A DNA stretch of 64,000 bases, taken from positions 1-64,000 of the forward strand of contig NZ_JAIQDG010000006.1 in the NCBI RefSeq assembly GCF_020037125.1. Reading direction: 5' to 3'. This stretch comes from Myxococcus sp. RHSTA-1-4. Lineage in GTDB: Bacteria; Myxococcota; Myxococcia; Myxococcales; Myxococcaceae. Within the stretch, counting starts at the first letter, position 1, and each line of letters starts with the position of its first letter. The position numbers were made by a program, and so were the translations under genes. This document shows, one piece after another, positions 1-64,000 of the stretch. The notes beneath the pieces are model-generated. The model made no database searches and was not told where the DNA came from. It saw only the letters and a list, made by a program, of their open reading frames with translations.

Positions 1-111
1 ACAACGCAATAGTGGCCAGGGCGCACAGCCCTCACTTGCCCGCTCCCCCCTGCCTACCCCTGACGCAGTAGTGTTAGTCCTCCGGCCCTGCACGGGCCTC
101 CAGAAGCACCG

Positions 112-144
112 CGGCCCGGCTTCCTCTCACGAGGGGCCGGGCCG
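112..144. terminator. GC-rich hairpin downstream of the GspE-type gene
   Basis: A perfect 9-bp inverted repeat, CGGCCCGGC at 112-120 and GCCGGGCCG at 136-144, lies just beyond the stop of the minus-strand ATPase gene. It is probably a bidirectional terminator, although only a weak T-rich tail follows on either side. Nothing else is recognisable in bases 1-167. Confidence 0.5.
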
Positions 145-167
145 TTGTCATTCGAGGCCCCGGGGGC

Positions 168-2012
168 TCAGGCCGACGTCATCCGCACCACCTCGTCGAA
201 GGCGGTGAGGCCCTGGGCCAGCTTGCGCACGGCGGCCTCGCGCAGGGTGCGCATGCCCGAGCGCCGGGCCGCGTCCACCAGCGCGTCGTAGGGTGCCTCG
301 CGGGAGACGAGGTCCCTCAGTTCTCCGCCGCAGGTGACGATTTCGAAGACACCCGTGCGGCCCACGAAGCCGGTGCCACGGCAGCGCACGCAGCCGGCGC
401 CCTTGAGCAGCCGCACCCCGCCCGGCAGCAGCGGCAGCGGCGCCTGGAGCGCCAGCAGCTCGTCCGGGGTCAGCGTCGTCTCCTCCGCGCAGTGGCTGCA
501 CACCCGCCGCAGCAGGCGCTGGGCCATGACGCCCAACAGGCTCTGCGCCAGGAGGAAGGACGGCACGCCCAAGTCCCTCATGCGCGCCACCGCGCCCAGC
601 GCGTCGTTGGTGTGCAGCGTGGACAGCACGAGGTGGCCGGTGAGCGCGGCCTGGATGGCGTTCTCCGCCGTCTCCGCGTCGCGAATCTCGCCCACCATGA
701 TGACGTCCGGGTCCTGGCGCAGGATGTGGCGCAGCGCCCCCGCGAAGTCGAGCCCCACCTTGGGCTGCACCTGCACCTGGTTGAAGGCGTCCCACACCAT
801 TTCGATGGGGTCTTCAATCGTGGTGACGTTGACGTCCGGCCCCGCCAGCGCCTTCAGCGCGGAGTAGAGCGTCGTCGTCTTGCCGCTGCCCGTGGGGCCG
901 GTGACGAGGATGAGGCCGTGCGGCCGGTCAATCCACGACTCGAAGGCGGCCTTCTCGTCCGCCTCGAAGCCGAGCTGGGCGATGTCCTGCACCAGCGTCT
1001 CCGGGTCGAAGATACGGATGACCACCTTCTCGCCGAAGGCGGTGGGCAGCGTGGACACGCGCAGTTCCACCTCGCGTCCCTCGCGCTCCGTCTTGATGCG
1101 GCCGTCCTGCGGCTTGCGCTTCTCGGAGATGTCGATGCGCGCCAGCATCTTCACACGCGAGACGATGGGCGCATGCACCTGCGCCGGCAGCGAGTACACC
1201 GGGTGCAGCACACCGTCGATGCGCAGCCGCACCAGGCTGGTGCCGCGCTTGGGCTCCAGGTGGATGTCCGAGGCGCGGTTGTCGAAGGCGTAGCGCAAGA
1301 GGTAGTCCACCGCCTGCACCACCGGCCGGTCCGACGCCTCCAGCTCCTGCGTGCCGCTGAGCGACACGAGCTGCTCGAAGTTGGAGACCGGGGCCCCCGC
1401 GCCGCCGAAGTCGTCCGCGGCGCGCGCCAGCGTCTTGTTGAACCCGTAGATGTGGGCGATGGACTTGAGGATGTCCGACTTGGCGCTCAGCACCGGCTCC
1501 ACCGGCAGCCCGGTGAGCCGGTGGAAGTTCTCGAAGAGCTCCCGGTCGAACGGGTTGGCCACCGCCACCCGCAGCCGGCCCTGCTCGGTGCGCTCCAGCG
1601 GCAGCAGCACGTGCTTCTGCGCGTAGGGGCGGGACACCGTGCGCGTGGCCAGCGCCATGTCCAGCTTGAGCGGGTCGATTTTCAGGTAGGGGATGCCGGC
1701 CGCGCGCGCGGCGGCCTCGGTGACGCGGTCCTCGTCCAGCGCGCCCCGGCCATTGGCCAGGGGCACCTGGAAGGCGGCCACCACCTCCACCGGCGACACG
1801 TCGTAGCGCGCCGCCTCCTTGCCGCCGGTGGCGCCCTGCGCCTTGAGGACGCGGGCGCGCGCGGCGGGCTCGCGGGCGAGGATTTCCTGCGCCTGCTGGG
1901 GTGTCAGCAGCTTCTGGGCAACCAGCGCCTCCAGCACGAAGAGCGTGGTGAAGTCATCCCGGCTCTTCGAGGGAGTGGGGGGGGCCCCCGCGCCGCTCAC
2001 TGCCTGTGCCAA
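168..2012 (-). CDS. GspE/PulE-family secretion or pilus ATPase
   Basis: Hexameric ATPase of the type II secretion/type IV pilus assembly class, expected on the cytoplasmic face of the inner membrane. It has 614 residues. An N-terminal MshEN-like region (about 30-200) precedes the ATPase core, which has an Asp box (DIHLEP), Walker A GPTGSGKTTT near residue 370, Walker B-type DPDVIMVGEIRD and a His box STLHTND. A zinc-binding pair CSHC (about 504) and CVRC (about 542) favours GspE over PilB. The frame stays open upstream, but a TTG at 2012 has an AAGGAG 6 nt before it and the sequence becomes family-like only from there. That start overlaps the upstream gene by 16 bp. No other gsp or pil gene is nearby, so this looks like an orphan ATPase, and its partner machinery cannot be told from the window. 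Confidence 0.9.
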   Translation of the reverse strand: MAQAVSGAGAPPTPSKSRDDFTTLFVLEALVAQKLLTPQQAQEILAREPAARARVLKAQGATGGKEAARYDVSPVEVVAAFQVPLANGRGALDEDRVTEAAARAAGIPYLKIDPLKLDMALATRTVSRPYAQKHVLLPLERTEQGRLRVAVANPFDRELFENFHRLTGLPVEPVLSAKSDILKSIAHIYGFNKTLARAADDFGGAGAPVSNFEQLVSLSGTQELEASDRPVVQAVDYLLRYAFDNRASDIHLEPKRGTSLVRLRIDGVLHPVYSLPAQVHAPIVSRVKMLARIDISEKRKPQDGRIKTEREGREVELRVSTLPTAFGEKVVIRIFDPETLVQDIAQLGFEADEKAAFESWIDRPHGLILVTGPTGSGKTTTLYSALKALAGPDVNVTTIEDPIEMVWDAFNQVQVQPKVGLDFAGALRHILRQDPDVIMVGEIRDAETAENAIQAALTGHLVLSTLHTNDALGAVARMRDLGVPSFLLAQSLLGVMAQRLLRRVCSHCAEETTLTPDELLALQAPLPLLPGGVRLLKGAGCVRCRGTGFVGRTGVFEIVTCGGELRDLVSREAPYDALVDAARRSGMRTLREAAVRKLAQGLTAFDEVVRMTSA

Positions 2013-3793
2013 GTGCGTCTCCTTCCAGCCATCCACAGCAGCCCCACCAGTCCGGCGAGGAACGCCGCCGCGGACACCGGAGCGCCCTGGCAGCCACAAC
2101 CATCCGGCCCGCCCACCGAGCCTCCCGTGCCACCGTCCGTGGGAGGAGGCGGCGGCGGAGTGCCCGCGTCGCCACAGAGCGCGCACGTGCCCGCGTCCGG
2201 ACTGGCGGAGGGATCGTAGCAGGCGCCCCCGCCGCCACAGAGCATGTTGGGCGGGCAGTCCTGGCTGGTCCGGCAGGCCGGCAGGCAGGCCGCGCTGCTC
2301 TCCACCGCGCTGCACTGCAAAGGCGAGGCGCAGGTGCCCTGCGTGCACTCACGCACGCACGCCCGCTCCCCGTCGGCGCTCACCACCCGGCACGAGGTGC
2401 CGCTCGGGCATGAGCAGGAATTCGCCGCGCACGGCTGCGCGCACACGCCCTGCGAGTTGCCGTTGGGCTTGAGGCAGTACTGGTTGGTGCCGCACTGGCT
2501 GTCCGCCGTGCACGCGTCACCCACCTGCCGCCCGGCGGCTCCGGGCGCCACGCAGACGCGGTCGCAGAGCCGGCAGATGGAGTTGGTGCTTCCGCTGCAG
2601 TCCGCGTCGCCGTAGCAGGAGGGGACGCACAGGTCCCCCTCGGGGCGAGGGGAGCATGTGTAGCCCGGGCGGCAGTCGCTCGCGCTGGAGCAGCGCTTCA
2701 GGCACACCCTGCCCTGCCCCTCCACGTCGGCACACTCCGCGCCGCCGGGGCAGGTGCCGCGCCCGTTGCACGTCTCGGTGCAGTACCCGTCATCCCACCG
2801 CTCGAAGCCGCTCCCCGGGCCCGAGGGAAGCGCGGTGGGCATGATGCAGGTCGCGTTCGGGGTGAGGCAGCTCCCCTGGGTTCCATCACACGCGCTCCCC
2901 ACCGGCGTCTGCGAGTTCGGTAGCGCGGGGAGGCAGGCCTTCGTGAAGCCGGAGACCAGGGTGGAGTCGCGGCACACGTACGGGGCCGGGCACTCGCCGG
3001 GCGTGCTGCCGGTGCAGCCCTTCGCGCACACCTGCAAGTCCTGCTTGCCAGTGGTGGTGGAGGGGACCGTCACACAGGTCAGCCCGTTGGAGCAGGTCCC
3101 CGTGCAGGGCGAGCCCACCGCGCCAGTCTGCGGATAGAACTGGCAGAGCGCCTGCGTGTCATAGGCCGCGAGCCGACGCCGGTTCTGCCCCGTCTTCAGC
3201 ACCGCGTACATCACCGCCGAGCCATGGTCGAAGTCGTAGGTGTCGCCCAGGCCCAGGCAGTGGCCAATCTCTCGCATCAGCACGGTCTGCAGGTCCATGG
3301 CGTCCGTGGGCGTGGTCGCCAGCGTGGACCAGCGGTAGTCCACCGCGTTGAGGTAGATGTCGCACTGGTAGACGTAGCCACCGAAGGTCAGCGGCTTGGC
3401 GGCGCCGGGCAGGTCGCTCCCACTCAGGGTGTCCCTGTAGCGGGGGTCGCTGGCGCTCGTCACCCAGATGGGGACCACGGTGAAGCGGTCCGTGGGGTCC
3501 GCGACGTCGCCCATCGGGTTGCCGTTGGTGGCGCGGCCCGCGAGCTTGAACGCCGGCCAGGCGCAGCTCACGTCTTCCCAGGCCTTGAAGGCAGCCTCGG
3601 TCGCGGCCTGCACCTGGTCCAGCGAGTTGCCCGCGGGCTGGCTGGCGCGGGCGTCCAGGTAGTACTGGAGCGGATCCTGCGCGTTGTTGAGCACCCGGTG
3701 GCCCAGGTCCGTAATCGTCCCCTGAGCCACCGCCGTGGTGGACAGCATCAACAGACAGAGCGCCCACGCGCCCCTCGGCAGACCCCGAATCAT
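1997..3793 (-). CDS. Secreted Cys-rich metzincin-like protein with MYXO-CTERM tail
   Basis: Secreted, surface-anchored protein of 598 residues. A signal peptide (about 1-23, ending AVA) leads into a matrixin-like region of about 200 residues. It then has a long cysteine-rich stretch of repeated Cys-Gly modules (about 225-560) and a C-terminal tail with the pattern GCGC, one hydrophobic segment and RRR, which is the MYXO-CTERM anchoring signal. The metzincin motif reads REIGHCLGLGD at 174-184. Glu175, His178 and Asp184 match HExxHxxGxxD, but the first zinc ligand His is Arg174. Either activity is lost or another ligand is used, so a binding or structural role is possible. The start has a good GGAGGAG upstream. 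The hemD gene ends 45 bp before it, with a short CGTCGG/CCGACG hairpin between them. Confidence 0.75.
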   Translation of the reverse strand: MIRGLPRGAWALCLLMLSTTAVAQGTITDLGHRVLNNAQDPLQYYLDARASQPAGNSLDQVQAATEAAFKAWEDVSCAWPAFKLAGRATNGNPMGDVADPTDRFTVVPIWVTSASDPRYRDTLSGSDLPGAAKPLTFGGYVYQCDIYLNAVDYRWSTLATTPTDAMDLQTVLMREIGHCLGLGDTYDFDHGSAVMYAVLKTGQNRRRLAAYDTQALCQFYPQTGAVGSPCTGTCSNGLTCVTVPSTTTGKQDLQVCAKGCTGSTPGECPAPYVCRDSTLVSGFTKACLPALPNSQTPVGSACDGTQGSCLTPNATCIMPTALPSGPGSGFERWDDGYCTETCNGRGTCPGGAECADVEGQGRVCLKRCSSASDCRPGYTCSPRPEGDLCVPSCYGDADCSGSTNSICRLCDRVCVAPGAAGRQVGDACTADSQCGTNQYCLKPNGNSQGVCAQPCAANSCSCPSGTSCRVVSADGERACVRECTQGTCASPLQCSAVESSAACLPACRTSQDCPPNMLCGGGGACYDPSASPDAGTCALCGDAGTPPPPPPTDGGTGGSVGGPDGCGCQGAPVSAAAFLAGLVGLLWMAGRRRTWHRQ

Positions 3794-3838
3794 CGCTCGA
3801 CTCCTCCACGTCGGACCACACGCCGACGGGCGGGGAGT

Positions 3839-4612
3839 CTAGCCGCGAACCGCCCGGACGGCGGCATCCACGAACGACTCCGGAGTGGGCCGCTCCGCGA
3901 CGGCCGCCGCCGGAATCCCCAGCCGCTCCAGGGCCGCGGCCGTGGTGGGGCCAATCGCCACCACCTTCGCGGCGCCCAGGCGCTCGCGGCCCACCGCCTC
4001 CAGGAAGGCCTCCGCGGTGCGCGGCGAGGCGAAGAGCGCCACGTCCGGAGGCGACGCCTCCAGTTGCGCCAGTGCGTCCTCCGGCAGCGGCGCCGGCGTG
4101 GAGCGGTAGGCCGTCACGCGGGTGACCTGCACGCCCAGTTCGCGCAGCCCGTCCTCCAGCTCGCGCCGCCCTTCCTCCGCGGCGGGCAGCAGGACTTCAT
4201 CCCCCGGCTGGAGCGAGTCCTTGATGAGCTCGAAGAGCGCCGCGCCCGTGCCCTCCACGGGCTCCGCGGCCACGTCCAGGCCAAAGCCCTGCGCGGTGCG
4301 CGCGGTGCGGGGGCCCACGGCGGCCACCTTCACGCGGGACAGCCGGTCCACCGTGTCCGCCTCGCGCAGCGCCTCCATCAGCGCCTCCACCCCGGAGGGA
4401 CTGGCGAATACCACCCAGCGGTAGCGCTGGATGTGCTCCGCCGCCGAGGCCAGCGGCCTCGGGTCCTCCGGAGGCCGCAGCTCCAGGAGGGGGACGCTGA
4501 GCACCTCCGCGCCCTCGTCCTCCAGCAGGAAGCACAGCTCCTCGGCCCGCTCACGCGGGCGCGTCACCAAGACTCGGATGCCTTCCAGTCGCCGTTCCAC
4601 GCGGGGCGGCAC
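3839..4612 (-). CDS. hemD: Uroporphyrinogen-III synthase
   Basis: Closes and inverts ring D of hydroxymethylbilane to give uroporphyrinogen III, in the cytoplasm. About 257 residues from the GTG at 4612, the usual family size. The family is poorly conserved. Recognition rests on the N-terminal GIRVLVTRPRERAEEL strand-helix, the internal WVVFASPSGVEAL segment, the later VALFASPRTAEAFLEA and IGPTTAAAL segments, and the position after hemC. The stop codon of hemC lies 1 bp before the chosen GTG, and GGGAG lies 7 nt upstream. A second GTG 12 bp further in is possible. Translational coupling within hemA-hemC-hemD is likely. Confidence 0.9.
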   Translation of the reverse strand: MPPRVERRLEGIRVLVTRPRERAEELCFLLEDEGAEVLSVPLLELRPPEDPRPLASAAEHIQRYRWVVFASPSGVEALMEALREADTVDRLSRVKVAAVGPRTARTAQGFGLDVAAEPVEGTGAALFELIKDSLQPGDEVLLPAAEEGRRELEDGLRELGVQVTRVTAYRSTPAPLPEDALAQLEASPPDVALFASPRTAEAFLEAVGRERLGAAKVVAIGPTTAAALERLGIPAAAVAERPTPESFVDAAVRAVRG

Positions 4613-4613
4613 T

Positions 4614-5555
4614 CTAGGACTCCCGGGCCTCCGCGCGGCGAGCGAAATCACGCAGGATGTCCGCGGCGCCACGCGAAAGCAGGTCGTCCGCCAGCGCCTC
4701 GCCCAGCTCCCGGGCCTTCTCCACCGGGCCGCGCACCTCGCCCCGCACCACCTGTGTGCCGTCCGGGCGGCCCACCAGCCCGCGAAGGTGCACGGTGCCT
4801 CCGTCGACAATGGCATGGCCGGCCAGCGGCACGGTGCAGCCGCCCTCCAGCTTCGCCAGCAGCGCGCGCTCGGCCGTCACAGCGATGCGGGTGGTGGCGT
4901 CCTCCAGCGGCGCCAGCAGCCCGCGCACGTCCGCGTCCGCCGTGCGGCATTGAATCGCCAGCACGCCCTGCCCCACCGCCGGCAGGCTCACCTCGGTGGG
5001 CAGCACCTGGGTGATGACGCCCTCCAGGCCCAGCCGCTTGAGGCCCGCGTACGCCAGCACCGCGCCGGCCAGCCCCATTTCGCGCGTCCTCGCCAGACGC
5101 GTCTGCACGTTGCCGCGCAGGCTGACGATGTCCAGGTCCGGCCGCGCCGAGCGCAGGATGCAGCTGCGGCGCAGCGACGACGTGCCCACGCGCGCGCCCT
5201 TCGGCAGCGTGTCCAGCGTCAGCCCGGCGCTGCCGCAGAAGGCATCCCGAGGGTCCTCGCGCGCCGGCACCGCCGCGAGCATCAACCCCTCCGGCAGCAC
5301 CGACGTCATGTCCTTCAAGCTGTGCACGGCCAGGTCCGCGCGGCCGTCGAGCAGGGCCTGCTCGATTTCCTTCACGAACAGCCCCTTGCCGCCCACGGCG
5401 GACAGGGGCGCGGACAGGAAGCGGTCCCCCTCGGTGGTCATCTCCACCAGGGACACCTCCAGGCCGGGGTGGCGGGCGGACAGCAGCGCCGCCACGTGGC
5501 GGGCCTGCCAGAGCGCCAGCGGGCTCTGACGGGTGGCGATTCTCACGGCCTTCAT
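4614..5555 (-). CDS. hemC: Porphobilinogen deaminase (hydroxymethylbilane synthase)
   Basis: Polymerises four porphobilinogen molecules to hydroxymethylbilane on a covalent dipyrromethane cofactor. The 313-residue protein begins [18 protein letters not shown], the family N-terminus. It contains the active-site stretch [11 protein letters not shown] and, near residue 243, the cofactor-binding cysteine in [13 protein letters not shown]. The ATG overlaps the TGA of hemA (ATGA), and the stop abuts hemD, so it is the middle gene of a tightly coupled haem operon. No missing residues were noticed. Confidence 0.97.
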
Positions 5556-6886
5556 CGTTTCACTCCGGTGGCGGCCTGCGCCGCGGCGGCGGATACGGCG
5601 GCGGGAGTGGCCGCGTCGGACGCGGCCTCCTCCATTTCCAGCAGCCCGAACAGCTCCGCGGCGGCGCCGGCCAGCCGGTTGCCCTCGCCCTCCGGGCCCA
5701 CGGCGCGCAGCCGTGAGGTGGGCTCGTGCAGCAGCTTGTTGACGATGGCGCGGCCCATGGCCTCGATGCTCTTGCGCTGCTTCTCGGTGAGGCCGTCGCC
5801 CAGCGCGCCCAGCGTGCGCTCCACCTCGGCGCGGGCAATGGCCTCCGCGCGCTGGCGCAGGCGGGCCAGCACCGGCGTGCCCTCGCGCAGGGCGCGCTCC
5901 TTGACGAAGCGGGCCACCTCCTGCGCCACCAGCACGCCCGCCTTCTGCGCCTCCTCGGCGCGGGCCGCGGCGTTGTCCGCGACGAACTTCTGGATGTCGT
6001 CCACGTCGTAGGCGTGCACCCACTCCAGCGAGCCCACGCCCGGGTCGATGTCGCGCGGCACCGCCAGGTCCACCATGAACAGCGGCCGGCCCTTGCGAGA
6101 CTTCCCCACCGCGCCGACGTTCTCCTTCGTGAAGATGGGCACCGGTGACGCCGTGCTGCACACCACCACGTCCGCCGCGGCCAGCAGCGAGAACAGCTCC
6201 TCGAAGGGCCGCGCCGCGCCGCCCACCTCCGCCGCCAGCGCCTCCGCGCGGGCCAGGGTGCGGTTGGTGACGAACAGCTTCGTGGCGCCCGCGCCCTTCA
6301 GGTGACGCGCCGCCAGCTCTCCCATCTCCCCCGCCCCCACCACCAACACCGTCTTGTCTCGCAAGCCGTCGAACACCTTGCTGGCGAGCTGCACCGCCGC
6401 CGCGGCCATGGACGTGGACGCGCGGCCGATGGCCGTCTCCGTGCGCACCCGCTTGGCGCAACTGAAGGCCGCCGCGCAGGCGCGCGTCAGCTCGCCACGC
6501 ACCGAGCCCGCGCCCTGGCCCCGCTCGAAGGCGTCCTTCACCTGGCCCAGGATTTGAGCCTCGCCCAGCACCATGGAGTCCAGGCTGCCCGCCACGCGGA
6601 ACAGGTGCACCAGCGCATTCTCACCCTGGTGCTCGTACAGGTGCTCCAGCGCCTCCGGGCCGCCCAGCGCCTGGATTTCCTCCACCACGCGCTGCCGGGC
6701 CACCGCCGCGTTCGGCGCGGCGAGGTACACCTCCACGCGGTTGCAGGTGGACACCCAGAGCGCCTCCACCGGGGCCTGCGCCAGCCGCTGGAGCACTTCC
6801 ACCTGCCGCGCCTCCGGCAGCGCGAGCCGCTCGCGCACCGTCAGGGGCGCCGTCCGGTGGGACAGGCCTATGCAGATGAGCTCCAT
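5552..6886 (-). CDS. hemA: Glutamyl-tRNA reductase
   Basis: First committed enzyme of C5-pathway tetrapyrrole synthesis. It reduces glutamyl-tRNA to glutamate-1-semialdehyde with NADPH. 444 residues: an N-terminal catalytic domain with [18 protein letters not shown] and the nucleophilic cysteine in [10 protein letters not shown] (about 50), a Rossmann NADPH domain ([17 protein letters not shown], about 185) and a helical C-terminal dimerisation domain. The ATG at 6886 is chosen because the family N-terminus [14 protein letters not shown] starts there. Two bases separate it from the upstream HemX-like gene, and it overlaps hemC by 4 bp. The protein ends in an Ala/Thr-rich tail. No hemL is present in the window. 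Confidence 0.97.
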
Positions 6887-6888
6887 AC

Positions 6889-7710
6889 TCAGGGCAACCT
6901 CATGGCCGACGCCGCCGGCGATGTCAGGTCGTACGAGGACAGGAAGGACACCAGCACCAGGCAGAAGCCGGCCATGGTGAGCAGCGCCACGCGCCGTCCC
7001 CTCCACCCCGCGAAGATGCGCGCGTTCACCAGCGCGGCGAAGACGGTCCACGCCACCACCGTCGCAATCGATTTGCCGTCCCAGTGCCAGGCCAGGCCGG
7101 GCGCGGTGAGGACGAAGAGGGTGCCCGTCACCAGGGTGATGGACAGCGCGATGAAGCCCCACAGCACCAGCCGCCGGTTGAGCGTGTCCAGGAACTCCAG
7201 CGAGGGCAGGCGCGAGAAGAGCAGCCCGAAGCGCTTGGCCTTCACCTGCCGCTCCATGAGGATGTACATGACGCCCACGCCCGCGGCGACCGCGAACGCG
7301 GCCAGCCCCAGCAGCGCGAGGCTGATGTGCAGCGGCAGGAGCGGCTGGCGCACACCCGGGGGCAGCGGCGCCTGGCCGCCCTCCAGCAGCAGGCCCGGCA
7401 GCAACACCGTCACCGCCAGCGGCGTGAGGAACGCGCCGATGACGGGCCGGCGGTAGCGCACGTCCAGCGCCAGGAAGATGGCCAGCAGGAGGAAGGCCAG
7501 CGCGGAGAAGCCCTGGGCCAGCCCCACCGGCCGCCCCGACTGGGCACCGAGCAGCTCGAACAGGGCCACGCCGTGCAGCGCCAGTCCGCCGCCCACCAAC
7601 ACGCGACCGGCCGTGGCCAGCAGCTCCGTCTGGCGGACCAGGTAGGCGAGGTAGGCCACGGCGGCGATGCCGTAGGCGTGGCAGGCGAGCGAGACCAGCG
7701 TATGGCTCAT
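6889..7710 (-). CDS. HemX/CcsA-type cytochrome c assembly membrane protein
   Basis: Polytopic inner-membrane protein of 273 residues with about eight hydrophobic segments, related to the CcsA/CcmC/HemX haem-handling family. The C-terminal half carries the family's WGFIALSITLVTGTLF and GLAWHWDGKSIATVVAW stretches, with a His-Trp pair near helix ends. In other bacteria hemX precedes hemA and affects HemA level, and the gene sits 2 bp upstream of hemA here too. The role could instead be in cytochrome c maturation. No ccsB/resB partner is adjacent, so HemX is preferred. Confidence 0.82.
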   Translation of the reverse strand: MSHTLVSLACHAYGIAAVAYLAYLVRQTELLATAGRVLVGGGLALHGVALFELLGAQSGRPVGLAQGFSALAFLLLAIFLALDVRYRRPVIGAFLTPLAVTVLLPGLLLEGGQAPLPPGVRQPLLPLHISLALLGLAAFAVAAGVGVMYILMERQVKAKRFGLLFSRLPSLEFLDTLNRRLVLWGFIALSITLVTGTLFVLTAPGLAWHWDGKSIATVVAWTVFAALVNARIFAGWRGRRVALLTMAGFCLVLVSFLSSYDLTSPAASAMRLP

Positions 7711-7742
7711 GGGCAGGCTCTTAACCGCTGAAGACGGGCGAA

Positions 7743-8120
7743 TCAGCCCATCTTGTTGAGGATGAAGGCGGCCAGCAGGTCCGCCTCGGAGTCAGGCTTC
7801 TTCTCCCCACCCTCGGGCCGGGGCGCGGAAGCCACCTCCGTGACATACCCCGGAACGACCTCATAGGCGTTCTCCCCCACCAGCACCGAGTCGGCCATCT
7901 GCTCGGCCCCCAGGCGGGAGAGCTGCTCCTCGGTCTTCACCCGGGCCACCAGCCCCTGGGTGTCCTCACCCGACACGAGTTGCACGAAGTGCACCGCCGG
8001 GGTGAGGGGGAAGGTCGCACCTCCCTCCGCCATGACCACCAGCTTGCCCTCGCGCAGGTCCGCTTTGTCCGCCAGGGCCCACTCCTCGAGCTGGGTCTGG
8101 GGCAGGAAGAGCTTCGTCAC
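7743..8120 (-). CDS. Hypothetical protein, small acidic, possibly first gene of the hem operon
   Basis: 125-residue soluble protein starting at GTG (MTKLFLPQTQLEEWALADKA). It has no signal peptide or membrane segment and no motif I recognise. The body alternates short beta-like segments (KLVVMAEGGATFPLTPAVHF, DSVLVGENAYEVVPGYV) with charged helices, and ends in an acidic linker and a short helix LLAAFILNKMG. The layout resembles a small PilZ- or SpoVT-like barrel, but that is a guess. It lies 32 bp upstream of the HemX-like gene on the same strand and diverges from trxA across about 180 bp. Confidence 0.7.
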   Translation of the reverse strand: MTKLFLPQTQLEEWALADKADLREGKLVVMAEGGATFPLTPAVHFVQLVSGEDTQGLVARVKTEEQLSRLGAEQMADSVLVGENAYEVVPGYVTEVASAPRPEGGEKKPDSEADLLAAFILNKMG

Positions 8121-8303
8121 GCCCCCAGCTTACACCAGGCTCCCTCCGGGAGGGGGCGGTTCGGGAGATTGGGTTGAAACGCCCCCCATTCGTCCGCATC
8201 TGTGCGGCCAGATGGGCTGATGACCGGCCGAGCCTTGCAGGGCCACCGGTCGCGTACTAGAGGACGCGCCGGATTGGCCGGACACGGGCCCGAAGGAGAC
8301 CGC

Positions 8304-8633
8304 ATGGCAAGCGCTGACGTGACGAACATCGGGGATGGTGACTTCAAGCAGCAGGTGCTGGACTCCCAGCAGCCCGTGCTGGTGGACTTCTGGGCCACCT
8401 GGTGCGCCCCCTGCCGGGCCATTGCCCCGGCCATCGAGGACCTCGCCTCCAAGTACCAGGGGCAGGTGAAGTTCACCAAGCTCAACATCGACGACAACCA
8501 GGACACGCCGCAGCAGTACGGCATCCGTTCCATCCCCACGCTGCTCATCTTCAAGGGCGGCAAGGTGGTGGAGCAGATCGTCGGCGCGGTGCCGAAGGCG
8601 CGCATCGAGGACGCGCTCAAGAAGTCGCTGTAG
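8304..8633 (+). CDS. trxA: Thioredoxin
   Basis: Cytoplasmic dithiol-disulfide oxidoreductase of 109 residues. The active site WCAPC sits in VDFWATWCAPCRAIAPAIE, with the family's buried Asp and the cis-proline in SIPTLLIF. The middle active-site residues are Ala-Pro rather than the Gly-Pro of E. coli TrxA. The ATG at 8304 follows an AAGGAG 5 nt upstream; an in-frame start further upstream would add about 34 residues with no thioredoxin similarity. It is monocistronic, and an 11-bp hairpin follows it. Confidence 0.96.
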   Translation: MASADVTNIGDGDFKQQVLDSQQPVLVDFWATWCAPCRAIAPAIEDLASKYQGQVKFTKLNIDDNQDTPQQYGIRSIPTLLIFKGGKVVEQIVGAVPKARIEDALKKSL

Positions 8634-8662
8634 TCCGCTGTCCCGGCGAGCCCGGGGCTCGA

Positions 8663-8697
8663 GCGCGCGGAAGGAACCCCGCTCTTCTTCCGCGCGC
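8663..8697 (+). terminator. 11-bp hairpin downstream of trxA
   Basis: GCGCGCGGAAG at 8663-8673 pairs perfectly with CTTCCGCGCGC at 8687-8697 across a 13-nt loop. There is no clear U-tract, so intrinsic termination is likely but unproven. A second palindrome, GAGCCCGGGGCTC, sits just before it. Confidence 0.45.
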
Positions 8698-8961
8698 CGC
8701 CCCAGCTCGTTCTTCTTGAAGGCGTGCGCCTCTCCGCGCGCCTCGAAGAGCTTCGCGGGCCCGGCGCGTCCCAAACTCGAACACACGGACCGCCCGACAG
8801 CCCTGTCTCATACGTCTCACTGCCTTCCTTTTAAAACGATAAAACCGAGAAAAGCACCACCTGCACAGCCAAGGACATGCGGGAAATACGTATCCATTTG
8901 CAGCCTTGTCACCAATTTTTTGAGATCGTTTACGAGTCGCGACAGACCCTGCACGGCTGTG

Positions 8962-8990
8962 TTGACAGCGATGACGTCCCCCGCCAAATA
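8962..8990 (+). promoter_or_regulatory. Candidate sigma-70 type promoter of the AT-hook gene
   Basis: A perfect -35 hexamer TTGACA (8962-8967) is followed at 17 bp by a weak -10 CAAATA (8985-8990), about 50 bp before the ATG at 9040. A GGAG lies 7 nt before that ATG. The -35 is convincing; the -10 is poor. Confidence 0.4.
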
Positions 8991-9039
8991 GGCACATAGC
9001 AGTGTCTGTCTTGATTAATCGTTTTCACTCGGAGTATTC

Positions 9040-9381
9040 ATGGCACGTCCACGCAAAGAATTGTCCAATGTCCCACTGACACCGGCCATGGTGAACTGGG
9101 CGGAAGCCCTGGGAGACGCCATCGGCCGCGGCATGCTGCGGGCGCTCAACACCGGCATCCCGTCACTCGGTGGCAACGGTGTCTCCCATGGTGCGGGCAA
9201 CGGCGTGGCGGTTCGCCGCCGGGGCCGTCCGCCCAAGATGCTCTCCGGCAACGGACTGGTGTCGTCGGACCGGCGCTGCACGGTGGATGGTTGTGGCCGG
9301 GAGCAGCGCTCGAAGGGGCTCTGCTCGGCGCACTACCAGGCGGAGCGTCGCCGGCTGCTGGCGGGCGGGAAGCCCGCCTGA
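9040..9381 (+). CDS. Small putative DNA-binding protein with AT-hook and Cys/His cluster
   Basis: 113 residues, basic. The N-terminal helix (about 10-45) is amphipathic, followed by a Gly-rich linker. An AT-hook core (RRRGRPPKM, about 59-67) comes next, then a C-terminal cluster CTVDGC, then GLCSAHY, then a basic tail RRRLL. The spacing C-x4-C, C-x2-H suggests one bound zinc. The AT-hook is known to insert in the minor groove of A/T-rich DNA, so the protein is inferred to be a nucleoid-associated or regulatory protein. It follows its own AT-rich leader and stands alone. An MARPRKELSNVP start with GGAG 7 nt upstream fixes the ATG. No named family was recognised. Confidence 0.8.
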   Translation: MARPRKELSNVPLTPAMVNWAEALGDAIGRGMLRALNTGIPSLGGNGVSHGAGNGVAVRRRGRPPKMLSGNGLVSSDRRCTVDGCGREQRSKGLCSAHYQAERRRLLAGGKPA

Positions 9382-9511
9382 GCCCCCCCCGGCGCTCGCG
9401 GAATACGCCCACGGCCCTGGGCGATTCGCTTGCGTCAAATACCCCGGCGCTCCCCACACCCCTCTGTCGCGCCAGGGTGTCTCGACTTTTGAAACGTGCT
9501 CGGCCCTCTCC

Positions 9512-10210
9512 CTACGTACCCTGCCAGGGGTCCGTGGAAGAGGTGGTGGCCTTGAGCAATTCCCAGGCGGCCAGGACGTCCACCACGCGCTCCACCTCAT
9601 TGGGCAGTGAGCGGGCCCGCTGGGACTTCAGGTAATCCTCCGCGAAGGCCCGCAGGCGCATGCCCACGAAGAGCCGCGCCAGGGCGACCTCCGTCTGCCC
9701 GCTGAAGTCGAGGAAGCGGATGCCGAACCCGCTGCGTCCGCCGGGCCCGTTGCCGCGCTCCTCCCGGACGATTTCCGCGCGCGCCTGCACCGGCGCCGCG
9801 CCCGGCTCCAGCGAGAAACGCACCCCCAGCACCGTCCCCATCGGGAGGTAGAAGGTGCTCTCCAGGAAGGCGCCGCTGACGCTGACATTCACCGAGGTGA
9901 AGCTCGCGGCGAAGCGCCGCTCCCCGTCCCCGCCGTCCACCCATACCTCGAAGCGCGTGGCGAGCTGCGCCCGGGGAAACTGCCGGTGCTCGGCCTCGCC
10001 CTGGTTCATCTCGATGAGGGGCGCGACGAAAGGCGCGGCGGGCCGGCGGGACTCCAGCGCCACTCCCACCACCGGGCGGGGCTCCTTCACCGCCGCCGGG
10101 CGGGACTCCGGCCCCCGTCCCGCGTCCGGACGGGATTCCTTCCCCACTGGCGCCTCCGCCACCGCGGCGCGGGCCGTCCCACTCCCCTTCTGGGCAACCT
10201 TCCTCTGCAT
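9512..10210 (-). CDS. PilZ-domain protein (Myxococcus paralogous PilZ type)
   Basis: 232 residues. The first 70 or so are a disordered Pro/Arg/Ala-rich lead with repeated ESRPA/EPRP peptides. A PilZ barrel follows (about 75-180) with HRQFPRAQL (the RxxxR arm) and NVSVSGAFLES (D/NxSxxG), the two c-di-GMP contact motifs. The final 50 residues are helical. It probably senses cyclic di-GMP. The layout (disordered lead plus single PilZ) matches the multi-copy PilZ family of Myxococcus. It lies 113 bp downstream of rodA on the same strand with a hairpin between, so it is probably a separate transcription unit. Confidence 0.85.
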   Translation of the reverse strand: MQRKVAQKGSGTARAAVAEAPVGKESRPDAGRGPESRPAAVKEPRPVVGVALESRRPAAPFVAPLIEMNQGEAEHRQFPRAQLATRFEVWVDGGDGERRFAASFTSVNVSVSGAFLESTFYLPMGTVLGVRFSLEPGAAPVQARAEIVREERGNGPGGRSGFGIRFLDFSGQTEVALARLFVGMRLRAFAEDYLKSQRARSLPNEVERVVDVLAAWELLKATTSSTDPWQGT

Positions 10211-10301
10211 GACTCCACCTCCACCTTGCGCGGAAAGCTACCGCCTTCCTACCCGCAATGGTGGGGTGATTCACACCCTCTTGCGACGGCGCGGCCGGAG
10301 T

Positions 10302-10318
10302 CCCCGGGGAATCCGGGG
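10302..10318 (-). terminator. Short hairpin at the end of the mre/rodA operon
   Basis: CCCCGG (10302-10307) and CCGGGG (10313-10318) form a 6-bp stem with a 5-nt loop, a few bases beyond the rodA stop. No T-run follows. Confidence 0.35.
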
Positions 10319-10323
10319 ATGGC

Positions 10324-11475
10324 TCAGAACATGTGCCGGCGCATGCTGATATTCACGAGCAGGCCGACGCTGAGCATGACGGACATCATGGATGAGCCGC
10401 CGTAGCTCATCAGCGGCAGGGTGATGCCCGTCACCGGCAGCAGGCCGATGACCATGCCGATGTTCTCGAACACCTGCCAGAACAGCATGGCCACCACGCC
10501 CACCGCGACGAAGGCGCCGAACCTGTCGCGGGCGTTGAAGCCCACGCCCAGCCCGAAGATGAAGATGGCGCCATACAGCAGCAGGAGCAGCACGCACATC
10601 ACGAAGCCGTGCTCCTCCGCCCACACGGAGAAGATGAAGTCCGTGTGCTGCTCGGGCAGGAAGCGCAGGCCCGTCTGGGTGCCCTCGCGCCAGCCCTTTC
10701 CGGAGACGCCGCCGCTGCCCACCGCGATTTTCGACTGGGCCGCGTGGTAGCCGCTGCCGCGCAGGTCCGCTTCCGGGTCCAACCACCCGGAGATGCGCTG
10801 GCTCTGGTGCTTCTTCAGGTGGTGCCGGACGATGGTGGGACGCGGCTCGGGCACCTCACGGATGTAGTCGTTCCAGATGATGATGGCGCCCGCGAGGACT
10901 CCCGCGACCAGCGTGGCCACCAGGTACCAGCGCACCTTGCCGAAGAGGATGACGGTGAGCGACGTCAGGCCAATCATCAGCGCGGTGCCCAGGTCCGGCT
11001 GCACCAGCACCAGCACGAAGGGCACGCCGAAGACGAGCACCGGCTTCCACAGGCGCATCAGCCCGTAGGACGGCTCGTTGGGCCGGAAGTCGTCGTGGTA
11101 GACCTTGGCCAGCATCAGCACCACGCCAATCTTCATGAACTCCGCCGGCTGCAGGCGGAACGGGCCGATGATGAACCAGCTCTCCGCGCCCTTGGCGGTG
11201 TGGCCGAAGAAGCGCAGCGCGATGAGCGCCAGGATGTTGGCCGCGTAGATGGGCAGCGCCATGCGCTGAATCCACCGGTAGTCCACCAGGCACACCACCA
11301 GCACGGCCACCATGCCCAGCCCCAGGTAGAGGGCCTGGCTGGACCAGACGGGCGCGAGCGGCGGACGCGAGGCCGAGGCCAGGTTCCAGATGCCCAGGAG
11401 GCACACCGCCAGCACGCAGATGATGAGGCCCCAGGGAATGTGGGGCACCATCCGGCGCTCAATCCGCAGTTGCAC
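10324..11475 (-). CDS. rodA: RodA, SEDS peptidoglycan glycosyltransferase
   Basis: Polytopic SEDS-family polymerase that extends glycan strands from lipid II during cell elongation, working with the class B PBP encoded just upstream. About 383 residues and ten or so membrane segments. Family blocks include GAESWFIIGPFRLQPAEFMK, the LVLVQPDLGTALM stretch with the conserved Asp, the AVGSGGVSGKGW loop, the FLPEQHTDFIFSVWAEEHG block and the final GITLPLMSYGGSSM. I use the GTG at 11475, which has AGAGGA 8 nt upstream; a GTG at 11496 and an ATG at 11451 are alternatives. The start lies inside the end of mrdA, so translation is coupled. Confidence 0.95.
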   Translation of the reverse strand: MQLRIERRMVPHIPWGLIICVLAVCLLGIWNLASASRPPLAPVWSSQALYLGLGMVAVLVVCLVDYRWIQRMALPIYAANILALIALRFFGHTAKGAESWFIIGPFRLQPAEFMKIGVVLMLAKVYHDDFRPNEPSYGLMRLWKPVLVFGVPFVLVLVQPDLGTALMIGLTSLTVILFGKVRWYLVATLVAGVLAGAIIIWNDYIREVPEPRPTIVRHHLKKHQSQRISGWLDPEADLRGSGYHAAQSKIAVGSGGVSGKGWREGTQTGLRFLPEQHTDFIFSVWAEEHGFVMCVLLLLLYGAIFIFGLGVGFNARDRFGAFVAVGVVAMLFWQVFENIGMVIGLLPVTGITLPLMSYGGSSMMSVMLSVGLLVNISMRRHMF

Positions 11476-13498
11476 GCGTGTCGTCCTCTTCGTCACCCGG
11501 CAACTGCGCCGGAGGCAGCACGCCCCGCGTCAGCGCCGCCTCGTCGGCGCTCGGCGCGCGGCGCGACACGGACGGCGTGTAGGGCTGGTTGGGACGCGGC
11601 GGCGGCGCCGTGGCGTCCTGCTTCTTCAAGTCGAAGTACTTCTGGATGACGGCCATCGCCGTGGGCGCCGCGTCCGAGCCGCCGTGGCCGCCGTGCTCGT
11701 TCAGCACGACGATGGCCAGCTCCGGCTTGTCCGCCGGAGCGAAGCCGGCGAACCACGCGTGGTCCCGCTCGAAGTAGCTCATCTGGTGCGTCTTCAGACG
11801 CACCGTGCCGAGCCGGGCCACCTGCGCGGTGCCCGTCTTGGCCGCCACCTTCATGCTCTTGTCGCTGATGCCCGCCATGCGCGCGCGGTACGCGGTGCCA
11901 CCCGGCTCCTGGGCCACCTTCACCAACCCCTCCACCACCGCGTCGCGGTGCGCGCGGGGGATGTCCACCCGGCGGACGACCTCCGGCTTGAACTCCTCGA
12001 TGACCTGCCCGTCCAGGTTCTCCAGCCGCTGCACCATCTGCGGCTTGTAGAGCGTGCCGCCATTGGCGATGGCCGCGTACACCAGCGCCAGCTGCAGCGG
12101 CGTCACGTTGTTGTCGCCCTGACCGATGGCGCTGTTGAGCGCCATGCCCTTGGTGTAGCCGCCGGGCGACGCCTTGTCGTGGTACGCGCTGGTCGGCATG
12201 ATGCCCGGCACCTCCGCCACCACGTTGATGCCCGTGGGCGCCCCCAGGCCCAGCGCCTTGCCCATCTCGCCAATCGGGTCCAGGCCGATGGTATCCGCCA
12301 CCTTGTAGAACCAGGTGTCGCAGGAGGTCTTCATCGCGTTGTAGCCGTCCATGAGCCCGTGGCCGCTGTCCTTGTGGCAGCGCCAGGTGCGCGCGCCCAG
12401 CCGGTAGCCGCCGGGGCAGCTCACCATCGTCTCCGGGCGGAAGCTGCCCGACTTGTAGGCGGCCAGTTGCGTGACGACCTTGAAGGTGGAGCCCGGGCTG
12501 TAGTGCTCGGCGGCCACGCGGTTGACCATCGGCTCCAGCGGATCCCTCGACAGCAAGGCCATCTGCGCCGGCGTGACACGGCCGGTGAGCAGGTTGGGGT
12601 CGAAGCCCGGCCGGGACACCAGCGCCTTGATGAAGCCGGTGTTCACGTCGATGGCCACCACCGCTCCCGTCGCGCCCGGAAAGGCGCGCTCCGCCTCTTC
12701 CTGCAGGCGCATGTCGATGGACAGCACCAGGTTGCTGCCGGCGACGGGCGGCACCACCGCGTTGTCGCCGAGCTTGACGTTGAGCTCCTCAATCGTCTGG
12801 CCGCGCGCGTTCACCACTTCCTTGCGCACGCCGTCCTGACCGCGCAGGCGCTGCTCGAAGTAGCGCTCCAGGCCGCGCCGGCCGATGTAGTCCCCCAGGG
12901 CGTACCGCCCGCCGTCGGCGTTGAGCCGCTCCAGCTCCTCCTGGGTGATTTCGTTCATGTACCCCAGCACGTGCGACAGCACGGTGTTGGTGCGGTAGAA
13001 GCGGTGCGGGACGGGCGCCACCTCCACGCCGTCGAGGATGTCGCGGCGGGCGGCCAGCCGGTCGTACTCGTCGCGGGTGAGGTCCACGCGCACCGGCACC
13101 GGCTGGAAGGGCGCGTTGCGCCGTCCCATGCGCACCGTGTCCTCCACCTTCTTGCGCTGGTCCGCGTCCCACTGGAGCAGCTCCGCGAGCCGCGGAATCA
13201 CCTGCTCGAAGCAGTCCGTGCAGAAGGCCGGGGTGATGAAGGCGTCGAACGACGGGCGGCTGTCCACCAGGATGGTGCCGCGCGCATCCTTGATGACGCC
13301 GCGGTCGGCGCGCAGCCGCACCTCCTTGACGAAGTTGGCCACGCTCTTGGCGGCGTACTCGTCGCCCCGGGTGATTTGCAGCCGGTAGAGCTGGATGGAC
13401 AGCATCACCAGGCCCAGTGACATGGCGAGGCCCAGCCACAGGAAGCGCCGCTTCAGCTCGCGGCCCGGCGTCGTGTTGCCCAGCGTGGGAGGTGTCAC
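11459..13498 (-). CDS. mrdA: Penicillin-binding protein 2 (elongasome transpeptidase)
   Basis: Class B PBP that crosslinks peptidoglycan in the lateral wall, anchored in the inner membrane with a periplasmic catalytic domain. 679 residues. One membrane helix (about 20-42) precedes the PBP dimerisation domain, which has RADRGVIKDARGTILVDSRP. The transpeptidase domain has the nucleophile in SPGSTFKVV (SxxK), the SxN-equivalent region around TSCDTWFYKV (SCD, not SxN), and KTGTAQ. The C-terminal tail of about 60 residues is disordered and acidic. The GTG start overlaps the mreD stop by 4 bp. The gene order mreC-mreD-mrdA-rodA is the standard elongasome block. Confidence 0.96.
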   Translation of the reverse strand: MTPPTLGNTTPGRELKRRFLWLGLAMSLGLVMLSIQLYRLQITRGDEYAAKSVANFVKEVRLRADRGVIKDARGTILVDSRPSFDAFITPAFCTDCFEQVIPRLAELLQWDADQRKKVEDTVRMGRRNAPFQPVPVRVDLTRDEYDRLAARRDILDGVEVAPVPHRFYRTNTVLSHVLGYMNEITQEELERLNADGGRYALGDYIGRRGLERYFEQRLRGQDGVRKEVVNARGQTIEELNVKLGDNAVVPPVAGSNLVLSIDMRLQEEAERAFPGATGAVVAIDVNTGFIKALVSRPGFDPNLLTGRVTPAQMALLSRDPLEPMVNRVAAEHYSPGSTFKVVTQLAAYKSGSFRPETMVSCPGGYRLGARTWRCHKDSGHGLMDGYNAMKTSCDTWFYKVADTIGLDPIGEMGKALGLGAPTGINVVAEVPGIMPTSAYHDKASPGGYTKGMALNSAIGQGDNNVTPLQLALVYAAIANGGTLYKPQMVQRLENLDGQVIEEFKPEVVRRVDIPRAHRDAVVEGLVKVAQEPGGTAYRARMAGISDKSMKVAAKTGTAQVARLGTVRLKTHQMSYFERDHAWFAGFAPADKPELAIVVLNEHGGHGGSDAAPTAMAVIQKYFDLKKQDATAPPPRPNQPYTPSVSRRAPSADEAALTRGVLPPAQLPGDEEDDTRATAD

Positions 13499-13995
13499 CG
13501 CAAGAGCCCCACCTGGCGGTCCTGCCCCGCCTCGAAGCGGCGCAGGAGCGGGAAGAGCGCCAGCGCCGCCGCCCCCGTGAGCACCACCTGCAGGGGCAGG
13601 CCCGACAGCAGCGAGGACGTGCTGCCGTTCTTCACCGTCAGCCAGGTGAAGAACGCGGCCAGCAGCCCGTGCCCCACGTCCGCGCCCATGGCGAACAGGG
13701 CGAAGGACATGGCGCCGCGCACGTCCACGAAGGTGGACACCAGCCGGCCCACCAGGAAGGTGAAGACGGCCAGGAAGGTGAACAGCCCCGTGGGCTGGCC
13801 ACTCATGAGGTCCAGCAGGTAGCCCACCGCGAAGGCGGAGAAGGCCCCTTCCAGCAGCGTGGCGCGCAGGGCCAGGAACGCCACCAGCACCACGGTGACG
13901 TCAATCCGGCCGAGCACCAGGCCCGCCTGCTTCACCACCACCGACTCCAGCGTGAGCAACGCCAGCGCGAGACCCACCGTCACCAGGAACTTCAT
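13495..13995 (-). CDS. mreD: Rod shape-determining protein MreD
   Basis: 166-residue inner-membrane protein with five or six hydrophobic segments, the usual MreD size. It links MreC to the RodA/PBP2 synthase. Sequence conservation in the family is low. The call rests on size, hydrophobic profile, the segment VGYLLDLMSGQPTGLFTFLAV, which resembles the MreD signature (G-x-x-x-D), and the position between mreC and mrdA. It overlaps both neighbours by 4 bp (ATGA and GTGA), indicating coupled translation. Confidence 0.92.
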   Translation of the reverse strand: MKFLVTVGLALALLTLESVVVKQAGLVLGRIDVTVVLVAFLALRATLLEGAFSAFAVGYLLDLMSGQPTGLFTFLAVFTFLVGRLVSTFVDVRGAMSFALFAMGADVGHGLLAAFFTWLTVKNGSTSSLLSGLPLQVVLTGAAALALFPLLRRFEAGQDRQVGLLR

Positions 13996-14852
13996 TTCGA
14001 CGCGCCCTCCCCGGTGCTTCCCGGTGCCATGGCGCTATAGGGGCTGCCCACCACCAACACCTCCTCCAGCTTGCTCGTATCCACCGCCGGAACGATGTCC
14101 GCGCCCTGGAACATGCCGTGCTCCTTCTTCTCCAGGTTCGTCACCGTGCCTACCACCATGCCCGGAGGATAGATGCCATCCGTTCCCGCGGTGATGATGA
14201 GGTCGCCGTTCTCCACGTCCTCGGTGCGCAGCATGTTCTCCAGCTTGAGCGGCCCCGCGCCCGTCCCCGCCGCCGTGCCACGCGCCCGCGAGCGCTGCAC
14301 CCGCACCGCCACCCGGCTCTGCGGGTCCGTCACCAGCGCCACGTCCGCGTAGCCCCCCGTCGCCCGGATGACCTGCCCGACGATGCCGTCCGGCGTCACC
14401 ACCGACATGCCACGGAACACCCCGTCCTTCTCCCCGCTGCTGATGCGCACCGACAGGAGCTTCGCCACCGGGTTGACGCCCACCACCCGCGCCGGAATCT
14501 CCGGCCCCTCCGCCGTCTCCGCGTAGCCCAGGAGCTTGCGCAGCCGCTCGTTCTCCGTGCGGGCCTCCCCCAGCGACTGCACCGCCGCCCGGAGCTGGAG
14601 GTTCTCCAGGCGCAGCGCGTCATTCTCCTGCCGCACCCCGCGCAGGTCCAGGTAGCCCCGGACGGCGGCCACCGAGCCCTCGATGGCGGCGGTGAGCGCC
14701 TGCTGGACGGGCGAGGACAGGGCGATGACGGCCCTGTCCAGGGGGTTGGGGTCCCTGACCCTCCGCCCGCTCAGCAGGAAGGCCATGAGCGGGTAGAGCA
14801 GCAGGATGCCCACGATGAGGGGGCGGCGGTATCGCTTGAGGAGCGACAGCAA
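13992..14852 (-). CDS. mreC: Rod shape-determining protein MreC
   Basis: Bitopic periplasmic scaffold of the elongasome. 286 residues: cytoplasmic MLSLLKRYRR, a membrane helix (about 11-29), a coiled coil (about 65-105; RQENDALRLENLQLRAAV) and a two-lobed beta domain. The beta domain includes ARVVGVNPVAKLLSVRISSG, DGIVGQVI and GSPYSAMAPG near the end. It is the first gene of mreC-mreD-mrdA-rodA. mreB, which usually precedes mreC, is not here: the next gene upstream runs the other way. The operon must therefore have its own promoter in the 220-bp divergent gap. Confidence 0.95.
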   Translation of the reverse strand: MLSLLKRYRRPLIVGILLLYPLMAFLLSGRRVRDPNPLDRAVIALSSPVQQALTAAIEGSVAAVRGYLDLRGVRQENDALRLENLQLRAAVQSLGEARTENERLRKLLGYAETAEGPEIPARVVGVNPVAKLLSVRISSGEKDGVFRGMSVVTPDGIVGQVIRATGGYADVALVTDPQSRVAVRVQRSRARGTAAGTGAGPLKLENMLRTEDVENGDLIITAGTDGIYPPGMVVGTVTNLEKKEHGMFQGADIVPAVDTSKLEEVLVVGSPYSAMAPGSTGEGASK

Positions 14853-14924
14853 GGGGCGGAATCCCGGGGTGGGAGGGTGGGAGCGGGAGGGGTGGGGGCG
14901 GGCTAAAGTCTCTAAATCGCTTGC

Positions 14925-14954
14925 ATTTTCCGGTGCGTTGTCCTAGGCAGTCAA
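14925..14954 (-). promoter_or_regulatory. Candidate promoter of the mreC operon
   Basis: Read on the minus strand, TTGACT (14954-14949) and GAAAAT (14930-14925) are separated by 18 bp, about 75 bp before the mreC ATG. Both hexamers are 4-5 of 6 matches to the vegetative consensus, and the segment is the only AT-richer part of this divergent gap. Confidence 0.4.
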
Positions 14955-15072
14955 GGCCCTGTGTCGATGGTGGTCGCAGCTCCACCACCCACCGGCCGGG
15001 CTACCAACAACACCGCGTCGCGAGTCCTTCCGCACGGGTTTTCTCGGCGCGTTTGCCCTCGAAGTGACGACA

Positions 15073-16641
15073 ATGGACGGTCTGAATCCCCGGAAGGTCA
15101 TATCGCTGGTGTTCATCATCGCCATCGCGGTGGTGTTCACGCTGTCGTTCGGGCCGGGCAGCAGCGGCTTCGGCGGCACGGGCACGACGACGGCCCCTGG
15201 TTCGGTGGCCACGGTGAATGGCAAGGAAATCCCCATGCGGGACTTCGCCAATGCGTGGGCCCGGCAGATGCAGCGCCTGCGCGCCCAGGGTAGCCCCATC
15301 CCCGAGTCCATGGCCCGCCAGTTCGGCATGCACAACCAGGTGCTCGAGGGGCTGGTCAACACCGAGCTGCTCGCCCAGGCGGCCGAGCGCCACGGCATCA
15401 GCCCGTCCGACGAGGAGCTGCGCAAGCTGATCCACCAGAGCCCGGACTTCCACAACAAGGAGGGCCAGTTCGACTTCACCCGCTACCAGCAGGTGCTGCG
15501 CGACTTCTACCGGAAGACGCCGCAGGAGTTCGAGGGTGAGCTGCGCCGTCAGCTCGCGGCCCAGAAGATGGTGGAGGTGGTGCGCGCCAACGCGGTGGTG
15601 TCCGACGACGAGGTCCGGGCCCGCTACGAGAAGGAGGGCAACCAGGCCAAGGTCGTCTTCGCGCGCTTCCTGCCCACCATGTACGCGGAGAAGGTGCAGG
15701 CCCCCACCGCCGCGCAGCTCGCGGAGTGGAAGAAGGCGCACGAGAAGGAAATCAAGGACTACTACGAGGCCAACCGCTTCGTGTACCAGCAGCCGGAGCG
15801 CATCCGCGCGCGGCAGGTGCTGGTGAAGCTGGCCCCGGACGCCACCGGCGAGCAGAAGGCCCAGGCGAAGGCGAAGGCCGAGGCGCTGCGCAAGGAAATC
15901 GAGGGCGGCAAGGACTTCGCCGCCGTGGCGCTCGAGAGCAGCGAGGACCCGGGCAGCAAGGCGCGCGGCGGCGACCTGGGCTGGGTGGAGCGCGGCAGCT
16001 GGGAGCCGGCGCTGGCGGACGCGGCCTTCGCGCTCAAGGCCGGAGAGATGACGCAGCCGGTGGAGACGAAGTTCGGCGTGCACGTGGTGAAGGTGGAGGA
16101 GAAGCAGCCCGCCCAGGACAAGAAGCTGGAGGAGGTCCAGGACGAGATCGCCACCACGCTCTACAAGCAGGAGCGCGCGAAGGAGACGGCCCGCGCCGAG
16201 GCGGAGAAGGCGCTGGCCACCGTGCAGGGCGGCCGCGGCCTGAAGGAGCTCTTCCCGCCGGAGAAGGAGCAGCCGGCCCTGCTGCGCTTCGAGACGGAGA
16301 CGCGTCCGGAGGCCGTGGAGACGGACAAGTTCACCGCCGAGGGTGAGGCGGTGCCGCACCTGGGCCCCGCGCCCGCGCTGGTGAAGGCGGCCTTCGCGGC
16401 CAGCGGCCCGCAGGCGCTGGACCAGGTCTTCCCGGTGGGCGAGGGCTTCGTGGTGGCGCAGGTGGTGGAGCGCCAGAAGCCGGACGCCGAGGGCTTCGAG
16501 AAGCGCAAGGAGGAGCTGCGCGCCCAGGCCCGTCAGGCCAAGTCCATCGAGCTGACGGAGTCCTTCCTCAAGGCGCTGAAGAAGAGCGGCAACGTGGTGA
16601 CCAACGCCCAGGCCATCGACTCGGTGCTGGGCGCGGGCTGA
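15073..16641 (+). CDS. PpiD/SurA-like peptidylprolyl isomerase, membrane anchored
   Basis: Periplasmic foldase of 522 residues. A single N-terminal membrane anchor (about 9-25) is followed by a SurA_N-like chaperone region (about 45-195). A parvulin domain (about 235-345) begins at RIRARQVLVKL and includes GGDLGWVERGSWEPALADAA and TKFGVHVVKVEEK. A helical C-terminal region (about 345-520) includes a second degenerate parvulin-like fold (FPVGEGFVVAQVVERQKPD). The N-in anchor and single canonical parvulin resemble PpiD. A GTG 9 bp upstream of the chosen ATG is also possible. It is transcribed divergently from mreC, and a strong hairpin ends the gene. Confidence 0.88.
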   Translation: MDGLNPRKVISLVFIIAIAVVFTLSFGPGSSGFGGTGTTTAPGSVATVNGKEIPMRDFANAWARQMQRLRAQGSPIPESMARQFGMHNQVLEGLVNTELLAQAAERHGISPSDEELRKLIHQSPDFHNKEGQFDFTRYQQVLRDFYRKTPQEFEGELRRQLAAQKMVEVVRANAVVSDDEVRARYEKEGNQAKVVFARFLPTMYAEKVQAPTAAQLAEWKKAHEKEIKDYYEANRFVYQQPERIRARQVLVKLAPDATGEQKAQAKAKAEALRKEIEGGKDFAAVALESSEDPGSKARGGDLGWVERGSWEPALADAAFALKAGEMTQPVETKFGVHVVKVEEKQPAQDKKLEEVQDEIATTLYKQERAKETARAEAEKALATVQGGRGLKELFPPEKEQPALLRFETETRPEAVETDKFTAEGEAVPHLGPAPALVKAAFAASGPQALDQVFPVGEGFVVAQVVERQKPDAEGFEKRKEELRAQARQAKSIELTESFLKALKKSGNVVTNAQAIDSVLGAG

Positions 16642-16681
16642 GGCCCCTCCTTTCTCACACGAGGGACGTGCCACGAGGGCC

Positions 16682-16720
16682 GGGCCGGGGGTTGCTCCCC
16701 TTCCCGGCCCTTGGCCTTTT
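16682..16720 (+). terminator. Intrinsic terminator after the PpiD-like gene
   Basis: GGGCCGGG (16682-16689) and CCCGGCCC (16703-16710) form an 8-bp stem followed by TTGGCCTTTT. It lies between convergent genes and probably serves the plus-strand one. Confidence 0.7.
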
Positions 16721-16734
16721 CAGGAGCCCCGCCG

Positions 16735-17823
16735 TCAGCGCGCGGGGAAGTCGGAGGAGCCGTTGTCGGGGGCGGGAGGCACGGCGATGCTGAGGCCGTC
16801 CCGGCCCCGGGCCTTGGCCGCGTACATGGCGAAGTCCGCCGCGCGGATGAGGTCCATGGCGGAGCTGGCGTGGTCCGGGAAGGTGGCCACGCCCACGCTG
16901 GCGGTGAGGCGCACGGCCAGCCCGTGCTCCTTCAGGAAGCTCCGCCCGCGGAAGGCGTCGCAGATGCGCTGGCCGATGACGGTGGCCCCGTCCAGGTCCG
17001 TCTCCACCAGCAGCATGGCGAACTCGTCTCCGCCGTAGCGGAAGACGGCGTCCAGGTTCTGCCGCCCCAGGCCCATGAGCATGTCGCCCACCTCCTTCAA
17101 GGCGGCGCTGCCCATCAGGTGCCCGTGGCTGTCGTTGATGCTCTTGAAGTGGTCCAGGTCCAGGAAGACGAGCGCCAGCGGGTGGCGGAAGCGCGCCGCG
17201 CGCTTCACCTCGTGCTCCAGCAGCGCGCGCAGGTGCCGGGCGTTGTAGCAGCCGGTGTGCTCGTCGGTAATCGTGAGCTCCTGCACCCGGCGGAAGTTGC
17301 GCGCGTTTTCAATGGCGATGGCCGCGTAGTCGGCAATCGCGGTGAGGGTGGTGAGGTCCTCGTTGGTGAAGGGCGGGTCGGAGGGGCCGTTGACCAGCTC
17401 GATGATGCCCAGCACCCGGCCGCGGGCGATGAGGGGCACGGCGAGGATGGAGCGGGTGTGGAAGGCGGACGCCTGGTCGAAGCGGGGGGAGAAGCTGGGG
17501 TCGCCGCCCACGTCATGGACGAGCCGGGCGACACCGGAGGTGAAGACGGCGCCGGCGATGCCCTCGCCGGGGTTGAGCTGGAGGCCCTTCAAGACCTCGG
17601 CGCCGTCGCCCACCGCGATTTCGAAGTAGAGCTTCCCGGTGCGCTCGTCCTGGAGGATGAGGGACCAGTTGCGGGGCAGCAGCAGGCTGCTGACCTTCTG
17701 CATGACGAGCGCCAGCACCTCGCGCAGCTCCAGCGTGGAGGTCAGCGCCTTCGCCATCTCGTTGAAGGCGGCGAGCTGCTCCACCGTCCGCTTCATGGCC
17801 GACACGAGGTCTGCGGGTTTCAT
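16735..17823 (-). CDS. GAF-GGDEF diguanylate cyclase
   Basis: Makes cyclic di-GMP from two GTP. 362 residues. A short N-terminal helix precedes a GAF sensor (about 20-175; [39 protein letters not shown]) and a GGDEF domain (about 190-345). The GGDEF domain begins [12 protein letters not shown] and has the intact active-site [10 protein letters not shown] plus the GTP-binding [16 protein letters not shown]. At the RxxD inhibitory-site position, five residues before GGDEF, the sequence is QNLD, so product feedback inhibition is probably absent. No membrane segment or partner kinase is visible; the GAF ligand is unknown. The maf gene is divergent 53 bp away. Confidence 0.93.
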
Positions 17824-17876
17824 CCGAAGAGTCCACTCCGAGGCGCAAGTCTGGTAAGGCCGCGCCGAGCCGTAAC

Positions 17877-18476
17877 ATGCACATGAACGCAGAGCAAACG
17901 TCCCTCATCCTGGCATCGGCCTCGCCGCGGCGCAGGGAATTGTTGTCACAGCTCGGTCTGTCCTTCACCGTCTCCGCGGCGGATATTGACGAGACGCCCC
18001 GCGCGGGGGAGGCGGCCGAGGCCTATGTGCTGAGGCTGGCCCGGGAGAAGGCCCTCGCGGTGGCCGCCCGCCACCCCGGCGCCTGGGTGCTGGCCGCGGA
18101 CACCACCGTGGTGCTGGGCCCGGAGCTGCTGGGCAAGCCCCGGGACGCCGAGGAGGCGAGGGCCATGCTCTCCCGCCTGTCCGGGCGCACCCACGAGGTG
18201 CACACCGGCGTGGCGCTGGCGGGCCGGCACGAGGAGGCCCTGGTGGTCCGTACACGTGTCACCTTTCGAGCACTCAGCGCGGGAGAGATTGCCTGGTACG
18301 CGGGCACCGGCGAGCCGCTGGACAAGGCGGGCGCCTACGCCGTCCAGGGACGTGGAGGTTTTCTCGTAGCCGCGGTGGAGGGCAGCCCCACCAACGTCAT
18401 CGGCCTGCCGCTGGGCGAGACGATGGCGTTGCTGGAGCGCGCCGGAGTGCCGCTGCCGTGGAGGGCCTCACCATGA
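17877..18476 (+). CDS. maf: Maf-family nucleoside triphosphate pyrophosphatase
   Basis: House-cleaning pyrophosphatase acting on dTTP/UTP or modified pyrimidine triphosphates. 199 residues. Hallmarks are [13 protein letters not shown] near the N-terminus, the [15 protein letters not shown] block, [13 protein letters not shown], and the C-terminal [21 protein letters not shown]. The spacing and catalytic Asp and Glu positions match the YhdE-like (dTTP/UTPase) branch. Starts at 17877 and 17883 are both possible. The stop overlaps the start of yggS (ATGA), so the two are translated together. Confidence 0.93.
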
Positions 18477-19144
18477 GTGGAAGCGTGGCGGAGCGGCTGG
18501 CGGCGGTGCGGGAGCGGGTGGCGGCGGCGTGCGCGCGCGCCGGGCGGCCGGTGGAGTCGGTGACGCTGCTGGCGGTGTCCAAGCTGAAGCCGGCGGCGCT
18601 CATCCGCGAGGCGTACGCCGCGGGCCAGCGGGACTTCGGGGAGAACTACGCGCAGGAGCTGCGGGACAAGGCCGCGGAGCTGGCGGACCTCGAGGGCCTG
18701 CGCTGGCACGCGATTGGCCCCTTGCAGACGAACAAGGTGAAGTACGTGGCGCGGGTGGCCAGCGCCTTCCACGCGCTGGACAGGCCGGAGGTTGCGCGCG
18801 AGCTGTCCAAGCGCCGCGAGGGCGCGCCTCCCCTGCCCTGCTACGTCGAGGTGAACGTGGGCGGAGAGGCCACCAAGAGCGGCCTCGAGCCCGGGGCCCT
18901 CGGGGCCTTCCTGGAAGAGGCGCGCGCCCTGCCCGGCCTCCAGCTCGTCGGCCTCATGTCGCTGCCGCCGCCCACGGACGACGAGGCGCGGGCGCGCGGC
19001 TACTTCCAGACACTGCGCGAGCTGGCCCGGACGCACGGCCTGCCGGGCCTGTCCATGGGCACCACGCACGACTTCGAGCTGGCCATCCAGGAAGGGGCCA
19101 CCGTGGTGCGCGTGGGCACCGCCATCTTCGGCGAGCGGACCTGA
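18473..19144 (+). CDS. yggS: YggS-family pyridoxal phosphate homeostasis protein
   Basis: PLP-binding protein of the YggS/PROSC family, which buffers free pyridoxal phosphate. It has an alanine-racemase-like barrel but no known catalytic reaction. 223 residues. The PLP lysine lies in [13 protein letters not shown] (about 38), followed by [50 protein letters not shown] and [23 protein letters not shown]. The IGPLQTNK variant replaces the commoner IGHLQxNK (His to Pro). The ATG overlaps the maf stop by 4 bp. Confidence 0.93.
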
Positions 19145-19146
19145 AG

Positions 19147-19161
19147 CCGGCCGTGGGCCGG
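19147..19161. terminator. Hairpin shared by convergent yggS and zinc ribbon genes
   Basis: CCGGCC (19147-19152) and GGCCGG (19156-19161) form a 6-bp stem with a 3-nt loop. It fills the 19-bp gap between two stop codons. No T-run follows. Confidence 0.4.
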
Positions 19162-19163
19162 AC

Positions 19164-19370
19164 TCACAGCTCCTTGAACTTCACCCGGCCCTCCGCGTTG
19201 ACGAGGACCTTGTACTCGTTGCCACAGTAGTTGCAGCGCACCTCGTCCCCGTCGGTGAACGTCTCGTCCACGGGGTTGTTGGCGTGACAGTCCGGGCAGT
19301 CGAACTCCTTGAACACCCGGCTGCCGCCCGCCGCGCCCTTGTCATCATCGTCGTCGTAGTCGCTGGCCAT
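19164..19370 (-). CDS. Small zinc ribbon protein with acidic N-terminus
   Basis: 68-residue protein with two CxxC knuckles, CPDC (about 31-34) and CNYC (about 50-53), forming a zinc ribbon of the YfgJ/Zn-ribbon-like type. The N-terminus MASDYDDDDDKGAAGG is highly acidic and disordered. The tail (EYKVLVNAEGRVKFKEL) is beta-like. The ATG at 19370 follows a strong AGGAGGG, which settles it over an in-frame upstream extension. Partner and function unknown; such small ribbons bind nucleic acid or other proteins. Confidence 0.85.
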   Translation of the reverse strand: MASDYDDDDDKGAAGGSRVFKEFDCPDCHANNPVDETFTDGDEVRCNYCGNEYKVLVNAEGRVKFKEL

Positions 19371-19683
19371 GCACCCTCCTGGCAGGTGGCGCCCCGAAGG
19401 GCCGCCCGGGGCGAAGGCTACCAGCGCTGTCCTCCGGTGGACACCGCAAGCCGCACGGGGGGCGGCCGGGCTCAAGCCGGGAAGAGGCGCAAGGTCGGCC
19501 TTGCGTGCGAGAGTGTGGCGCCCGCGACGCTTCCACGTGCCCCCTCGTGGAGGGAGCGGGCACCCGTTGAATGCCTGGACTCCAGGCACGTCAGTGGAAA
19601 TGGGCGGCGTCGGGAATGGTTCCGGGGCGGGTCTGGCGGACCACGACCAGGCTACTTAACTTCCTAGCGAGGGAGCTCACTCG
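19371..19683. other. Divergent intergenic region with perfect palindrome
   Basis: 313 bp between the divergent zinc ribbon and DUF3108 genes. No gene seen. It should hold two promoters. TACTTA near 19653 is a possible -10 for the plus-strand gene, without a good -35. A 17-bp palindrome at 19572-19588 is listed separately. Confidence 0.5.
19572..19588. promoter_or_regulatory. 17-bp perfect palindrome, possible operator
   Basis: TGCCTGGA and TCCAGGCA flank a single C, about 95 bp before the DUF3108 start. Symmetry and location suit a dimeric regulator site, but no regulator is encoded next to it. Confidence 0.3.
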
Positions 19684-20490
19684 ATGCGTGCGCAGTCCAA
19701 GTGGGGATTCGCGGCGGTGCTGGCGGGCCTGATGTGGTCGGCGACGGCCATGGCCCAGGAGTCCTCCGCCAATCCGGCCTTCGGCCCCGGTGAGCAGTCC
19801 CAGTATCGCGTGAAGTACCTCGGCGTGACGGCGGGCACCGCGCAGGTGACGGTGGGCGCGCCCATGAAGCAGTGGGGCGAGGACGTGTGGCCCATCGTCG
19901 CGCTGGCGAAGAGCCACGACCTCATCGGCGTGTGGCCCATCAAGGACAAGTTCGTCTCGTACTGGCAGGCCGCCAGACAGCGCGTGCTGGGGAGTGATTT
20001 GCACGCGGACGAGAACGGCAAGCGCCGCCGCCAGCGCATCAAGATGCAGCCGGACGGCAGGAGCGCCCTCGTCGTGAAGCAGAAGGAGGGCGAGGCGCCG
20101 CGCGAGTCCACGCGCGAGCTGGAGACGGGCACGCTGGACGTGACGGGTGCCACCTTCGCGCTGCGCAACCGCGACCTGGAGGTGGGCCGTGAGTACGACT
20201 ACCCCGTCTTCACCGGCAGCAAGAGCTTCACCATGCGCGCGAAGGTGGAGTCGCGCGAGGTGATGAAGACGGACCTGGGGCCGAAGGAGGTCTTCAAGGT
20301 CCGCGTGCAGGCGGAGTTCGGCGGCAGCCTGGCGTCCAAGCGGGACATGTTCGTGTACCTCACCACCGACCCCACCCACGTGCCGGTGCGCGTGGAGGCG
20401 GAGTTCGCGCTGGGGACGATGGTGGCGGAAATCACCGACTACAAGCCGGGCCGCATCATGGCGGTGGCCCGGGCGGAGAACGGCGGGTAA
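19684..20490 (+). CDS. DUF3108 envelope protein (first of two)
   Basis: 268 residues with a signal peptide (MRAQSKWGFAAVLAGLMWSATAMA, cleavage before QES). The mature part matches the DUF3108 layout: an early EQSQYRVKYLGVTAGTAQVTV strand pair, a basic RRRQRIKMQPDG region, a long beta series, and the late TDPTHVPVRVEAEFALGTMVAEI with the closing turn. DUF3108 proteins are periplasmic or secreted beta-rich proteins of unknown function. The start follows GCGAGGGAGC. It is first in a three-gene plus-strand run with a DUF4091 protein and a second DUF3108 protein. Confidence 0.85.
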   Translation: MRAQSKWGFAAVLAGLMWSATAMAQESSANPAFGPGEQSQYRVKYLGVTAGTAQVTVGAPMKQWGEDVWPIVALAKSHDLIGVWPIKDKFVSYWQAARQRVLGSDLHADENGKRRRQRIKMQPDGRSALVVKQKEGEAPRESTRELETGTLDVTGATFALRNRDLEVGREYDYPVFTGSKSFTMRAKVESREVMKTDLGPKEVFKVRVQAEFGGSLASKRDMFVYLTTDPTHVPVRVEAEFALGTMVAEITDYKPGRIMAVARAENGG

Positions 20491-20516
20491 CGGCCGCTGG
20501 AGAGTGAAGGGGGCGG

Positions 20517-22202
20517 ATGGGAGCGGGATGGGCGTGGGCAGTGGTGGCGGCGATGTCCGCCACCCCGGGGCCTCGGGTGGTGTCGCCCCTGGTGAAAATC
20601 CGTCCGGGTGTCGCGGTGGAGGGACGCCGCGAGGCCCGGCTCAGCGTGGCACGAGGCGAGTGCGAGGCCACGCAGGTGGTGCTGCCCGGACACGTGGAGC
20701 GCGCGCGGGCGGAGCCGCTGTCCCTGAAGGGCCCCGGGGCCGCGCTGAAGGCCTCGGTGTGGCGCCAGGTCTTCGTGGACGTGAAGACGCCGTCCAACGG
20801 AGAGGGCCGCCCGGGCCCCTGGCCGGACGCGCTGGTGCCGGTGGAGGCGCCCGTCGCGAACACGAGCCACCCCGCCGTCCTCTACGTGGAGGTGTGCGCG
20901 CCGGAGAAGCAGGCGCCGGGCACCTACCGCGGCGAGCTGAAGGTGAAGGCGGACGGCGCGCGGGGTGTGCCGGTGCCCTTCACGGTGGAGGTCCAACCCT
21001 TCGCGCTGCCGGCCACCGCGTCGCTGCCCACCAGCTTCGGCGTGTCGCTGTACAGCATCGCCCGCGGGCACGGGGTGTCACCGGAGTCCCCCGAGGCCCG
21101 GGAGCTGCTGCGCGCGTACGGGCGTGCCCTGCTGGAGCACCGGGTGAGCGCGCACGGCATGAGCATGACGCCGCCGCCGGTGCGCTTCGAGGACGGCCGC
21201 GCGGTGGTGGACTGGCGCGCGTACGACGCGGAGATGGGGCCCTTCCTCGACGGCGGCCTGCTGCCCTCGGGGGCCCGCTTCACCACCGCCGAGGTGCGCG
21301 ACAGCCGGCAGGCCTCCACGGACGCGGAGAAGACGGCGTACTACCGCGCCTTCGCCGAGCACTTCCGGCGGAAGGGCTGGCCGGCGCAGCTCTTCTTCTA
21401 CGCCAAGGACGAGCCGAAGCCGGAGGACGTGCCGCTGGTGCACGCCCAGTCGAAGCGGGTGCGCGCCGCCGGCGGCATCCCCGTGCTCGTCACCAGCCCG
21501 CTGGATGACGCGCTGCGCGGCGCGGCGGACATCCTCACCCCCACGCTCAACTGCTTCTACCCGCGCCCCGGGCCCCAGACGTGCCGCAACGTCCTGACGC
21601 CGGGCACGCTGCGCGAGCGCCTGCCGAAGCGCGCGAAGGTGTGGTGGTACCAGAGCTGCAACTCCCATGGCTGCAACGGCGGGCCGCCGGAGGACCCGGC
21701 CGTGGACGCCGCCTACAGCGGGTGGGCTTCCTACATGGTGGACCACCCCGCCCCGCTCAACCGGGCCATGGGCGTGCTGGCCTTCTCGGCCGGGGTGGAC
21801 GGCGAGCTCTATTTCGACACCGTCTTCGCCTACAACACGAAGAAGGACCCGTGGGCGGACGTCTTCGAGTTCGGCGGTAACGGCGACGGCACCCTCTTCT
21901 ACCCGGGCACACCAGCCCGCCTGGGTACGTCCGGCCACCAGCCGGTGGTCAGCCTGCGCCTCAAGCACATCCGCGACGGCCTGGAGGACTACGAGTACCT
22001 CCGCCTCCTGACGGAGCTGGGGGATGGCGCCTTCGCCCGGGCGGCCGCGGGCCGGCTGGCCCGCTCGGGTTGGGACATCACCCGGGATGCGGGAGAATGG
22101 GAGGCGGTCCGCCAGGAAGTCACGGCCCGGCTCCGGCAGCGGTGGCCGGAATCCGAATATGCGAAGCGCCCGGGCCGTCAGACGCCCAACAGCACCCCGT
22201 AG
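20517..22202 (+). CDS. DUF4091 (glycoside-hydrolase-like) secreted protein
   Basis: 561 residues. A short signal-like N-terminus (MGAGWAWAVVAAMSA) leads into an N-terminal beta domain of about 150 residues. A TIM-barrel-like region follows, ending in the DUF4091 signature LKHIRDGLEDYEYLRLLTEL near residue 485. The barrel contains WPAQLFFYAKDEPKPEDVP; the Asp-Glu here is the likely catalytic-type acidic pair. It also has WWYQSCNSHGC, resembling polysaccharide-active barrels. The substrate is unknown. It begins 26 bp after the first DUF3108 gene and ends 19 bp before the second, so the three form a probable operon. Confidence 0.83.
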   Translation: MGAGWAWAVVAAMSATPGPRVVSPLVKIRPGVAVEGRREARLSVARGECEATQVVLPGHVERARAEPLSLKGPGAALKASVWRQVFVDVKTPSNGEGRPGPWPDALVPVEAPVANTSHPAVLYVEVCAPEKQAPGTYRGELKVKADGARGVPVPFTVEVQPFALPATASLPTSFGVSLYSIARGHGVSPESPEARELLRAYGRALLEHRVSAHGMSMTPPPVRFEDGRAVVDWRAYDAEMGPFLDGGLLPSGARFTTAEVRDSRQASTDAEKTAYYRAFAEHFRRKGWPAQLFFYAKDEPKPEDVPLVHAQSKRVRAAGGIPVLVTSPLDDALRGAADILTPTLNCFYPRPGPQTCRNVLTPGTLRERLPKRAKVWWYQSCNSHGCNGGPPEDPAVDAAYSGWASYMVDHPAPLNRAMGVLAFSAGVDGELYFDTVFAYNTKKDPWADVFEFGGNGDGTLFYPGTPARLGTSGHQPVVSLRLKHIRDGLEDYEYLRLLTELGDGAFARAAAGRLARSGWDITRDAGEWEAVRQEVTARLRQRWPESEYAKRPGRQTPNSTP

Positions 22203-22221
22203 TCCCTGTGGAAGGAAAAGG

Positions 22222-23127
22222 ATGAGCTCCATGCGCACCCTCCTCGCGGCCTGGCTGATGCTGTCCACCGCCACCGCCTGGGCCCAGCTCCCGGACTCGG
22301 ATGCCGACAAGCCGGATGGCGACAAGCCGGCGGAAACGGAGAAGGACAAGAAGGCGTCACGCCTCAAGGTGGAGCCCTGCGCGCAGGCCCTGCCGGCGCT
22401 GCGCACGCCCATGGCCTTCATGCCCGGCGAGGTGCTCGAGTTCGACCTGGACGCCATGGGCGCACAGGCCGGGAAGATGACCATGCGCGTGCACAAGCAG
22501 AAGGACGGGCACCTGCCGGTGGAGGTGGAGGCGCAGACCAACTCCTTCTTCTCCAAGGTGCGCCGGGTCCGCGGCAGCGCCACCACGTACCTCCACCCGC
22601 GCACGCTGCGCCCCCGGCGCTACGTCGAGGACACCACGGAGAACGAGATGCGCCGCAAGGTGGAGGTCGCCTTCGGCCACAAGGACCGCTCCGTGAAGGT
22701 GGACTACCAGATCGGCAAGCGCCCCAAGGGCCAGTACAACTACACCTATGACAAGGACGGCCTGGACGTGGCCGGCTCCATCTACCTGCTCCGCCAGCTC
22801 CCGCTGCAGGAGAACATGCAGGTGTGCTTCGACGTGTACGGGGTGCGCCGCCTGTGGCGCATGCAGGGCTCGGTGCTCAAGCGCGAGCAGGTGACCACCC
22901 CGCTGGGCCAGTTCAACGCCTGGCACATGACGGGCACCGCGATTCGCCTGGACCGCCCCTCGCAGAAGCGCGAGGTGCACGTGTGGATTTCCGACGACGC
23001 CCGCCGCCTGCCCCTGGCCGCCGTGGGCACCCTGGACCTGGGCGCCGTGCGCGCCACCCTCACCTCCGTCTCCCGCCCCGGCGAGAAGCGCCAGGAGGCC
23101 AGGGGCGAGGAAGACATGAAGTGGTGA
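22222..23127 (+). CDS. DUF3108 envelope protein (second of two)
   Basis: 301 residues. Signal peptide MSSMRTLLAAWLMLSTATAWA is followed by an Asp/Lys-rich linker (DSDADKPDGDKPAETEKDKK). A DUF3108 beta domain starts near FMPGEVLEFDLDAMGAQAGK, continues through YLHPRTLRPRRYVEDTTEN, and ends with HVWISDDARRLPLAAVGTLD. The ATG at 22222 follows GGAAGGAAAAGG. An in-frame ATG 9 bp later is possible. It is a diverged paralogue of the gene at 19684, separated from it by the DUF4091 gene. Confidence 0.83.
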   Translation: MSSMRTLLAAWLMLSTATAWAQLPDSDADKPDGDKPAETEKDKKASRLKVEPCAQALPALRTPMAFMPGEVLEFDLDAMGAQAGKMTMRVHKQKDGHLPVEVEAQTNSFFSKVRRVRGSATTYLHPRTLRPRRYVEDTTENEMRRKVEVAFGHKDRSVKVDYQIGKRPKGQYNYTYDKDGLDVAGSIYLLRQLPLQENMQVCFDVYGVRRLWRMQGSVLKREQVTTPLGQFNAWHMTGTAIRLDRPSQKREVHVWISDDARRLPLAAVGTLDLGAVRATLTSVSRPGEKRQEARGEEDMKW

Positions 23128-23181
23128 GCGGCCGGACCGCCCGGCCGGAAAATTGACGGGGTGCTACCCACCTGTAGCGTC

Positions 23182-23559
23182 ATGGGCATGCCCCCTCCGG
23201 CCCTCGCCCTCGCCGCCCCCGCGCTCCCGCGCCGCGCCGACCCGGTCCGCGTGGCCATGGAGCGGCTCGCCCATTCCCTGCCGGCCCGCGCGGACGCCGC
23301 CGTGCTCGTGGACCTGCTCGAGGATGACCTGCGCGAGGGGCTCGACGCGCTCGGTGACGTGGAGGCCCACTTCACCGACCTGCTGGACACGCTGCGCACG
23401 GAGAACCTGTCTCCGGTGGCGCTGCTGGAGGCCGGAGAGGACCTGCGCGTCCTCCAGCGCCTGGACTACCTCCACCACGTCATCGTCCAGGTCCGCAAGC
23501 GCCTGTCCCAGGCCGCGAGCCTGAGGCACCCGGCGCACGCCGCCACGCGCTCCCGCTGA
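23182..23559 (+). CDS. Hypothetical helical protein
   Basis: About 125 residues, almost entirely alpha-helical and acidic: MERLAHSLPARADAAVLVDLLEDDLREGLDALGDVEAHF, DLLDTLRTENLSPVALLEAGEDLRVLQRLDYLHHVIVQVRKRL by segments. No signal peptide, membrane helix or known motif. The start is uncertain (GTG 23161, ATG 23182 or ATG 23188) and no good ribosome site is visible. It reads as a small four-helix or coiled-coil protein of unknown role. Confidence 0.6.
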   Translation: MGMPPPALALAAPALPRRADPVRVAMERLAHSLPARADAAVLVDLLEDDLREGLDALGDVEAHFTDLLDTLRTENLSPVALLEAGEDLRVLQRLDYLHHVIVQVRKRLSQAASLRHPAHAATRSR

Positions 23560-23578
23560 AGCCGCGCGCCTCCGGGCG

Positions 23579-25546
23579 TCAGATGGACGGCGGCACCGCC
23601 GTGCCTCCGGGTGAGCCCGGCGCCGCCGCCGGAGCCGGGGGAGCCGCCGCGCCCGGTGAAGCAGTGGTGGTGCCCGGACTCACGTTGGCCGGAGCGGGCG
23701 CCGCCGGAAGCGGCGTGGCCGGAGCGGCGGTGAGCGGCGCCGGCGAGCCCAGCAGGGGCGGCGCCTGGCCGGCGTTGAGCGGCGCGGGCGAGCCCAGCAG
23801 GGCCGGCGGAGGCGTCGACGGGTCGGAGTTGAGCGGCGGCACCGTGGCGATGATGCCCGAGGTGACCTGGGCCTCCCCCTGGAACGACTCGAAGCTGCCG
23901 GGCGTCAGCGGCGGCACGAAGAAGGAGCCCGAGAGGGACACCGTGGGAGGCTGCGCGAAGGCGCGCGGCGCCGGCCCGAAGCCCGACGGCGTCCCCGGCG
24001 GCACCGTTCCCGGCACGGCCACGCCCTCCTCGGCCAGGGCCGAGCCCGGCGCGGGAGTGCCCGGCACCGTGCCGGAGATGTTCACCGGCGGGTTCGGTGC
24101 CCCGGTGACGGGGAACGTGCCGCTCGTCACGTCCGGCGTCACCGGAAGGCCCGGCACCTCCGAGCCCGGCAGCGCCGGCCCCACCGCCGAGCCCGGTGGC
24201 GTCACCGCCGCCCCGCCCGCCACGCCGGCCACCGAGGGCTGCCCGGTGCCGGCGAGGGCCCCCGAGCCCTCCGCGGGCGCGGGAGTGGTCGCCGTCACCG
24301 GCCCGCCAATCACGCCCGTCTCGCCCGCCGGAAGCGCGGCGCCGGACTCCGCCGTCCCCGGCACCGTGCCAGTCCCCACGCTCACCCCGATGCCAGAGGC
24401 CGCCCCGGTGCCCCCTCCGGAGGTAAAGCCCGCCCCGGCCCCGGTGGCGACGCCCATCCCCGTCCCGGTGTCAGCGCCTGTTCCGGTGCCCACGCCAACG
24501 CCCGTCGCGGTGCCGTCACCGACGCCGGCGCCACCGCTCCCGCCCGTCCCCTCGCCCCCGATGGTGGCCCCGCCCACCGTCACCACGCCGCCGCCCTCGG
24601 TGCCGACGATGTCCCGCCCTCCGCCCGCAACCCCCAGTCCGGTTGCCGCCCCGGGCGTCGTCTCCGGAGCGCCTCCGGGCGCCGCCTCCAGGTCCGTCGC
24701 GCCCCCAGCGGTCCCCCCGCCCCCCACGCCCGTTTCGGCGGGGGGCGGCGACGCGAGGGGCGGCGCTCCGAGGATGGCCGTGGGCGGCACCGGCGTCAGC
24801 AGGCTCCAGTCCGCGGGCGGGTTCCCGGTGTTCTCCAGGTAGGCCACCGAGGGGACGTCCACGCCGCCCACGGAGATGGCCACGTCCTCGAGCACGAACT
24901 GGACGAAGCCCCGAGGCTCCACGCTCACGGGCAGGTTCCACGCCGCCACCACCAGCTCCGAGTCCCCGAAGCGCGCCTGCCGCAGCAACCGGTGCGTGCC
25001 GTCATCCGCGTACGCGCCCGCGGCCAGCGCCGCCGCGTGGACGAAGGCCATGTCCGTGAGGAGCTGCCCGTTGCGCCACACGCTGCCCACGCCCCACACC
25101 GCCACCGCCGCGTGCGTGCGCGTCATCACCGCCCAGCTCAAGCCACTGTCGCCGTACATCGGCACGTCCAGCAGCACCCCACCCCCAATCGCATGAGGTG
25201 GCGGCGGGGGAAGCGGGCCCGAGACAGCCCGCCCCAAGGCCTGCGGAGGTGGAAAGCCGGGCCGGGTCAGCTCGACCCGGTACTCCACCCCGCCCAGGCG
25301 GAAGGTGGCGGAGAGCTGGCCCAGGTCTCCGTAGGTGGCGCCCGGCAGGGAGACCCGGTCCTCCACCGACAACGAGGCGCTCCCCGAGCCACTCTCGGCG
25401 AGGTCCGTGAAGGGCAGTGGGCCTTGGATGAAGAAGCCGTCCGGCCGCTCGGTCCTCGCGCTGGCCTCCCGGCCCTCGAACGTGAACCCGCCTGGCGACG
25501 TGGCCAGCAGACCGGCCAATAGAAGCGTGGTGAAGGGTCCCGCCAT
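23579..25546 (-). CDS. Secreted low-complexity Gly/Thr/Pro/Ala-rich protein
   Basis: 655 residues. A signal peptide (MAGPFTTLLLAGLLATSPGG) precedes a beta-rich globular region (about 25-255; includes GGVEYRVELTRPG, DTVSLPGATYGDL-like strands and VSVEPRGFVQFVLEDVAISV). About 400 residues of low complexity follow: Gly-Thr runs such as VGTGTGADTGTGMGVATGAG, then Pro/Ala stretches including a near-duplicate LLGSPAPLNAGQAPP / LLGSPAPLTAAPATP. A strong AAGGAGG lies 8 nt before the ATG. A surface or matrix fibre role is a guess. The opposite strand is open for 1.26 kb here, an effect of the composition. Confidence 0.75.
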   Translation of the reverse strand: MAGPFTTLLLAGLLATSPGGFTFEGREASARTERPDGFFIQGPLPFTDLAESGSGSASLSVEDRVSLPGATYGDLGQLSATFRLGGVEYRVELTRPGFPPPQALGRAVSGPLPPPPPHAIGGGVLLDVPMYGDSGLSWAVMTRTHAAVAVWGVGSVWRNGQLLTDMAFVHAAALAAGAYADDGTHRLLRQARFGDSELVVAAWNLPVSVEPRGFVQFVLEDVAISVGGVDVPSVAYLENTGNPPADWSLLTPVPPTAILGAPPLASPPPAETGVGGGGTAGGATDLEAAPGGAPETTPGAATGLGVAGGGRDIVGTEGGGVVTVGGATIGGEGTGGSGGAGVGDGTATGVGVGTGTGADTGTGMGVATGAGAGFTSGGGTGAASGIGVSVGTGTVPGTAESGAALPAGETGVIGGPVTATTPAPAEGSGALAGTGQPSVAGVAGGAAVTPPGSAVGPALPGSEVPGLPVTPDVTSGTFPVTGAPNPPVNISGTVPGTPAPGSALAEEGVAVPGTVPPGTPSGFGPAPRAFAQPPTVSLSGSFFVPPLTPGSFESFQGEAQVTSGIIATVPPLNSDPSTPPPALLGSPAPLNAGQAPPLLGSPAPLTAAPATPLPAAPAPANVSPGTTTASPGAAAPPAPAAAPGSPGGTAVPPSI

Positions 25547-25613
25547 CGACGCTGCCTCCTTGTCTTACAAGGTAGGCAGCGGAGCGGGGCGCGGCAGTCC
25601 CCTCCCCGAAAGG

Positions 25614-26132
25614 CTAGATGAGGCCCCGCGCGCGGCGGATCTGCTCGACCGTCTTGTTGTACTCGATGTCGAAGGCGCTGGTGCCCTCCTGCAGGTGCTT
25701 CAGGCGGGAGCGGGCCTCCTTGTCGATTTCGTCGTCCACGTCCAGGTGCCGCTTCATCACCGCGAAGAGCTTCTGACGCAGCACGTTGTCGGCGGCGTAC
25801 ACCTCTTCGACGTTGCGGCTGATGAGCAGGAACTCGATCATCTGGTTGATGACGTACTCGATGCCCTCGTCGCCCATCTTGAAGCCGCGGACGTCCGCCA
25901 TCTCGCGCTTCACCTGGTTGAACTTCGAGTAGTCATATCCGCGACGCTCCAGCGCCTCGCGCGTCGCCTGGTTCACACGCTCTTCGTTGGCAAGGTACTC
26001 GCGCATGATGGCCGACAGGTCCATCTCGGCGTCAGCCACGCGCATCGGCTCCACCTCGATGTCCCCGTCCTGCATGAGCTGCTGAATTCCCTCGCGCGAG
26101 ATGATCGGGATCACCTTCGGATACAGCCTCAT
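25614..26132 (-). CDS. DUF507-family protein
   Basis: 172-residue soluble helical protein of the DUF507 family. It begins MRLYPKVIPIISREGIQQLM and contains the family blocks REYLANEERVNQATREALE, FKMGDEGIEYVINQMIEFLL and SRNVEEVYAADNVLRQKLF. DUF507 occurs mainly in delta-proteobacteria and Aquificae as one or two small genes in tandem; here a single gene is fused-length. Function unknown. It has its own promoter and follows uvrC on the same strand. Confidence 0.85.
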   Translation of the reverse strand: MRLYPKVIPIISREGIQQLMQDGDIEVEPMRVADAEMDLSAIMREYLANEERVNQATREALERRGYDYSKFNQVKREMADVRGFKMGDEGIEYVINQMIEFLLISRNVEEVYAADNVLRQKLFAVMKRHLDVDDEIDKEARSRLKHLQEGTSAFDIEYNKTVEQIRRARGLI

Positions 26133-26175
26133 GTCGGTCCCTCACCCTCTAGAAACATGCTCGGATCGTCAACCG

Positions 26176-26204
26176 CTATAAATCAGCGCCGAGCCCAGTC
26201 GCAA
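26176..26204 (-). promoter_or_regulatory. Promoter of the DUF507 gene
   Basis: On the minus strand TTGCGA (26204-26199) and TTATAG (26181-26176) are separated by exactly 17 bp, about 45 bp upstream of the DUF507 ATG. Good match to a vegetative promoter. Confidence 0.55.
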
Positions 26205-26205
26205 T

Positions 26206-26246
26206 GAAAAACCCCGGGAACTTCGCGGTTTCAGCGCGCTTCCCCC
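26206..26246 (-). terminator. Terminator after uvrC
   Basis: On the minus strand a GGGAA/TTCCC stem with an inner GCG/CGC pair is followed by GGGG and TTTTT. Located 22 bp beyond the uvrC stop and just before the DUF507 promoter. Confidence 0.45.
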
Positions 26247-26267
26247 GCAGTCTGGAGCGGAAATTAA

Positions 26268-28208
26268 TCACGCTGCTCCGGGTGGCGACCCTCCCTGCGA
26301 TTTTTCGTCCACCGGCTCGCTCGCGTCGTCCAGCGAGGCCTGACGTACGGGGTCCTCCACATCCTCCTCCGGGTGGCCGTGGAGGCCGGCATGGACCCGC
26401 TCGGCCACCGCGGGCCCCACCACCTCCGCCAGCTCCTCGATGGTGGCCTCCCCCACCCGCTTGAGCGAACCGAAGTGGCGCAGCAGCATCTTCCGCCGCG
26501 CCTCCCCCACCCCGGGAATGTCCTCCAGGGCGGAGCGGACCCGGCTCTTGCGCAGCACCTGCTTCTGGAACGTGATCGCGAAGCGGTGCGCCTCGTCCCG
26601 CATGCGCGTCAGCATGAACAGCTCCGCGGAGTTCTGCTGGAGCACGATGGGGTCCTTGCGCCCCACCACGAAGACCCGCTCGGGGCTCCGGGCGCTCTCC
26701 GCGTCCCGGTCGAACACCTCCAGATCGCGGCTCTTGGCCAGGCCCACCACGTCCACCTTCTCCACGCCCAGGTCCTTCATGGCCGCGTGCGCGCTGGCGA
26801 GCTGCCCCTTGCCGCCGTCGATGACGAGCAGGTCCGGCAGGTCGCCATCCTCCAGCCCGCGCTTCAGCCGGCGCGTCACCACCTCGTACATGCTGGCGAA
26901 GTCGTCCTGCTTCTCCAGCGTCTTGATCTTGTACTTGCGGTAGCGCGACTTGTCCGTCTCGCCATCCGTCACCGCCACCTGCGAGGCGACGATGGCCGAG
27001 CCCTGGAAGTGGGAGATGTCGAAGCACTCCATGCGGCGCGGGAAGTTGCGCAGGCCCAGCTTCTGCTGGAGGCGGGAGAGCACTCCGTCCGTCTCGTCCT
27101 TGGTGCGGCGGCGCTCCAGGAAGGCCTGCTCGGCGTTCTTCACGGCCATCTGCACGAGGTCGTGCTTCTCCCCCCGCTTGGGGACCAGCATGCGCACGCG
27201 CTCGCCCCTCCGCTCGGAGAGCAGGACCTCCAGGCCCTCCGTGCCGTCGTCGGGCTCCAGCGGCAGCAGCACCTCCTCCGGCACGAAGCTGCCCTGGTCG
27301 TAGTAGAGGTTGACGAACGAGGAGATGAGCTCCGCGTCCGGGAACTCCTGGCTCCCGAAGGGGAAGGCCTGCCCGCCGTTGAGGCGGCCCTGCCGCACCC
27401 AGAGGACGTAGAACAGGATGCGGTCTCCCTCGCGGTAGAGGGCGAAGACGTCCTGGTCCTTGAAGTCGGTGGTGGCCACCTTCTGCCGCTCCAGGCTGCG
27501 CTCAATCGCCTGGAGCTGATCGCGCACGCGCGCGGCCTCCTCGAACTTCAGCTCCTGTGAGGCGCGCTTCATGCGCAGGCGCAGGCCCTCCACCAGCTCG
27601 GTGGCCTTGCCCTCCAGGAACATCGTCACCTCGTCCACGCTGCGGCGGTAGTCCTCGGGGGGTACGGGGTAGACGCACGGCGCGGGGCAGCGGCCAATCT
27701 GGTGCAGCAGGCACGGCCGCTTGCGGTTGGCCAGCACGTGGTCCGTGCAGGTGCGCAGGCGGAAGAAGCGGTTGATGATGCGCAGCGTCTCGCGGATGGC
27801 GCCCGCGCTGGAGTACGGCCCGAAGTAGCGCGCCCCGTCCTTCTCGTACTTGCGCACCACCTCCAGGCGCGGGTACGCCTGCGTCCTGTCGAGCCTCAAG
27901 GAGATGAACTGCTTGTCGTCCTTGAGCAGCACGTTGAAGCGCGGCTTGTGCTTCTTGATGAGCTCGTTCTCGAGGAGGAGCGCCTCCTTCTCGTTGTGGA
28001 CGAGCACCGTCTCGATGTCGCCCAGGAGCTGGTCCAGCAGCGACACGAAGACGCGCGTGTCCCCGGTGCGCGTGAAGTACGAGCGCACCCGGTTGCGCAG
28101 GTTGACGGCCTTGCCCACGTAGATGATCTGCCCGCGGCGGTCCTTCATCAGGTACACGCCGGGCTCGGTGGGCAGCGCGTCCAGCTTCTCCTGGAGCTTC
28201 ACGTCCAT
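26268..28208 (-). CDS. uvrC: Excinuclease ABC subunit C
   Basis: Makes the two incisions flanking a DNA lesion in nucleotide excision repair. 646 residues. The N-terminal GIY-YIG nuclease reads [20 protein letters not shown] (about 15-35). It continues with a UVR domain around residues 205-240 ([20 protein letters not shown]), the RNase-H-like nuclease domain ([31 protein letters not shown]) and a C-terminal helix-hairpin-helix ([20 protein letters not shown]). The C-terminal 40 residues are an acidic extension. It starts 22 bp after uvrB, an unusual and efficient uvrB-uvrC pairing. Confidence 0.97.
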
Positions 28209-28230
28209 TCGCGCGGTCCCCTCCTACCGG

Positions 28231-30357
28231 CTACCGGCGCCCGCGGGCCCGCGACGTGCGGCCCCCCGCGCCAGCCCGTCCCCGGCCCTTCCCACGCCCG
28301 CGCGCCGGCTCCTCCTCCGCCTTCTTCGCGGGGGACTTCAGCAGCGAGCGGGACGCCGGCTTGAGCCCCAGGTCCATGTCCTTGAGGAGCTGCACCCGGT
28401 CCCGGTACTCGGCGGCCTTCTCGAACTGCATCTCGTCCGCGGCGGCGAGCATGTCCTTGGTGAACTCCTCGATGAGCCGCTTGATCTCCTTGGGCTGGAG
28501 GACGTCGTCCTCGCCCTCGGCGGCCATGGGCAGGGCGCCCGCGTCCTCCGCGTCGTAGGCGGCGTGCTCGGACAGGTCGGTGATGTTGCTCTTGACGGAG
28601 CGCGGGGTGATGCCGTGCTCCTGGTTGTACTTCTTCTGGATTTCGCGGCGGCGCGCCGTCTCGTCCAGCGCCTTCTTCATGGAGTCGGTGAGGGTGTCCG
28701 CGTACATGATGACGCGGCCGTTCAGGTTGCGCGCGGCGCGGCCGATGGTCTGGATGAGGGACACGTGGCTGCGCAGGAAGCCCTCCTTGTCCGCGTCGAG
28801 GATGGCCACCAGCGACACCTCGGGGATGTCCAGGCCCTCGCGCAGGAGGTTGATGCCCACCAGCACGTCGAACTCACCCTTGCGCAGGTCGCGGATGATG
28901 GCGGTGCGCTCAATCGCGTCGATGTCCGAGTGCAGGTAGCGCACGCGCACGCCCACGTCTGCGAAGTACTCGGTGAGGTCCTCCGCCATGCGCTTGGTGA
29001 GCGTCGTCACCAGGACGCGCTCTTTGCGGGCCACGCGCAGACGCACCTCCTCCAGCAGGTCGTCCACCTGGTTGCCCACGGGGCGCGTCTCCACCTCCGG
29101 GTCCGTCAGGCCGGTGGGGCGGATGATCTGCTCCACCACCACGCCGTGGGACTTCTGCAGCTCGTACTCGGACGGCGTCGCGGAGACGAAGAGCGCCTGG
29201 GGCACCAGCTCCTCGAACTCACCGAACTTGAGCGGGCGGTTGTCCAGCGCGCTGGGCAGGCGGAAGCCGAAGTTGACCAGCGTCTCCTTGCGCGCGCGGT
29301 CGCCCCGGTACATGGCGCCAATCTGCGGCACCGTCTGGTGGCTCTCGTCGATGAGGACCATCAGGTTGCGCGGGAAGTAGTCGATGAGGCACGGGGGCGG
29401 CTCCCCCGGGGCGCGGCCGGAGAAGTGGCGCGAGTAGTTCTCGATGCCGCTGCAGTACCCCACCTGTTCGATCATCTCGAGGTCGAACATGGTGCGCTGC
29501 TCCAGCCGCTGCGCCTCCAGCAGCTTGCCATCGCGCTTGAAGGTCTGGAGCTGCTCGGACAGCTCGTCGCGGATGGTCTGCAACGCACGCCTGCGCACGT
29601 CCTCTCCGGCCACGTAGTGGCTGGCCGGGAAGATGACGATCTTGTCCAGCGTGCCAATCGTCACGCCGCGCAGCGGGTCGAACTCGGTGATTTTCTCCAC
29701 CTCGTCGCCGAAGAAGGAGACGCGCACGGCGCGCTCCTCCTCGTAGGCGGGGAAGACCTCGACGGTGTCGCCGCGCGCGCGGAAGGTGCCGCGGTGGAAG
29801 TCCAGATCGTTGCGCTCGTACTGAGCCGCCACCAGCTGGCGCATGAACGTGTCGCGGTCCAGCTCCCCGCCCACGTCCGCGCGCACCGCCAGGTCCACGT
29901 AGCTGCGGGCCGCGCCCAGGCCGTAGATGCAGGACACGCTGGCGACGATGATGACGTCGTCCCGGGTGCGCAGCGAGTGGGTGGCCGAGTGGCGCATCCG
30001 CTCGATGTTGTCGTTGATGGACGAGTCCTTCTCGATGAAGGTGTCCGTCGACGGGACGTAGGCCTCGGGCTGGTAGTAGTCGTAGTACGAGACGAAGTAC
30101 TCGACGGCGTTGTTCGGGAAGAGCGCCTTGAACTCGCCGTAGAGCTGGGCGGCCAGCGTCTTGTTGTGGGCGATGACCAGCGAGGGCCGCTTCACGTTGG
30201 CGATGACGTTCGCCATGGTGAACGTCTTGCCGGACCCCGTGACGCCCAGGAGCGTCTGGTAGCGGTCACCCCGCAGCACGCCCTCCGTGAGCTCTCCGAT
30301 GGCCCTCGGCTGGTCGCCCTCGGGCTTGTGGTCGCTGACGATCTGGAACTCGGGCAT
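28231..30357 (-). CDS. uvrB: Excinuclease ABC subunit B
   Basis: Damage-verifying helicase-like subunit that receives DNA from UvrA and recruits UvrC. 708 residues. Walker A is [16 protein letters not shown] (about 45). The beta-hairpin region includes [20 protein letters not shown]. Helicase motifs include [17 protein letters not shown] and [19 protein letters not shown], and the C-terminal UVR domain (about 640-675; [20 protein letters not shown]) binds UvrC. It ends in a basic tail rich in [12 protein letters not shown]. The ATG at 30357 gives the family N-terminus; a GTG 18 bp upstream is an alternative. No uvrA is in the window. Confidence 0.97.
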
Positions 30358-30412
30358 ATCCGTGAGGTTTAACACTCCACGGACGAGAAGGCCGCCGGTT
30401 CGTGCCTGCTCG

Positions 30413-32116
30413 CTACTTCGAAGCGCCCTCGGAAGTCCGGGGCATCTTCGGGGCCTTGAGCGCCTCCAGGGCCCTCAGGCGGGCGGACTCGAACTCATCC
30501 CCCCGGTTCCAGCGGGGCAGCTCCGGGGCGCGTGAGATGTGGGCGCCCAGGAGGAAGAAGAGGCGCACGTCCTCCACCGCCCCGGAGAAGTCCCACTCGG
30601 GACGCAGCTCGTCCGAGGGCTGGTGGTAGTGCTTCGCCTCCCACGCCTCGCGCTGCTGCTTGCCCCAGCCCTCCGGCCGCCCCACGAAGTCCATGCCGCT
30701 GCCGAAGTAGGCGGCGGGGATGCCCTGCTTCGCGAAGTTGAACTGGTCCGAGCGGTAGAAGAAGCCCCGGTCGGAGAGCTGGTCCGCCTTCACCACCCGG
30801 CCCTGCGTCTTCGCCAGGCCGATGATGAGCGCGTCCAGGTTGGACTTGCCCAGGCCGATGACGGTGAGGTCCCGGGTGCGGCCGTGGATGTTGGCGCCGT
30901 CGATGTTGATGTTGGCGGCGACGCGGCCGTGAGGCACCGGCGGGTGCTCGGAGAGGTACTGGGAGCCCAGCAGGCCCTGCTCCTCCGCGGCCACGGCGGC
31001 GAAGAGGATGGAGCGGCGCGGGGGCTGGGGCAGCGCGCGGAAGGCCTTCGCCGCCGCGAGCATCGCCGCCACGCCGGCCGCGTTGTCCAGCGCGCCGTTG
31101 TAGATGGTGTCCTCGCCCGGCTTGCCGCCCTCCTTCTTCCCCAGGTGGTCATGGTGCGCGCTGTAGAGCACCACCTCCTGGGACAGCTTCGGGTCGCTTC
31201 CGGGCAGCATCGCCAGCACGTTGGCGGTGGGCCGGCGGCGCACCTCGCTGGGGAAGCGCGTGGACACCCTCACCCCGAGCGGCACCGGCTGGAAGTCCCG
31301 CTTCTGGGCGGCGGCCCGCAGCGCGTCCAGGTCCTTCCCCGCGAGCTGGAGCACGCGGCGCGTGGCGGCCTCCGTGGTCCACGCCTTCACCTGCACGCGC
31401 GGGCCCTCCTCGCTGGCCGGCAGCTCGAACTGCTCGCCCGACCACGACGTCTGCACCACCTGCCACGGGTAGCCCGCGCTGGGCGTGGTGTGGAGGATGA
31501 TGGCGCCGGCCGCGCCCACCTTCGCCGCCTGCTCGTACTTGTAATCCCAGCGGCCGTACCAGAGCCGCGTGCGGCCCGCGAAGAGCTGGGGGTCGTCCTC
31601 GGGGTCGTTGTTGAGGATGAGCAGCGTCTTGCCACGCAGGTCCATCCCCTTGAAGTCGTCCCACTGGTACTCGGGCGCCTGGATGCCGTAGCCCACGAAG
31701 ACCAGCTCGGACTCCTCCAGCTTCGCCTCGGGCGCCTGCACGCCGGACACGGCGATGAAGTCCTCGTGGAACTTCAGCTCCGCCGTGCCGCCCGGCGCGC
31801 GGAACGTCATCTGCTGGGGATTGCTGGTGATGCCCACCAGGTCGAACCGCTGGAAGTACGAGCCGTCCTCGGCGGCGGGCTTCAGCCCGAGCGCCTCGAA
31901 CTGCGAGGCGATGTAGGCCTGGGCCAGGGCGTCCCCGCGAGTGCCGGGGCCACGGCCCTCCAGCAAATCACTCGCGAGGAAGCGCACGTGCGCGCGCAGC
32001 ACGTCCGGCACGATGTCCCTGGCGGCGGACTGCTCCGCGGGGGTGACGAGCGGCGCGCGCTGCGCGAGCGCGGTCAGGGAGCACAGGGCGAGGAGCAGGG
32101 CCGGCAGGCGCTTCAT
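30413..32116 (-). CDS. Secreted M28 family zinc peptidase with PA domain
   Basis: Exported aminopeptidase-type enzyme of 567 residues. A signal peptide ([19 protein letters not shown]) precedes a PA domain (about 130-285). The M28 catalytic domain has metal ligands in YSAHHDHLG (His and Asp), [14 protein letters not shown] (bridging Asp), [16 protein letters not shown] (catalytic and ligand Glu) and the late KHYHQPSDE (His). All expected ligands are present, so it should be active on peptide N-termini. The upstream in-frame extension is out of family, and the ATG begins the signal peptide. It lies 48 bp downstream of cysS. Confidence 0.92.
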
Positions 32117-32164
32117 GATGCCCGGAGCCCTAACACGAAGCTCCGGGCCCATGCAGCAGCCGCC

Positions 32165-33634
<1,470 letters not shown>

Positions 33635-33800
33635 GTGCGACGATCCTCCTGTGTCCGTGGTCGTGGGTGTGGCCATCACTCTAGGATCCAGGTCCCCACA
33701 CAGGCCAGCATTCGCCCGGGGATTCGAGGGGGATGGTGGACTTCGGACGCGAGGGAACAACGCCCCTCCCCGCCGCCCTCCAATCAGGGAGAATGGCCAC

Positions 33801-34853
33801 ATGGCTCCACCGAATCCCAAGCGCCCGCCCCGCCCTCCCCGCCCGCCGGGCACGCAGGCGCCGAAGGACTCCGATGTGGAGTTGGAGCTTCCTTTCGATG
33901 ATGACGAGGTAGCCCCCCTCCGGGCTGACGACCCGCGCCCGCAGCGCGTGCCGCAGTACCCGGCGGGCTCGCGCCGGAGCCGGCGGCAGGGCACGGAGCG
34001 CGGCAGCCATGACCGCGAGCTGGCCGCGCGGTTCGACCTGGGCCGCGAGTACTCGGACCCGGGCTATGCGCCTGCCTTCCTGTACGTCGAGCGGGGACCG
34101 GGTACGGGCCAGCTCGTCCCCGTGAAGCAGGGGCCGCTGGTGATGGGGCGCTCGTCCTCGTCCGACCTGCGGCTGCAGCACCCGTCCATCAGCCGCCGCC
34201 ACGCGCAGCTCACCCGGCGCGGAGACAACTTCTTCCTGAAGGACCTGAGCAGCCAGAACGGCACCTTCCTCAATCGGAACCGCGTCACCTCCGAGGTGGT
34301 GGTGATGCCCGGCGACGAGATTTCCATGGGCAACGCGCTGCTGCGCCTGCGCGGCCCCGGAAGCACACCAGCCGTGGGTGCCCCCTCGGTGACGGCCACC
34401 ATTGCCACGGGCCGGCGGTGGACGGGCACGGACACCTTGAGGGTGGCGCTCATCGCGGCGGCCGTGGGCTCCGCGGTGGCGGCCCTGCTCACCCTCATCG
34501 CGGTGAGCCTGCCGGAGGGGGACGAGGCCGCGTCCACGCCGCCGGCGCCCCAGCCGGGCCCCTCGGCGCCGCTCATGCGGATGGCTCCCGAGCAGGACGC
34601 GCCAGCGGCCCCGGGCCCGGCGGAGGCTTCCGACGGCACGCCGGAGGCACAGACGGCAGCGGCGCCGGATGCCGAGCCTCCCGCAGCCGGAGCCGAGACC
34701 TCCGCGAGCCCGGTGACGGCTCCCACCTCGCCCGAACAATCCCAGGTCGCCGAGCCCGGACCCCGGACCGAAGCCACGCGGCAAGCGGAGCCCGGCCCCA
34801 GCGCGGCGGATGTGGCACGCGGCAAGGTCGCGCCTTCTTCGCGCAGGCGCTGA
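33801..34853 (+). CDS. FHA-domain membrane protein (first of two)
   Basis: 350 residues. A Pro/Arg-rich and acidic lead (MAPPNPKRPPRPPRPPG, then LELPFDDDE) comes before an FHA domain at about 95-190. The FHA domain has the phosphothreonine-binding set MGRSSSSDLRLQHPSISRRH and DLSSQNGTFLNRNRV (the GR, SRRH and NG motifs). A membrane helix (about 215-237) and a Pro/Ala/Glu-rich tail follow, making the C-terminus periplasmic. It probably docks on a phosphorylated partner of a Ser/Thr kinase pathway. GGGAGA lies 8 nt before the ATG. A composite repeat starts 10 nt after the stop. Confidence 0.85.
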   Translation: MAPPNPKRPPRPPRPPGTQAPKDSDVELELPFDDDEVAPLRADDPRPQRVPQYPAGSRRSRRQGTERGSHDRELAARFDLGREYSDPGYAPAFLYVERGPGTGQLVPVKQGPLVMGRSSSSDLRLQHPSISRRHAQLTRRGDNFFLKDLSSQNGTFLNRNRVTSEVVVMPGDEISMGNALLRLRGPGSTPAVGAPSVTATIATGRRWTGTDTLRVALIAAAVGSAVAALLTLIAVSLPEGDEAASTPPAPQPGPSAPLMRMAPEQDAPAAPGPAEASDGTPEAQTAAAPDAEPPAAGAETSASPVTAPTSPEQSQVAEPGPRTEATRQAEPGPSAADVARGKVAPSSRRR

Positions 34854-34863
34854 TGCGCCGGCG

Positions 34864-35233
34864 CATTCAGGACGCGGATGCGCTCCGCCGGGGAGCCCTC
34901 TCGCCCAGGCGGTAGCAGGAACGGAACCGAGGACATGCTCGGAATGCCCGGAGCCTGAGGGCATGCCAGCCCCGACTCCCCGGCATGCCTGCCACCCGGG
35001 AGCCTCTATCCGGAACGGAACGTCCGTTCCGCATGGCCCGCCACGCTCCCATTCCCCAGGGACTCCACCTCCCTGGCAGGTCAGCCCCTCGGCCGCCCCA
35101 GGCGGAACGGAACGTCGATTCCATGTGGCCTGCCACGCCCTCGCCCCCCAGGAGTTCCACCTTCCCGGCAGGTCAGCCCCGGCCGCCCCAGGCGGAACGG
35201 AACCTCGATTCCACGTGGCCTGCCACGCCCTCA
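34864..35233 (+). repeat. Composite intergenic repeat, copy A
   Basis: A structured intergenic element. It begins with CATTCAGGACGCGGATGC (34864-34881), exactly 10 nt after the FHA stop, then about 130 bp without repeat. Three tandem units follow at 35011, 35103 and 35193 (periods 92 and 90 bp). Each unit opens with CGGAACGGAAC and an imperfect palindrome (GGAACGTCCGTTCC in unit 1) and carries TGGCCYGCCACGC. Units 1 and 2 also share a GGCAGGTCAGCCCC block, and unit 3 is cut off at the stop of the minus-strand gene at 35231. Units 2 and 3 differ at 2 of the first 40 positions. A second copy is at 56086. It spans most of this 377-bp gap between convergent genes, where no gene was seen. Confidence 0.85.
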
Positions 35234-35887
35234 GCCCCGCCGCAGCCCCTTGACCAGCAGCACCGCGTTGAGCGCGATGAACGCGAGCAGCGCCAGGGCC
35301 ACCAGCACCCGTCCCCTGTCCGCTCCCGGCCGCTCCCCTTCGACAATCAGCCACAGCTTCCCGTCATGCGGCTGGACCTCGCCCATGCTCCGCAGCAGGG
35401 TGAGCGCCTCGCGGTAGCGCGGGGCCTCGTCCTCCACCAGCAGCCGCCCACGCACGGCGAAGGGGCGCTGGTCCGGCTGTGGCGGCGGCCGCCCCGTCCT
35501 CCACTCCTCTCCGGGCAGCGCGGCCCGGCGCACCATGAAGGGCGACTCGCGCAGCCCCACCAGCACGTAGAGGGCGCCGTCGCCACCACGCTCGTAGGCG
35601 CCGCGCACCGTGGGCACGCCGTGCACCTGCGCGTAGCGGTTGGAGTCGAGCGCCCCGACGCGGTACGCGCCCTCCGCCCCCAGCGTCAGCGGCTCCCGTG
35701 GGGAGAAGAAGTACGCCAGGTCCCGCCACTGCATGCCCAGCAGCACGAGGGCCACGGCGATGGCCAGCACCGCCGACACGGGCTTCACGCCCACGCGGCG
35801 CCGGGCCATCCGCGCCTCCAGCTCGGCGATGCGGCGGTCCCGCTCCTCCTGCTCCGGTGATGTGGGCTGCGGCTCGCTCACGCGCAT
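35231..35887 (-). CDS. Hypothetical two-helix membrane protein
   Basis: 218 residues. A short Glu/Arg-rich cytoplasmic coiled coil (EEQERDRRIAELEARMARRR by segments) precedes membrane helix 1 (about 36-51; VSAVLAIAVALVLLGMQW). A periplasmic beta-rich domain of about 130 residues (FFSPREPLTLGAEGAYRVG and following) comes next, then membrane helix 2 near the C-terminus (LVALALLAFIALNAVLLV) with a basic end. It has no family I recognise. The stop codon lies at the edge of repeat copy A. It is separated from cdnL by a terminator, so it is a distinct unit. Confidence 0.75.
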   Translation of the reverse strand: MRVSEPQPTSPEQEERDRRIAELEARMARRRVGVKPVSAVLAIAVALVLLGMQWRDLAYFFSPREPLTLGAEGAYRVGALDSNRYAQVHGVPTVRGAYERGGDGALYVLVGLRESPFMVRRAALPGEEWRTGRPPPQPDQRPFAVRGRLLVEDEAPRYREALTLLRSMGEVQPHDGKLWLIVEGERPGADRGRVLVALALLAFIALNAVLLVKGLRRG

Positions 35888-35896
35888 AAAGACGAA

Positions 35897-35926
35897 GCCC
35901 CGAGTCCCTGCGAGGGAACCCGGGGC
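35897..35926 (-). terminator. Terminator between cdnL and the downstream gene
   Basis: GCCCCGAGTCCCT (35897-35909) pairs with AGGGAACCCGGGGC (35913-35926) with one mismatch region and a 3-nt loop. On the minus strand the stem is followed by TTCGTCTTTAT. Confidence 0.65.
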
Positions 35927-35955
35927 GGAGAGTCTCGGGCGGAAAGCCCGGTGGC

Positions 35956-36450
35956 TCAGGCGAGGTTGAAGATCTTCTTCAGGTCCGCCTCGATCTCTTC
36001 CTCGGAGCAGTCCTTGGCCAGCGACAGCTCCTTGATGAGCAGCGAGCGGGCCGTGTCGAGCATCTTGCGCTCGCCGAAGGACAGGTCCTTGTCGCCCTTC
36101 AGGAGGTAGAGGTCGCGCAGAACCTCGGCGATCTCGAAGACGGAGCCCGTCTTGATCTTCTCCATGTACTCCCGGTAGCGACGGTTCCACGTCGTGGAGT
36201 CGACCGAGATGTCCTTCTCCTTGAGGATGGAGTAGACCTGCTTGACGTCCTCCTCGCTGATGATTTCGCGGAGGCCGACCGACCCGACCTTGTTGATCGG
36301 GATCATGATCCGCATCCCGTTCTCGAGGATGCGCAGCACGTAGAACGACTGGCGCTGTCCGGCCACTTCGGTGTGCTCGATACCCATCACCTCACCGACG
36401 CCCTGGCCCGGATAAACCGCCTTGTCACCAGTCTTGAAGCTGGTCTGCAC
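35956..36450 (-). CDS. cdnL: CdnL, CarD-family RNA polymerase-binding factor
   Basis: Binds the RNA polymerase beta subunit and stabilises open complexes at vegetative, especially rRNA, promoters. 164 residues, the length of CdnL; the longer CarD has an AT-hook tail that is absent here. The N-terminal RNAP-interacting Tudor-like part begins MQTSFKTGDKAVYPGQGVGEV. It includes QSFYVLRILENGMRIMIP, then DNA-binding helices with TWNRRYREYMEKIKTG and GERKMLDTARSLLIKEL. The GTG start has AAGGAGG 6 nt upstream. It has a recognisable promoter and terminator and is monocistronic. This factor is essential in Myxococcus. Confidence 0.95.
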   Translation of the reverse strand: MQTSFKTGDKAVYPGQGVGEVMGIEHTEVAGQRQSFYVLRILENGMRIMIPINKVGSVGLREIISEEDVKQVYSILKEKDISVDSTTWNRRYREYMEKIKTGSVFEIAEVLRDLYLLKGDKDLSFGERKMLDTARSLLIKELSLAKDCSEEEIEADLKKIFNLA

Positions 36451-36495
36451 TAACTGCCTCCTTGAAAGACTCGCTCCCGGCCTTCCAGCCGGGCA

Positions 36496-36524
36496 CTACT
36501 ACCACAAACCACATACACTGGCAA
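36496..36524 (-). promoter_or_regulatory. Promoter of cdnL
   Basis: On the minus strand TTGCCA (36524-36519) and TAGTAG (36501-36496) are 17 bp apart, about 45 bp before the GTG. The leader between contains a CCCGGCTGGAAGGCCGGG hairpin. Confidence 0.5.
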
Positions 36525-36534
36525 CGATATCGCC

Positions 36535-36564
36535 TTGACCACCCAATCCGCGCCCGACTACGTT
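36535..36564 (+). promoter_or_regulatory. Candidate promoter of comEC
   Basis: TTGACC (36535-36540), 18 bp spacer, TACGTT (36559-36564), about 50 bp before the comEC GTG. It is back to back with the cdnL promoter. Confidence 0.35.
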
Positions 36565-36612
36565 GTCGGTTTTCGTACGCGGTGTCGCCGGTTGTGCGCG
36601 CCAACGTGACGT

Positions 36613-39171
36613 GTGGCGGTGGGTTGGGGGCGGGCGGTGGATCGTCATGCATGGCGCGACGTCGGAGCGCGCCCTTTATTCTTTCCGGCGCTGAGCCTCT
36701 CGCTCGGCGCTCTCTGCGCACCAGCAACACACTTCTCGAGCGGATCATTTCTGCTTTGTGGGGCTTTGCTGGGAGCACTCGGCCTTGCGCTTGCTCGCCT
36801 GCCTGGTGCCCATCTCGCGGTGCTGGGTGCCTTCTGGTCAGCGGGGGCGGGGCTCGCATGCTGGGAAGCCCGGGTGGAGGTGCCAGCGGGGCTCGCCGCC
36901 GGAGGCCCCGCGCTGCTGGAGGGTGAGGCGGAGCGGGTGGAGCGCTTCGACGGCACCACGCGGGTGCGGGTGGCGGTGGCGCGTGCGGGGGTTCCCGAGG
37001 GGTCGATGGAACCCGCCCGCTTCCGGGTGAACCTGTCCATTCGAGGAGCGCCGCCGGAATTGCTGCCCGGGCAGCGCGTGCGCGTGGAGACGCGGCTTCT
37101 GCCGGATGCGCCTCCCGGCAATCCCGGGGAGAAGGACTTCGGGGCAGCGAGGCGGCGCCAGGGCGTGGCGTTCACCGGCGGGGCCGACGCGGGGCGCGTG
37201 CTGGTGCTCTCCCCCGCCCCGGCCTGGCGGCGCGTGCTGGAGGACGCGCGCGCACGGCTGGCGGTGGCGGTGCACGCGGTGGCGCCCTCGCGTGACTCGG
37301 CGGCGCTGTTCCTCACGCTGGCCGCGGGGCAGCGCGCGGAGCTGGACGATGCGTGGGAGGAGGCCTTCTCGCGCGCGGGACTGGCGCACGTGCTGAGCGT
37401 CAGCGGGCTGCATGTGGCGGCGCTGGCGCTGATGACGCTCGCGCTATTGCGGCGCGCGCTGGTCCGCGCGGGGGCTCGGTGGCGGAAGCTGGACGCGCGC
37501 CAGGTGGCGGCACCGGCGGCGGTGCCCTTCGTCTGGGCCTATGTGTTGTTCACCGGCAACCAGCCTCCCGCGGTGCGCTCGGCGGTGATGGCCACGGTGG
37601 TGCTGCTGGGGCTCGCGCTGTGGCGGCGCTCGGACGGGCTCAATGGCCTCGCGGCCGCCGCGGTGGTGATGGTGGCGTGGGCGCCCTCCAGCGTGGAGGA
37701 CCTCTCGCTGCGGCTCTCGTTCCTCGCGGTGCTGGGCCTGGTGCTGCTGTCGCCCGCGCTGCGGCAGGCCCTGCCCCTGGCTCCGCCGGACCCGCGCGAG
37801 CCCCGGCGGCTCCTCCGCTGGTGGGCACAGGCCCGCGAGTCGGTGGCGCAGACGCTGGCCGCCAGCGCCGCCGCCACGCTGTCGGGACTGCCCGTGGTGG
37901 CCGCGGCCTTCGGGCGCGTGAGTCTGGCGGGGCTCCTCTCCAACGTCGTCGCCCTGCCCCTCTGCGGGCTGCTCACGGGACTGGCCGCCGGTGGGGCCGC
38001 GCTCTTCGTCGTGGCGCCCGTGCTCGCCACGCCAGTGCTGTGGGCCGGAGCCTGGGCGTCCGAGCTGCTGCTGGTCATCACCCGCGTCTTCGCCGCCGCG
38101 CCCCTGGCCGCGGTGGAGGTGCCCGCGCTGGGGGGGCTGGCCTCGGCGCTGTACGCGGCCGGGCTGCTGGCGTGGAGCCTCGGCTCGGGGCGCTGGAGGC
38201 TGGGCGGATGGCTGGCCCCGCTTGCCGTGGTGGGCGCGGTGCTGGCACCCAGCCTCGCGCCGGAGCCGGGCCTGCGCGTCACCTTCCTCTCCGTGGGCCA
38301 GGGGGACGCGGTGGTGCTCAGCTCTCGCGGACACCACGCGCTGGTGGACGGCGGAGGCGTGCCCGGGGGCATGGACACCGGGGAGCGCTTCGTCCTCCCG
38401 TACCTGCGCCACCGGGGCATCTCCGCGCTGGACGTGGCCGTGCTGTCCCATCCCCACCCGGACCATGCGCTGGGGCTGGCCTCCGCGCTGGCGCAGGTGT
38501 CCACCGAGCGGCTGTGGCTGCCGGCGGGCGACGAGGACGGACCGCTGTCCCGCCAGGTGAGAGCCGCGGCCCGCGAGGCGCGCGTGGAGGAGGTGCAGGC
38601 CGGCCACCCACCGCTGCGCCTGGGTGAGGCCACGCTGGAGGTCCTGGGGCCACCCGGGCCGGAGGAGCGCGAGCTGCTGGAAGGGGTGAATGACCGCAGC
38701 GTGGTGCTGCTCGTGCGGCATGGCGACGTCACCGTGCTGCTCGCGGGTGACGTGGAGGAGGCCGGAGAGGCCGCGCTCGTGGAGCGGCTGGGGCCGGTGA
38801 CGGTGATGAAGGCGCCGCACCATGGCTCGCGCACCTCGTCCACGGAGTCCCTGCTGGCGCGGACCCGGCCCCGGCACGTCGTCTTCTGCGTGGGGCGGCG
38901 CAACCGCTACGGCTTCCCCCACCCGGAGGTCGAGGCGCGCTACCGGGCCCTGGGCAGTGAGTGCTGGAGAACGGACCTGGGCGGAGCCATCACGGTGGAG
39001 AGTGATGGGCAGGACGTCCGGCTGGTTTCCTTCCTTGCACGCGAGCCGTCGCCGGAGGAAGCCCGGGTTGCCCGCCGGGAAGAGCATCCGCACCGTAGCG
39101 AGGATGATTTCCGAGGACCTCGATCTCCAGCAGTTGACCACCGACCTGAAGCATTCGCTTGGCCCCGGTGA
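36613..39171 (+). CDS. comEC: ComEC/Rec2 DNA uptake channel
   Basis: Inner-membrane channel for single-stranded DNA entry in natural transformation. 852 residues. An N-terminal DUF4131-type region with two or three membrane helices is followed by an OB-like segment (about 85-190). The competence domain has multiple helices (LAHVLSVSGLHVAALALMTL, then VWAYVLFTGNQPPAVRSAVMA). A C-terminal metallo-beta-lactamase domain (about 555-830) has VGQGDAVVL, LSHPHPDHALGL (HxHxDH), LLAGDVEEAGE and MKAPHHGSRTSS. All three parts are present, as in full-length ComEC. The GTG is the first in-frame start available; the N-terminus is less certain. Its 3' end overlaps the next gene by 68 bp in another frame. Confidence 0.9.
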   Translation: MAVGWGRAVDRHAWRDVGARPLFFPALSLSLGALCAPATHFSSGSFLLCGALLGALGLALARLPGAHLAVLGAFWSAGAGLACWEARVEVPAGLAAGGPALLEGEAERVERFDGTTRVRVAVARAGVPEGSMEPARFRVNLSIRGAPPELLPGQRVRVETRLLPDAPPGNPGEKDFGAARRRQGVAFTGGADAGRVLVLSPAPAWRRVLEDARARLAVAVHAVAPSRDSAALFLTLAAGQRAELDDAWEEAFSRAGLAHVLSVSGLHVAALALMTLALLRRALVRAGARWRKLDARQVAAPAAVPFVWAYVLFTGNQPPAVRSAVMATVVLLGLALWRRSDGLNGLAAAAVVMVAWAPSSVEDLSLRLSFLAVLGLVLLSPALRQALPLAPPDPREPRRLLRWWAQARESVAQTLAASAAATLSGLPVVAAAFGRVSLAGLLSNVVALPLCGLLTGLAAGGAALFVVAPVLATPVLWAGAWASELLLVITRVFAAAPLAAVEVPALGGLASALYAAGLLAWSLGSGRWRLGGWLAPLAVVGAVLAPSLAPEPGLRVTFLSVGQGDAVVLSSRGHHALVDGGGVPGGMDTGERFVLPYLRHRGISALDVAVLSHPHPDHALGLASALAQVSTERLWLPAGDEDGPLSRQVRAAAREARVEEVQAGHPPLRLGEATLEVLGPPGPEERELLEGVNDRSVVLLVRHGDVTVLLAGDVEEAGEAALVERLGPVTVMKAPHHGSRTSSTESLLARTRPRHVVFCVGRRNRYGFPHPEVEARYRALGSECWRTDLGGAITVESDGQDVRLVSFLAREPSPEEARVARREEHPHRSEDDFRGPRSPAVDHRPEAFAWPR

Positions 39172-39358
39172 GCCCGTGGGCTACCTGCGCGGCAAGGCGC
39201 TCATGCGAGACCTGCTCGTGGAAATAAAGGGCTTCTCGGAGCTCGAAGCCGAGGAGCTCGTCGACACGTTGGAGCTGCGCGGCTTCCTGCGCTTCCTGGG
39301 GGACCCGTCCGAGCGCTCGGTAGCAGACGCCCACTGGGAAATCAGCCCGCACGCGTAG
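39104..39358 (+). CDS. Small hypothetical protein coupled to comEC
   Basis: 84 residues (MISEDLDLQQLTTDLKHSL...). It has an acidic helical N-terminus, then GPGEPVGYLRGKALMRDLLV and SELEAEELVDTLELRGFLRF, which look like a compact helical fold. No known motif, signal or membrane helix. The start lies inside the last 68 bp of comEC (AGCGAGG 3 nt before), so its translation probably depends on comEC. Its stop is 14 bp from the convergent lipoprotein gene. Confidence 0.7.
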   Translation: MISEDLDLQQLTTDLKHSLGPGEPVGYLRGKALMRDLLVEIKGFSELEAEELVDTLELRGFLRFLGDPSERSVADAHWEISPHA

Positions 39359-39372
39359 CGCGGGGCCTCCGT

Positions 39373-40572
39373 CTACTGGAAGGTCAGCCAGCCGAAGCGC
39401 GGCAGCGCGTGGAAGTCACCCACGAAGAGGGGCGAGAAGGCCTGCCCCTCCACCGCGCGGCGCCCGTGGTGCTCCAGCCGGTAGAGGTTGAAGCGCCAGC
39501 GGTCCCCCTTCTGGGGTGGCACGTGAGGCACCTCGGCCAGGCGGGCGAAGGGAATCCGCATCTCCACCGTCCAGCCCTCGTCGCGGTCGCTCGCGTCGTC
39601 CAGCGTGCCGCGGACCTTCAGCGCCGTCTTCATCTCCGAGTCCCAGGTCTTGTCCATGCCCTGCCGGCGCGCCGGGAAGTAGGCGTCGAAGATGACGTTG
39701 TGCGGAGACACCTGCAGCTCGTTGTACGTGCGCCCGTCCGCGTTGGCGTCGAGGAAGATTTCCACCACCTCCTGCTCGTAGATGGGGTCGTCGCGCTGCT
39801 TCAGCGTGCCCCAGATGTCCGGGTCCTCGATGTCGAAGGCCACGTACAGGGCCGCGTCGTCGTAGACGAGGCGCGCTTCGGTGCGCAGCTGGGCGGGACG
39901 CCCGTCGAAGCTGCCGCGCAGCACCACGGGCTGGGCTGCCTTCCACGCCGCGTCGTCGAGCACACCGTCGAGCGTGGGGGCCTTGCTCGCGCGCGTGACG
40001 GGGTACTCGGGCAGCTCCGGAGCGCCGCCGAGCGGAGGCCCGAGCATCCGCTGGATGCCGTCATGCGCGCGCGGGTCATCCACGGGCAGGCGGCCGTCGT
40101 CGTTCCAGAAGCCGAGCACCACGCGCGCGGGCACGCCCGGCATGGGCACGGAGTGGACGTCCTCGACGACCTTGCCCACGGGCCAGGTCGCGAGCGGCGC
40201 GGCGCCGTCCTGAATCTCGTGGTCGGCGTTGAAGAGCATGCCCCCGCTGGCGGCGTCCACCACGTGGACGAAGAAGCCGTAACCCTTCGGCGGCGGGCGC
40301 TGGGCCTGGAAGTAGTGGGCCAGCCGCACCTGCTCGCCGGGCGCGGCCTTCTGTGGCGTCACCTTCGAGCCCAGGTACACCACCGCGCCGCCGGCGAAGG
40401 TGGCGCCGCTGCGGTAGGTGAGGTCCGTGGGCGCGGCCTCCAGGGTACGCGCCTGCGCGGGCGCGGGCAGGCGGGGCGCGCGCTGGGGCGGACCGGCCTG
40501 CTCGTCGCGGCAGGCGGCGGCGAGGCACATCAGCATCAGGAGCGGGGCGAGGACAGGGGACGGAGGGCGCAT
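39373..40572 (-). CDS. Lipoprotein with CBM9/DOMON-like domain
   Basis: 399 residues with a lipoprotein signal (LLMLMCLAAAC; Cys about 21 becomes the lipid-modified N-terminus). The middle (about 60-190) is a beta domain containing GYGFFVHVVDAASGG. The C-terminal half (about 195-398) matches the carbohydrate-binding module 9/DOMON-like beta sandwich: KAPTLDGVLDDAAWKAAQPV, LYVAFDIEDPDIWG, EVVEIFLDANADGRTYNEL and GWTVEMRIPFARL. It probably binds sugars at the cell surface; no catalytic residues were seen. No linked hydrolase. It is convergent with the gene at 39104. Confidence 0.85.
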   Translation of the reverse strand: MRPPSPVLAPLLMLMCLAAACRDEQAGPPQRAPRLPAPAQARTLEAAPTDLTYRSGATFAGGAVVYLGSKVTPQKAAPGEQVRLAHYFQAQRPPPKGYGFFVHVVDAASGGMLFNADHEIQDGAAPLATWPVGKVVEDVHSVPMPGVPARVVLGFWNDDGRLPVDDPRAHDGIQRMLGPPLGGAPELPEYPVTRASKAPTLDGVLDDAAWKAAQPVVLRGSFDGRPAQLRTEARLVYDDAALYVAFDIEDPDIWGTLKQRDDPIYEQEVVEIFLDANADGRTYNELQVSPHNVIFDAYFPARRQGMDKTWDSEMKTALKVRGTLDDASDRDEGWTVEMRIPFARLAEVPHVPPQKGDRWRFNLYRLEHHGRRAVEGQAFSPLFVGDFHALPRFGWLTFQ

Positions 40573-40694
40573 CGGGGCCGGGCATCCTAGCGGGCTTCGA
40601 CGCGGGATGGGGGCTGCTACGTCCCATGAGTTCCCGCGAATGGGGAGCCGGGGCGGGTTGGACGTCCGGACGCTGCGCGCGTTACGAGTAGCGC

Positions 40695-41465
40695 ATGCGC
40701 CCCTTCCTGACAGCCACGTGGCGGTATCTCGTGATGCTCAACTACGAGGTCGACCCGGAGGTGCTGCGCCCCCTGGTGCCCCGGGGGACGGAGCTGGACC
40801 TGTGGCAGGGCAAGGCCTTCGCCAGCATGGTGGGCTTCCGCTTCCTGGACACGCGCGTGCGCGGCCTTTCCGTGCCGTTCCACCAGAACTTCGACGAGGT
40901 CAACCTGCGCTACTACGTGCGCTACCGGGGCCCCGAGGGCTGGCGCCGGGGCGTGGCGTTCGTGAAGGAAATCGTCCCCCGCGTGGCCATCGCCACCGTG
41001 GCGCGTGTCCTCTACAACGAGCCGTACGTGGCGCTGCCCATGCGGCACACCGTGGAGATGCGGGACGCGGAGCGGGGCACTCCGGGCCGGCTGGAGTACG
41101 CCTGGAAGGCGGGTGGGCGCTGGCACCACCTGGCGGCGAAGACACGCGGCGCGCCCCAGGCCAGCGCGCCGGACTCGGAGGCGGAGTTCATCACCGAGCA
41201 CTACTGGGGCTACACGCCGCAGCGGGACGGCGGGTGCGCGGAGTACCGCGTGGAGCACCCGCGCTGGTCCGTGTGGCAGGTGGACGGGGCGGAGCTCGAC
41301 TGCGACGTGAGCGCCATGTATGGCGCGCGTTTCGCCCCGTTCCTGCGCGGGACGCCCAGCTCGGCGTTCGTGGCGGACGGCTCGGAGGTGTCCGTGTACC
41401 CGGGCACCCGGCTGCCGCTCGGTGGGAGTGGGACACCAGCGCCCCGAGCCGGCCAGGCGGCGTAG
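40695..41465 (+). CDS. DUF2071 (YqjF-like) family protein
   Basis: 256 residues. It begins MRPFLTATWRYLVMLNYEVD and contains the DUF2071 series PEVLRPLVPRGTELDLWQGK, ASMVGFRFLDTRVRGLSVP, FDEVNLRYYVRYRG and RHTVEMRDAERGTPGRLEY. The family folds as an acetoacetate-decarboxylase-like beta barrel; activity has not been assigned. The expected catalytic Lys of true decarboxylases is not evident at the family's position. It has its own 120-bp upstream gap. A second FHA gene follows 123 bp later on the same strand. Confidence 0.85.
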   Translation: MRPFLTATWRYLVMLNYEVDPEVLRPLVPRGTELDLWQGKAFASMVGFRFLDTRVRGLSVPFHQNFDEVNLRYYVRYRGPEGWRRGVAFVKEIVPRVAIATVARVLYNEPYVALPMRHTVEMRDAERGTPGRLEYAWKAGGRWHHLAAKTRGAPQASAPDSEAEFITEHYWGYTPQRDGGCAEYRVEHPRWSVWQVDGAELDCDVSAMYGARFAPFLRGTPSSAFVADGSEVSVYPGTRLPLGGSGTPAPRAGQAA

Positions 41466-41588
41466 GTGACCCAGGGGGCGACCGTCCCACGGCATGGACG
41501 GCCCTCGCCCCGCGTGGACGCTCCGGTCCGGCAACCTCGCGGAACCCGGAGTGTCCCGCCGGTCCGTGGGTTGCTCCCGGGCCGGGCC

Positions 41589-42512
41589 ATGCGCTTCGAA
41601 TTCGAGCACCTGGGCACCACCACCCCGTTCGAACTGTCCGAGGGACTGCACCTGCTGGGCGGCGGCCCGGAGGACCACATCCGGCTGGAGGGGCTGCCCC
41701 CGAAGCTGCTGGCCCTGCGCATCGAGGCCCGGCGGCTCATGGTGGAGGCGGCGCGCACCTTCTCCGTGAATGGAGTGCTCGCGCCTCCGGGCGTCCCCCG
41801 GCTGGTGCTGCCGGGGGAAGTGCTCGGCCTGCCGGAAGAGATGTGTCTGCGGGTGCTCCAGCAGGCGGAGGGCGAGCGCGGCGTGGGCACGGTGGCCGTG
41901 CTCAAGGGGCTGCTCACGAGCGCGGAGGGGCTGGCGCCCTCGCGGGCGGCCACCCTCACCTGCCTCACCGGGCTGGACGTGGGCCGCACCCACGCGCTCG
42001 CGGAGCAGTGCACGGAAATCGGCCGGGGCAGCGAGGTGACGCTCCGCCTGAGAGACCGGGCCGTGTCCCGCACCCACGCGCGCATCCTCCATGACGAGGA
42101 CGGCTTCACACTGGAGGACCTGGCCAGCCCCAATGGAGTCTTCATCAACGGCCAGCGCGTGCTGGGACGCGCGCCCCTGGTGGACGGGGACGTCATCGAG
42201 CTGGGCCGCTCACTGCTGCGCTTCCAGGCCCCCCTGGCGGAACCACCACCGCCGCCCCCGCCTGCCCCTCCTCCCGAGCCCGTCGCCCCGGATTCGGGGG
42301 CCACGGATTCCCCGTCACAGGACGCAGCCCAGGAGCCCGGGACACCGCTGCACACGGACACCGTGCCAACGGAGGCCCCGTCCCCCGGGACGGAAGCGGC
42401 GGCCAAGCGCGCGGCCTTCAAGGTCCGTGGCGAATGGTGGCTGATTGGCCTGGGCGCGGTGGCGGCGCTCGCTGGACTCCTCGTCACGTACGCGCTGGCG
42501 GGCACGGGCTGA
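41589..42512 (+). CDS. FHA-domain membrane protein with a degenerate second FHA (second of two)
   Basis: 307 residues. The first 110 or so residues (MRFEFEHLGTTTPFELSEGL ... RTFSVNGVLAPPG) follow an FHA outline but lack the GR, SxxH and NG residues, so this copy is likely non-binding. A canonical FHA follows (about 135-215): EIGRGSEVTLRLRDRAVSRT, then HARILHDEDG and LASPNGVFINGQRV. Next come a Pro-rich linker ([13 protein letters not shown]), an acidic Ser/Thr region, and a C-terminal membrane helix (LIGLGAVAALAGLLVTYAL) with a three-residue end. It is a tail-anchored cytoplasmic phosphothreonine reader. The upstream in-frame extension has no FHA similarity, so the ATG at 41589 is chosen. Confidence 0.82.
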   Translation: MRFEFEHLGTTTPFELSEGLHLLGGGPEDHIRLEGLPPKLLALRIEARRLMVEAARTFSVNGVLAPPGVPRLVLPGEVLGLPEEMCLRVLQQAEGERGVGTVAVLKGLLTSAEGLAPSRAATLTCLTGLDVGRTHALAEQCTEIGRGSEVTLRLRDRAVSRTHARILHDEDGFTLEDLASPNGVFINGQRVLGRAPLVDGDVIELGRSLLRFQAPLAEPPPPPPPAPPPEPVAPDSGATDSPSQDAAQEPGTPLHTDTVPTEAPSPGTEAAAKRAAFKVRGEWWLIGLGAVAALAGLLVTYALAGTG

Positions 42513-42531
42513 GCGGCCGAAGCAGGGCCGC
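42513..42531. terminator. Hairpin between convergent genes
   Basis: GCGGCC (42513-42518) and GGCCGC (42526-42531) pair across a 7-nt loop directly after the FHA stop. No T-run. Confidence 0.35.
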
Positions 42532-42544
42532 CCCTCCCCGCCCA

Positions 42545-42976
42545 TCACCCCGCCAGCGGTGCCAGCCCGGCCCGCTCCACGAGAATCCGGGCGAGCCGCC
42601 GGTGGTGCTGGAAGAAGCTGGTGAAGTGGACGAAGCCCCACTTGCCCCGGATGGCGTAGACCGTCACGGGCCCGGGCAACACGTCGAGCTTGCGGATGTC
42701 CGCGAAGGAGAAGCGCCGCGTGCGGACCATGCCGCGGTAGGTGATGCCCCGCGAGTCCACGACGATGAGCGTGCGCGCGTAGTACGCGAGCGAGACGGCG
42801 AAGAAGAGGACGAAGAAGCCCGCGGAGAAGAAGGTCTTCAGCGGCACCCCGTCGAAGCGGAAGAGGTACAGCAACACCGAGACCCAGAGCAGCCCTGCCA
42901 CAGCCATGCAGGCCGCCAGGACCCTGCGGGGCCTGAAGACCTGCCGTCCGTCCACATCCGCGTCGCGCCCGGTCAT
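42545..42976 (-). CDS. PH-like domain membrane protein
   Basis: 143 residues. Two membrane helices (about 20-36, AACMAVAGLLWVSVLLYLF; and 47-66, FFSAGFFVLFFAVSLAYYA) are followed by a bacterial PH-like beta domain: TLIVVDSRGITYRGMVRTRR, FSFADIRKLDVLPGPVTVYA and so on, with a closing helix RLARILVERAGL. Such proteins (bPH type) are inner-membrane, of unknown function. A 63-bp gap separates it from the TPR gene upstream, so it may be part of that unit. Confidence 0.8.
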   Translation of the reverse strand: MTGRDADVDGRQVFRPRRVLAACMAVAGLLWVSVLLYLFRFDGVPLKTFFSAGFFVLFFAVSLAYYARTLIVVDSRGITYRGMVRTRRFSFADIRKLDVLPGPVTVYAIRGKWGFVHFTSFFQHHRRLARILVERAGLAPLAG

Positions 42977-43039
42977 ACCTCCAAGTTAGTGCCTACGGCT
43001 GACAGGGTCCACCTGCCCCCCCGCCCTGCTGGCGGGCGG

Positions 43040-44419
43040 TCAACGCAGCTTCGCGGCCTTCTGTCGGGATTCTTCCTGGAGCTGGGCGCGAACGTCCGTG
43101 GCGGACGAAGCCGCATACCGCTCGTAGAGGACACGCGCCTCCGCGTTGCGCCCCAGCGCGCGGTAGGACTCGGCCAGCCCGTACAGCGGCGACGCCGCGG
43201 CGGGCTCCAGCTCCAGGGAGTACTGGTAGTCCGCGGCGGCCTCCGCATAGCGCCGCAGTCCGATGTTCGCGCTGCCCCGGGCGGTGTAGGCCACCGCCAG
43301 CATCGGCTCGAGCTGGATGGCCTGGGTGAGGCTCGTCAACGCGCCGCCGTAGTCCCGGCTGCCGATGCGCTGCACGCCCTGCTCGTACGCGCGGCGGGCC
43401 TGGGCCCGCGTCGTATCCGCCACCGGTCCGGAGCCCGGGGGCTGTCCCGCCGCCTGCGGCGAGGCGCCCGCCTGCGCCATCTTCGCCCGCGCCCGGGTGA
43501 TGTTGTCCTGCGCGCTCTGGCGGATGGCGGCGTCCTGGGTGAGCTGTGCCGCGCGCTCCCACTTCTCCACCGCCTGCCCGTAATAGCCGAGCACCGCCAT
43601 CGCGTTGCCCAGCTTGAAGAGCGCCTCCACATGGCCGGAGTCCGCGTGCGACGCGTCCAGGAAGGCGAAGGCCGCCTCGCGGTAGCGGCGCTCCTTCATC
43701 AGCGCATCCCCGTCGCGGATGCGCGAGGCCGCGAGCGCCGGGTTCGGCGTGCGCTCCGGCTCGGGCACCGCGGCGGCGCCGGTGGGACGGGACTCGGGAA
43801 AGGGCGCGGGCTGCTCCGCCACCGGCGCGGAGGCGGCCGCGGGCTGCGCGGAGGCCGTGGCCGTGGTGGCCGGCAGCGGCTCGGCGCCCATGGCGGCCAG
43901 GTGCTCTCGCGCCTTGCGGACCCAGACCTGCTCGCCGGGGCGCTTCTCGCGCGCGATGTACGCCTGGTACGCGGGAATCGCCTTGTCCTTCTGGCCGAGC
44001 TGCCGGTAGCACTCCCCCAGCCCGTAGTAGCCGTCCGCGTCGTTCGGCTCGAGCTGGGTGTAGCGCTCGTACGCCTGGGCCGCGGTGGCGAGGTCGCCCG
44101 CCTTGCGCGCGGCGTAGCCCAGGTTGAAGTACGCCATCTTCATCCCGGGGTCCGCCTGGGTGGCCTCGCGGAAGCGGGCGATGGCGTCCGCCACCTGCCC
44201 CTTGCGGAAGAGCACGGTGCCCAGGCCGTTCAGCGCGGCGGCGTAGCCGGGCGTGGCGGTCAGTGCTTCACGATAGGCCGCGGCCGCTTCGTCCAACCTG
44301 CCGGCCGACAGCGCCGACTCGGCCCGCTCGAAGGCGGCGCGCGCGGGCGCGGAGGGCTCCGCGGCGCCCAGCAGCAACGCCGCGGACATGGCGATGACGA
44401 ACCTGCGCAAGACGACCAT
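43040..44419 (-). CDS. Exported TPR-repeat protein
   Basis: 459 residues. A signal-like N-terminus (MVVLRRFVIAMSAALLLGAA) precedes two TPR blocks. The first (about 25-170) includes AESALSAGRLDEAAAAYREA, LGTVLFRKGQVADAIARFRE, LGYAARKAGDLATAAQAYER and LGECYRQLGQKDKAIPAYQA. The second (about 230-450) includes GDALMKERRYREAAFAFLDA, LGNAMAVLGYYGQAVEKWER and GSANIGLRRYAEAAADYQYS. A Pro/Ala-rich linker joins them. It probably scaffolds an envelope complex; the partner is unknown. It follows the purA terminator. Confidence 0.85.
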   Translation of the reverse strand: MVVLRRFVIAMSAALLLGAAEPSAPARAAFERAESALSAGRLDEAAAAYREALTATPGYAAALNGLGTVLFRKGQVADAIARFREATQADPGMKMAYFNLGYAARKAGDLATAAQAYERYTQLEPNDADGYYGLGECYRQLGQKDKAIPAYQAYIAREKRPGEQVWVRKAREHLAAMGAEPLPATTATASAQPAAASAPVAEQPAPFPESRPTGAAAVPEPERTPNPALAASRIRDGDALMKERRYREAAFAFLDASHADSGHVEALFKLGNAMAVLGYYGQAVEKWERAAQLTQDAAIRQSAQDNITRARAKMAQAGASPQAAGQPPGSGPVADTTRAQARRAYEQGVQRIGSRDYGGALTSLTQAIQLEPMLAVAYTARGSANIGLRRYAEAAADYQYSLELEPAAASPLYGLAESYRALGRNAEARVLYERYAASSATDVRAQLQEESRQKAAKLR

Positions 44420-44456
44420 GACGGCTCCCGGAGATGCCAACCCCGGAAGCCGTAGC

Positions 44457-44501
44457 AGAAAACGGGGGGCCGCGTCAGCCCACTCCAGCCGGGGCCCCCG
44501 T
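44457..44501 (-). terminator. Terminator of purA
   Basis: On the minus strand ACGGGGGCC (44501-44493) pairs with GGCCCCCCGT (44471-44462) with one bulge. TTTTCT follows the stem. It closes the addB-addA-purA unit. Confidence 0.8.
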
Positions 44502-44505
44502 GCGG

Positions 44506-45828
<1,323 letters not shown>

Positions 45829-48800
45829 TTAGCACGCGCGGGGGGCCGGGTGACAGTGTTCCGAGAAGCCGCAATGGAGGGCCTGGCAGGTCGCCCTCTC
45901 GCGTCCCGGCCAGTCCCCCTGGACCTCCCCACGCGCCAGCGCCCGGACCGCCCCGGCGAGCCGCCCGGCTGCCGCCTCCAGCCCCTTTGCCCCCACCAGC
46001 CACTCCGGCTCCGGACTCGCCTCCACCAGGAAAACCACACCCACCCGCACCGGCACGCCTTCACGCACCATCCGCCGCGCGGCCAGTTCCAGCGCGGCCA
46101 GTTCGTGCGCGTACGCCGCCGCGCCCAGCGGGTGCCGCCCTCCGGACTTGAAGGCCACCACCACCGCCTCCCCTTCCGGTGACTCCCAGAGGAGGTCCAC
46201 CTCGCCCTCCAGGGCAGCGCCACCGTCCAGGGAGAGCAGGAAGGGCAGCCCGCGGTGGACGGCCTGCGCCGGAGACGCCGACATGCGCCGGGCCAGCTCC
46301 GTGCCCAGGAAGCGCTCCACCGTGCCCAGCACGCCCTCCATGCCCTCTTCATCCGGCAGCGCGCCCGCGTCCCGCAGCAGGACCTCCAGGTGCGCACGGC
46401 GCTCGGCGGGCTCCGCGTCCGGTGCCGCCGCCAGCCGCAGGTCCACCCCGCGCAGCAGGCGCAGCGTGAGCCCCTCCGGACTCCCGGCGGGCAGCCACCC
46501 GTCGGGCTCCACCAGCGGCGGAGCGTCCCGGGGCGGCGTCTCCCAGGGCCACGCCGCCCCCTTCAGTCCCAGCCGATGCACGTAGTGGAAGCGCCGGGGG
46601 CACGCGAGGAAGTCCCGCACCGCGTCCACGGAGGACACCGCCGTCCCCCGCGAGTCACCCTCCTCCGCGTGCGCGCCGCGCACCCGCAGCAGCGCGGCCT
46701 CCAGCCGGGCCCCGGCGCGAGCCATCGCCTCCGGCCCCGGCGGCTCCGGGTCCGCGGGCGGCGGGAGCGAGTCGACGTCCAGGTCGTCCACCAGCTCGCG
46801 CAGCTCCGCGTCCACCTCCAGCCGCCCGTCGATGAGGTGCCACCACGAGTCCTTGCCCCCGCGAGGCTCCGCGCCACCGGACAGCACCAGCATGTCGCGG
46901 GCGCGGGTGAGGGCCACGTAGAGGAGGCGGCGGTACTCGGCGTCCTCGCGCGCCTTCAGCTCGGCCTTCACCGCCTCGAAGCGCTTGGAGGTGTAGCCGT
47001 CCAGCGAGTCCGGCACCCAGGGGCGCAGGGCGATGCCGTGCGCGCGCTCGAAGTGCGCGCGGGCGCTGGTGGTGCGCCGCCGTCCGCCCAGGGCCGGCAC
47101 CACGACGATGGGCCACTCCAGGCCCTTGGCGCGGTGGATGGTGAGGAGCTGCACCGCGCGCGGGTCGCCCGCGTCCAGCAGGTCCGCCTGCGCCTCGGTG
47201 GGGTCGTTCTCCGCCAGCATCCGCAGCTCGCGCGCGAAGGCCACGCACCCGCCCGTGCCCCGCTCGTCCCGGCGCGAGGCCAGCGACAGCAGCTTCTCCA
47301 CGTTGGCGCTCGCCTGCTCCGCGTAGGGCGAGCCCGCCAGCGCCTCGCGGTAGCCCGTCACGTCCAGCGCCGACAGCAGCAGCTCCCTCACGCCCAGCCT
47401 GTCCCGCTCGCGCCGCAGCGCGGGCAGCGCGCCGAGGAAGCGCTCCAGCCGTGTCCGCTCGCGCTCGGGGAGCGGCTCCAGCACCCGCGAGTCCGACAGC
47501 CTCGGTGACGTCAGGGACAGGGGCTGGTCCCCCGCGAGGAGGAACAGCGACGCGTCCGACAGGCCCACCAGCGGCGAGCGCAGCACCGCGGCGAAGGCCA
47601 GCGAGTCCTCCGCGTCCGCCAGCAGCGACAGCAGCGACGCGAGGTCCAGCACCTCCTGTGCGCCGTAGAAGCCGCGCCCGCGCAGCACCCGGTGCGGCAC
47701 GCCGTGGCGGATGAGCGCCTGCCGGTACACCTCCAGGTGAGTGAAGGTCCGGAAGAGCATGGCCACGTCGCCACCGCGCGCCGGGCGAGCGCCCTCGCCG
47801 TCCTCGTTCTTCACGGTGGGCGGCGCCCCGGGCGCCAGCAGGCACCGCAACCGCCGCGCGACGCAGTCCGCATCCAGCCAGCGCAGGTCCGCGGCCGTGT
47901 CGGCCTCCTCCAGCTGCAGCCGCTCCACCACCGGCGCTTCGGTGAGCGAGGAGCGGACGGCGGACAGGTCGTCCTCCTCGGGGACGTAGACGACCTCGAA
48001 GGGGCGCGGTGCGTGCGCGTCGGCCGCGACGAGCACCCCGGCGAAGGTGCGGTTGAAGAAGGACAGCAGCCCCGGCACCGAGCGGCGGTTGTGCTGGAGG
48101 AAGTCGCGCGTGCCGCCCTCGGCTTCAATCTTCTTCGCCAGCACGGAGAAGACGGAGACGTCCGCGCCGCGGAACTCGTAGATGGACTGCTTCCGGTCAC
48201 CCACCGCGCAGAGGAAGGCGGGCTCCAGCGGCAGCGACGCCACCAGGTCCGCGTCCGGCGCCAGCTCGCGTGGCCCACCCTCTCGCTGCTCCGACAACAG
48301 CAGCACCAGCTCCAGCTGGAGGCGGTTTGTGTCCTGGAACTCGTCCACCAGCAGCGCGCCGATGCGCTCCTGCACCTGCCGGCGGAACTCCGGGAAGTCG
48401 CGCAGCAAGTCCCGGGACTTCACCAGCAACGAGGTGAAGTCGAACACGTTGCGGCGCGACAGCTCCGAGTCGTGGCGCTCCTCCACCTGCCCCAGCAGCT
48501 CGCGGAAGGTGGCCTCGAAGGGGGCGGTGCGCCATGCGGCCCAGGCATCATCCAGCCGGGGCACGGAGCCGTCGCTCTTGCCGAAGACGCGCCAGTACAG
48601 CTCGCGCACGGGGGCCGCCGCGCCCTTGCTGAGCCTCGCGAAGTTGCGGCCGTCCGCCTTGAAGCAGGCCCGCAGCCAGGGGAAGCGCTCGCCCTGGCCG
48701 AAGTTCTCCGCCGTCATCCCGTTGAGCGCGCGCTCCAGCCCGCCCAGCAGCCGGCTCCACTCGCCCTTCGCGTCCAGCCCACGCGCCTCGGAGCACAGGC

Positions 48801-49494
48801 GAATGCAATCCGTGATGGCCGCGTCCAGCTCCACGCGGGCCTCGGCCGCGTCTCCCACCGCGGCGGTGGCGGCGCGCAGTCCCTCCTCACGCAGCTTGCG
48901 GTAGACGGACACCAGCGCGGCCACCAGCCCGTCGGAGAAGCCCGAGCCGGAGAAGCCCAGCTCCTGGCACAGCTCGCGCACCTGCGCGTCGCCGTCCTCC
49001 AGCGCGTCCAGCACCACGCGCTCGCACACGTCCTGCACCAGGCCCGTGGCCTCCAGCTCGTCCAGCACCTCGAAGCTGGGGTCGATGCCCACCGCCGGAG
49101 GCGCGCGGCGCAGGAGCTGCCCGCAGAGCGAGTGGAAGGTGCCCACGGTGGCCGCGCCCAGCTCCTCGCGAAGCTGGCGCCACGCGTCCGGCAGGGGGAA
49201 GGGCTTGTCCAGCCGCTCCAGCGAGGCGCGCAGCTCCTTCTCCTGGTCCTGCCGCGTGTCACCCTGGGCCAGTCCGTCCAGGCGCTGGCGCACGCGCGAG
49301 CGCATCTCCGCGGCGGCCTTGTCCGTGAAGGTGAGCATGCACAGCCGCGACGGGCGCACCGCGGGGCCGGCCTCGCGCGCGCCGGCCAGGAGGTGCAGCG
49401 TCATCGTCACCAGGCTGTACGTCTTGCCCGCGCCGGCGCCCGCCATCAGGGCCAGGTTGCGCTCCAGCGCGAACGGGGAGGGAGCGCCGCTCAT
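45829..49494 (-). CDS. addA: AddA-type helicase of AddAB, with a degenerate nuclease domain
   Basis: UvrD-like motor of the AddAB (RecBCD-equivalent) break-resection complex. 1221 residues. Helicase motifs are all present: Walker A GAGAGKT (19-25), ALLVDEFQDTNRLQ, CAVGDRKQSIYEFRGA, LLTIHRAKGLEWPIVVVP and YVALTRARDMLVLSGG. The C-terminal RecB-type nuclease domain keeps VDLLW but has AFK (Ala1114, Lys1116) where D/E-x-K is needed, HRGLPF for the usual ExPF, and YAHEL where QxxxY is expected. Four cysteines (965, 1203, 1208, 1214) form a staple-like set with x4 instead of x2 between the second and third. The start forms an ATGA overlap with addB, and purA follows. Confidence 0.9.
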   Translation of the reverse strand: MSGAPSPFALERNLALMAGAGAGKTYSLVTMTLHLLAGAREAGPAVRPSRLCMLTFTDKAAAEMRSRVRQRLDGLAQGDTRQDQEKELRASLERLDKPFPLPDAWRQLREELGAATVGTFHSLCGQLLRRAPPAVGIDPSFEVLDELEATGLVQDVCERVVLDALEDGDAQVRELCQELGFSGSGFSDGLVAALVSVYRKLREEGLRAATAAVGDAAEARVELDAAITDCIRLCSEARGLDAKGEWSRLLGGLERALNGMTAENFGQGERFPWLRACFKADGRNFARLSKGAAAPVRELYWRVFGKSDGSVPRLDDAWAAWRTAPFEATFRELLGQVEERHDSELSRRNVFDFTSLLVKSRDLLRDFPEFRRQVQERIGALLVDEFQDTNRLQLELVLLLSEQREGGPRELAPDADLVASLPLEPAFLCAVGDRKQSIYEFRGADVSVFSVLAKKIEAEGGTRDFLQHNRRSVPGLLSFFNRTFAGVLVAADAHAPRPFEVVYVPEEDDLSAVRSSLTEAPVVERLQLEEADTAADLRWLDADCVARRLRCLLAPGAPPTVKNEDGEGARPARGGDVAMLFRTFTHLEVYRQALIRHGVPHRVLRGRGFYGAQEVLDLASLLSLLADAEDSLAFAAVLRSPLVGLSDASLFLLAGDQPLSLTSPRLSDSRVLEPLPERERTRLERFLGALPALRRERDRLGVRELLLSALDVTGYREALAGSPYAEQASANVEKLLSLASRRDERGTGGCVAFARELRMLAENDPTEAQADLLDAGDPRAVQLLTIHRAKGLEWPIVVVPALGGRRRTTSARAHFERAHGIALRPWVPDSLDGYTSKRFEAVKAELKAREDAEYRRLLYVALTRARDMLVLSGGAEPRGGKDSWWHLIDGRLEVDAELRELVDDLDVDSLPPPADPEPPGPEAMARAGARLEAALLRVRGAHAEEGDSRGTAVSSVDAVRDFLACPRRFHYVHRLGLKGAAWPWETPPRDAPPLVEPDGWLPAGSPEGLTLRLLRGVDLRLAAAPDAEPAERRAHLEVLLRDAGALPDEEGMEGVLGTVERFLGTELARRMSASPAQAVHRGLPFLLSLDGGAALEGEVDLLWESPEGEAVVVAFKSGGRHPLGAAAYAHELAALELAARRMVREGVPVRVGVVFLVEASPEPEWLVGAKGLEAAAGRLAGAVRALARGEVQGDWPGRERATCQALHCGFSEHCHPAPRAC

Positions 49495-52400
49495 CCGCCC
49501 TCCTCCGTCATCCGGCGCTCCGTAATCCGGCACACGGCGCGGAAGCCGCACATGCCGCAGTCCTGGGGCCGCGCGGCGAAGCGCCCCTCGCGCAGCGTGT
49601 TCACCAGCGACTCCACCGCGTTGGGCAGGTTGAGGCCGTTCTTCTCCGCCACCTTCGCGCGCACCTCGGGGTCCGTGGACAGCAGCTCATCCAACTCCTG
49701 CTCGGAGACGACCTCGGTGAGGTGGATGGTGGCACCCGTGCGCAGCGAGAACCAGGCCGCCTGCTTCGCGTCCCGGTGGCCACTGGCCCGCGCCGCGAAG
49801 AGGTACAGCGGGAGCTGGAAGTCCGACGTGAGCAACTTCTCCTTCAGCGCGCGCCTGTCCAGCCGGCCGGACTTGTAGTCGATGACGCCCACGTCGCCGC
49901 CCGCCTGGTCCAGCCGGTCAATCTTGCCCTCGAAGACGATGGCGTCCCCCTGGATGGGGAGGATGACGTTGCGCCACTTGTCGTCCTCGGCGGCGGGGCC
50001 GAACTGCAGCTCGAACCCCTCCGGCACCATCTTCTCGAAGGGCAGTCCGCGCCGCTCGTCCACGAGGATGCGGCGGGCCATGGCGCGAGCACGCTCATGC
50101 GCCAGCTTCCACAGCGCCGGATGGCCCACGTGGTGGAACTTCTCGAAGTGGGAGATGGCGGACTTGAGCGCGGCGTCCAGCACCTCGTCCGGAATCTCCT
50201 CGGGCGCCTTGCCCAGCAGGCCATGCTTCTTGAGGGCCTGGAACACCTCCTCCACCACCCGGTGCCAGAAGGTGCCGCGCCCGCGTGCGTCGAACTCCTC
50301 GCCCGGCTGGTCCGGCTCCGCCACCTTCAGCCCGTACGTGAGGAAGCCCTGGAAGCCGCAGTTGCCGAAGCGCGCCAGCGCCGACGCGGACAGCGGGCGG
50401 GTGAGGTCGAAGCGGAACGTCTCCCGCAGCGACTCGCGCAGGGTGTTCGCATCCACCGAGCCCGTGTACCGCCCCGGAGCCTGATCCGGGTGGGTAAAGA
50501 ACAGGAGTCGCTCCCGCTCGACCTCCGCCAATTCGCGCGCGCCCGCGTACCAGACCTCCTTCTCGAACTGGCGCCGCAGCAACGGGGCCGCGGAGTCCGG
50601 CTCGGTGACGCGCAGCTTCGGGTGGGCCAGCGCCTCCAGCGCGACGCAGCGGCGCAATTCGGCCTCGGTGAGCACCTCGTCCAGCGGGGGAATGGGCGGC
50701 AGCGAGCGCGGCGTCCACTTCAGCGCGGTGAGCCGGCGCACCTCCTCCAGGAACGCGGAGGGCACCTGCTCCTGCCCGCCCGCGGCCTCCATGGCGAAGG
50801 ACAGGCTCACCGTCGCCTCCGCGGCCACCAGCGCGCTGGCGAACAGCAGCCGGTCCTCCGTGAGGCGCCATGGCGCGCGGTCCTCGAACTCGCCGCCGGT
50901 GAGGCGGAAGATGTCGCGGCCCAGGTGCTTGTTGAGGGCGGCGCGCTCCGCGTCCCCCAGCAGCGGAGAAGGCACGTCCCGCCCCGGGAAGCGCCCCTCC
51001 GTCATTCCCGCGAGGAAGAGGTGGCGGAACGTGCGGCCCGGCAGCTCGGCGACCTCCAGCACCTCCACCGCGGCGCTCCGGGGCCCGCGCGGCGGCAGGT
51101 GCGCGTCCGCCATGGCGTCCCGCAGCCACCGGCCGAAGGTGCGGCGGCGCAGCTTCGGCCCACCGCCCACCGCCTTCATCGTCCGCAACAGTCCCTGCAC
51201 GCGCAGGCGGAGCGCCTCGCGCGCGGCCTCGTCCCGTGCCCGCGCATCCACCGCCCGTGCCCCCAGACCGCCTTCCTCGCGCGGCTCCAGCGGCCCCTCG
51301 GAGTCCATCAGGCCCAGCCGCTCCACCACGTACCACCACGCGGCGAGCAACTCCCCGGCGGTGCCCTCCTCGGGGATGCGGCGGCAGAAGTCCACCAGCA
51401 GCATGCAGCGCTCGCGCAGCACCTGCACGGCGTGGACGCGGTTGCCGGCGTCCTTCTTCTGCGCGCCGTAGAGCGCCAGCTGCCTGCGCGCGAGCCCCTC
51501 CAGGCGCACGTCGTACGCGCCGCGCCCGCGCACCGCGCCCAGCCGGTCGTCACGGACGGCGGCCAGCGCGAAGAGGCTGGCGGGCGCGTCCGGGCCCCCT
51601 CGCGACAGCGTGGGCGCGTAGCGGCTGCCCACCAGGTCCGCGACGCGCTCGGCGGGGAAGCCGTCCTCCACCAGCAGCGGCAGGTCCAGCGCGAGGCGCA
51701 CCGGCCCCGCCAGGGCCAGGGGCTCGCCCCACGGCAGGCGCACGGGCACGCCCAGCTCGCCCAGCGACTCCGAGAGCCACGCGGCCTCCGGCCCCGGCTC
51801 GCGCCACGCGATGGCGATGTCCCCGGGCGAGGCGCCCTCCGCGATGAGCCGCTTCACGTCGCGAGCGACGAGGCGGGCCTCCTCCCGGGCAGTGGCCGCG
51901 CTCCACATTCGCAGCGCGGGCACCGCGTCCTTCAGCACGTCGCGCTCGGCGCGCGGTGAGAACAGGTGGCGGCCCAGGTCGATGAGGGGCCGGCCCTCGA
52001 AGGTGACGTCCGCCTTGAAGAGGTCCACGTGCGGCATCGTCTCGCCGCGGTTCTCGAAGGCGCGGAAGAGGGCCGCCAGCGCCGCGTCCGCCGAGGGCGA
52101 GCCACCCACCGGCGTCTCCACCCGCAGCGTCACCCGCCGCGACTCGCACGCCGCGGCCAGCGCCAGCAGCAGCTCCAGCCCGGAGGGCCGCACGTCGTAG
52201 ATGCCGTGCAGCACGAGCGTACCCACGCCCTCCCAGCCCACCGGCCACGCGCCACGGCCCAGGGCCTCGCGAGCGCCGCGCAACACGTCCTCGCGGTCCG
52301 CCAGCCCCAGCTCGGCCATCTTCTGCTCGTACAGGTGGTACAGGCGGGCGAGCACCCGCACCCTCGCCCGCCGCTCCTGCGGGAGCACCTCCACGGCGTC

Positions 52401-52730
52401 CTGCAATTCACGCGGGGTGAGGCGGCCGGCCTTCAGGTCCAGCACCACGTCCAGCGCGGCGCGGGCGAAGGCGGGCTCCCGGACGTACTCGCCGAACGGG
52501 GTGGGCCCGAGGGCCGGCCCCAGCGAGGCCACCACGGCCCGCGCCGCCACCGCCGGACACGGGCGGCGGTTCAGCTCACGCGCACCGCCCAGTCCCTGGA
52601 GCAGGTCGTCCCAGGTGAGCAGGCTGGTGCCCACCGTCAGGCCGCTCGCATCCCCCAGGGCGCGCAGCGCGGCCTGCCGCCGGCCGGCGTCGGGGTACAC
52701 ATGGAGGGTGCGGCCGGGGCGGGAGGACAT
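49491..52730 (-). CDS. addB: AddB-type nuclease subunit of AddAB
   Basis: Partner of AddA and the only one with an intact nuclease centre. 1079 residues. The N-terminal helicase-like part has no Walker A (HVYPDAGRRQAAL sits at that place), as in known AddB. The C-terminal RecB-type nuclease has RGTFWHRVVEEVFQ, FEGKIDRLD, VIDYKSGRL (Asp951, Lys953) and QLPLYLFAAR. The iron-staple cysteines are 791, 1058, 1061 and 1067, matching C-x(n)-C-x2-C-x5-C of AddB. The start is the ATG at 52730; the frame stays open upstream without similarity. The stop overlaps addA by 4 bp. Confidence 0.92.
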   Translation of the reverse strand: MSSRPGRTLHVYPDAGRRQAALRALGDASGLTVGTSLLTWDDLLQGLGGARELNRRPCPAVAARAVVASLGPALGPTPFGEYVREPAFARAALDVVLDLKAGRLTPRELQDAVEVLPQERRARVRVLARLYHLYEQKMAELGLADREDVLRGAREALGRGAWPVGWEGVGTLVLHGIYDVRPSGLELLLALAAACESRRVTLRVETPVGGSPSADAALAALFRAFENRGETMPHVDLFKADVTFEGRPLIDLGRHLFSPRAERDVLKDAVPALRMWSAATAREEARLVARDVKRLIAEGASPGDIAIAWREPGPEAAWLSESLGELGVPVRLPWGEPLALAGPVRLALDLPLLVEDGFPAERVADLVGSRYAPTLSRGGPDAPASLFALAAVRDDRLGAVRGRGAYDVRLEGLARRQLALYGAQKKDAGNRVHAVQVLRERCMLLVDFCRRIPEEGTAGELLAAWWYVVERLGLMDSEGPLEPREEGGLGARAVDARARDEAAREALRLRVQGLLRTMKAVGGGPKLRRRTFGRWLRDAMADAHLPPRGPRSAAVEVLEVAELPGRTFRHLFLAGMTEGRFPGRDVPSPLLGDAERAALNKHLGRDIFRLTGGEFEDRAPWRLTEDRLLFASALVAAEATVSLSFAMEAAGGQEQVPSAFLEEVRRLTALKWTPRSLPPIPPLDEVLTEAELRRCVALEALAHPKLRVTEPDSAAPLLRRQFEKEVWYAGARELAEVERERLLFFTHPDQAPGRYTGSVDANTLRESLRETFRFDLTRPLSASALARFGNCGFQGFLTYGLKVAEPDQPGEEFDARGRGTFWHRVVEEVFQALKKHGLLGKAPEEIPDEVLDAALKSAISHFEKFHHVGHPALWKLAHERARAMARRILVDERRGLPFEKMVPEGFELQFGPAAEDDKWRNVILPIQGDAIVFEGKIDRLDQAGGDVGVIDYKSGRLDRRALKEKLLTSDFQLPLYLFAARASGHRDAKQAAWFSLRTGATIHLTEVVSEQELDELLSTDPEVRAKVAEKNGLNLPNAVESLVNTLREGRFAARPQDCGMCGFRAVCRITERRMTEEGG

Positions 52731-52885
52731 GCGAGAGCGGAGTGTAGAACGACCGGACGGGTGACTTTCATGCTCCATTCCGGGCCCGCCGCCCAGGGTC
52801 TTTCAACGGTCGCCTGCCTGCCCTCCCTGAGAATGTGGACTACTCCGACATCATCCCGGTGGACGCGGCCACGTTCTCCCGGGAC

Positions 52886-53674
52886 TCACGAATGCGCGGG
52901 GGCCGGGGCATCCACGTAGAAGAGCATCCGCGTGACGAACCGGAACCCGACGCGCTCGTAGAGACGGCCGGCCTCCTCGGAGATGGTGCTCAGGAACAGC
53001 ACCTCCACCCCGCGCGCGAAGGCCTCTTCGGCCGCCCGGGAGACCAGGGCCGCGCCGATGCCGCGCCCGCGCCACTCCTGGAGCGTCGCCACCCCGGCGA
53101 GCTCGGAGGTGCCCCGATGCGGTGGCGATATCAGTCCGCCCGACACCGGCTGCCCGTTCATCCTCGCCAGGAAGGCCCGGCCGTCCTTGAGGTCGGCGAT
53201 AGTCTTGGAGACCTCGTCATCGCTCACCACGACGGACTCGCCGGGGGAGAAGCCCTTGCGCGTGGTGACGCAGAACTCGCGGACCTCCTCGCGGGGCGAG
53301 TCGGGTGAGAGCACCGAGAACGAGAGTCCCTCCGGCGCGCGGAAGGGAACGTAGGTGTCACGCGTGCAGACCATCAGCCGGGCCTCGGCCTCCTGCTGGT
53401 AGCCCGCGTCGCGAAGCTGGCTGGCCAGCGTGGGGGCCAGTGCATCCACGTACTCGAAGCGCGGAGTGCGCTGGCGCGCCTCGAACTCCGAGCGCAACCG
53501 CCGCAGGGCGTCGCTCACGTCTCCCGGCACGGGCCCGTCCGGGATGGCGTAGTTGAAGTAGACCATCGCATCGAACGGGTGGAAGAAGGCCGTGAAGGGC
53601 GGGACGTGGACGGCCGTGTACCGCTCCCTCGCGGACTGGCGCATGGAGTCCTGCAGGCGCTCGATGAGGTTCAT
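52886..53674 (-). CDS. GNAT-family acetyltransferase with N-terminal extension
   Basis: 262 residues. A helical N-terminal part (about 1-120; MNLIERLQDSMRQSARERYT, HPFDAMVYFNYAIPDG) precedes a GNAT domain (about 120-255). The GNAT domain includes LAGVATLQEWRGRGIGAALV (the acetyl-CoA loop RGRGIG) and GRLYERVGFRFVTRMLFYV. Substrate unknown. The N-terminal part resembles the inactive first GNAT repeat of some tandem acetyltransferases. The ATG at 53674 is chosen; the frame extends upstream without similarity. Confidence 0.85.
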   Translation of the reverse strand: MNLIERLQDSMRQSARERYTAVHVPPFTAFFHPFDAMVYFNYAIPDGPVPGDVSDALRRLRSEFEARQRTPRFEYVDALAPTLASQLRDAGYQQEAEARLMVCTRDTYVPFRAPEGLSFSVLSPDSPREEVREFCVTTRKGFSPGESVVVSDDEVSKTIADLKDGRAFLARMNGQPVSGGLISPPHRGTSELAGVATLQEWRGRGIGAALVSRAAEEAFARGVEVLFLSTISEEAGRLYERVGFRFVTRMLFYVDAPAPAHS

Positions 53675-53714
53675 GGCGGCGCACCGTAGCAGGTGCAGCG
53701 CAGCGCCCGGGCGG

Positions 53715-54617
53715 CTACGGGGCTCCGGAGCTGCTCTTCGCCGGTGCTTCCGGGTCATCCGGAGTCCCCGCCGGCGGCGAGGCCGTGACGTGCCCGATGA
53801 AGAGGCTTCCATGCCAGGCGGGGTGCGAGGAGGACGCCTCCGCCCAGCCCCCCTGCACGCTCGTGGCCTTGGGCGTGAGGTCGAGGTGGGGCTTTCCGTC
53901 CGGTGTCTCCGATTTCAGGGGCGCCTCGCCGCAGGTGGGCCCCCGGCACGTCCACACGGTCCCCCCGGCGGTCGTGACGACCAGCGACGTCAATGGGAAA
54001 CCCCACACGCGCAGGTGGCCCCCCATGGCCTGCTCCGCGTCCACGCGCGTGTGATTGTTGCCCGCGAGGACGAGGATGAGGTCCCGGGGAGCCTCCTCTC
54101 GAATGCGGCGCACGCCGAGGGCCATGGCCGTGTCCCCGGAACGGCTCGGTGAATCCAGACCGGCTCCGAACACCCGTACGCGCCAGCCGCGCAGCCTGAA
54201 CCCCCGCAGCCGGTCGAGCATGCCGAGCATGGCCTTGCTCGTCCTGCCATCCGGGTAGGGGCTCCTCCATACCCGCCCCGACAGCAGCCGCTGGCGGTCC
54301 TGCTCCTTGCCAGCGGAGGAGAGCCACGCCTCGAAGGATGCGTCGTTCTCGGCCGACATCTCCAGCGCCACGGAGACGCCGATGCCCCGGCTCGCCGCCT
54401 GGCAGACGAGGTCGCCCAGAAGCCGGGGAATCTCCTGTGTGCCGTGCACTTCACCGAGCAGCACCGTGGCTCCGGGTTGCAGCAGCCGCTCCAGGCCTTC
54501 GAAGCGGGTGCCACAATCCGCTGCCGGTGCCCGGGGCCGAGGAGCGGCCCCGCCGGCCAGAATGCCCAGCACCACCCACGGAAGAATGCGCTTCGGCACA
54601 CGCGTGCATCTCATCAC
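53715..54617 (-). CDS. Exported ChaN/TIKI-like protein
   Basis: 300 residues with a signal-like N-terminus (ILPWVVLGILAGGAAPRPR). The fold signature is that of ChaN (haem-binding) and TIKI/erythromycin esterase-like proteins: TVLLGEVHGTQEIPRLLGDL (about 50-70), then VALEMS (about 87) and LVLAGNNHTRVDAEQAMGGH (about 198). The GExHG, Glu and GNxH residues are present. The C-terminal 80 residues hold two Cys and an acidic, Ser/Pro-rich tail. It could bind haem or a metal at the envelope; the substrate is not predictable. Confidence 0.7.
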   Translation of the reverse strand: MMRCTRVPKRILPWVVLGILAGGAAPRPRAPAADCGTRFEGLERLLQPGATVLLGEVHGTQEIPRLLGDLVCQAASRGIGVSVALEMSAENDASFEAWLSSAGKEQDRQRLLSGRVWRSPYPDGRTSKAMLGMLDRLRGFRLRGWRVRVFGAGLDSPSRSGDTAMALGVRRIREEAPRDLILVLAGNNHTRVDAEQAMGGHLRVWGFPLTSLVVTTAGGTVWTCRGPTCGEAPLKSETPDGKPHLDLTPKATSVQGGWAEASSSHPAWHGSLFIGHVTASPPAGTPDDPEAPAKSSSGAP

Positions 54618-54641
54618 GAGGCCCTCCCCATGTGAGCCAGC

Positions 54642-55451
54642 CTACAGCGACAGCTCGTGGGACATCTCCAGTTGCGAGAGCGCCGGATACGAAAACCCCG
54701 CGCCGAGGAAGAAGCGGTCGCACAGCCCCTCCGGAACGATGGCGCTCGCCGCCAGCGGCTTGCCGGGCCACGCCGCCACGAGCGCGCGAAGCAACCTGCG
54801 TCCGAAGCCCTTCCCCCGCGCCTCCGGCTCCACCGCGAGGGCCCGCAGCGCGAGCGTGGGCGCGGAGACCTCCCCGAGCACCGCCACCGCGGGCCCGAGC
54901 CGGAACGCCCGCGCGGGCAGCGACAGCCCCGCCACCGTGGCCGGCGTGAGCTGCCAGGGCAACCCCTCCGGCAGGAGCCGCGCGCAGTCCCGGGGCTCCA
55001 CCTCCTCCAGCGAGGCCGGCTCCGGCGCCGGCGTCCCGATGAAGCCCACCAGCCGGCGCACGCGCTGGAAGCCCAGCCGCTCGTAGAGCTTCACCGCGGG
55101 GGCGTTCTGCTCGATGACCTCCAGCAGCATCCGTGCGTCGCCACGGGCACGGGCCTCCTCCATCAACGGCCGCAGCATGCCGCCGCCGAGCTTGCGGTTG
55201 CGATGCGAGGGCACGATGCCCATGCCCGCGACGCGGCTCACCCTCCCCCGCCGGGCCATCAGCACCAGCCCCACCGGCGCTCCGTCCACTCGAGCGACGC
55301 GGCTGTCCGCCAGGGAGATGTGCTCGCTCCGCACGCGTGCGTCGAACAGCGCGGGCGCATCGGGGACGGTGACGAAGTAGCCCTCGAACGAGCGGGCGAA
55401 GAGCGTGGACAGGGCGCGGAGCGGCAGCTCGGAGGCGGGCGTGAGTTCCAT
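54642..55451 (-). CDS. Tandem GNAT acetyltransferase
   Basis: 269 residues that read as two GNAT domains. The first (about 1-135) has VAGMGIVPSHRNRKLGGGML, the acetyl-CoA loop, and VKLYERLGFQRVRRLVGFIG. The second (about 150-269) has LRALAVEPEARGKGFGRRLL and CDRFFLGAGFSYPALSQLEM. Both acetyl-CoA loops look usable. No substrate clue. The ATG at 55451 begins MELTPASELPLRALST; an upstream extension is without similarity. Confidence 0.85.
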   Translation of the reverse strand: MELTPASELPLRALSTLFARSFEGYFVTVPDAPALFDARVRSEHISLADSRVARVDGAPVGLVLMARRGRVSRVAGMGIVPSHRNRKLGGGMLRPLMEEARARGDARMLLEVIEQNAPAVKLYERLGFQRVRRLVGFIGTPAPEPASLEEVEPRDCARLLPEGLPWQLTPATVAGLSLPARAFRLGPAVAVLGEVSAPTLALRALAVEPEARGKGFGRRLLRALVAAWPGKPLAASAIVPEGLCDRFFLGAGFSYPALSQLEMSHELSL

Positions 55452-55742
55452 GCGGTGGGAGTCTCTAGCAAATCCCACGCTGCGAAGCCCCCGGCCCGGC
55501 CGCGCCTCCGCATTGTCCGCGACGAGCACCGGGCGGCCCCGCGCCTGCACCTGCTCCTCACCCCGGTGAAGGGTCCACGACTGTCCATCCGAGAGGAGGC
55601 TGAAGTAGAGGCACGCATGCTGGCCCAGGTCCTCGGGCTTCGTCAGGGGCCGGCGGCCCCGGAGCTACGAAGGGGCGGCGCAGAGGATGCGGTGGTTGGT
55701 GGCGAGCGCCGGACCACGAGGCTGGAATCCGGCGGGCAGGGA

Positions 55743-56075
55743 GCCGCCCCCACCGTCACGGAGGTGGAACTGCCCCGCCGCCTGGAGAACCCCGACGGGA
55801 TGCGCTTCGCCGCCGATGGACGGCTGCTCGTCCTGGAAGGGGCGATTGGCAGCGGCGACGGGCGCGTGGTCCGCATCGACGTGCTCGGCGATACGCCGGG
55901 GCCCCGGCCCATCGAGGTCCTCACTTCCGGAATGGAGTCTCCCGTCAACCTCACCGTGACGGGAGATGGCCGGGTCTGGGTCACCGAGGCACGCCAGCGC
56001 GAGCGGTTGCTGCGTGGCGCGGCGGCGAAGGCGCCTGACGCGTTCTGGGTGACGGTGCTTCCCGGCCGGAGGTGA
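55743..56075 (+). pseudogene. Remnant of an SMP-30/NHL-type beta-propeller gene
   Basis: The frame translates to a recognisable propeller C-terminus: VELPRRLENPDGMRFAADGR, LLVLEGAIGSGDGRVVRIDV, GMESPVNLTVTGDGRVWVTE and a closing WVTVLPGRR. Full-length sugar lactonase-like propellers have about 300 residues; only about 110 are left, with no blade-1 to -4 sequence upstream. The stop is normal. A start within the remnant (ATG 55799) would give a 92-residue product. The stretch 55452-55742 upstream has no recognised gene. Repeat copy B begins 10 nt after the stop. Confidence 0.6.
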
Positions 56076-56085
56076 GCGACAGACT

Positions 56086-56345
56086 CATTCAGCACGCGGA
56101 TGCCGCCCAGGCTCTCTCCACCCACCAGCCCTGCCTCTCCGGCATGCCAGCCTCCCCCGAGCCGTCCAGGGGCGGAATGGAACTTCCATTCCACATGGCC
56201 CGCCAGGCCCGCACGGTTCATCGCCCTTGCCTCCCCGCCATATCAGTCCCTCCCGGACCACCCTGGCGCGGAATGGAGCGTCCGTTCCGCGTGACCCGCC
56301 AGGTCCTCGCCGCTCAGGGTCCCCTGCCTCCCCGCCATGTCGGCC
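56086..56345 (+). repeat. Composite intergenic repeat, copy B
   Basis: Second copy of the element at 34864. It starts with CATTCAGCACGCGGATGC (56086-56103; 17 of 18 identical), again exactly 10 nt after a stop codon. Two units follow at 56173 and 56269 (96-bp period), opening CGGAATGGAAC and CGGAATGGAGC. Unit 1 has a perfect 9-bp palindrome, GGAATGGAA and TTCCATTCC around one C. TGGCCCGCCAGGCC and TGCCTCCCCGCCAT blocks recur. It lies between convergent genes. The remaining 56346-56465 has no gene or clear repeat. Confidence 0.8.
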
Positions 56346-56465
56346 CCCTGGGCCGGGTGCGCCAGTGGGCCGACAGCGAGCTGTGCCGCCTCGCGCGTCT
56401 GGGCTTCGAGATGGGGGATGCGAGGAGCGAGAGCCCTCTCGTGCGATTCCCTACCGCGCAATGAA

Positions 56466-57941
56466 TCAGGCGGCCCGGGAGTCGCCGGCCTCCTGCGCCA
56501 CCGTGAAGAGGCGCATCGGCTCCGCGACTCCCTTGAGGGAGACACACTCCACCTCACGGACGGCGAGCCTTCCCGCGAGACGGCGGGCCACATCCTCGCT
56601 GAAGAGGAGCGAGGGCAATGGCTCGCGGGCGCGACTCTCGATACGGGCGGCCACGTTGACGGTGTGGCCGATGACGGTGAACTCCAGCCGCTCCGTGCTG
56701 CCGAGGTACCCCGCGACGACCTCGCCCGCATGAATGCCGATGCCGGACCGCAGCTTCAGTCCACGCCCGGCGAGCTTCGCGTTGTAGTCCTTCAGGCGCC
56801 GCTCCATCTCCCGCGCGGCGGCCACGGCGGCGGCGGCCGGATTGTCCGCGCCCTCGGTGAGACCGAAGACCGCCAGCACCGCGTCGCCGATGAACTTGTC
56901 CACCATGCCACCGTGCATCTGGATGGCGGCCACCATCTCCGCGAAGTAGCCATTGAGCACCTCGATGAGCTCTTCCGGAGAGAGCGACTCCGACAGGGGC
57001 GTGAAGTCACGCAGATCACTGAAGAGGAGGACCACGTCGCGGCGCCGGCCTCCCAGCTCCGCGGCGCGCCCCGGGCGGGCGTACTTCTCGATGAACTCGT
57101 TGGCGACCTGGGGCGAGACGAAGCGGCCGAAGGCCTCACGGATGCGCTCGCGCAGTTGGAGTCCCTCGGCCATGTCGTTGATACCGCCGGCGACGAGGCC
57201 CAACTCGTCGGGGCGGCTGGTCACGACGCCCGGCTGGAAGTCACCGCTGCCGACCCGGCGCACCGCGTCCAGCAGCCGCTCCGAGTCCTGCCTCACGCTC
57301 CGCCCGTACAGCAGGGCCGCGAGGAGCGCCGCCACGGTGATGACGCCGGAGAGCAGAGCCGCATCAATGAGGGACTGCCGGCCTCCTCCCAGCTCGTCCA
57401 CCATTCGCAACAGGGTGAGCAGCAGCACCAGCACGGGGACGGTGGTGAAGAGGATGAAGCTCTCCATGAGCCGGCGCCCCAGGCGCTCGCTCAGGCGTCG
57501 CGCTGGGGATTGGGTGGAGGGCTGGAGGTACTCGAAGATGAGGTACTCCACCTGCGTGAGGATGCCTCCGCCGAGCAGCCAGTAGCCCACGGCGAGCTTC
57601 ACGTGACTGAAGAAGGGGAAGTGCGGATAGCTGAAGGCGTGCCAGGCCAGGCCCGCGAGGCCCGTGACTCCCCAGGTGGCGACCGATAGCAGATAGGCAT
57701 GCCGGGCCTGGGTGCGGCGCTCCCCCGGCCCCGGGGCCAGGTGGAACACCAGCTCCCGCAGGAGGATGTGGAACGCGGAGAGCGCGAGCACGGTGCGCGA
57801 CAGCACGCTGGGAGGCAGGGTGCAGATGAAGGTGCAGACGAGCCGCGCGTAGAGGTAGGTGAAGGCCCCCACCAGGAGCGTGCCCCCGTGCAGAACCAGC
57901 CGCGAGGCGAGCGGGATGCTGGAGGTGAAGAAGGGTGTCAT
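56466..57941 (-). CDS. Membrane class III adenylate cyclase with HAMP domain
   Basis: 491 residues. Six or seven membrane helices (about 1-225) precede a HAMP linker (about 230-285; RRVGSGDFQPGVVTSRPDEL) and a class III cyclase domain (about 310-490). Metal Asp residues are in LLFSDLRDFTPL and KFIGDAVLAVF, the substrate Lys in VDKFIGD, and the transition-state Asn and Arg in VNVAARIE. The purine-selecting pair reads Lys/Thr, as in cyanobacterial adenylate cyclases, so cAMP is the likely product. It probably senses a membrane or periplasmic signal. No associated receptor is seen nearby. Confidence 0.9.
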   Translation of the reverse strand: MTPFFTSSIPLASRLVLHGGTLLVGAFTYLYARLVCTFICTLPPSVLSRTVLALSAFHILLRELVFHLAPGPGERRTQARHAYLLSVATWGVTGLAGLAWHAFSYPHFPFFSHVKLAVGYWLLGGGILTQVEYLIFEYLQPSTQSPARRLSERLGRRLMESFILFTTVPVLVLLLTLLRMVDELGGGRQSLIDAALLSGVITVAALLAALLYGRSVRQDSERLLDAVRRVGSGDFQPGVVTSRPDELGLVAGGINDMAEGLQLRERIREAFGRFVSPQVANEFIEKYARPGRAAELGGRRRDVVLLFSDLRDFTPLSESLSPEELIEVLNGYFAEMVAAIQMHGGMVDKFIGDAVLAVFGLTEGADNPAAAAVAAAREMERRLKDYNAKLAGRGLKLRSGIGIHAGEVVAGYLGSTERLEFTVIGHTVNVAARIESRAREPLPSLLFSEDVARRLAGRLAVREVECVSLKGVAEPMRLFTVAQEAGDSRAA

Positions 57942-58070
57942 GGGGCGTTCAACCCGAGACTCTAGGCCATCTGTTGTCAGGCCGTGGATTCGGGGCCGCT
58001 GACGCGGCGGGTCGGGAGCACCGCCGCCGGGAGGTGGAACGGCGATGCGGGAGCCTCCTATGCTCCGGCC

Positions 58071-58970
58071 GTGCGCTCCTCTCCTCGCCCCCTTGTGATT
58101 GCCCTCCTGCTGGCCCTGGCCCCGGTGTCTCCGGCCGTGGCCCAGGACGGCTCGGATCAGCCCCGGCTCCACGAGCTCCGCTTCGACTGGGCTCGGGATG
58201 TCGCCATCACCGGCACGGCCGGCGTGCTGTGGATTTCCAGCGAGACGTTCTTCAAGGACGACCTGGCCCCGCCGGAGTGCCGCTGGTGCGACCGCGCCCC
58301 GGACGGCACCGACACGCTCAACCGGCTGGACCGCTGGGGCCGTGGGCTCGCCGGTGAGACGGAGCAGTCGAGAGACCGCGCCAACACCTGGAGCAACATC
58401 ATGGGCTTCGCCGTGGTGCCCGCCGGCGTGCTCGGGCTCCAGTACGCGGTGGGCAACGGCTCGGGCGCCCCGGACCGGTTCTTCGCGGAGGACGCCACCA
58501 TCATCGTGCAGAGCGCGGTGCTCGCGTCACTCGCCAACCAGACGGTGAAGTTCATCGTCGGCCGCGAGCGCCCCTTCGTCCACCAGCTCCCCGAGGACCA
58601 GAAGCGCCTCACCGAACACCCGACCGACAACAACCTCTCCTTCTACAGCGGCCACACCAACCTCGCCTTCGCCCTGGTCGTCTCCGCGGGCACGGTGGCG
58701 TCGCTGCGGGGCTACGACAATCAGGCGTGGATCTGGGGCGTGGGGCTGCCGCTCGCCACGTCCGTGGGGCTGCTGCGCATGGGCGCGGACAAGCACTATC
58801 TCACCGACGTCGCCACCGGCGCCGTGCTCGGTGCCGCCTTCGGTGTCGCCGTGCCCCTGCTGCTGCACGGCCGCACCGACGAGACGGTGCCCGCCCGCCT
58901 CTCGGGCGGCAACGTGCGGATGACGCCCATGGCCGGTGCCCGTGTCGCCGGCATCTCCGGCACCTTCTGA
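58071..58970 (+). CDS. PAP2-family phosphatase, exported
   Basis: 299 residues. Signal peptide SSPRPLVIALLLALAPVSPAVA is followed by helices and the three PAP2 motifs: KFIVGRERP (K-x6-RP), LSFYSGHTN (SGH) and RMGADKHYLTDV (R-x5-H-x3-D). It should dephosphorylate lipid phosphates or pyrophosphates at the periplasmic face. The loop CRWCDRAPDG has a Cys pair. The chain ends in Phe after a beta-like tail, which may hint at outer-membrane contact. The GTG at 58071 lies at the start of the signal; no in-frame ATG is near. It is divergent from the cyclase gene. Confidence 0.85.
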   Translation: MRSSPRPLVIALLLALAPVSPAVAQDGSDQPRLHELRFDWARDVAITGTAGVLWISSETFFKDDLAPPECRWCDRAPDGTDTLNRLDRWGRGLAGETEQSRDRANTWSNIMGFAVVPAGVLGLQYAVGNGSGAPDRFFAEDATIIVQSAVLASLANQTVKFIVGRERPFVHQLPEDQKRLTEHPTDNNLSFYSGHTNLAFALVVSAGTVASLRGYDNQAWIWGVGLPLATSVGLLRMGADKHYLTDVATGAVLGAAFGVAVPLLLHGRTDETVPARLSGGNVRMTPMAGARVAGISGTF

Positions 58971-58988
58971 GCTACCCACGTCCACCCG

Positions 58989-59034
58989 CGCACGCGGGCC
59001 CTGGACTCGCTGCCCATCCCCCAGGGCCCGTGCG
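58989..59034. terminator. Long hairpin between convergent genes
   Basis: GGGCCCTGG (58996-59004) pairs perfectly with CCAGGGCCC (59021-59029), extended by CGCACG/GTGCG flanks with a 2-nt bulge. It lies between the PAP2 and metallophosphoesterase stop codons. Confidence 0.5.
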
Positions 59035-59085
59035 GCGCCACGCCGACGCCCACCCTGCCGCACCAGGCACCGGGTCGGCCCTGGG

Positions 59086-59994
59086 TCAGTACCCCGCTTC
59101 CGCCGGAGCCACCTCGCCCTCCGAGAGCTGCGCGGGCAGCGCGGACAAATCCCACCGCTGGCCCGCCTCCCACGCCACGGCGCCGGACGTGCCCCAGCCC
59201 GCGCGCACCGCCTCACGGCCCTCGTACTCCAGCCAGAAGACGGACTCCTGCGGCCGGGCCGCCTGGTCCAGGCAGGCGATGTGCGTGGCCGGGCGCCCCG
59301 GCCCCTCCAGCGTCACCGCGAAGGCCTTGTGCGAGTGGCCACACAGCAACCACCGAGGCTGCACCGAGTCCACCAGCCGCCGCGTCACCGGATTGCCAAT
59401 CCAGTACGAGGGCAACGGCCGGGGCGGAGAGGGGTTCTCCTCGCGCGCCCGCTGGACGATGCCGCGCGGCCACTCGTGCACCAGCATCAGGTCCACGTCC
59501 CGCAGTCCGGTCAGCCGCTCCACCTCCGCCGTGCGGAAGTAGCCGGCCTGCTTCATCGTGTCCTGCGTGGTGGGCCGCTTCAGCGGCTGCTCGATGAAGC
59601 GCGGCGCGTGGATGCCCGACAGGTAGACCACCCGCAGCCCGCGCAGCTCCCGCACGCCCGCGCGGCCCAGGTACCACACGTCCGGGGCCAGCTCGCCGCC
59701 GTCCTGCATGTCGTGCAGCGCGGCGAAGTCCTCGTTGTTGCCGCCAATGAAGAACAACGGCCGCTTCACCCGGCGCAGCCCGTCCGCGTACTCCGCGAAC
59801 TCCGCCGGCATGGTCCGCTTGGCGGCCTTGCGCCGGTGGTCGTCCGCGTGGCGGAAGGCCTCCACGTCCCCCACCGCCAGCACCAGGTCCACGCGGCGGC
59901 CGCGCGCCTGTTCCAGCGCGTCCAACCACGTCTCCACGCGGTGGAAGCGGCCGTGGATGTCACCCAGCGCGGCGACCAGGAGGGATTCCGGCAT
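59086..59994 (-). CDS. Metallophosphoesterase resembling lariat debranching enzyme (Dbr1)
   Basis: 302-residue calcineurin-like phosphoesterase. Metal ligands are Asp12 and His14 (LGDIHGRF), Asp43 (VGDVEAFRH), Asn86 (FFIGGNNED), His173 (VHEWPRGI) and His220/His222 (CGHSHKAF). Beyond these, the line GDVEAFR, FFIGGNNE, GGELAPDVWYLGRAGV, RVVYLSGI, YFRTAEVERL, DLMLVHEWPRGI and LLCGHSHKAF follows the block order of eukaryotic RNA lariat debranching enzymes (GDFQAxR, FIGGNHE, GGxVAPNIYYLGxAGV, SGI, SHDWPxGI, SAHLHVKF). Two differences stand out: Asp12 where Dbr1 often has Cys, and Asn87 in place of the GNHE His. Cytoplasmic; substrate unknown. It may be a 2'-5' or other phosphodiesterase, or an inactive relative. 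Confidence 0.75.
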   Translation of the reverse strand: MPESLLVAALGDIHGRFHRVETWLDALEQARGRRVDLVLAVGDVEAFRHADDHRRKAAKRTMPAEFAEYADGLRRVKRPLFFIGGNNEDFAALHDMQDGGELAPDVWYLGRAGVRELRGLRVVYLSGIHAPRFIEQPLKRPTTQDTMKQAGYFRTAEVERLTGLRDVDLMLVHEWPRGIVQRAREENPSPPRPLPSYWIGNPVTRRLVDSVQPRWLLCGHSHKAFAVTLEGPGRPATHIACLDQAARPQESVFWLEYEGREAVRAGWGTSGAVAWEAGQRWDLSALPAQLSEGEVAPAEAGY

Positions 59995-60231
59995 CTCACC
60001 CGGAAGGCTGCACGGCACTCCCCCGCCCTGTCGAGTCATCTTTGCCGCCGTGATGCCAATGACTGACAGATGACAGACTTCAACGCCCGGAACCCGAGCG
60101 GGCGGGCCGGTCCCGGCGGAACGGCTTCGCGTTTGCACGGCGCCGGGGCGCGTCATCCGCCCGTCCAGCGGGCCCGCGCCCGGGTCCACGGGAAGGCGGG
60201 CGGGCCCACCATGAGTGAGAGTCGCTCGGAA

Positions 60232-60248
60232 TCCCCGCATTGCGGGGA
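60232..60248. promoter_or_regulatory. 17-bp perfect palindrome
   Basis: TCCCCGCA and TGCGGGGA flank a single T. It could be an operator or part of a hairpin; no T-run follows. Same geometry (8+1+8) as the site at 19572 but unrelated sequence. Confidence 0.3.
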
Positions 60249-60430
60249 AAGAACACCGGCACCCGGACGCCCCTGGCACGGAGCACGAGCCCCTCCTGTT
60301 GAAAGTACAGGGTGGGCCCGCCCCGGTGGTGATGCACATCGACCTCCCGGCGAGCCTCGGGTGGGAAGACGCCGGCCACACCTGTGGAAATCTCCTCTTC
60401 TCGCCGGGTGCGCCAGGCTGAAGAAACGAC

Positions 60431-60465
60431 CGGGGGCGCCCCGCCTCGCGGCGTGAGCGCCCCCG
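60431..60465 (-). terminator. Terminator of the VWA lipoprotein gene
   Basis: CGGGGGCGC (60431-60439) pairs perfectly with GCGCCCCCG (60457-60465); on the minus strand GTCGTTTCTT follows. It begins 22 bp after the stop. Confidence 0.65.
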
Positions 60466-60486
60466 AAACCACCCTGACCGCGCGGG

Positions 60487-63435
60487 TCAGTTGCAGCCCA
60501 GCGGGTACGTCACCTCCACCATGGCGCCGGCCTGCGGGGCCGCGTCGCGGTCGAAGATGATGGCGTTGGTGCCCGCGTCATAGTGCCAGCCGGACGGCAC
60601 CCGGGCGCCATTCACGTCAACGACGATGCGCGCCGGGTCCGCGGGCTGCTCGGACAGCGGGAACTTGCGGTTGAGTCCGAAGGCGCTGTTGGACAGCTTC
60701 TCCAGCGACGCGGCCCAGTTGGGCGTGCAGATGCTCTCCACCGCGCCACCCGTGGCCTGCGCGAGCTGGATGTAGCGGTTGCCGGAGCTGCTGGACGTGG
60801 GGCAGGTGCTCAGGTCCGCCGGCCCGACGATGGCGTTGATGCTCAGCTTCGACTTGTCATTGCCCTTCAGCGCCAGGAAGTACGTCTCGTAGAAGGACAC
60901 CGGCTGCGAGCTGAAGTCCTCCTCGTCCGACAGGAAGATGATGGCCAGCTTCGCCTCCTCGCGCAGGAAGCCGCCGTTGCCGTCACCGGCCAGCGGCGTG
61001 CGCGGGTCGTCCTGCTGATACAGGAGCGGGTCGCTCAGCGCGCGGTGGGCCGCGTCCAGGCCCTGCTCGTTCCAGTGGCACACGCCCACCCGGGTGTTGT
61101 TCGCGAAGACACCCGCCGCGTTCGGGGTGGACGGGGTGATGATGCGCGGCCGCGAGCCATCCACCGGGAACAGGCGCCCGTTCTCACCGCCCTGCGCGCC
61201 GCCCGGGCACTCGGACCAGCCGCCCGGAGACGGGTCCAGGCCCGTGGTGGTGACGCCGATGCGGTAGTCCACCGATGCCTTGTTGGCCGCGGTCAGGAAG
61301 GCCGCGAAGTTCTGCCCCAGGCTCTGCTGCTCCTCCATCATGGACCCGGAGTTGTCCACCACGAACAGCACGTCCACCTTGGCCTCGGACTCCTGGAAGA
61401 AGCGGTCCGTCTGCTCCGCCTTCGTCACGCCGCGGCCCACCAGGCCCGCCGTGTACTCGCCCCCTCCGTTCGCCAGCGTGAAGCGCAGCGCCGCCGCGTC
61501 GTCTCCGTCATCCACCGGCGTGTACGTGGCGGACAGCCGCACCCGGCCGCCCTGGGGAATGGTGTGCGGGAAGCCCGTCGGGCTGGTGACGCTGAACTCC
61601 CCGCCCACCTGCTCCAGCGCCAGGCCCTGCACGTGCACGGGGCCGATGCAGTCATTGACGGCGATGAGCTCCCGAGTGCGCGGGCCGCACGACAGCTTGG
61701 TGATGCCGAAGTCCACCGTGGTGGGCTGCACCGCGAAGCAGCCCTTCACGCCCTCGCCCGTCACGGGCACCAGCGGGTGGCCCGCCGTGGGGTGGTTCAC
61801 CCACGCCTCGGCCAGGCCCGAGAAGCTGCCCTCCGCCGGAGGCTTGAAGCGCACCACCAGCGTCGCCTTCTGCCCCGGTTCCAGCACGCGGTTCTCCACC
61901 GGCTCCGCGGTGAAGGCCGCATCCGAACCCGCGGCGAGCTGCATGGAGGCCAGGTAGCACGCCTCCGGGCCGGTGTTCCGGATGGACACGCCGAGCCCCA
62001 CCTCCGCGCCCACCGGCACCTTCCCGAAGCGGGCCGGCAGCAGCGGCGCGTAATCGCAGGGCTTGAAGACGCGGCCCTCGCCCGTCAGCGCCACCGCCTC
62101 CGTGGAGGTGCTGGCCGTGGTGCGCACTGTCACCGCGAGCTGCCCGAGACTCGGCGCCGTCAGGCCGGAGCGCGGGCTGAAGGTGACGCCCACCTCGGCC
62201 GTGCCGCCGGAGGGCACGGTGATGCTCGCGGGCGCCTGCGCCAGGGTGAAGTAGCCGCCGGCCAGCGTGTCGAGCTGCAGGTGGTTCACCAGCACGTCCT
62301 CACGGCAGCGGTTGATGACCTGCACCTGGCGCGTGGCCGTCATGCCCTCCGCCACCACGCCGTAGTCCAGCTTCCGGGGGAGCACGGTGATGCAGGAGGC
62401 GCCGCCCTCGCCCGTCAGCGACACCTTGGGGCCGGGCGCCGAGGAGCCCTGCTCACGCACGCCAATCTCCACCCGGCCGTCGCGCACGCGGCCCAGGGCC
62501 ACCGGCGTGAAGGCCACGCGCAGCTCCACCGCCGCGCCCGCCGCCAGCACCCCGCTCGCCAGCACCGGCGCGTTCACCACCTTGAAGACACCGCCCGGGT
62601 TGTCCAGCAGCTGCACCCCCGAGTAGCTCAGCGGCTCCGTGCCCTGGTTGCGCACGGTGATGGACTGCTCCGCGGTGGCCCCCAGCGCCACGCGCCCGAA
62701 GTCCACGCGCAGCGGCGTCACCTCCAGCTTCGACGCCACCCCCATGCCGCGCATGGGAATCACCGCCGGCTCGCAGCCCTCGCACACCACCACGTGCAGC
62801 GCCGCCTCCGCCGAGCCCAGCCGCCGCGGCCCATAGGCCACCGGCACCACGCGCGTCTCGCCCGGCGCCAGCGTGGAGGACTGGCCCAGGCCCGCGGTGA
62901 ACTGGTCCGCGTCCGCGCCGTGGATGGACAGCCCCAGCGGACTCTCCACGTCGGAGGGATTGCGCACCGTCACCTCGCGCATCTCCACCATGCCCATGGC
63001 CACGTTGCCGAAGTCGAGCGCCGTGTCCGGCACCTCGACGAAGGCCTTCACGCCGCGGCCATTCACCGGCACCTCGCCCGGCTCCCCCGAGTCGGTGAGG
63101 ATTTCCACCTGGCCCTGCACCACGCCCTCCACCTGCGGCGTGAAGTGGATTTCAAGCTCCTGCTCGGCGCCGGCGGACAGGGTGAAGGGCTCGAAGGGCG
63201 GAATCACCACGTTGGGCACGCTGGAGACGGCGCCCTCCACGCGGTACGACGCGCGGCCGCCGTTGGCGACCTTCAGCTTGAAGGTCTTCGTGCGTCCCAG
63301 CGCCGAGGGTCCGAAATCAATCTTCTCCGGGCGGACCAGGAAGGCGCTCTTCGCCTTCTGGGATGACGGCTGCTCACACGCCACCCCCACCACCAACACC
63401 GCCGCCACCCACGCCACCCACAGAGCCCGTCGCAT
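60487..63435 (-). CDS. Large lipoprotein with ASH/choice-of-anchor-D repeats and a VWA domain
   Basis: 982 residues. Lipoprotein signal MRRALWVAWVAAVLVVGVAC (Cys20 lipidated). Residues about 35-640 hold six or so immunoglobulin-like repeats of about 100-110 residues, each starting with a PxxLDFGxVxxGxxxxxxVxVxNxG-type line (for example VRPEKIDFGPSALGRTKTFK and LEVTPLRVDFGRVALGATAE), which is the choice-of-anchor-D/ASH type. A VWA domain follows (about 690-900) with an intact MIDAS DNSGS in VLFVVDNSGSMMEEQQSL and FLSDEEDFSSQP. The C-terminal 60 residues are a beta domain (VPSGWHYDAGTNAIIFDRDA). It is probably an outer-membrane adhesin or matrix protein. GGAGGACG lies 3 nt before the ATG. Confidence 0.88.
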   Translation of the reverse strand: MRRALWVAWVAAVLVVGVACEQPSSQKAKSAFLVRPEKIDFGPSALGRTKTFKLKVANGGRASYRVEGAVSSVPNVVIPPFEPFTLSAGAEQELEIHFTPQVEGVVQGQVEILTDSGEPGEVPVNGRGVKAFVEVPDTALDFGNVAMGMVEMREVTVRNPSDVESPLGLSIHGADADQFTAGLGQSSTLAPGETRVVPVAYGPRRLGSAEAALHVVVCEGCEPAVIPMRGMGVASKLEVTPLRVDFGRVALGATAEQSITVRNQGTEPLSYSGVQLLDNPGGVFKVVNAPVLASGVLAAGAAVELRVAFTPVALGRVRDGRVEIGVREQGSSAPGPKVSLTGEGGASCITVLPRKLDYGVVAEGMTATRQVQVINRCREDVLVNHLQLDTLAGGYFTLAQAPASITVPSGGTAEVGVTFSPRSGLTAPSLGQLAVTVRTTASTSTEAVALTGEGRVFKPCDYAPLLPARFGKVPVGAEVGLGVSIRNTGPEACYLASMQLAAGSDAAFTAEPVENRVLEPGQKATLVVRFKPPAEGSFSGLAEAWVNHPTAGHPLVPVTGEGVKGCFAVQPTTVDFGITKLSCGPRTRELIAVNDCIGPVHVQGLALEQVGGEFSVTSPTGFPHTIPQGGRVRLSATYTPVDDGDDAAALRFTLANGGGEYTAGLVGRGVTKAEQTDRFFQESEAKVDVLFVVDNSGSMMEEQQSLGQNFAAFLTAANKASVDYRIGVTTTGLDPSPGGWSECPGGAQGGENGRLFPVDGSRPRIITPSTPNAAGVFANNTRVGVCHWNEQGLDAAHRALSDPLLYQQDDPRTPLAGDGNGGFLREEAKLAIIFLSDEEDFSSQPVSFYETYFLALKGNDKSKLSINAIVGPADLSTCPTSSSSGNRYIQLAQATGGAVESICTPNWAASLEKLSNSAFGLNRKFPLSEQPADPARIVVDVNGARVPSGWHYDAGTNAIIFDRDAAPQAGAMVEVTYPLGCN

Positions 63436-63625
63436 AAACGTCCTCCCCACCACGCCCAGGGACCACGAATTCCGTGCCGCTGTACCTCGCGGCTCCGGCG
63501 GCGGGGCCAATGCAACCCGGGTGCCTGCGCTTCACAGGGGGAAGACGTCGAAAGGCCGACGCGGCAAACCTCTGGCCTCCATGGGAAAGGCCCCGCCCTC
63601 CGCGTGGAAGAACATTTCCCACTCG

Positions 63626-63648
63626 GGCTGAAGGACTGGAATTCCTTC
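63626..63648. terminator. Hairpin downstream of the transporter gene
   Basis: CTGAAGGA (63626-63633) pairs with TCCTTCAG (63641-63648) across a 7-nt loop, 58 bp beyond the transporter stop. The remainder of 63436-63706 shows no gene. Confidence 0.4.
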
Positions 63649-63706
63649 AGGAAGCGCCGGTAACACACAGACGTCCTGGACGGACGGGAGGGGCAGCCGG
63701 GTTCAC

Positions 63707-64000
63707 TCAGGCCGCGGGACGGGACGCGGGCGCCAGCAGCCGCCCCACCACGCCGGTGCCCCACAGCACGCCGGCCACACACACCACCGCGCCGGAGACG
63801 GCCATGGGCGACACGGGCTCGCCCAGCAGCACCGTGCCCATCACCCACGAGAAGGCCGGCGTGAGCTGGGTGGCCACGCCGCCCGCCACCGCGGTGACGT
63901 AGCCGAAGGCATACGTGAAGGTCATCTGCGCCGCGACGGAGGTCAGCCCCACGCCCAGCAGCGGCAACACCACGTCCCACCCCAGCGGCCTCCAGTCCTG
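63707..64000 (-). CDS. EamA/DMT-family transporter, partial (window edge)
   Basis: Only the C-terminal 97 residues or so are in the window; the gene continues beyond base 64000. Three or more membrane helices are seen: LPLLGVGLTSVAAQMTFTYA, VATQLTPAFSWVMGTVLLGE and AVSGAVVCVAGVLWGTGVV. The repeated TPAFSWVMGTVLLGEPVSP is the second-EamA hallmark (P-x(n)-GE). It should be a drug/metabolite exporter of the inner membrane. The substrate cannot be judged from this fragment. Confidence 0.75.
   Translation of the reverse strand, partial: QDWRPLGWDVVLPLLGVGLTSVAAQMTFTYAFGYVTAVAGGVATQLTPAFSWVMGTVLLGEPVSPMAVSGAVVCVAGVLWGTGVVGRLLAPASRPAA

Follow-up and report, generated by a model that had tools for sequence, protein, structure and literature searches.

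A Dbr1-like metallophosphoesterase of myxobacteria with asparagine at the general-acid position

In PMC10470207, and in the context of the eukaryotic cell, Dbr1 is called the only known enzyme that selectively hydrolyses the 2'-5' links of lariats. A gene of Myxococcus sp. RHSTA-1-4, in a stretch of 64,000 nucleotides that we analysed as a whole (the window), raises the question of whether bacteria hold a relative of this enzyme and of what such a relative may do when the histidine of its catalytic GNHE motif is an asparagine. Among the papers listed by searches of an open-licence library, some of which were aimed at other points, none dealt with a bacterial Dbr1. In the accessible parts of PMC4569894, PMC6022877 and PMC7642983 the term 'Dbr1-like' merely names members of the superfamily, and the parts seen of PMC4524724 and PMC12287305 hold nothing on bacterial Dbr1.

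The gene and its kinship to Dbr1 and CWF19L1

Running from an ATG to a TGA on the minus strand (59086-59994), the window gene encodes 302 amino acids and lies in a genome of 11.2 Mb and 134 contigs; its closest named relatives, among the matches listed, are Pyxidicoccus, then Myxococcus and Corallococcus. An earlier sequence-only reading had proposed a relation to Dbr1 from a series of motifs, and all of them are present in the translation, at the residue numbers claimed and in the order of Dbr1. On the minus strand, they are GDIHG (59950-59964), metal-site motif 1, with His14 and with Asp12 where Dbr1 has its invariant Cys14; GDVEAFR (59851-59871), the GDxQxxR block of Dbr1, with the predicted metal ligand Asp43; FIGGNNE (59731-59751), with the predicted ligand Asn86 and with Asn87 (codon 59734-59736) in place of the general-acid His91; the APDVWYLGRAGV block (59653-59688), common to Dbr1 and CWF19L1; SGI (59611-59619), at the head of the loop that in Dbr1 recognises the lariat; HEWPRGI (59458-59478; HDWPxGI in Dbr1), with the predicted ligand His173; and GHSHKAF (59320-59340; xHxHxxF in Dbr1), with His220 and His222.

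A phmmer search with the window protein against 177,635 distinct PDB sequences gave seven matches at E<=1, five of Entamoeba histolytica Dbr1 and two of CWF19-like protein 1. The best E-value was 3.7e-24, to Dbr1, and the two CWF19-like protein 1 sequences scored 6.4e-10 and 0.011; no other PDB metallophosphoesterase was matched at E<=1. A profile of 24 proteins from a second bacterial clade, which keeps GNHE and is described below, matched Dbr1 at 4.8e-53 and CWF19L1 at 3.5e-13. Pfam returned general models alone for the window protein (Metallophos, 9.3e-13), which is annotated as a calcineurin-like phosphoesterase, and NCBIfam gave no model above its own cut-off, calcineurin-like phosphoesterase being the best label. 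In 32 members of the family the Pfam matches were confined to Metallophos, Metallophos_2 and Metallophos_3; none was to a Dbr1-specific C-terminal domain, for which Pfam may have no suitable model. The structural match stops at about model residue 261 (about residue 265 in E. histolytica), and some 40 residues remain, against 82 in the C-terminal domain of Dbr1 (273-354 in E. histolytica).

AlphaFold, given a 32-row alignment, modelled the window protein with a mean pLDDT of 91.5 and a pTM of 0.91. With this model, Foldseek gave Dbr1 at 2.7e-21 and CWF19L1 at 3.0e-16, the next family being Rv0805 at 6.3e-8. VIA-align superposed the model on Dbr1 with branched RNA over 249 residues (Z 29.9, rmsd 2.2), with Z 24.3 for CWF19L1 and 18.0 for the next family, aq_1956, so that the overlay on Dbr1 sustains the proposed fold. 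The model of the GNHE protein of Myxococcus xanthus (pLDDT 92.0) likewise matched Dbr1 in Foldseek at 2.5e-25, with a query TM of 0.83-0.85, followed by CWF19L1 at 6.1e-17 and LpxH at 3.3e-8. None of the matches listed belongs to a non-Dbr1 family that is closer in structure, an absence that is no proof.

The generic Pfam and NCBIfam results would be expected of an ordinary metallophosphoesterase of another family, in which the Dbr1 blocks are motifs of the superfamily at large. Against this stand the PDB matches, confined to Dbr1 and CWF19L1 at E<=1, the structural gap between Z 29.9 and 18.0, and the tree, which groups the window protein with Dbr1 and CWF19L1 against four other metallophosphoesterases. 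We consider this reading to have next to no chance of being right, and the PDB sequence matches, the Foldseek ranking and the Z gap led us to reject it.

Among the calcineurin-like metallophosphoesterases, the product of the window gene belongs to the Dbr1/CWF19L1 branch, a relation that sequence, profile, predicted structure and tree all uphold.

Two bacterial clades, their spread and history

The bacterial Dbr1-like fold that had been proposed is supported, but the window protein does not stand alone, as a second bacterial clade keeps GNHE and scores closer to Dbr1. In a scan of named genomes, the best 80 of 130 relatives comprised 43 window-type loci (L051-L093), with GNNE in 43 of 43, and 37 of the second type, with GNHE in 37 of 37. 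Because all 43 loci of the clade agree, an error of sequencing is an unlikely source of GNNE, and we discarded it as an explanation of Asn87. The alteration of a catalytic residue was thus correctly called, and it is fixed in the rows of the clade that were examined, including the 24 GNNE rows of our alignment.

The titles of the 43 window-type loci are myxobacterial or 'delta', except for one Comamonas. This record, 'Comamonas sp. KCTC 72670', carries both myxobacterial paralogues (L053, BNCN01000003.1; L097, BNCN01000008.1), and its GNNE protein is 84% identical to the window protein; it is probably a mislabelled Myxococcus. Far outside the clade, a haloarchaeal metallophosphoesterase on a plasmid of Salinigranum marinum (L048:2854-3501) has GNNED at the same motif, and another locus, L050, has GNDED at the corresponding one.

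Whole-genome searches found an orthologue of the window gene in all 27 genomes of the genus, in one piece and 81-92% identical to the window protein except in one genome (G018), where it is split. There it lies in two overlapping pieces in different frames (L030), by assembly error or frameshift. The second gene, 33-39% identical, is present in 23 of the 27 genomes and missing from the window genome and three others; the 12 copies inspected were all GNHE. Of all 61 relatives covered by the whole-genome search, those of the genus included, 34 had matches, among them a weak one (G053) that groups with the outgroups in the tree. Of 195 Myxococcota genomes, 76 had a match, 71 of them strong (E 1e-110 or better), and in the other five the best E was just 1e-28 to 1e-33, so that these may be other metallophosphoesterases.

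By its tree labels, the GNHE clade reaches into Myxococcota, Cyanobacteriota, Pseudomonadota, Acidobacteriota, Actinomycetota and Planctomycetota. At E<=1e-30 it was found in at least 2 of 244 genomes of the cyanobacterial, at least 1 of 296 of the actinobacterial and at least 7 of 247 of the acidobacterial phylum, query genomes included; these counts are lower bounds, since the E-value was strict and at most 8-10 candidates were scored per genome.

A spread as patchy as this could reflect a Dbr1 gene acquired by bacteria from a eukaryote. Our maximum-likelihood tree of 66 rows included 56 bacterial rows, five eukaryotic rows (human and yeast Dbr1 entered by hand) and four other metallophosphoesterases. 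The 56 bacterial rows, GNHE and GNNE together, form one group apart from eukaryotic Dbr1 and CWF19L1 (support 99/96), and the five eukaryotic rows form one group as well (99/85). At Dbr1 position 14 all 56 bacterial rows have Asp, not Cys, as do the two CWF19 rows. Both the separation in the tree and this residue speak against a transfer, which we regard as very improbable. Asp14 in both bacteria and CWF19L1 suggests that Cys14 may be a later trait of eukaryotic Dbr1.

Within the bacterial group the GNNE clade is monophyletic (100/99), and it was still one group when four long outgroups were removed, by a quick method. Its placement beside actinobacterial rows is weak (86/75), and the root and the deepest order are uncertain. 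The best tree places GNNE with the bacterial rows, and a joint clade of GNNE and CWF19L1 was not rejected by the AU test (p 0.114). Because that joint tree is left standing, convergence of the His-to-Asn change in GNNE and CWF19L1 is likely, not proven.

The dN/dS ratio of the window gene was 0.15-0.26 in all seven pairs with genus orthologues, and 0.26-0.54 in six GNHE pairs (Nei-Gojobori, own script). The GNNE variant is under purifying selection and is being kept; decay of the window gene, which we had considered, has no sign in these ratios.

Active site, candidate substrates and gene neighbours

As described in PMC4176325, E. histolytica Dbr1 holds its metal by Asp45, Asn90, His180 and His230 and requires Cys14, an invariant residue. 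Its His91 sits where it can donate a proton to the leaving 2'-oxygen, and the branchpoint adenine is stacked between His16 and Tyr64. We compared these positions in a residue alignment of 32 GNHE and 24 GNNE rows, two pairs of the latter probably coming from the same genomes. The equivalents of His16, Asp45, Asn90, His180, His230 and His232 are present in all 56 bacterial rows, the 24 GNNE rows included. The aspartate of the first motif, which the sequence-only reading had singled out as kept, is there as Asp12; with Asp in every bacterial row it is not peculiar to the window protein. Position 91 is His in 32 of 32 GNHE rows and Asn in 24 of 24 GNNE rows. A second substrate-site change marks the window clade, where Tyr64 of Dbr1 has become Arg60 (Lys59-Arg60, 59815-59820, minus strand); at this position the GNHE rows have 29 Tyr, 2 His and 1 gap out of 32, and the GNNE rows Arg in 24 of 24. 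In the region of the lariat recognition loop (130-158 in E. histolytica), SGI is followed by a loop of similar length, but its residues do not align with confidence.

Because the histidine and the tyrosine are replaced but all metal ligands are kept, the GNNE clade differs, to judge by its residues, both from canonical Dbr1 and from a CWF19-like protein whose site is fully dismantled. Two substrate-site changes beside intact metal ligands make a shift of function look likelier than decay, and the kept ligands together with purifying selection favour a retained function. We thus lean towards the view that the window protein is a paralogue with a retained metal site and a changed substrate or chemistry, and not a canonical debranching enzyme. 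Since the metal-ligand residues and the second-pocket Asp of other superfamily members are present, it would most likely still activate water at a phosphoester. With Asn87 it would have no histidine to protonate a leaving 2'-oxygen, and with Arg60 fixed in its place no tyrosine to stack on the branchpoint. Because the equivalents of both His91 and Tyr64 are replaced while the metal ligands are intact, it may hydrolyse or bind a different nucleotide or nucleic-acid phosphoester, not ordinary 2'-5' branched RNA; the leaving group of such a substrate would need no histidine acid, and an extra phosphate could be held by Arg60. Metal binding, catalysis and substrate are all inferred.

Two considerations count against an active hydrolase, namely that conserved metal sites can be structural only and that an enzyme deprived of its general acid may no longer be catalytic. 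In the crystals with branched RNA (5k77/5k78) the Dbr1 chain has Ala at the general-acid position, GGNAE in 5k77, and for this reason loss of His91 probably cripples Dbr1. The main rival to an active hydrolase of changed substrate is a pseudoenzyme, which would bind the GNHE paralogue or a nucleic acid, branched or otherwise, and would not cleave, in the manner of Drn1/CWF19L1 beside Dbr1 in eukaryotes; we give it a minority chance, though a real one. Human CWF19L1, which is non-catalytic, also has Asn at position 91 and keeps Asn90, and in single-sequence searches the window protein scored better against it (6.4e-10) than one GNHE paralogue did (0.15). Dbr1 and the non-catalytic Drn1 form a 1:1 complex according to PMC10470207, and a second gene, GNHE in the 12 copies inspected, is there in 23 of the 27 genus genomes. 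However, human CWF19L1 is without the equivalents of His16, Asp45, His180, His230 and His232, whereas no GNNE row has lost a metal ligand. The GNHE profile also matches CWF19L1, which makes the gap in single-sequence scores a weak one, and a partner role with the GNHE paralogue cannot be general, because 4 of the 27 genus genomes, that of the window included, have GNNE alone.

We continue to prefer the hydrolase of changed substrate or chemistry, and set beside it the question of 2'-5' substrates. msDNA was first found in myxobacteria. It is plausible that the GNHE clade debranches 2'-5' links, for example those of retron msDNA, as a predicted role. For the window protein itself, a true 2'-5' debranching activity, directed at group II intron lariats or retron msDNA and using water or some other residue as the acid, would fit the fold and the blocks of Dbr1, and PMC8989520 describes how, in vitro, Dbr1 cleaves the 2'-5' link of retron RT-DNA. 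RVT_1 has four matches in the window genome; three of them have a complete frame (L177 on contig C76, L178 on C123, L179 on C46), and these match PADLOC retron type XIII best. Against such an activity, the general acid and the branchpoint tyrosine are both replaced, three genomes outside the genus have the gene without any RVT_1, and the 84 locus stretches, two of which (L181 and L113) are probably the same contig, contain nothing homologous to those three reverse transcriptases. We judge this activity improbable.

Outside the genus, the Dbr1-like gene is present in 6 genomes, 3 of which have RVT_1, and absent from 28, 10 of which have it; counting the weak G053 match, the figures are 4 of 7 and 9 of 27. 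The genus itself gives no information on co-occurrence, because both genes are in 27 of 27 genomes. The Rfam msr model had no match in the window genome, but as it had none in any of 14 control genomes either, its silence carries no information. A retron link of the Dbr1-like gene is a hypothesis. Broader still is the idea that bacteria own a 2'-5' debranching system, in which a GNHE enzyme with an Asp pocket would act on branched nucleic acid such as msDNA or group II lariats, and the His-less GNNE protein of myxobacteria would be its partner or successor, parallel to Dbr1/Drn1 or of common origin with them; we hold this to be unlikely, if conceivable.

None of the gene neighbours of the GNNE and GNHE loci points to a substrate. 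These flanking ORFs were called by a rough script of our own, so that some may be wrong. An ORF of 1007 amino acids lies upstream of the window gene on the same strand (60487-63510, minus) and ends 492 bases from it; its homologue is directly upstream in 20 of 41 GNNE loci (of 43; L079 and L088, whose gene the script missed, were left out), as a candidate neighbour with no functional link implied. On the 3' side, a convergent ORF (57984-58970) looks like a PAP2-type phosphatase. In the GNHE-type loci (32 of 39), no Pfam family, as a sign of an operon partner, occurred in more than 4 of 87 flanking ORFs, and the commonest PADLOC families had 2 matches each among the 25 of 119 families listed. 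As to a role in defence, the PADLOC candidate PDC-S10 matched the window protein only weakly (1.6e-4); it matched 23 of 32 family members, at best at 2.1e-9.

We found no close relative of the window protein in phages or plasmids, nor did plasmids yield one for the GNHE protein of M. xanthus. The viral collection gave two distant loci, L131 and L162. In the latter (L162:339-10765, IMG/VR IMGVR_UViG_3300001567_000262), a divergent GNHE Dbr1-like ORF follows BrxL in a set of BREX genes recognised by PADLOC, with PglX in two ORFs, PglZ and BrxL; its longest frame begins 23 bases past the BrxL stop, the likelier ATG being further in. This gene, which falls outside both the bacterial and the eukaryotic group (92/59), could belong to a defence island. 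Proteins distantly related to this BREX-linked one are encoded in 80 phage records (79 Streptomyces, 1 Arthrobacter; e.g. MW365952.1:92243-92965), with 27-29% identity over 95% of its length in the best 20 of the 80. A distant relative of 27% identity is gene 166 of Rhodococcus phage Grayson (L047:2992-3723), which lies among tRNA genes with an RtcB-like RNA ligase gene about 2 kb away.

Comparison with known systems

A bacterial family with the fold, the general acid and the stacking tyrosine of Dbr1, as in the GNHE clade, can serve as an outgroup in tracing how Dbr1 and CWF19L1 arose, and makes one ask how 2'-5' branches are removed in bacteria. Its Asp at position 14 offers a test of the role of the unusual Cys14 of Dbr1. 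The window gene is a natural His-to-Asn and Tyr-to-Arg variant kept by selection, and could separate binding from catalysis in the Dbr1 fold.

The window protein resembles Dbr1 (E. histolytica, PDB 4pef/5k77) in fold, block order and beta-metal ligands, and shares with it the motifs FIGGN-x-E, YLG, SGI, H-D/E-W-P-x-G-I and G-H-x-H. It differs in having Asp12 for Cys14, Asn87 for His91 and Arg60 for Tyr64, in the lack of a detected C-terminal domain and in its place outside the eukaryotic group of the tree. With CWF19L1/Drn1 (human 8ro2_L1) it has in common the Asn at the general-acid position, the YLGRxGI...GLxxVYLSG block and a structural match of Z 24.3, but human CWF19L1 lacks the equivalents of five site residues and the window protein keeps all five. 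CWF19L1/Drn1 carries C-terminal CwfJ domains, whereas the window protein ends at 302 amino acids and has no such Pfam match at E<=1.

Metallophosphoesterases of the LpxH/Rv0805 type share the superfamily fold, at Foldseek values of 6.3e-8 or weaker and with no sequence match at E<=1. LpxH (GNRD) and YfcE-type enzymes (GNCD) work without a general-acid histidine. The GNHE clade (e.g. L096 of Myxococcus xanthus, L117 of Sulfidibacter corallicola and L107 of Streptomyces phyllanthi) is of one family with the window protein, to which its members are 27-37% identical where aligned. Both clades have Asp at position 14, but the GNHE clade keeps the histidine throughout and mostly the tyrosine, and is patchy in six phyla, whereas the GNNE clade is general in one group, the myxobacteria.
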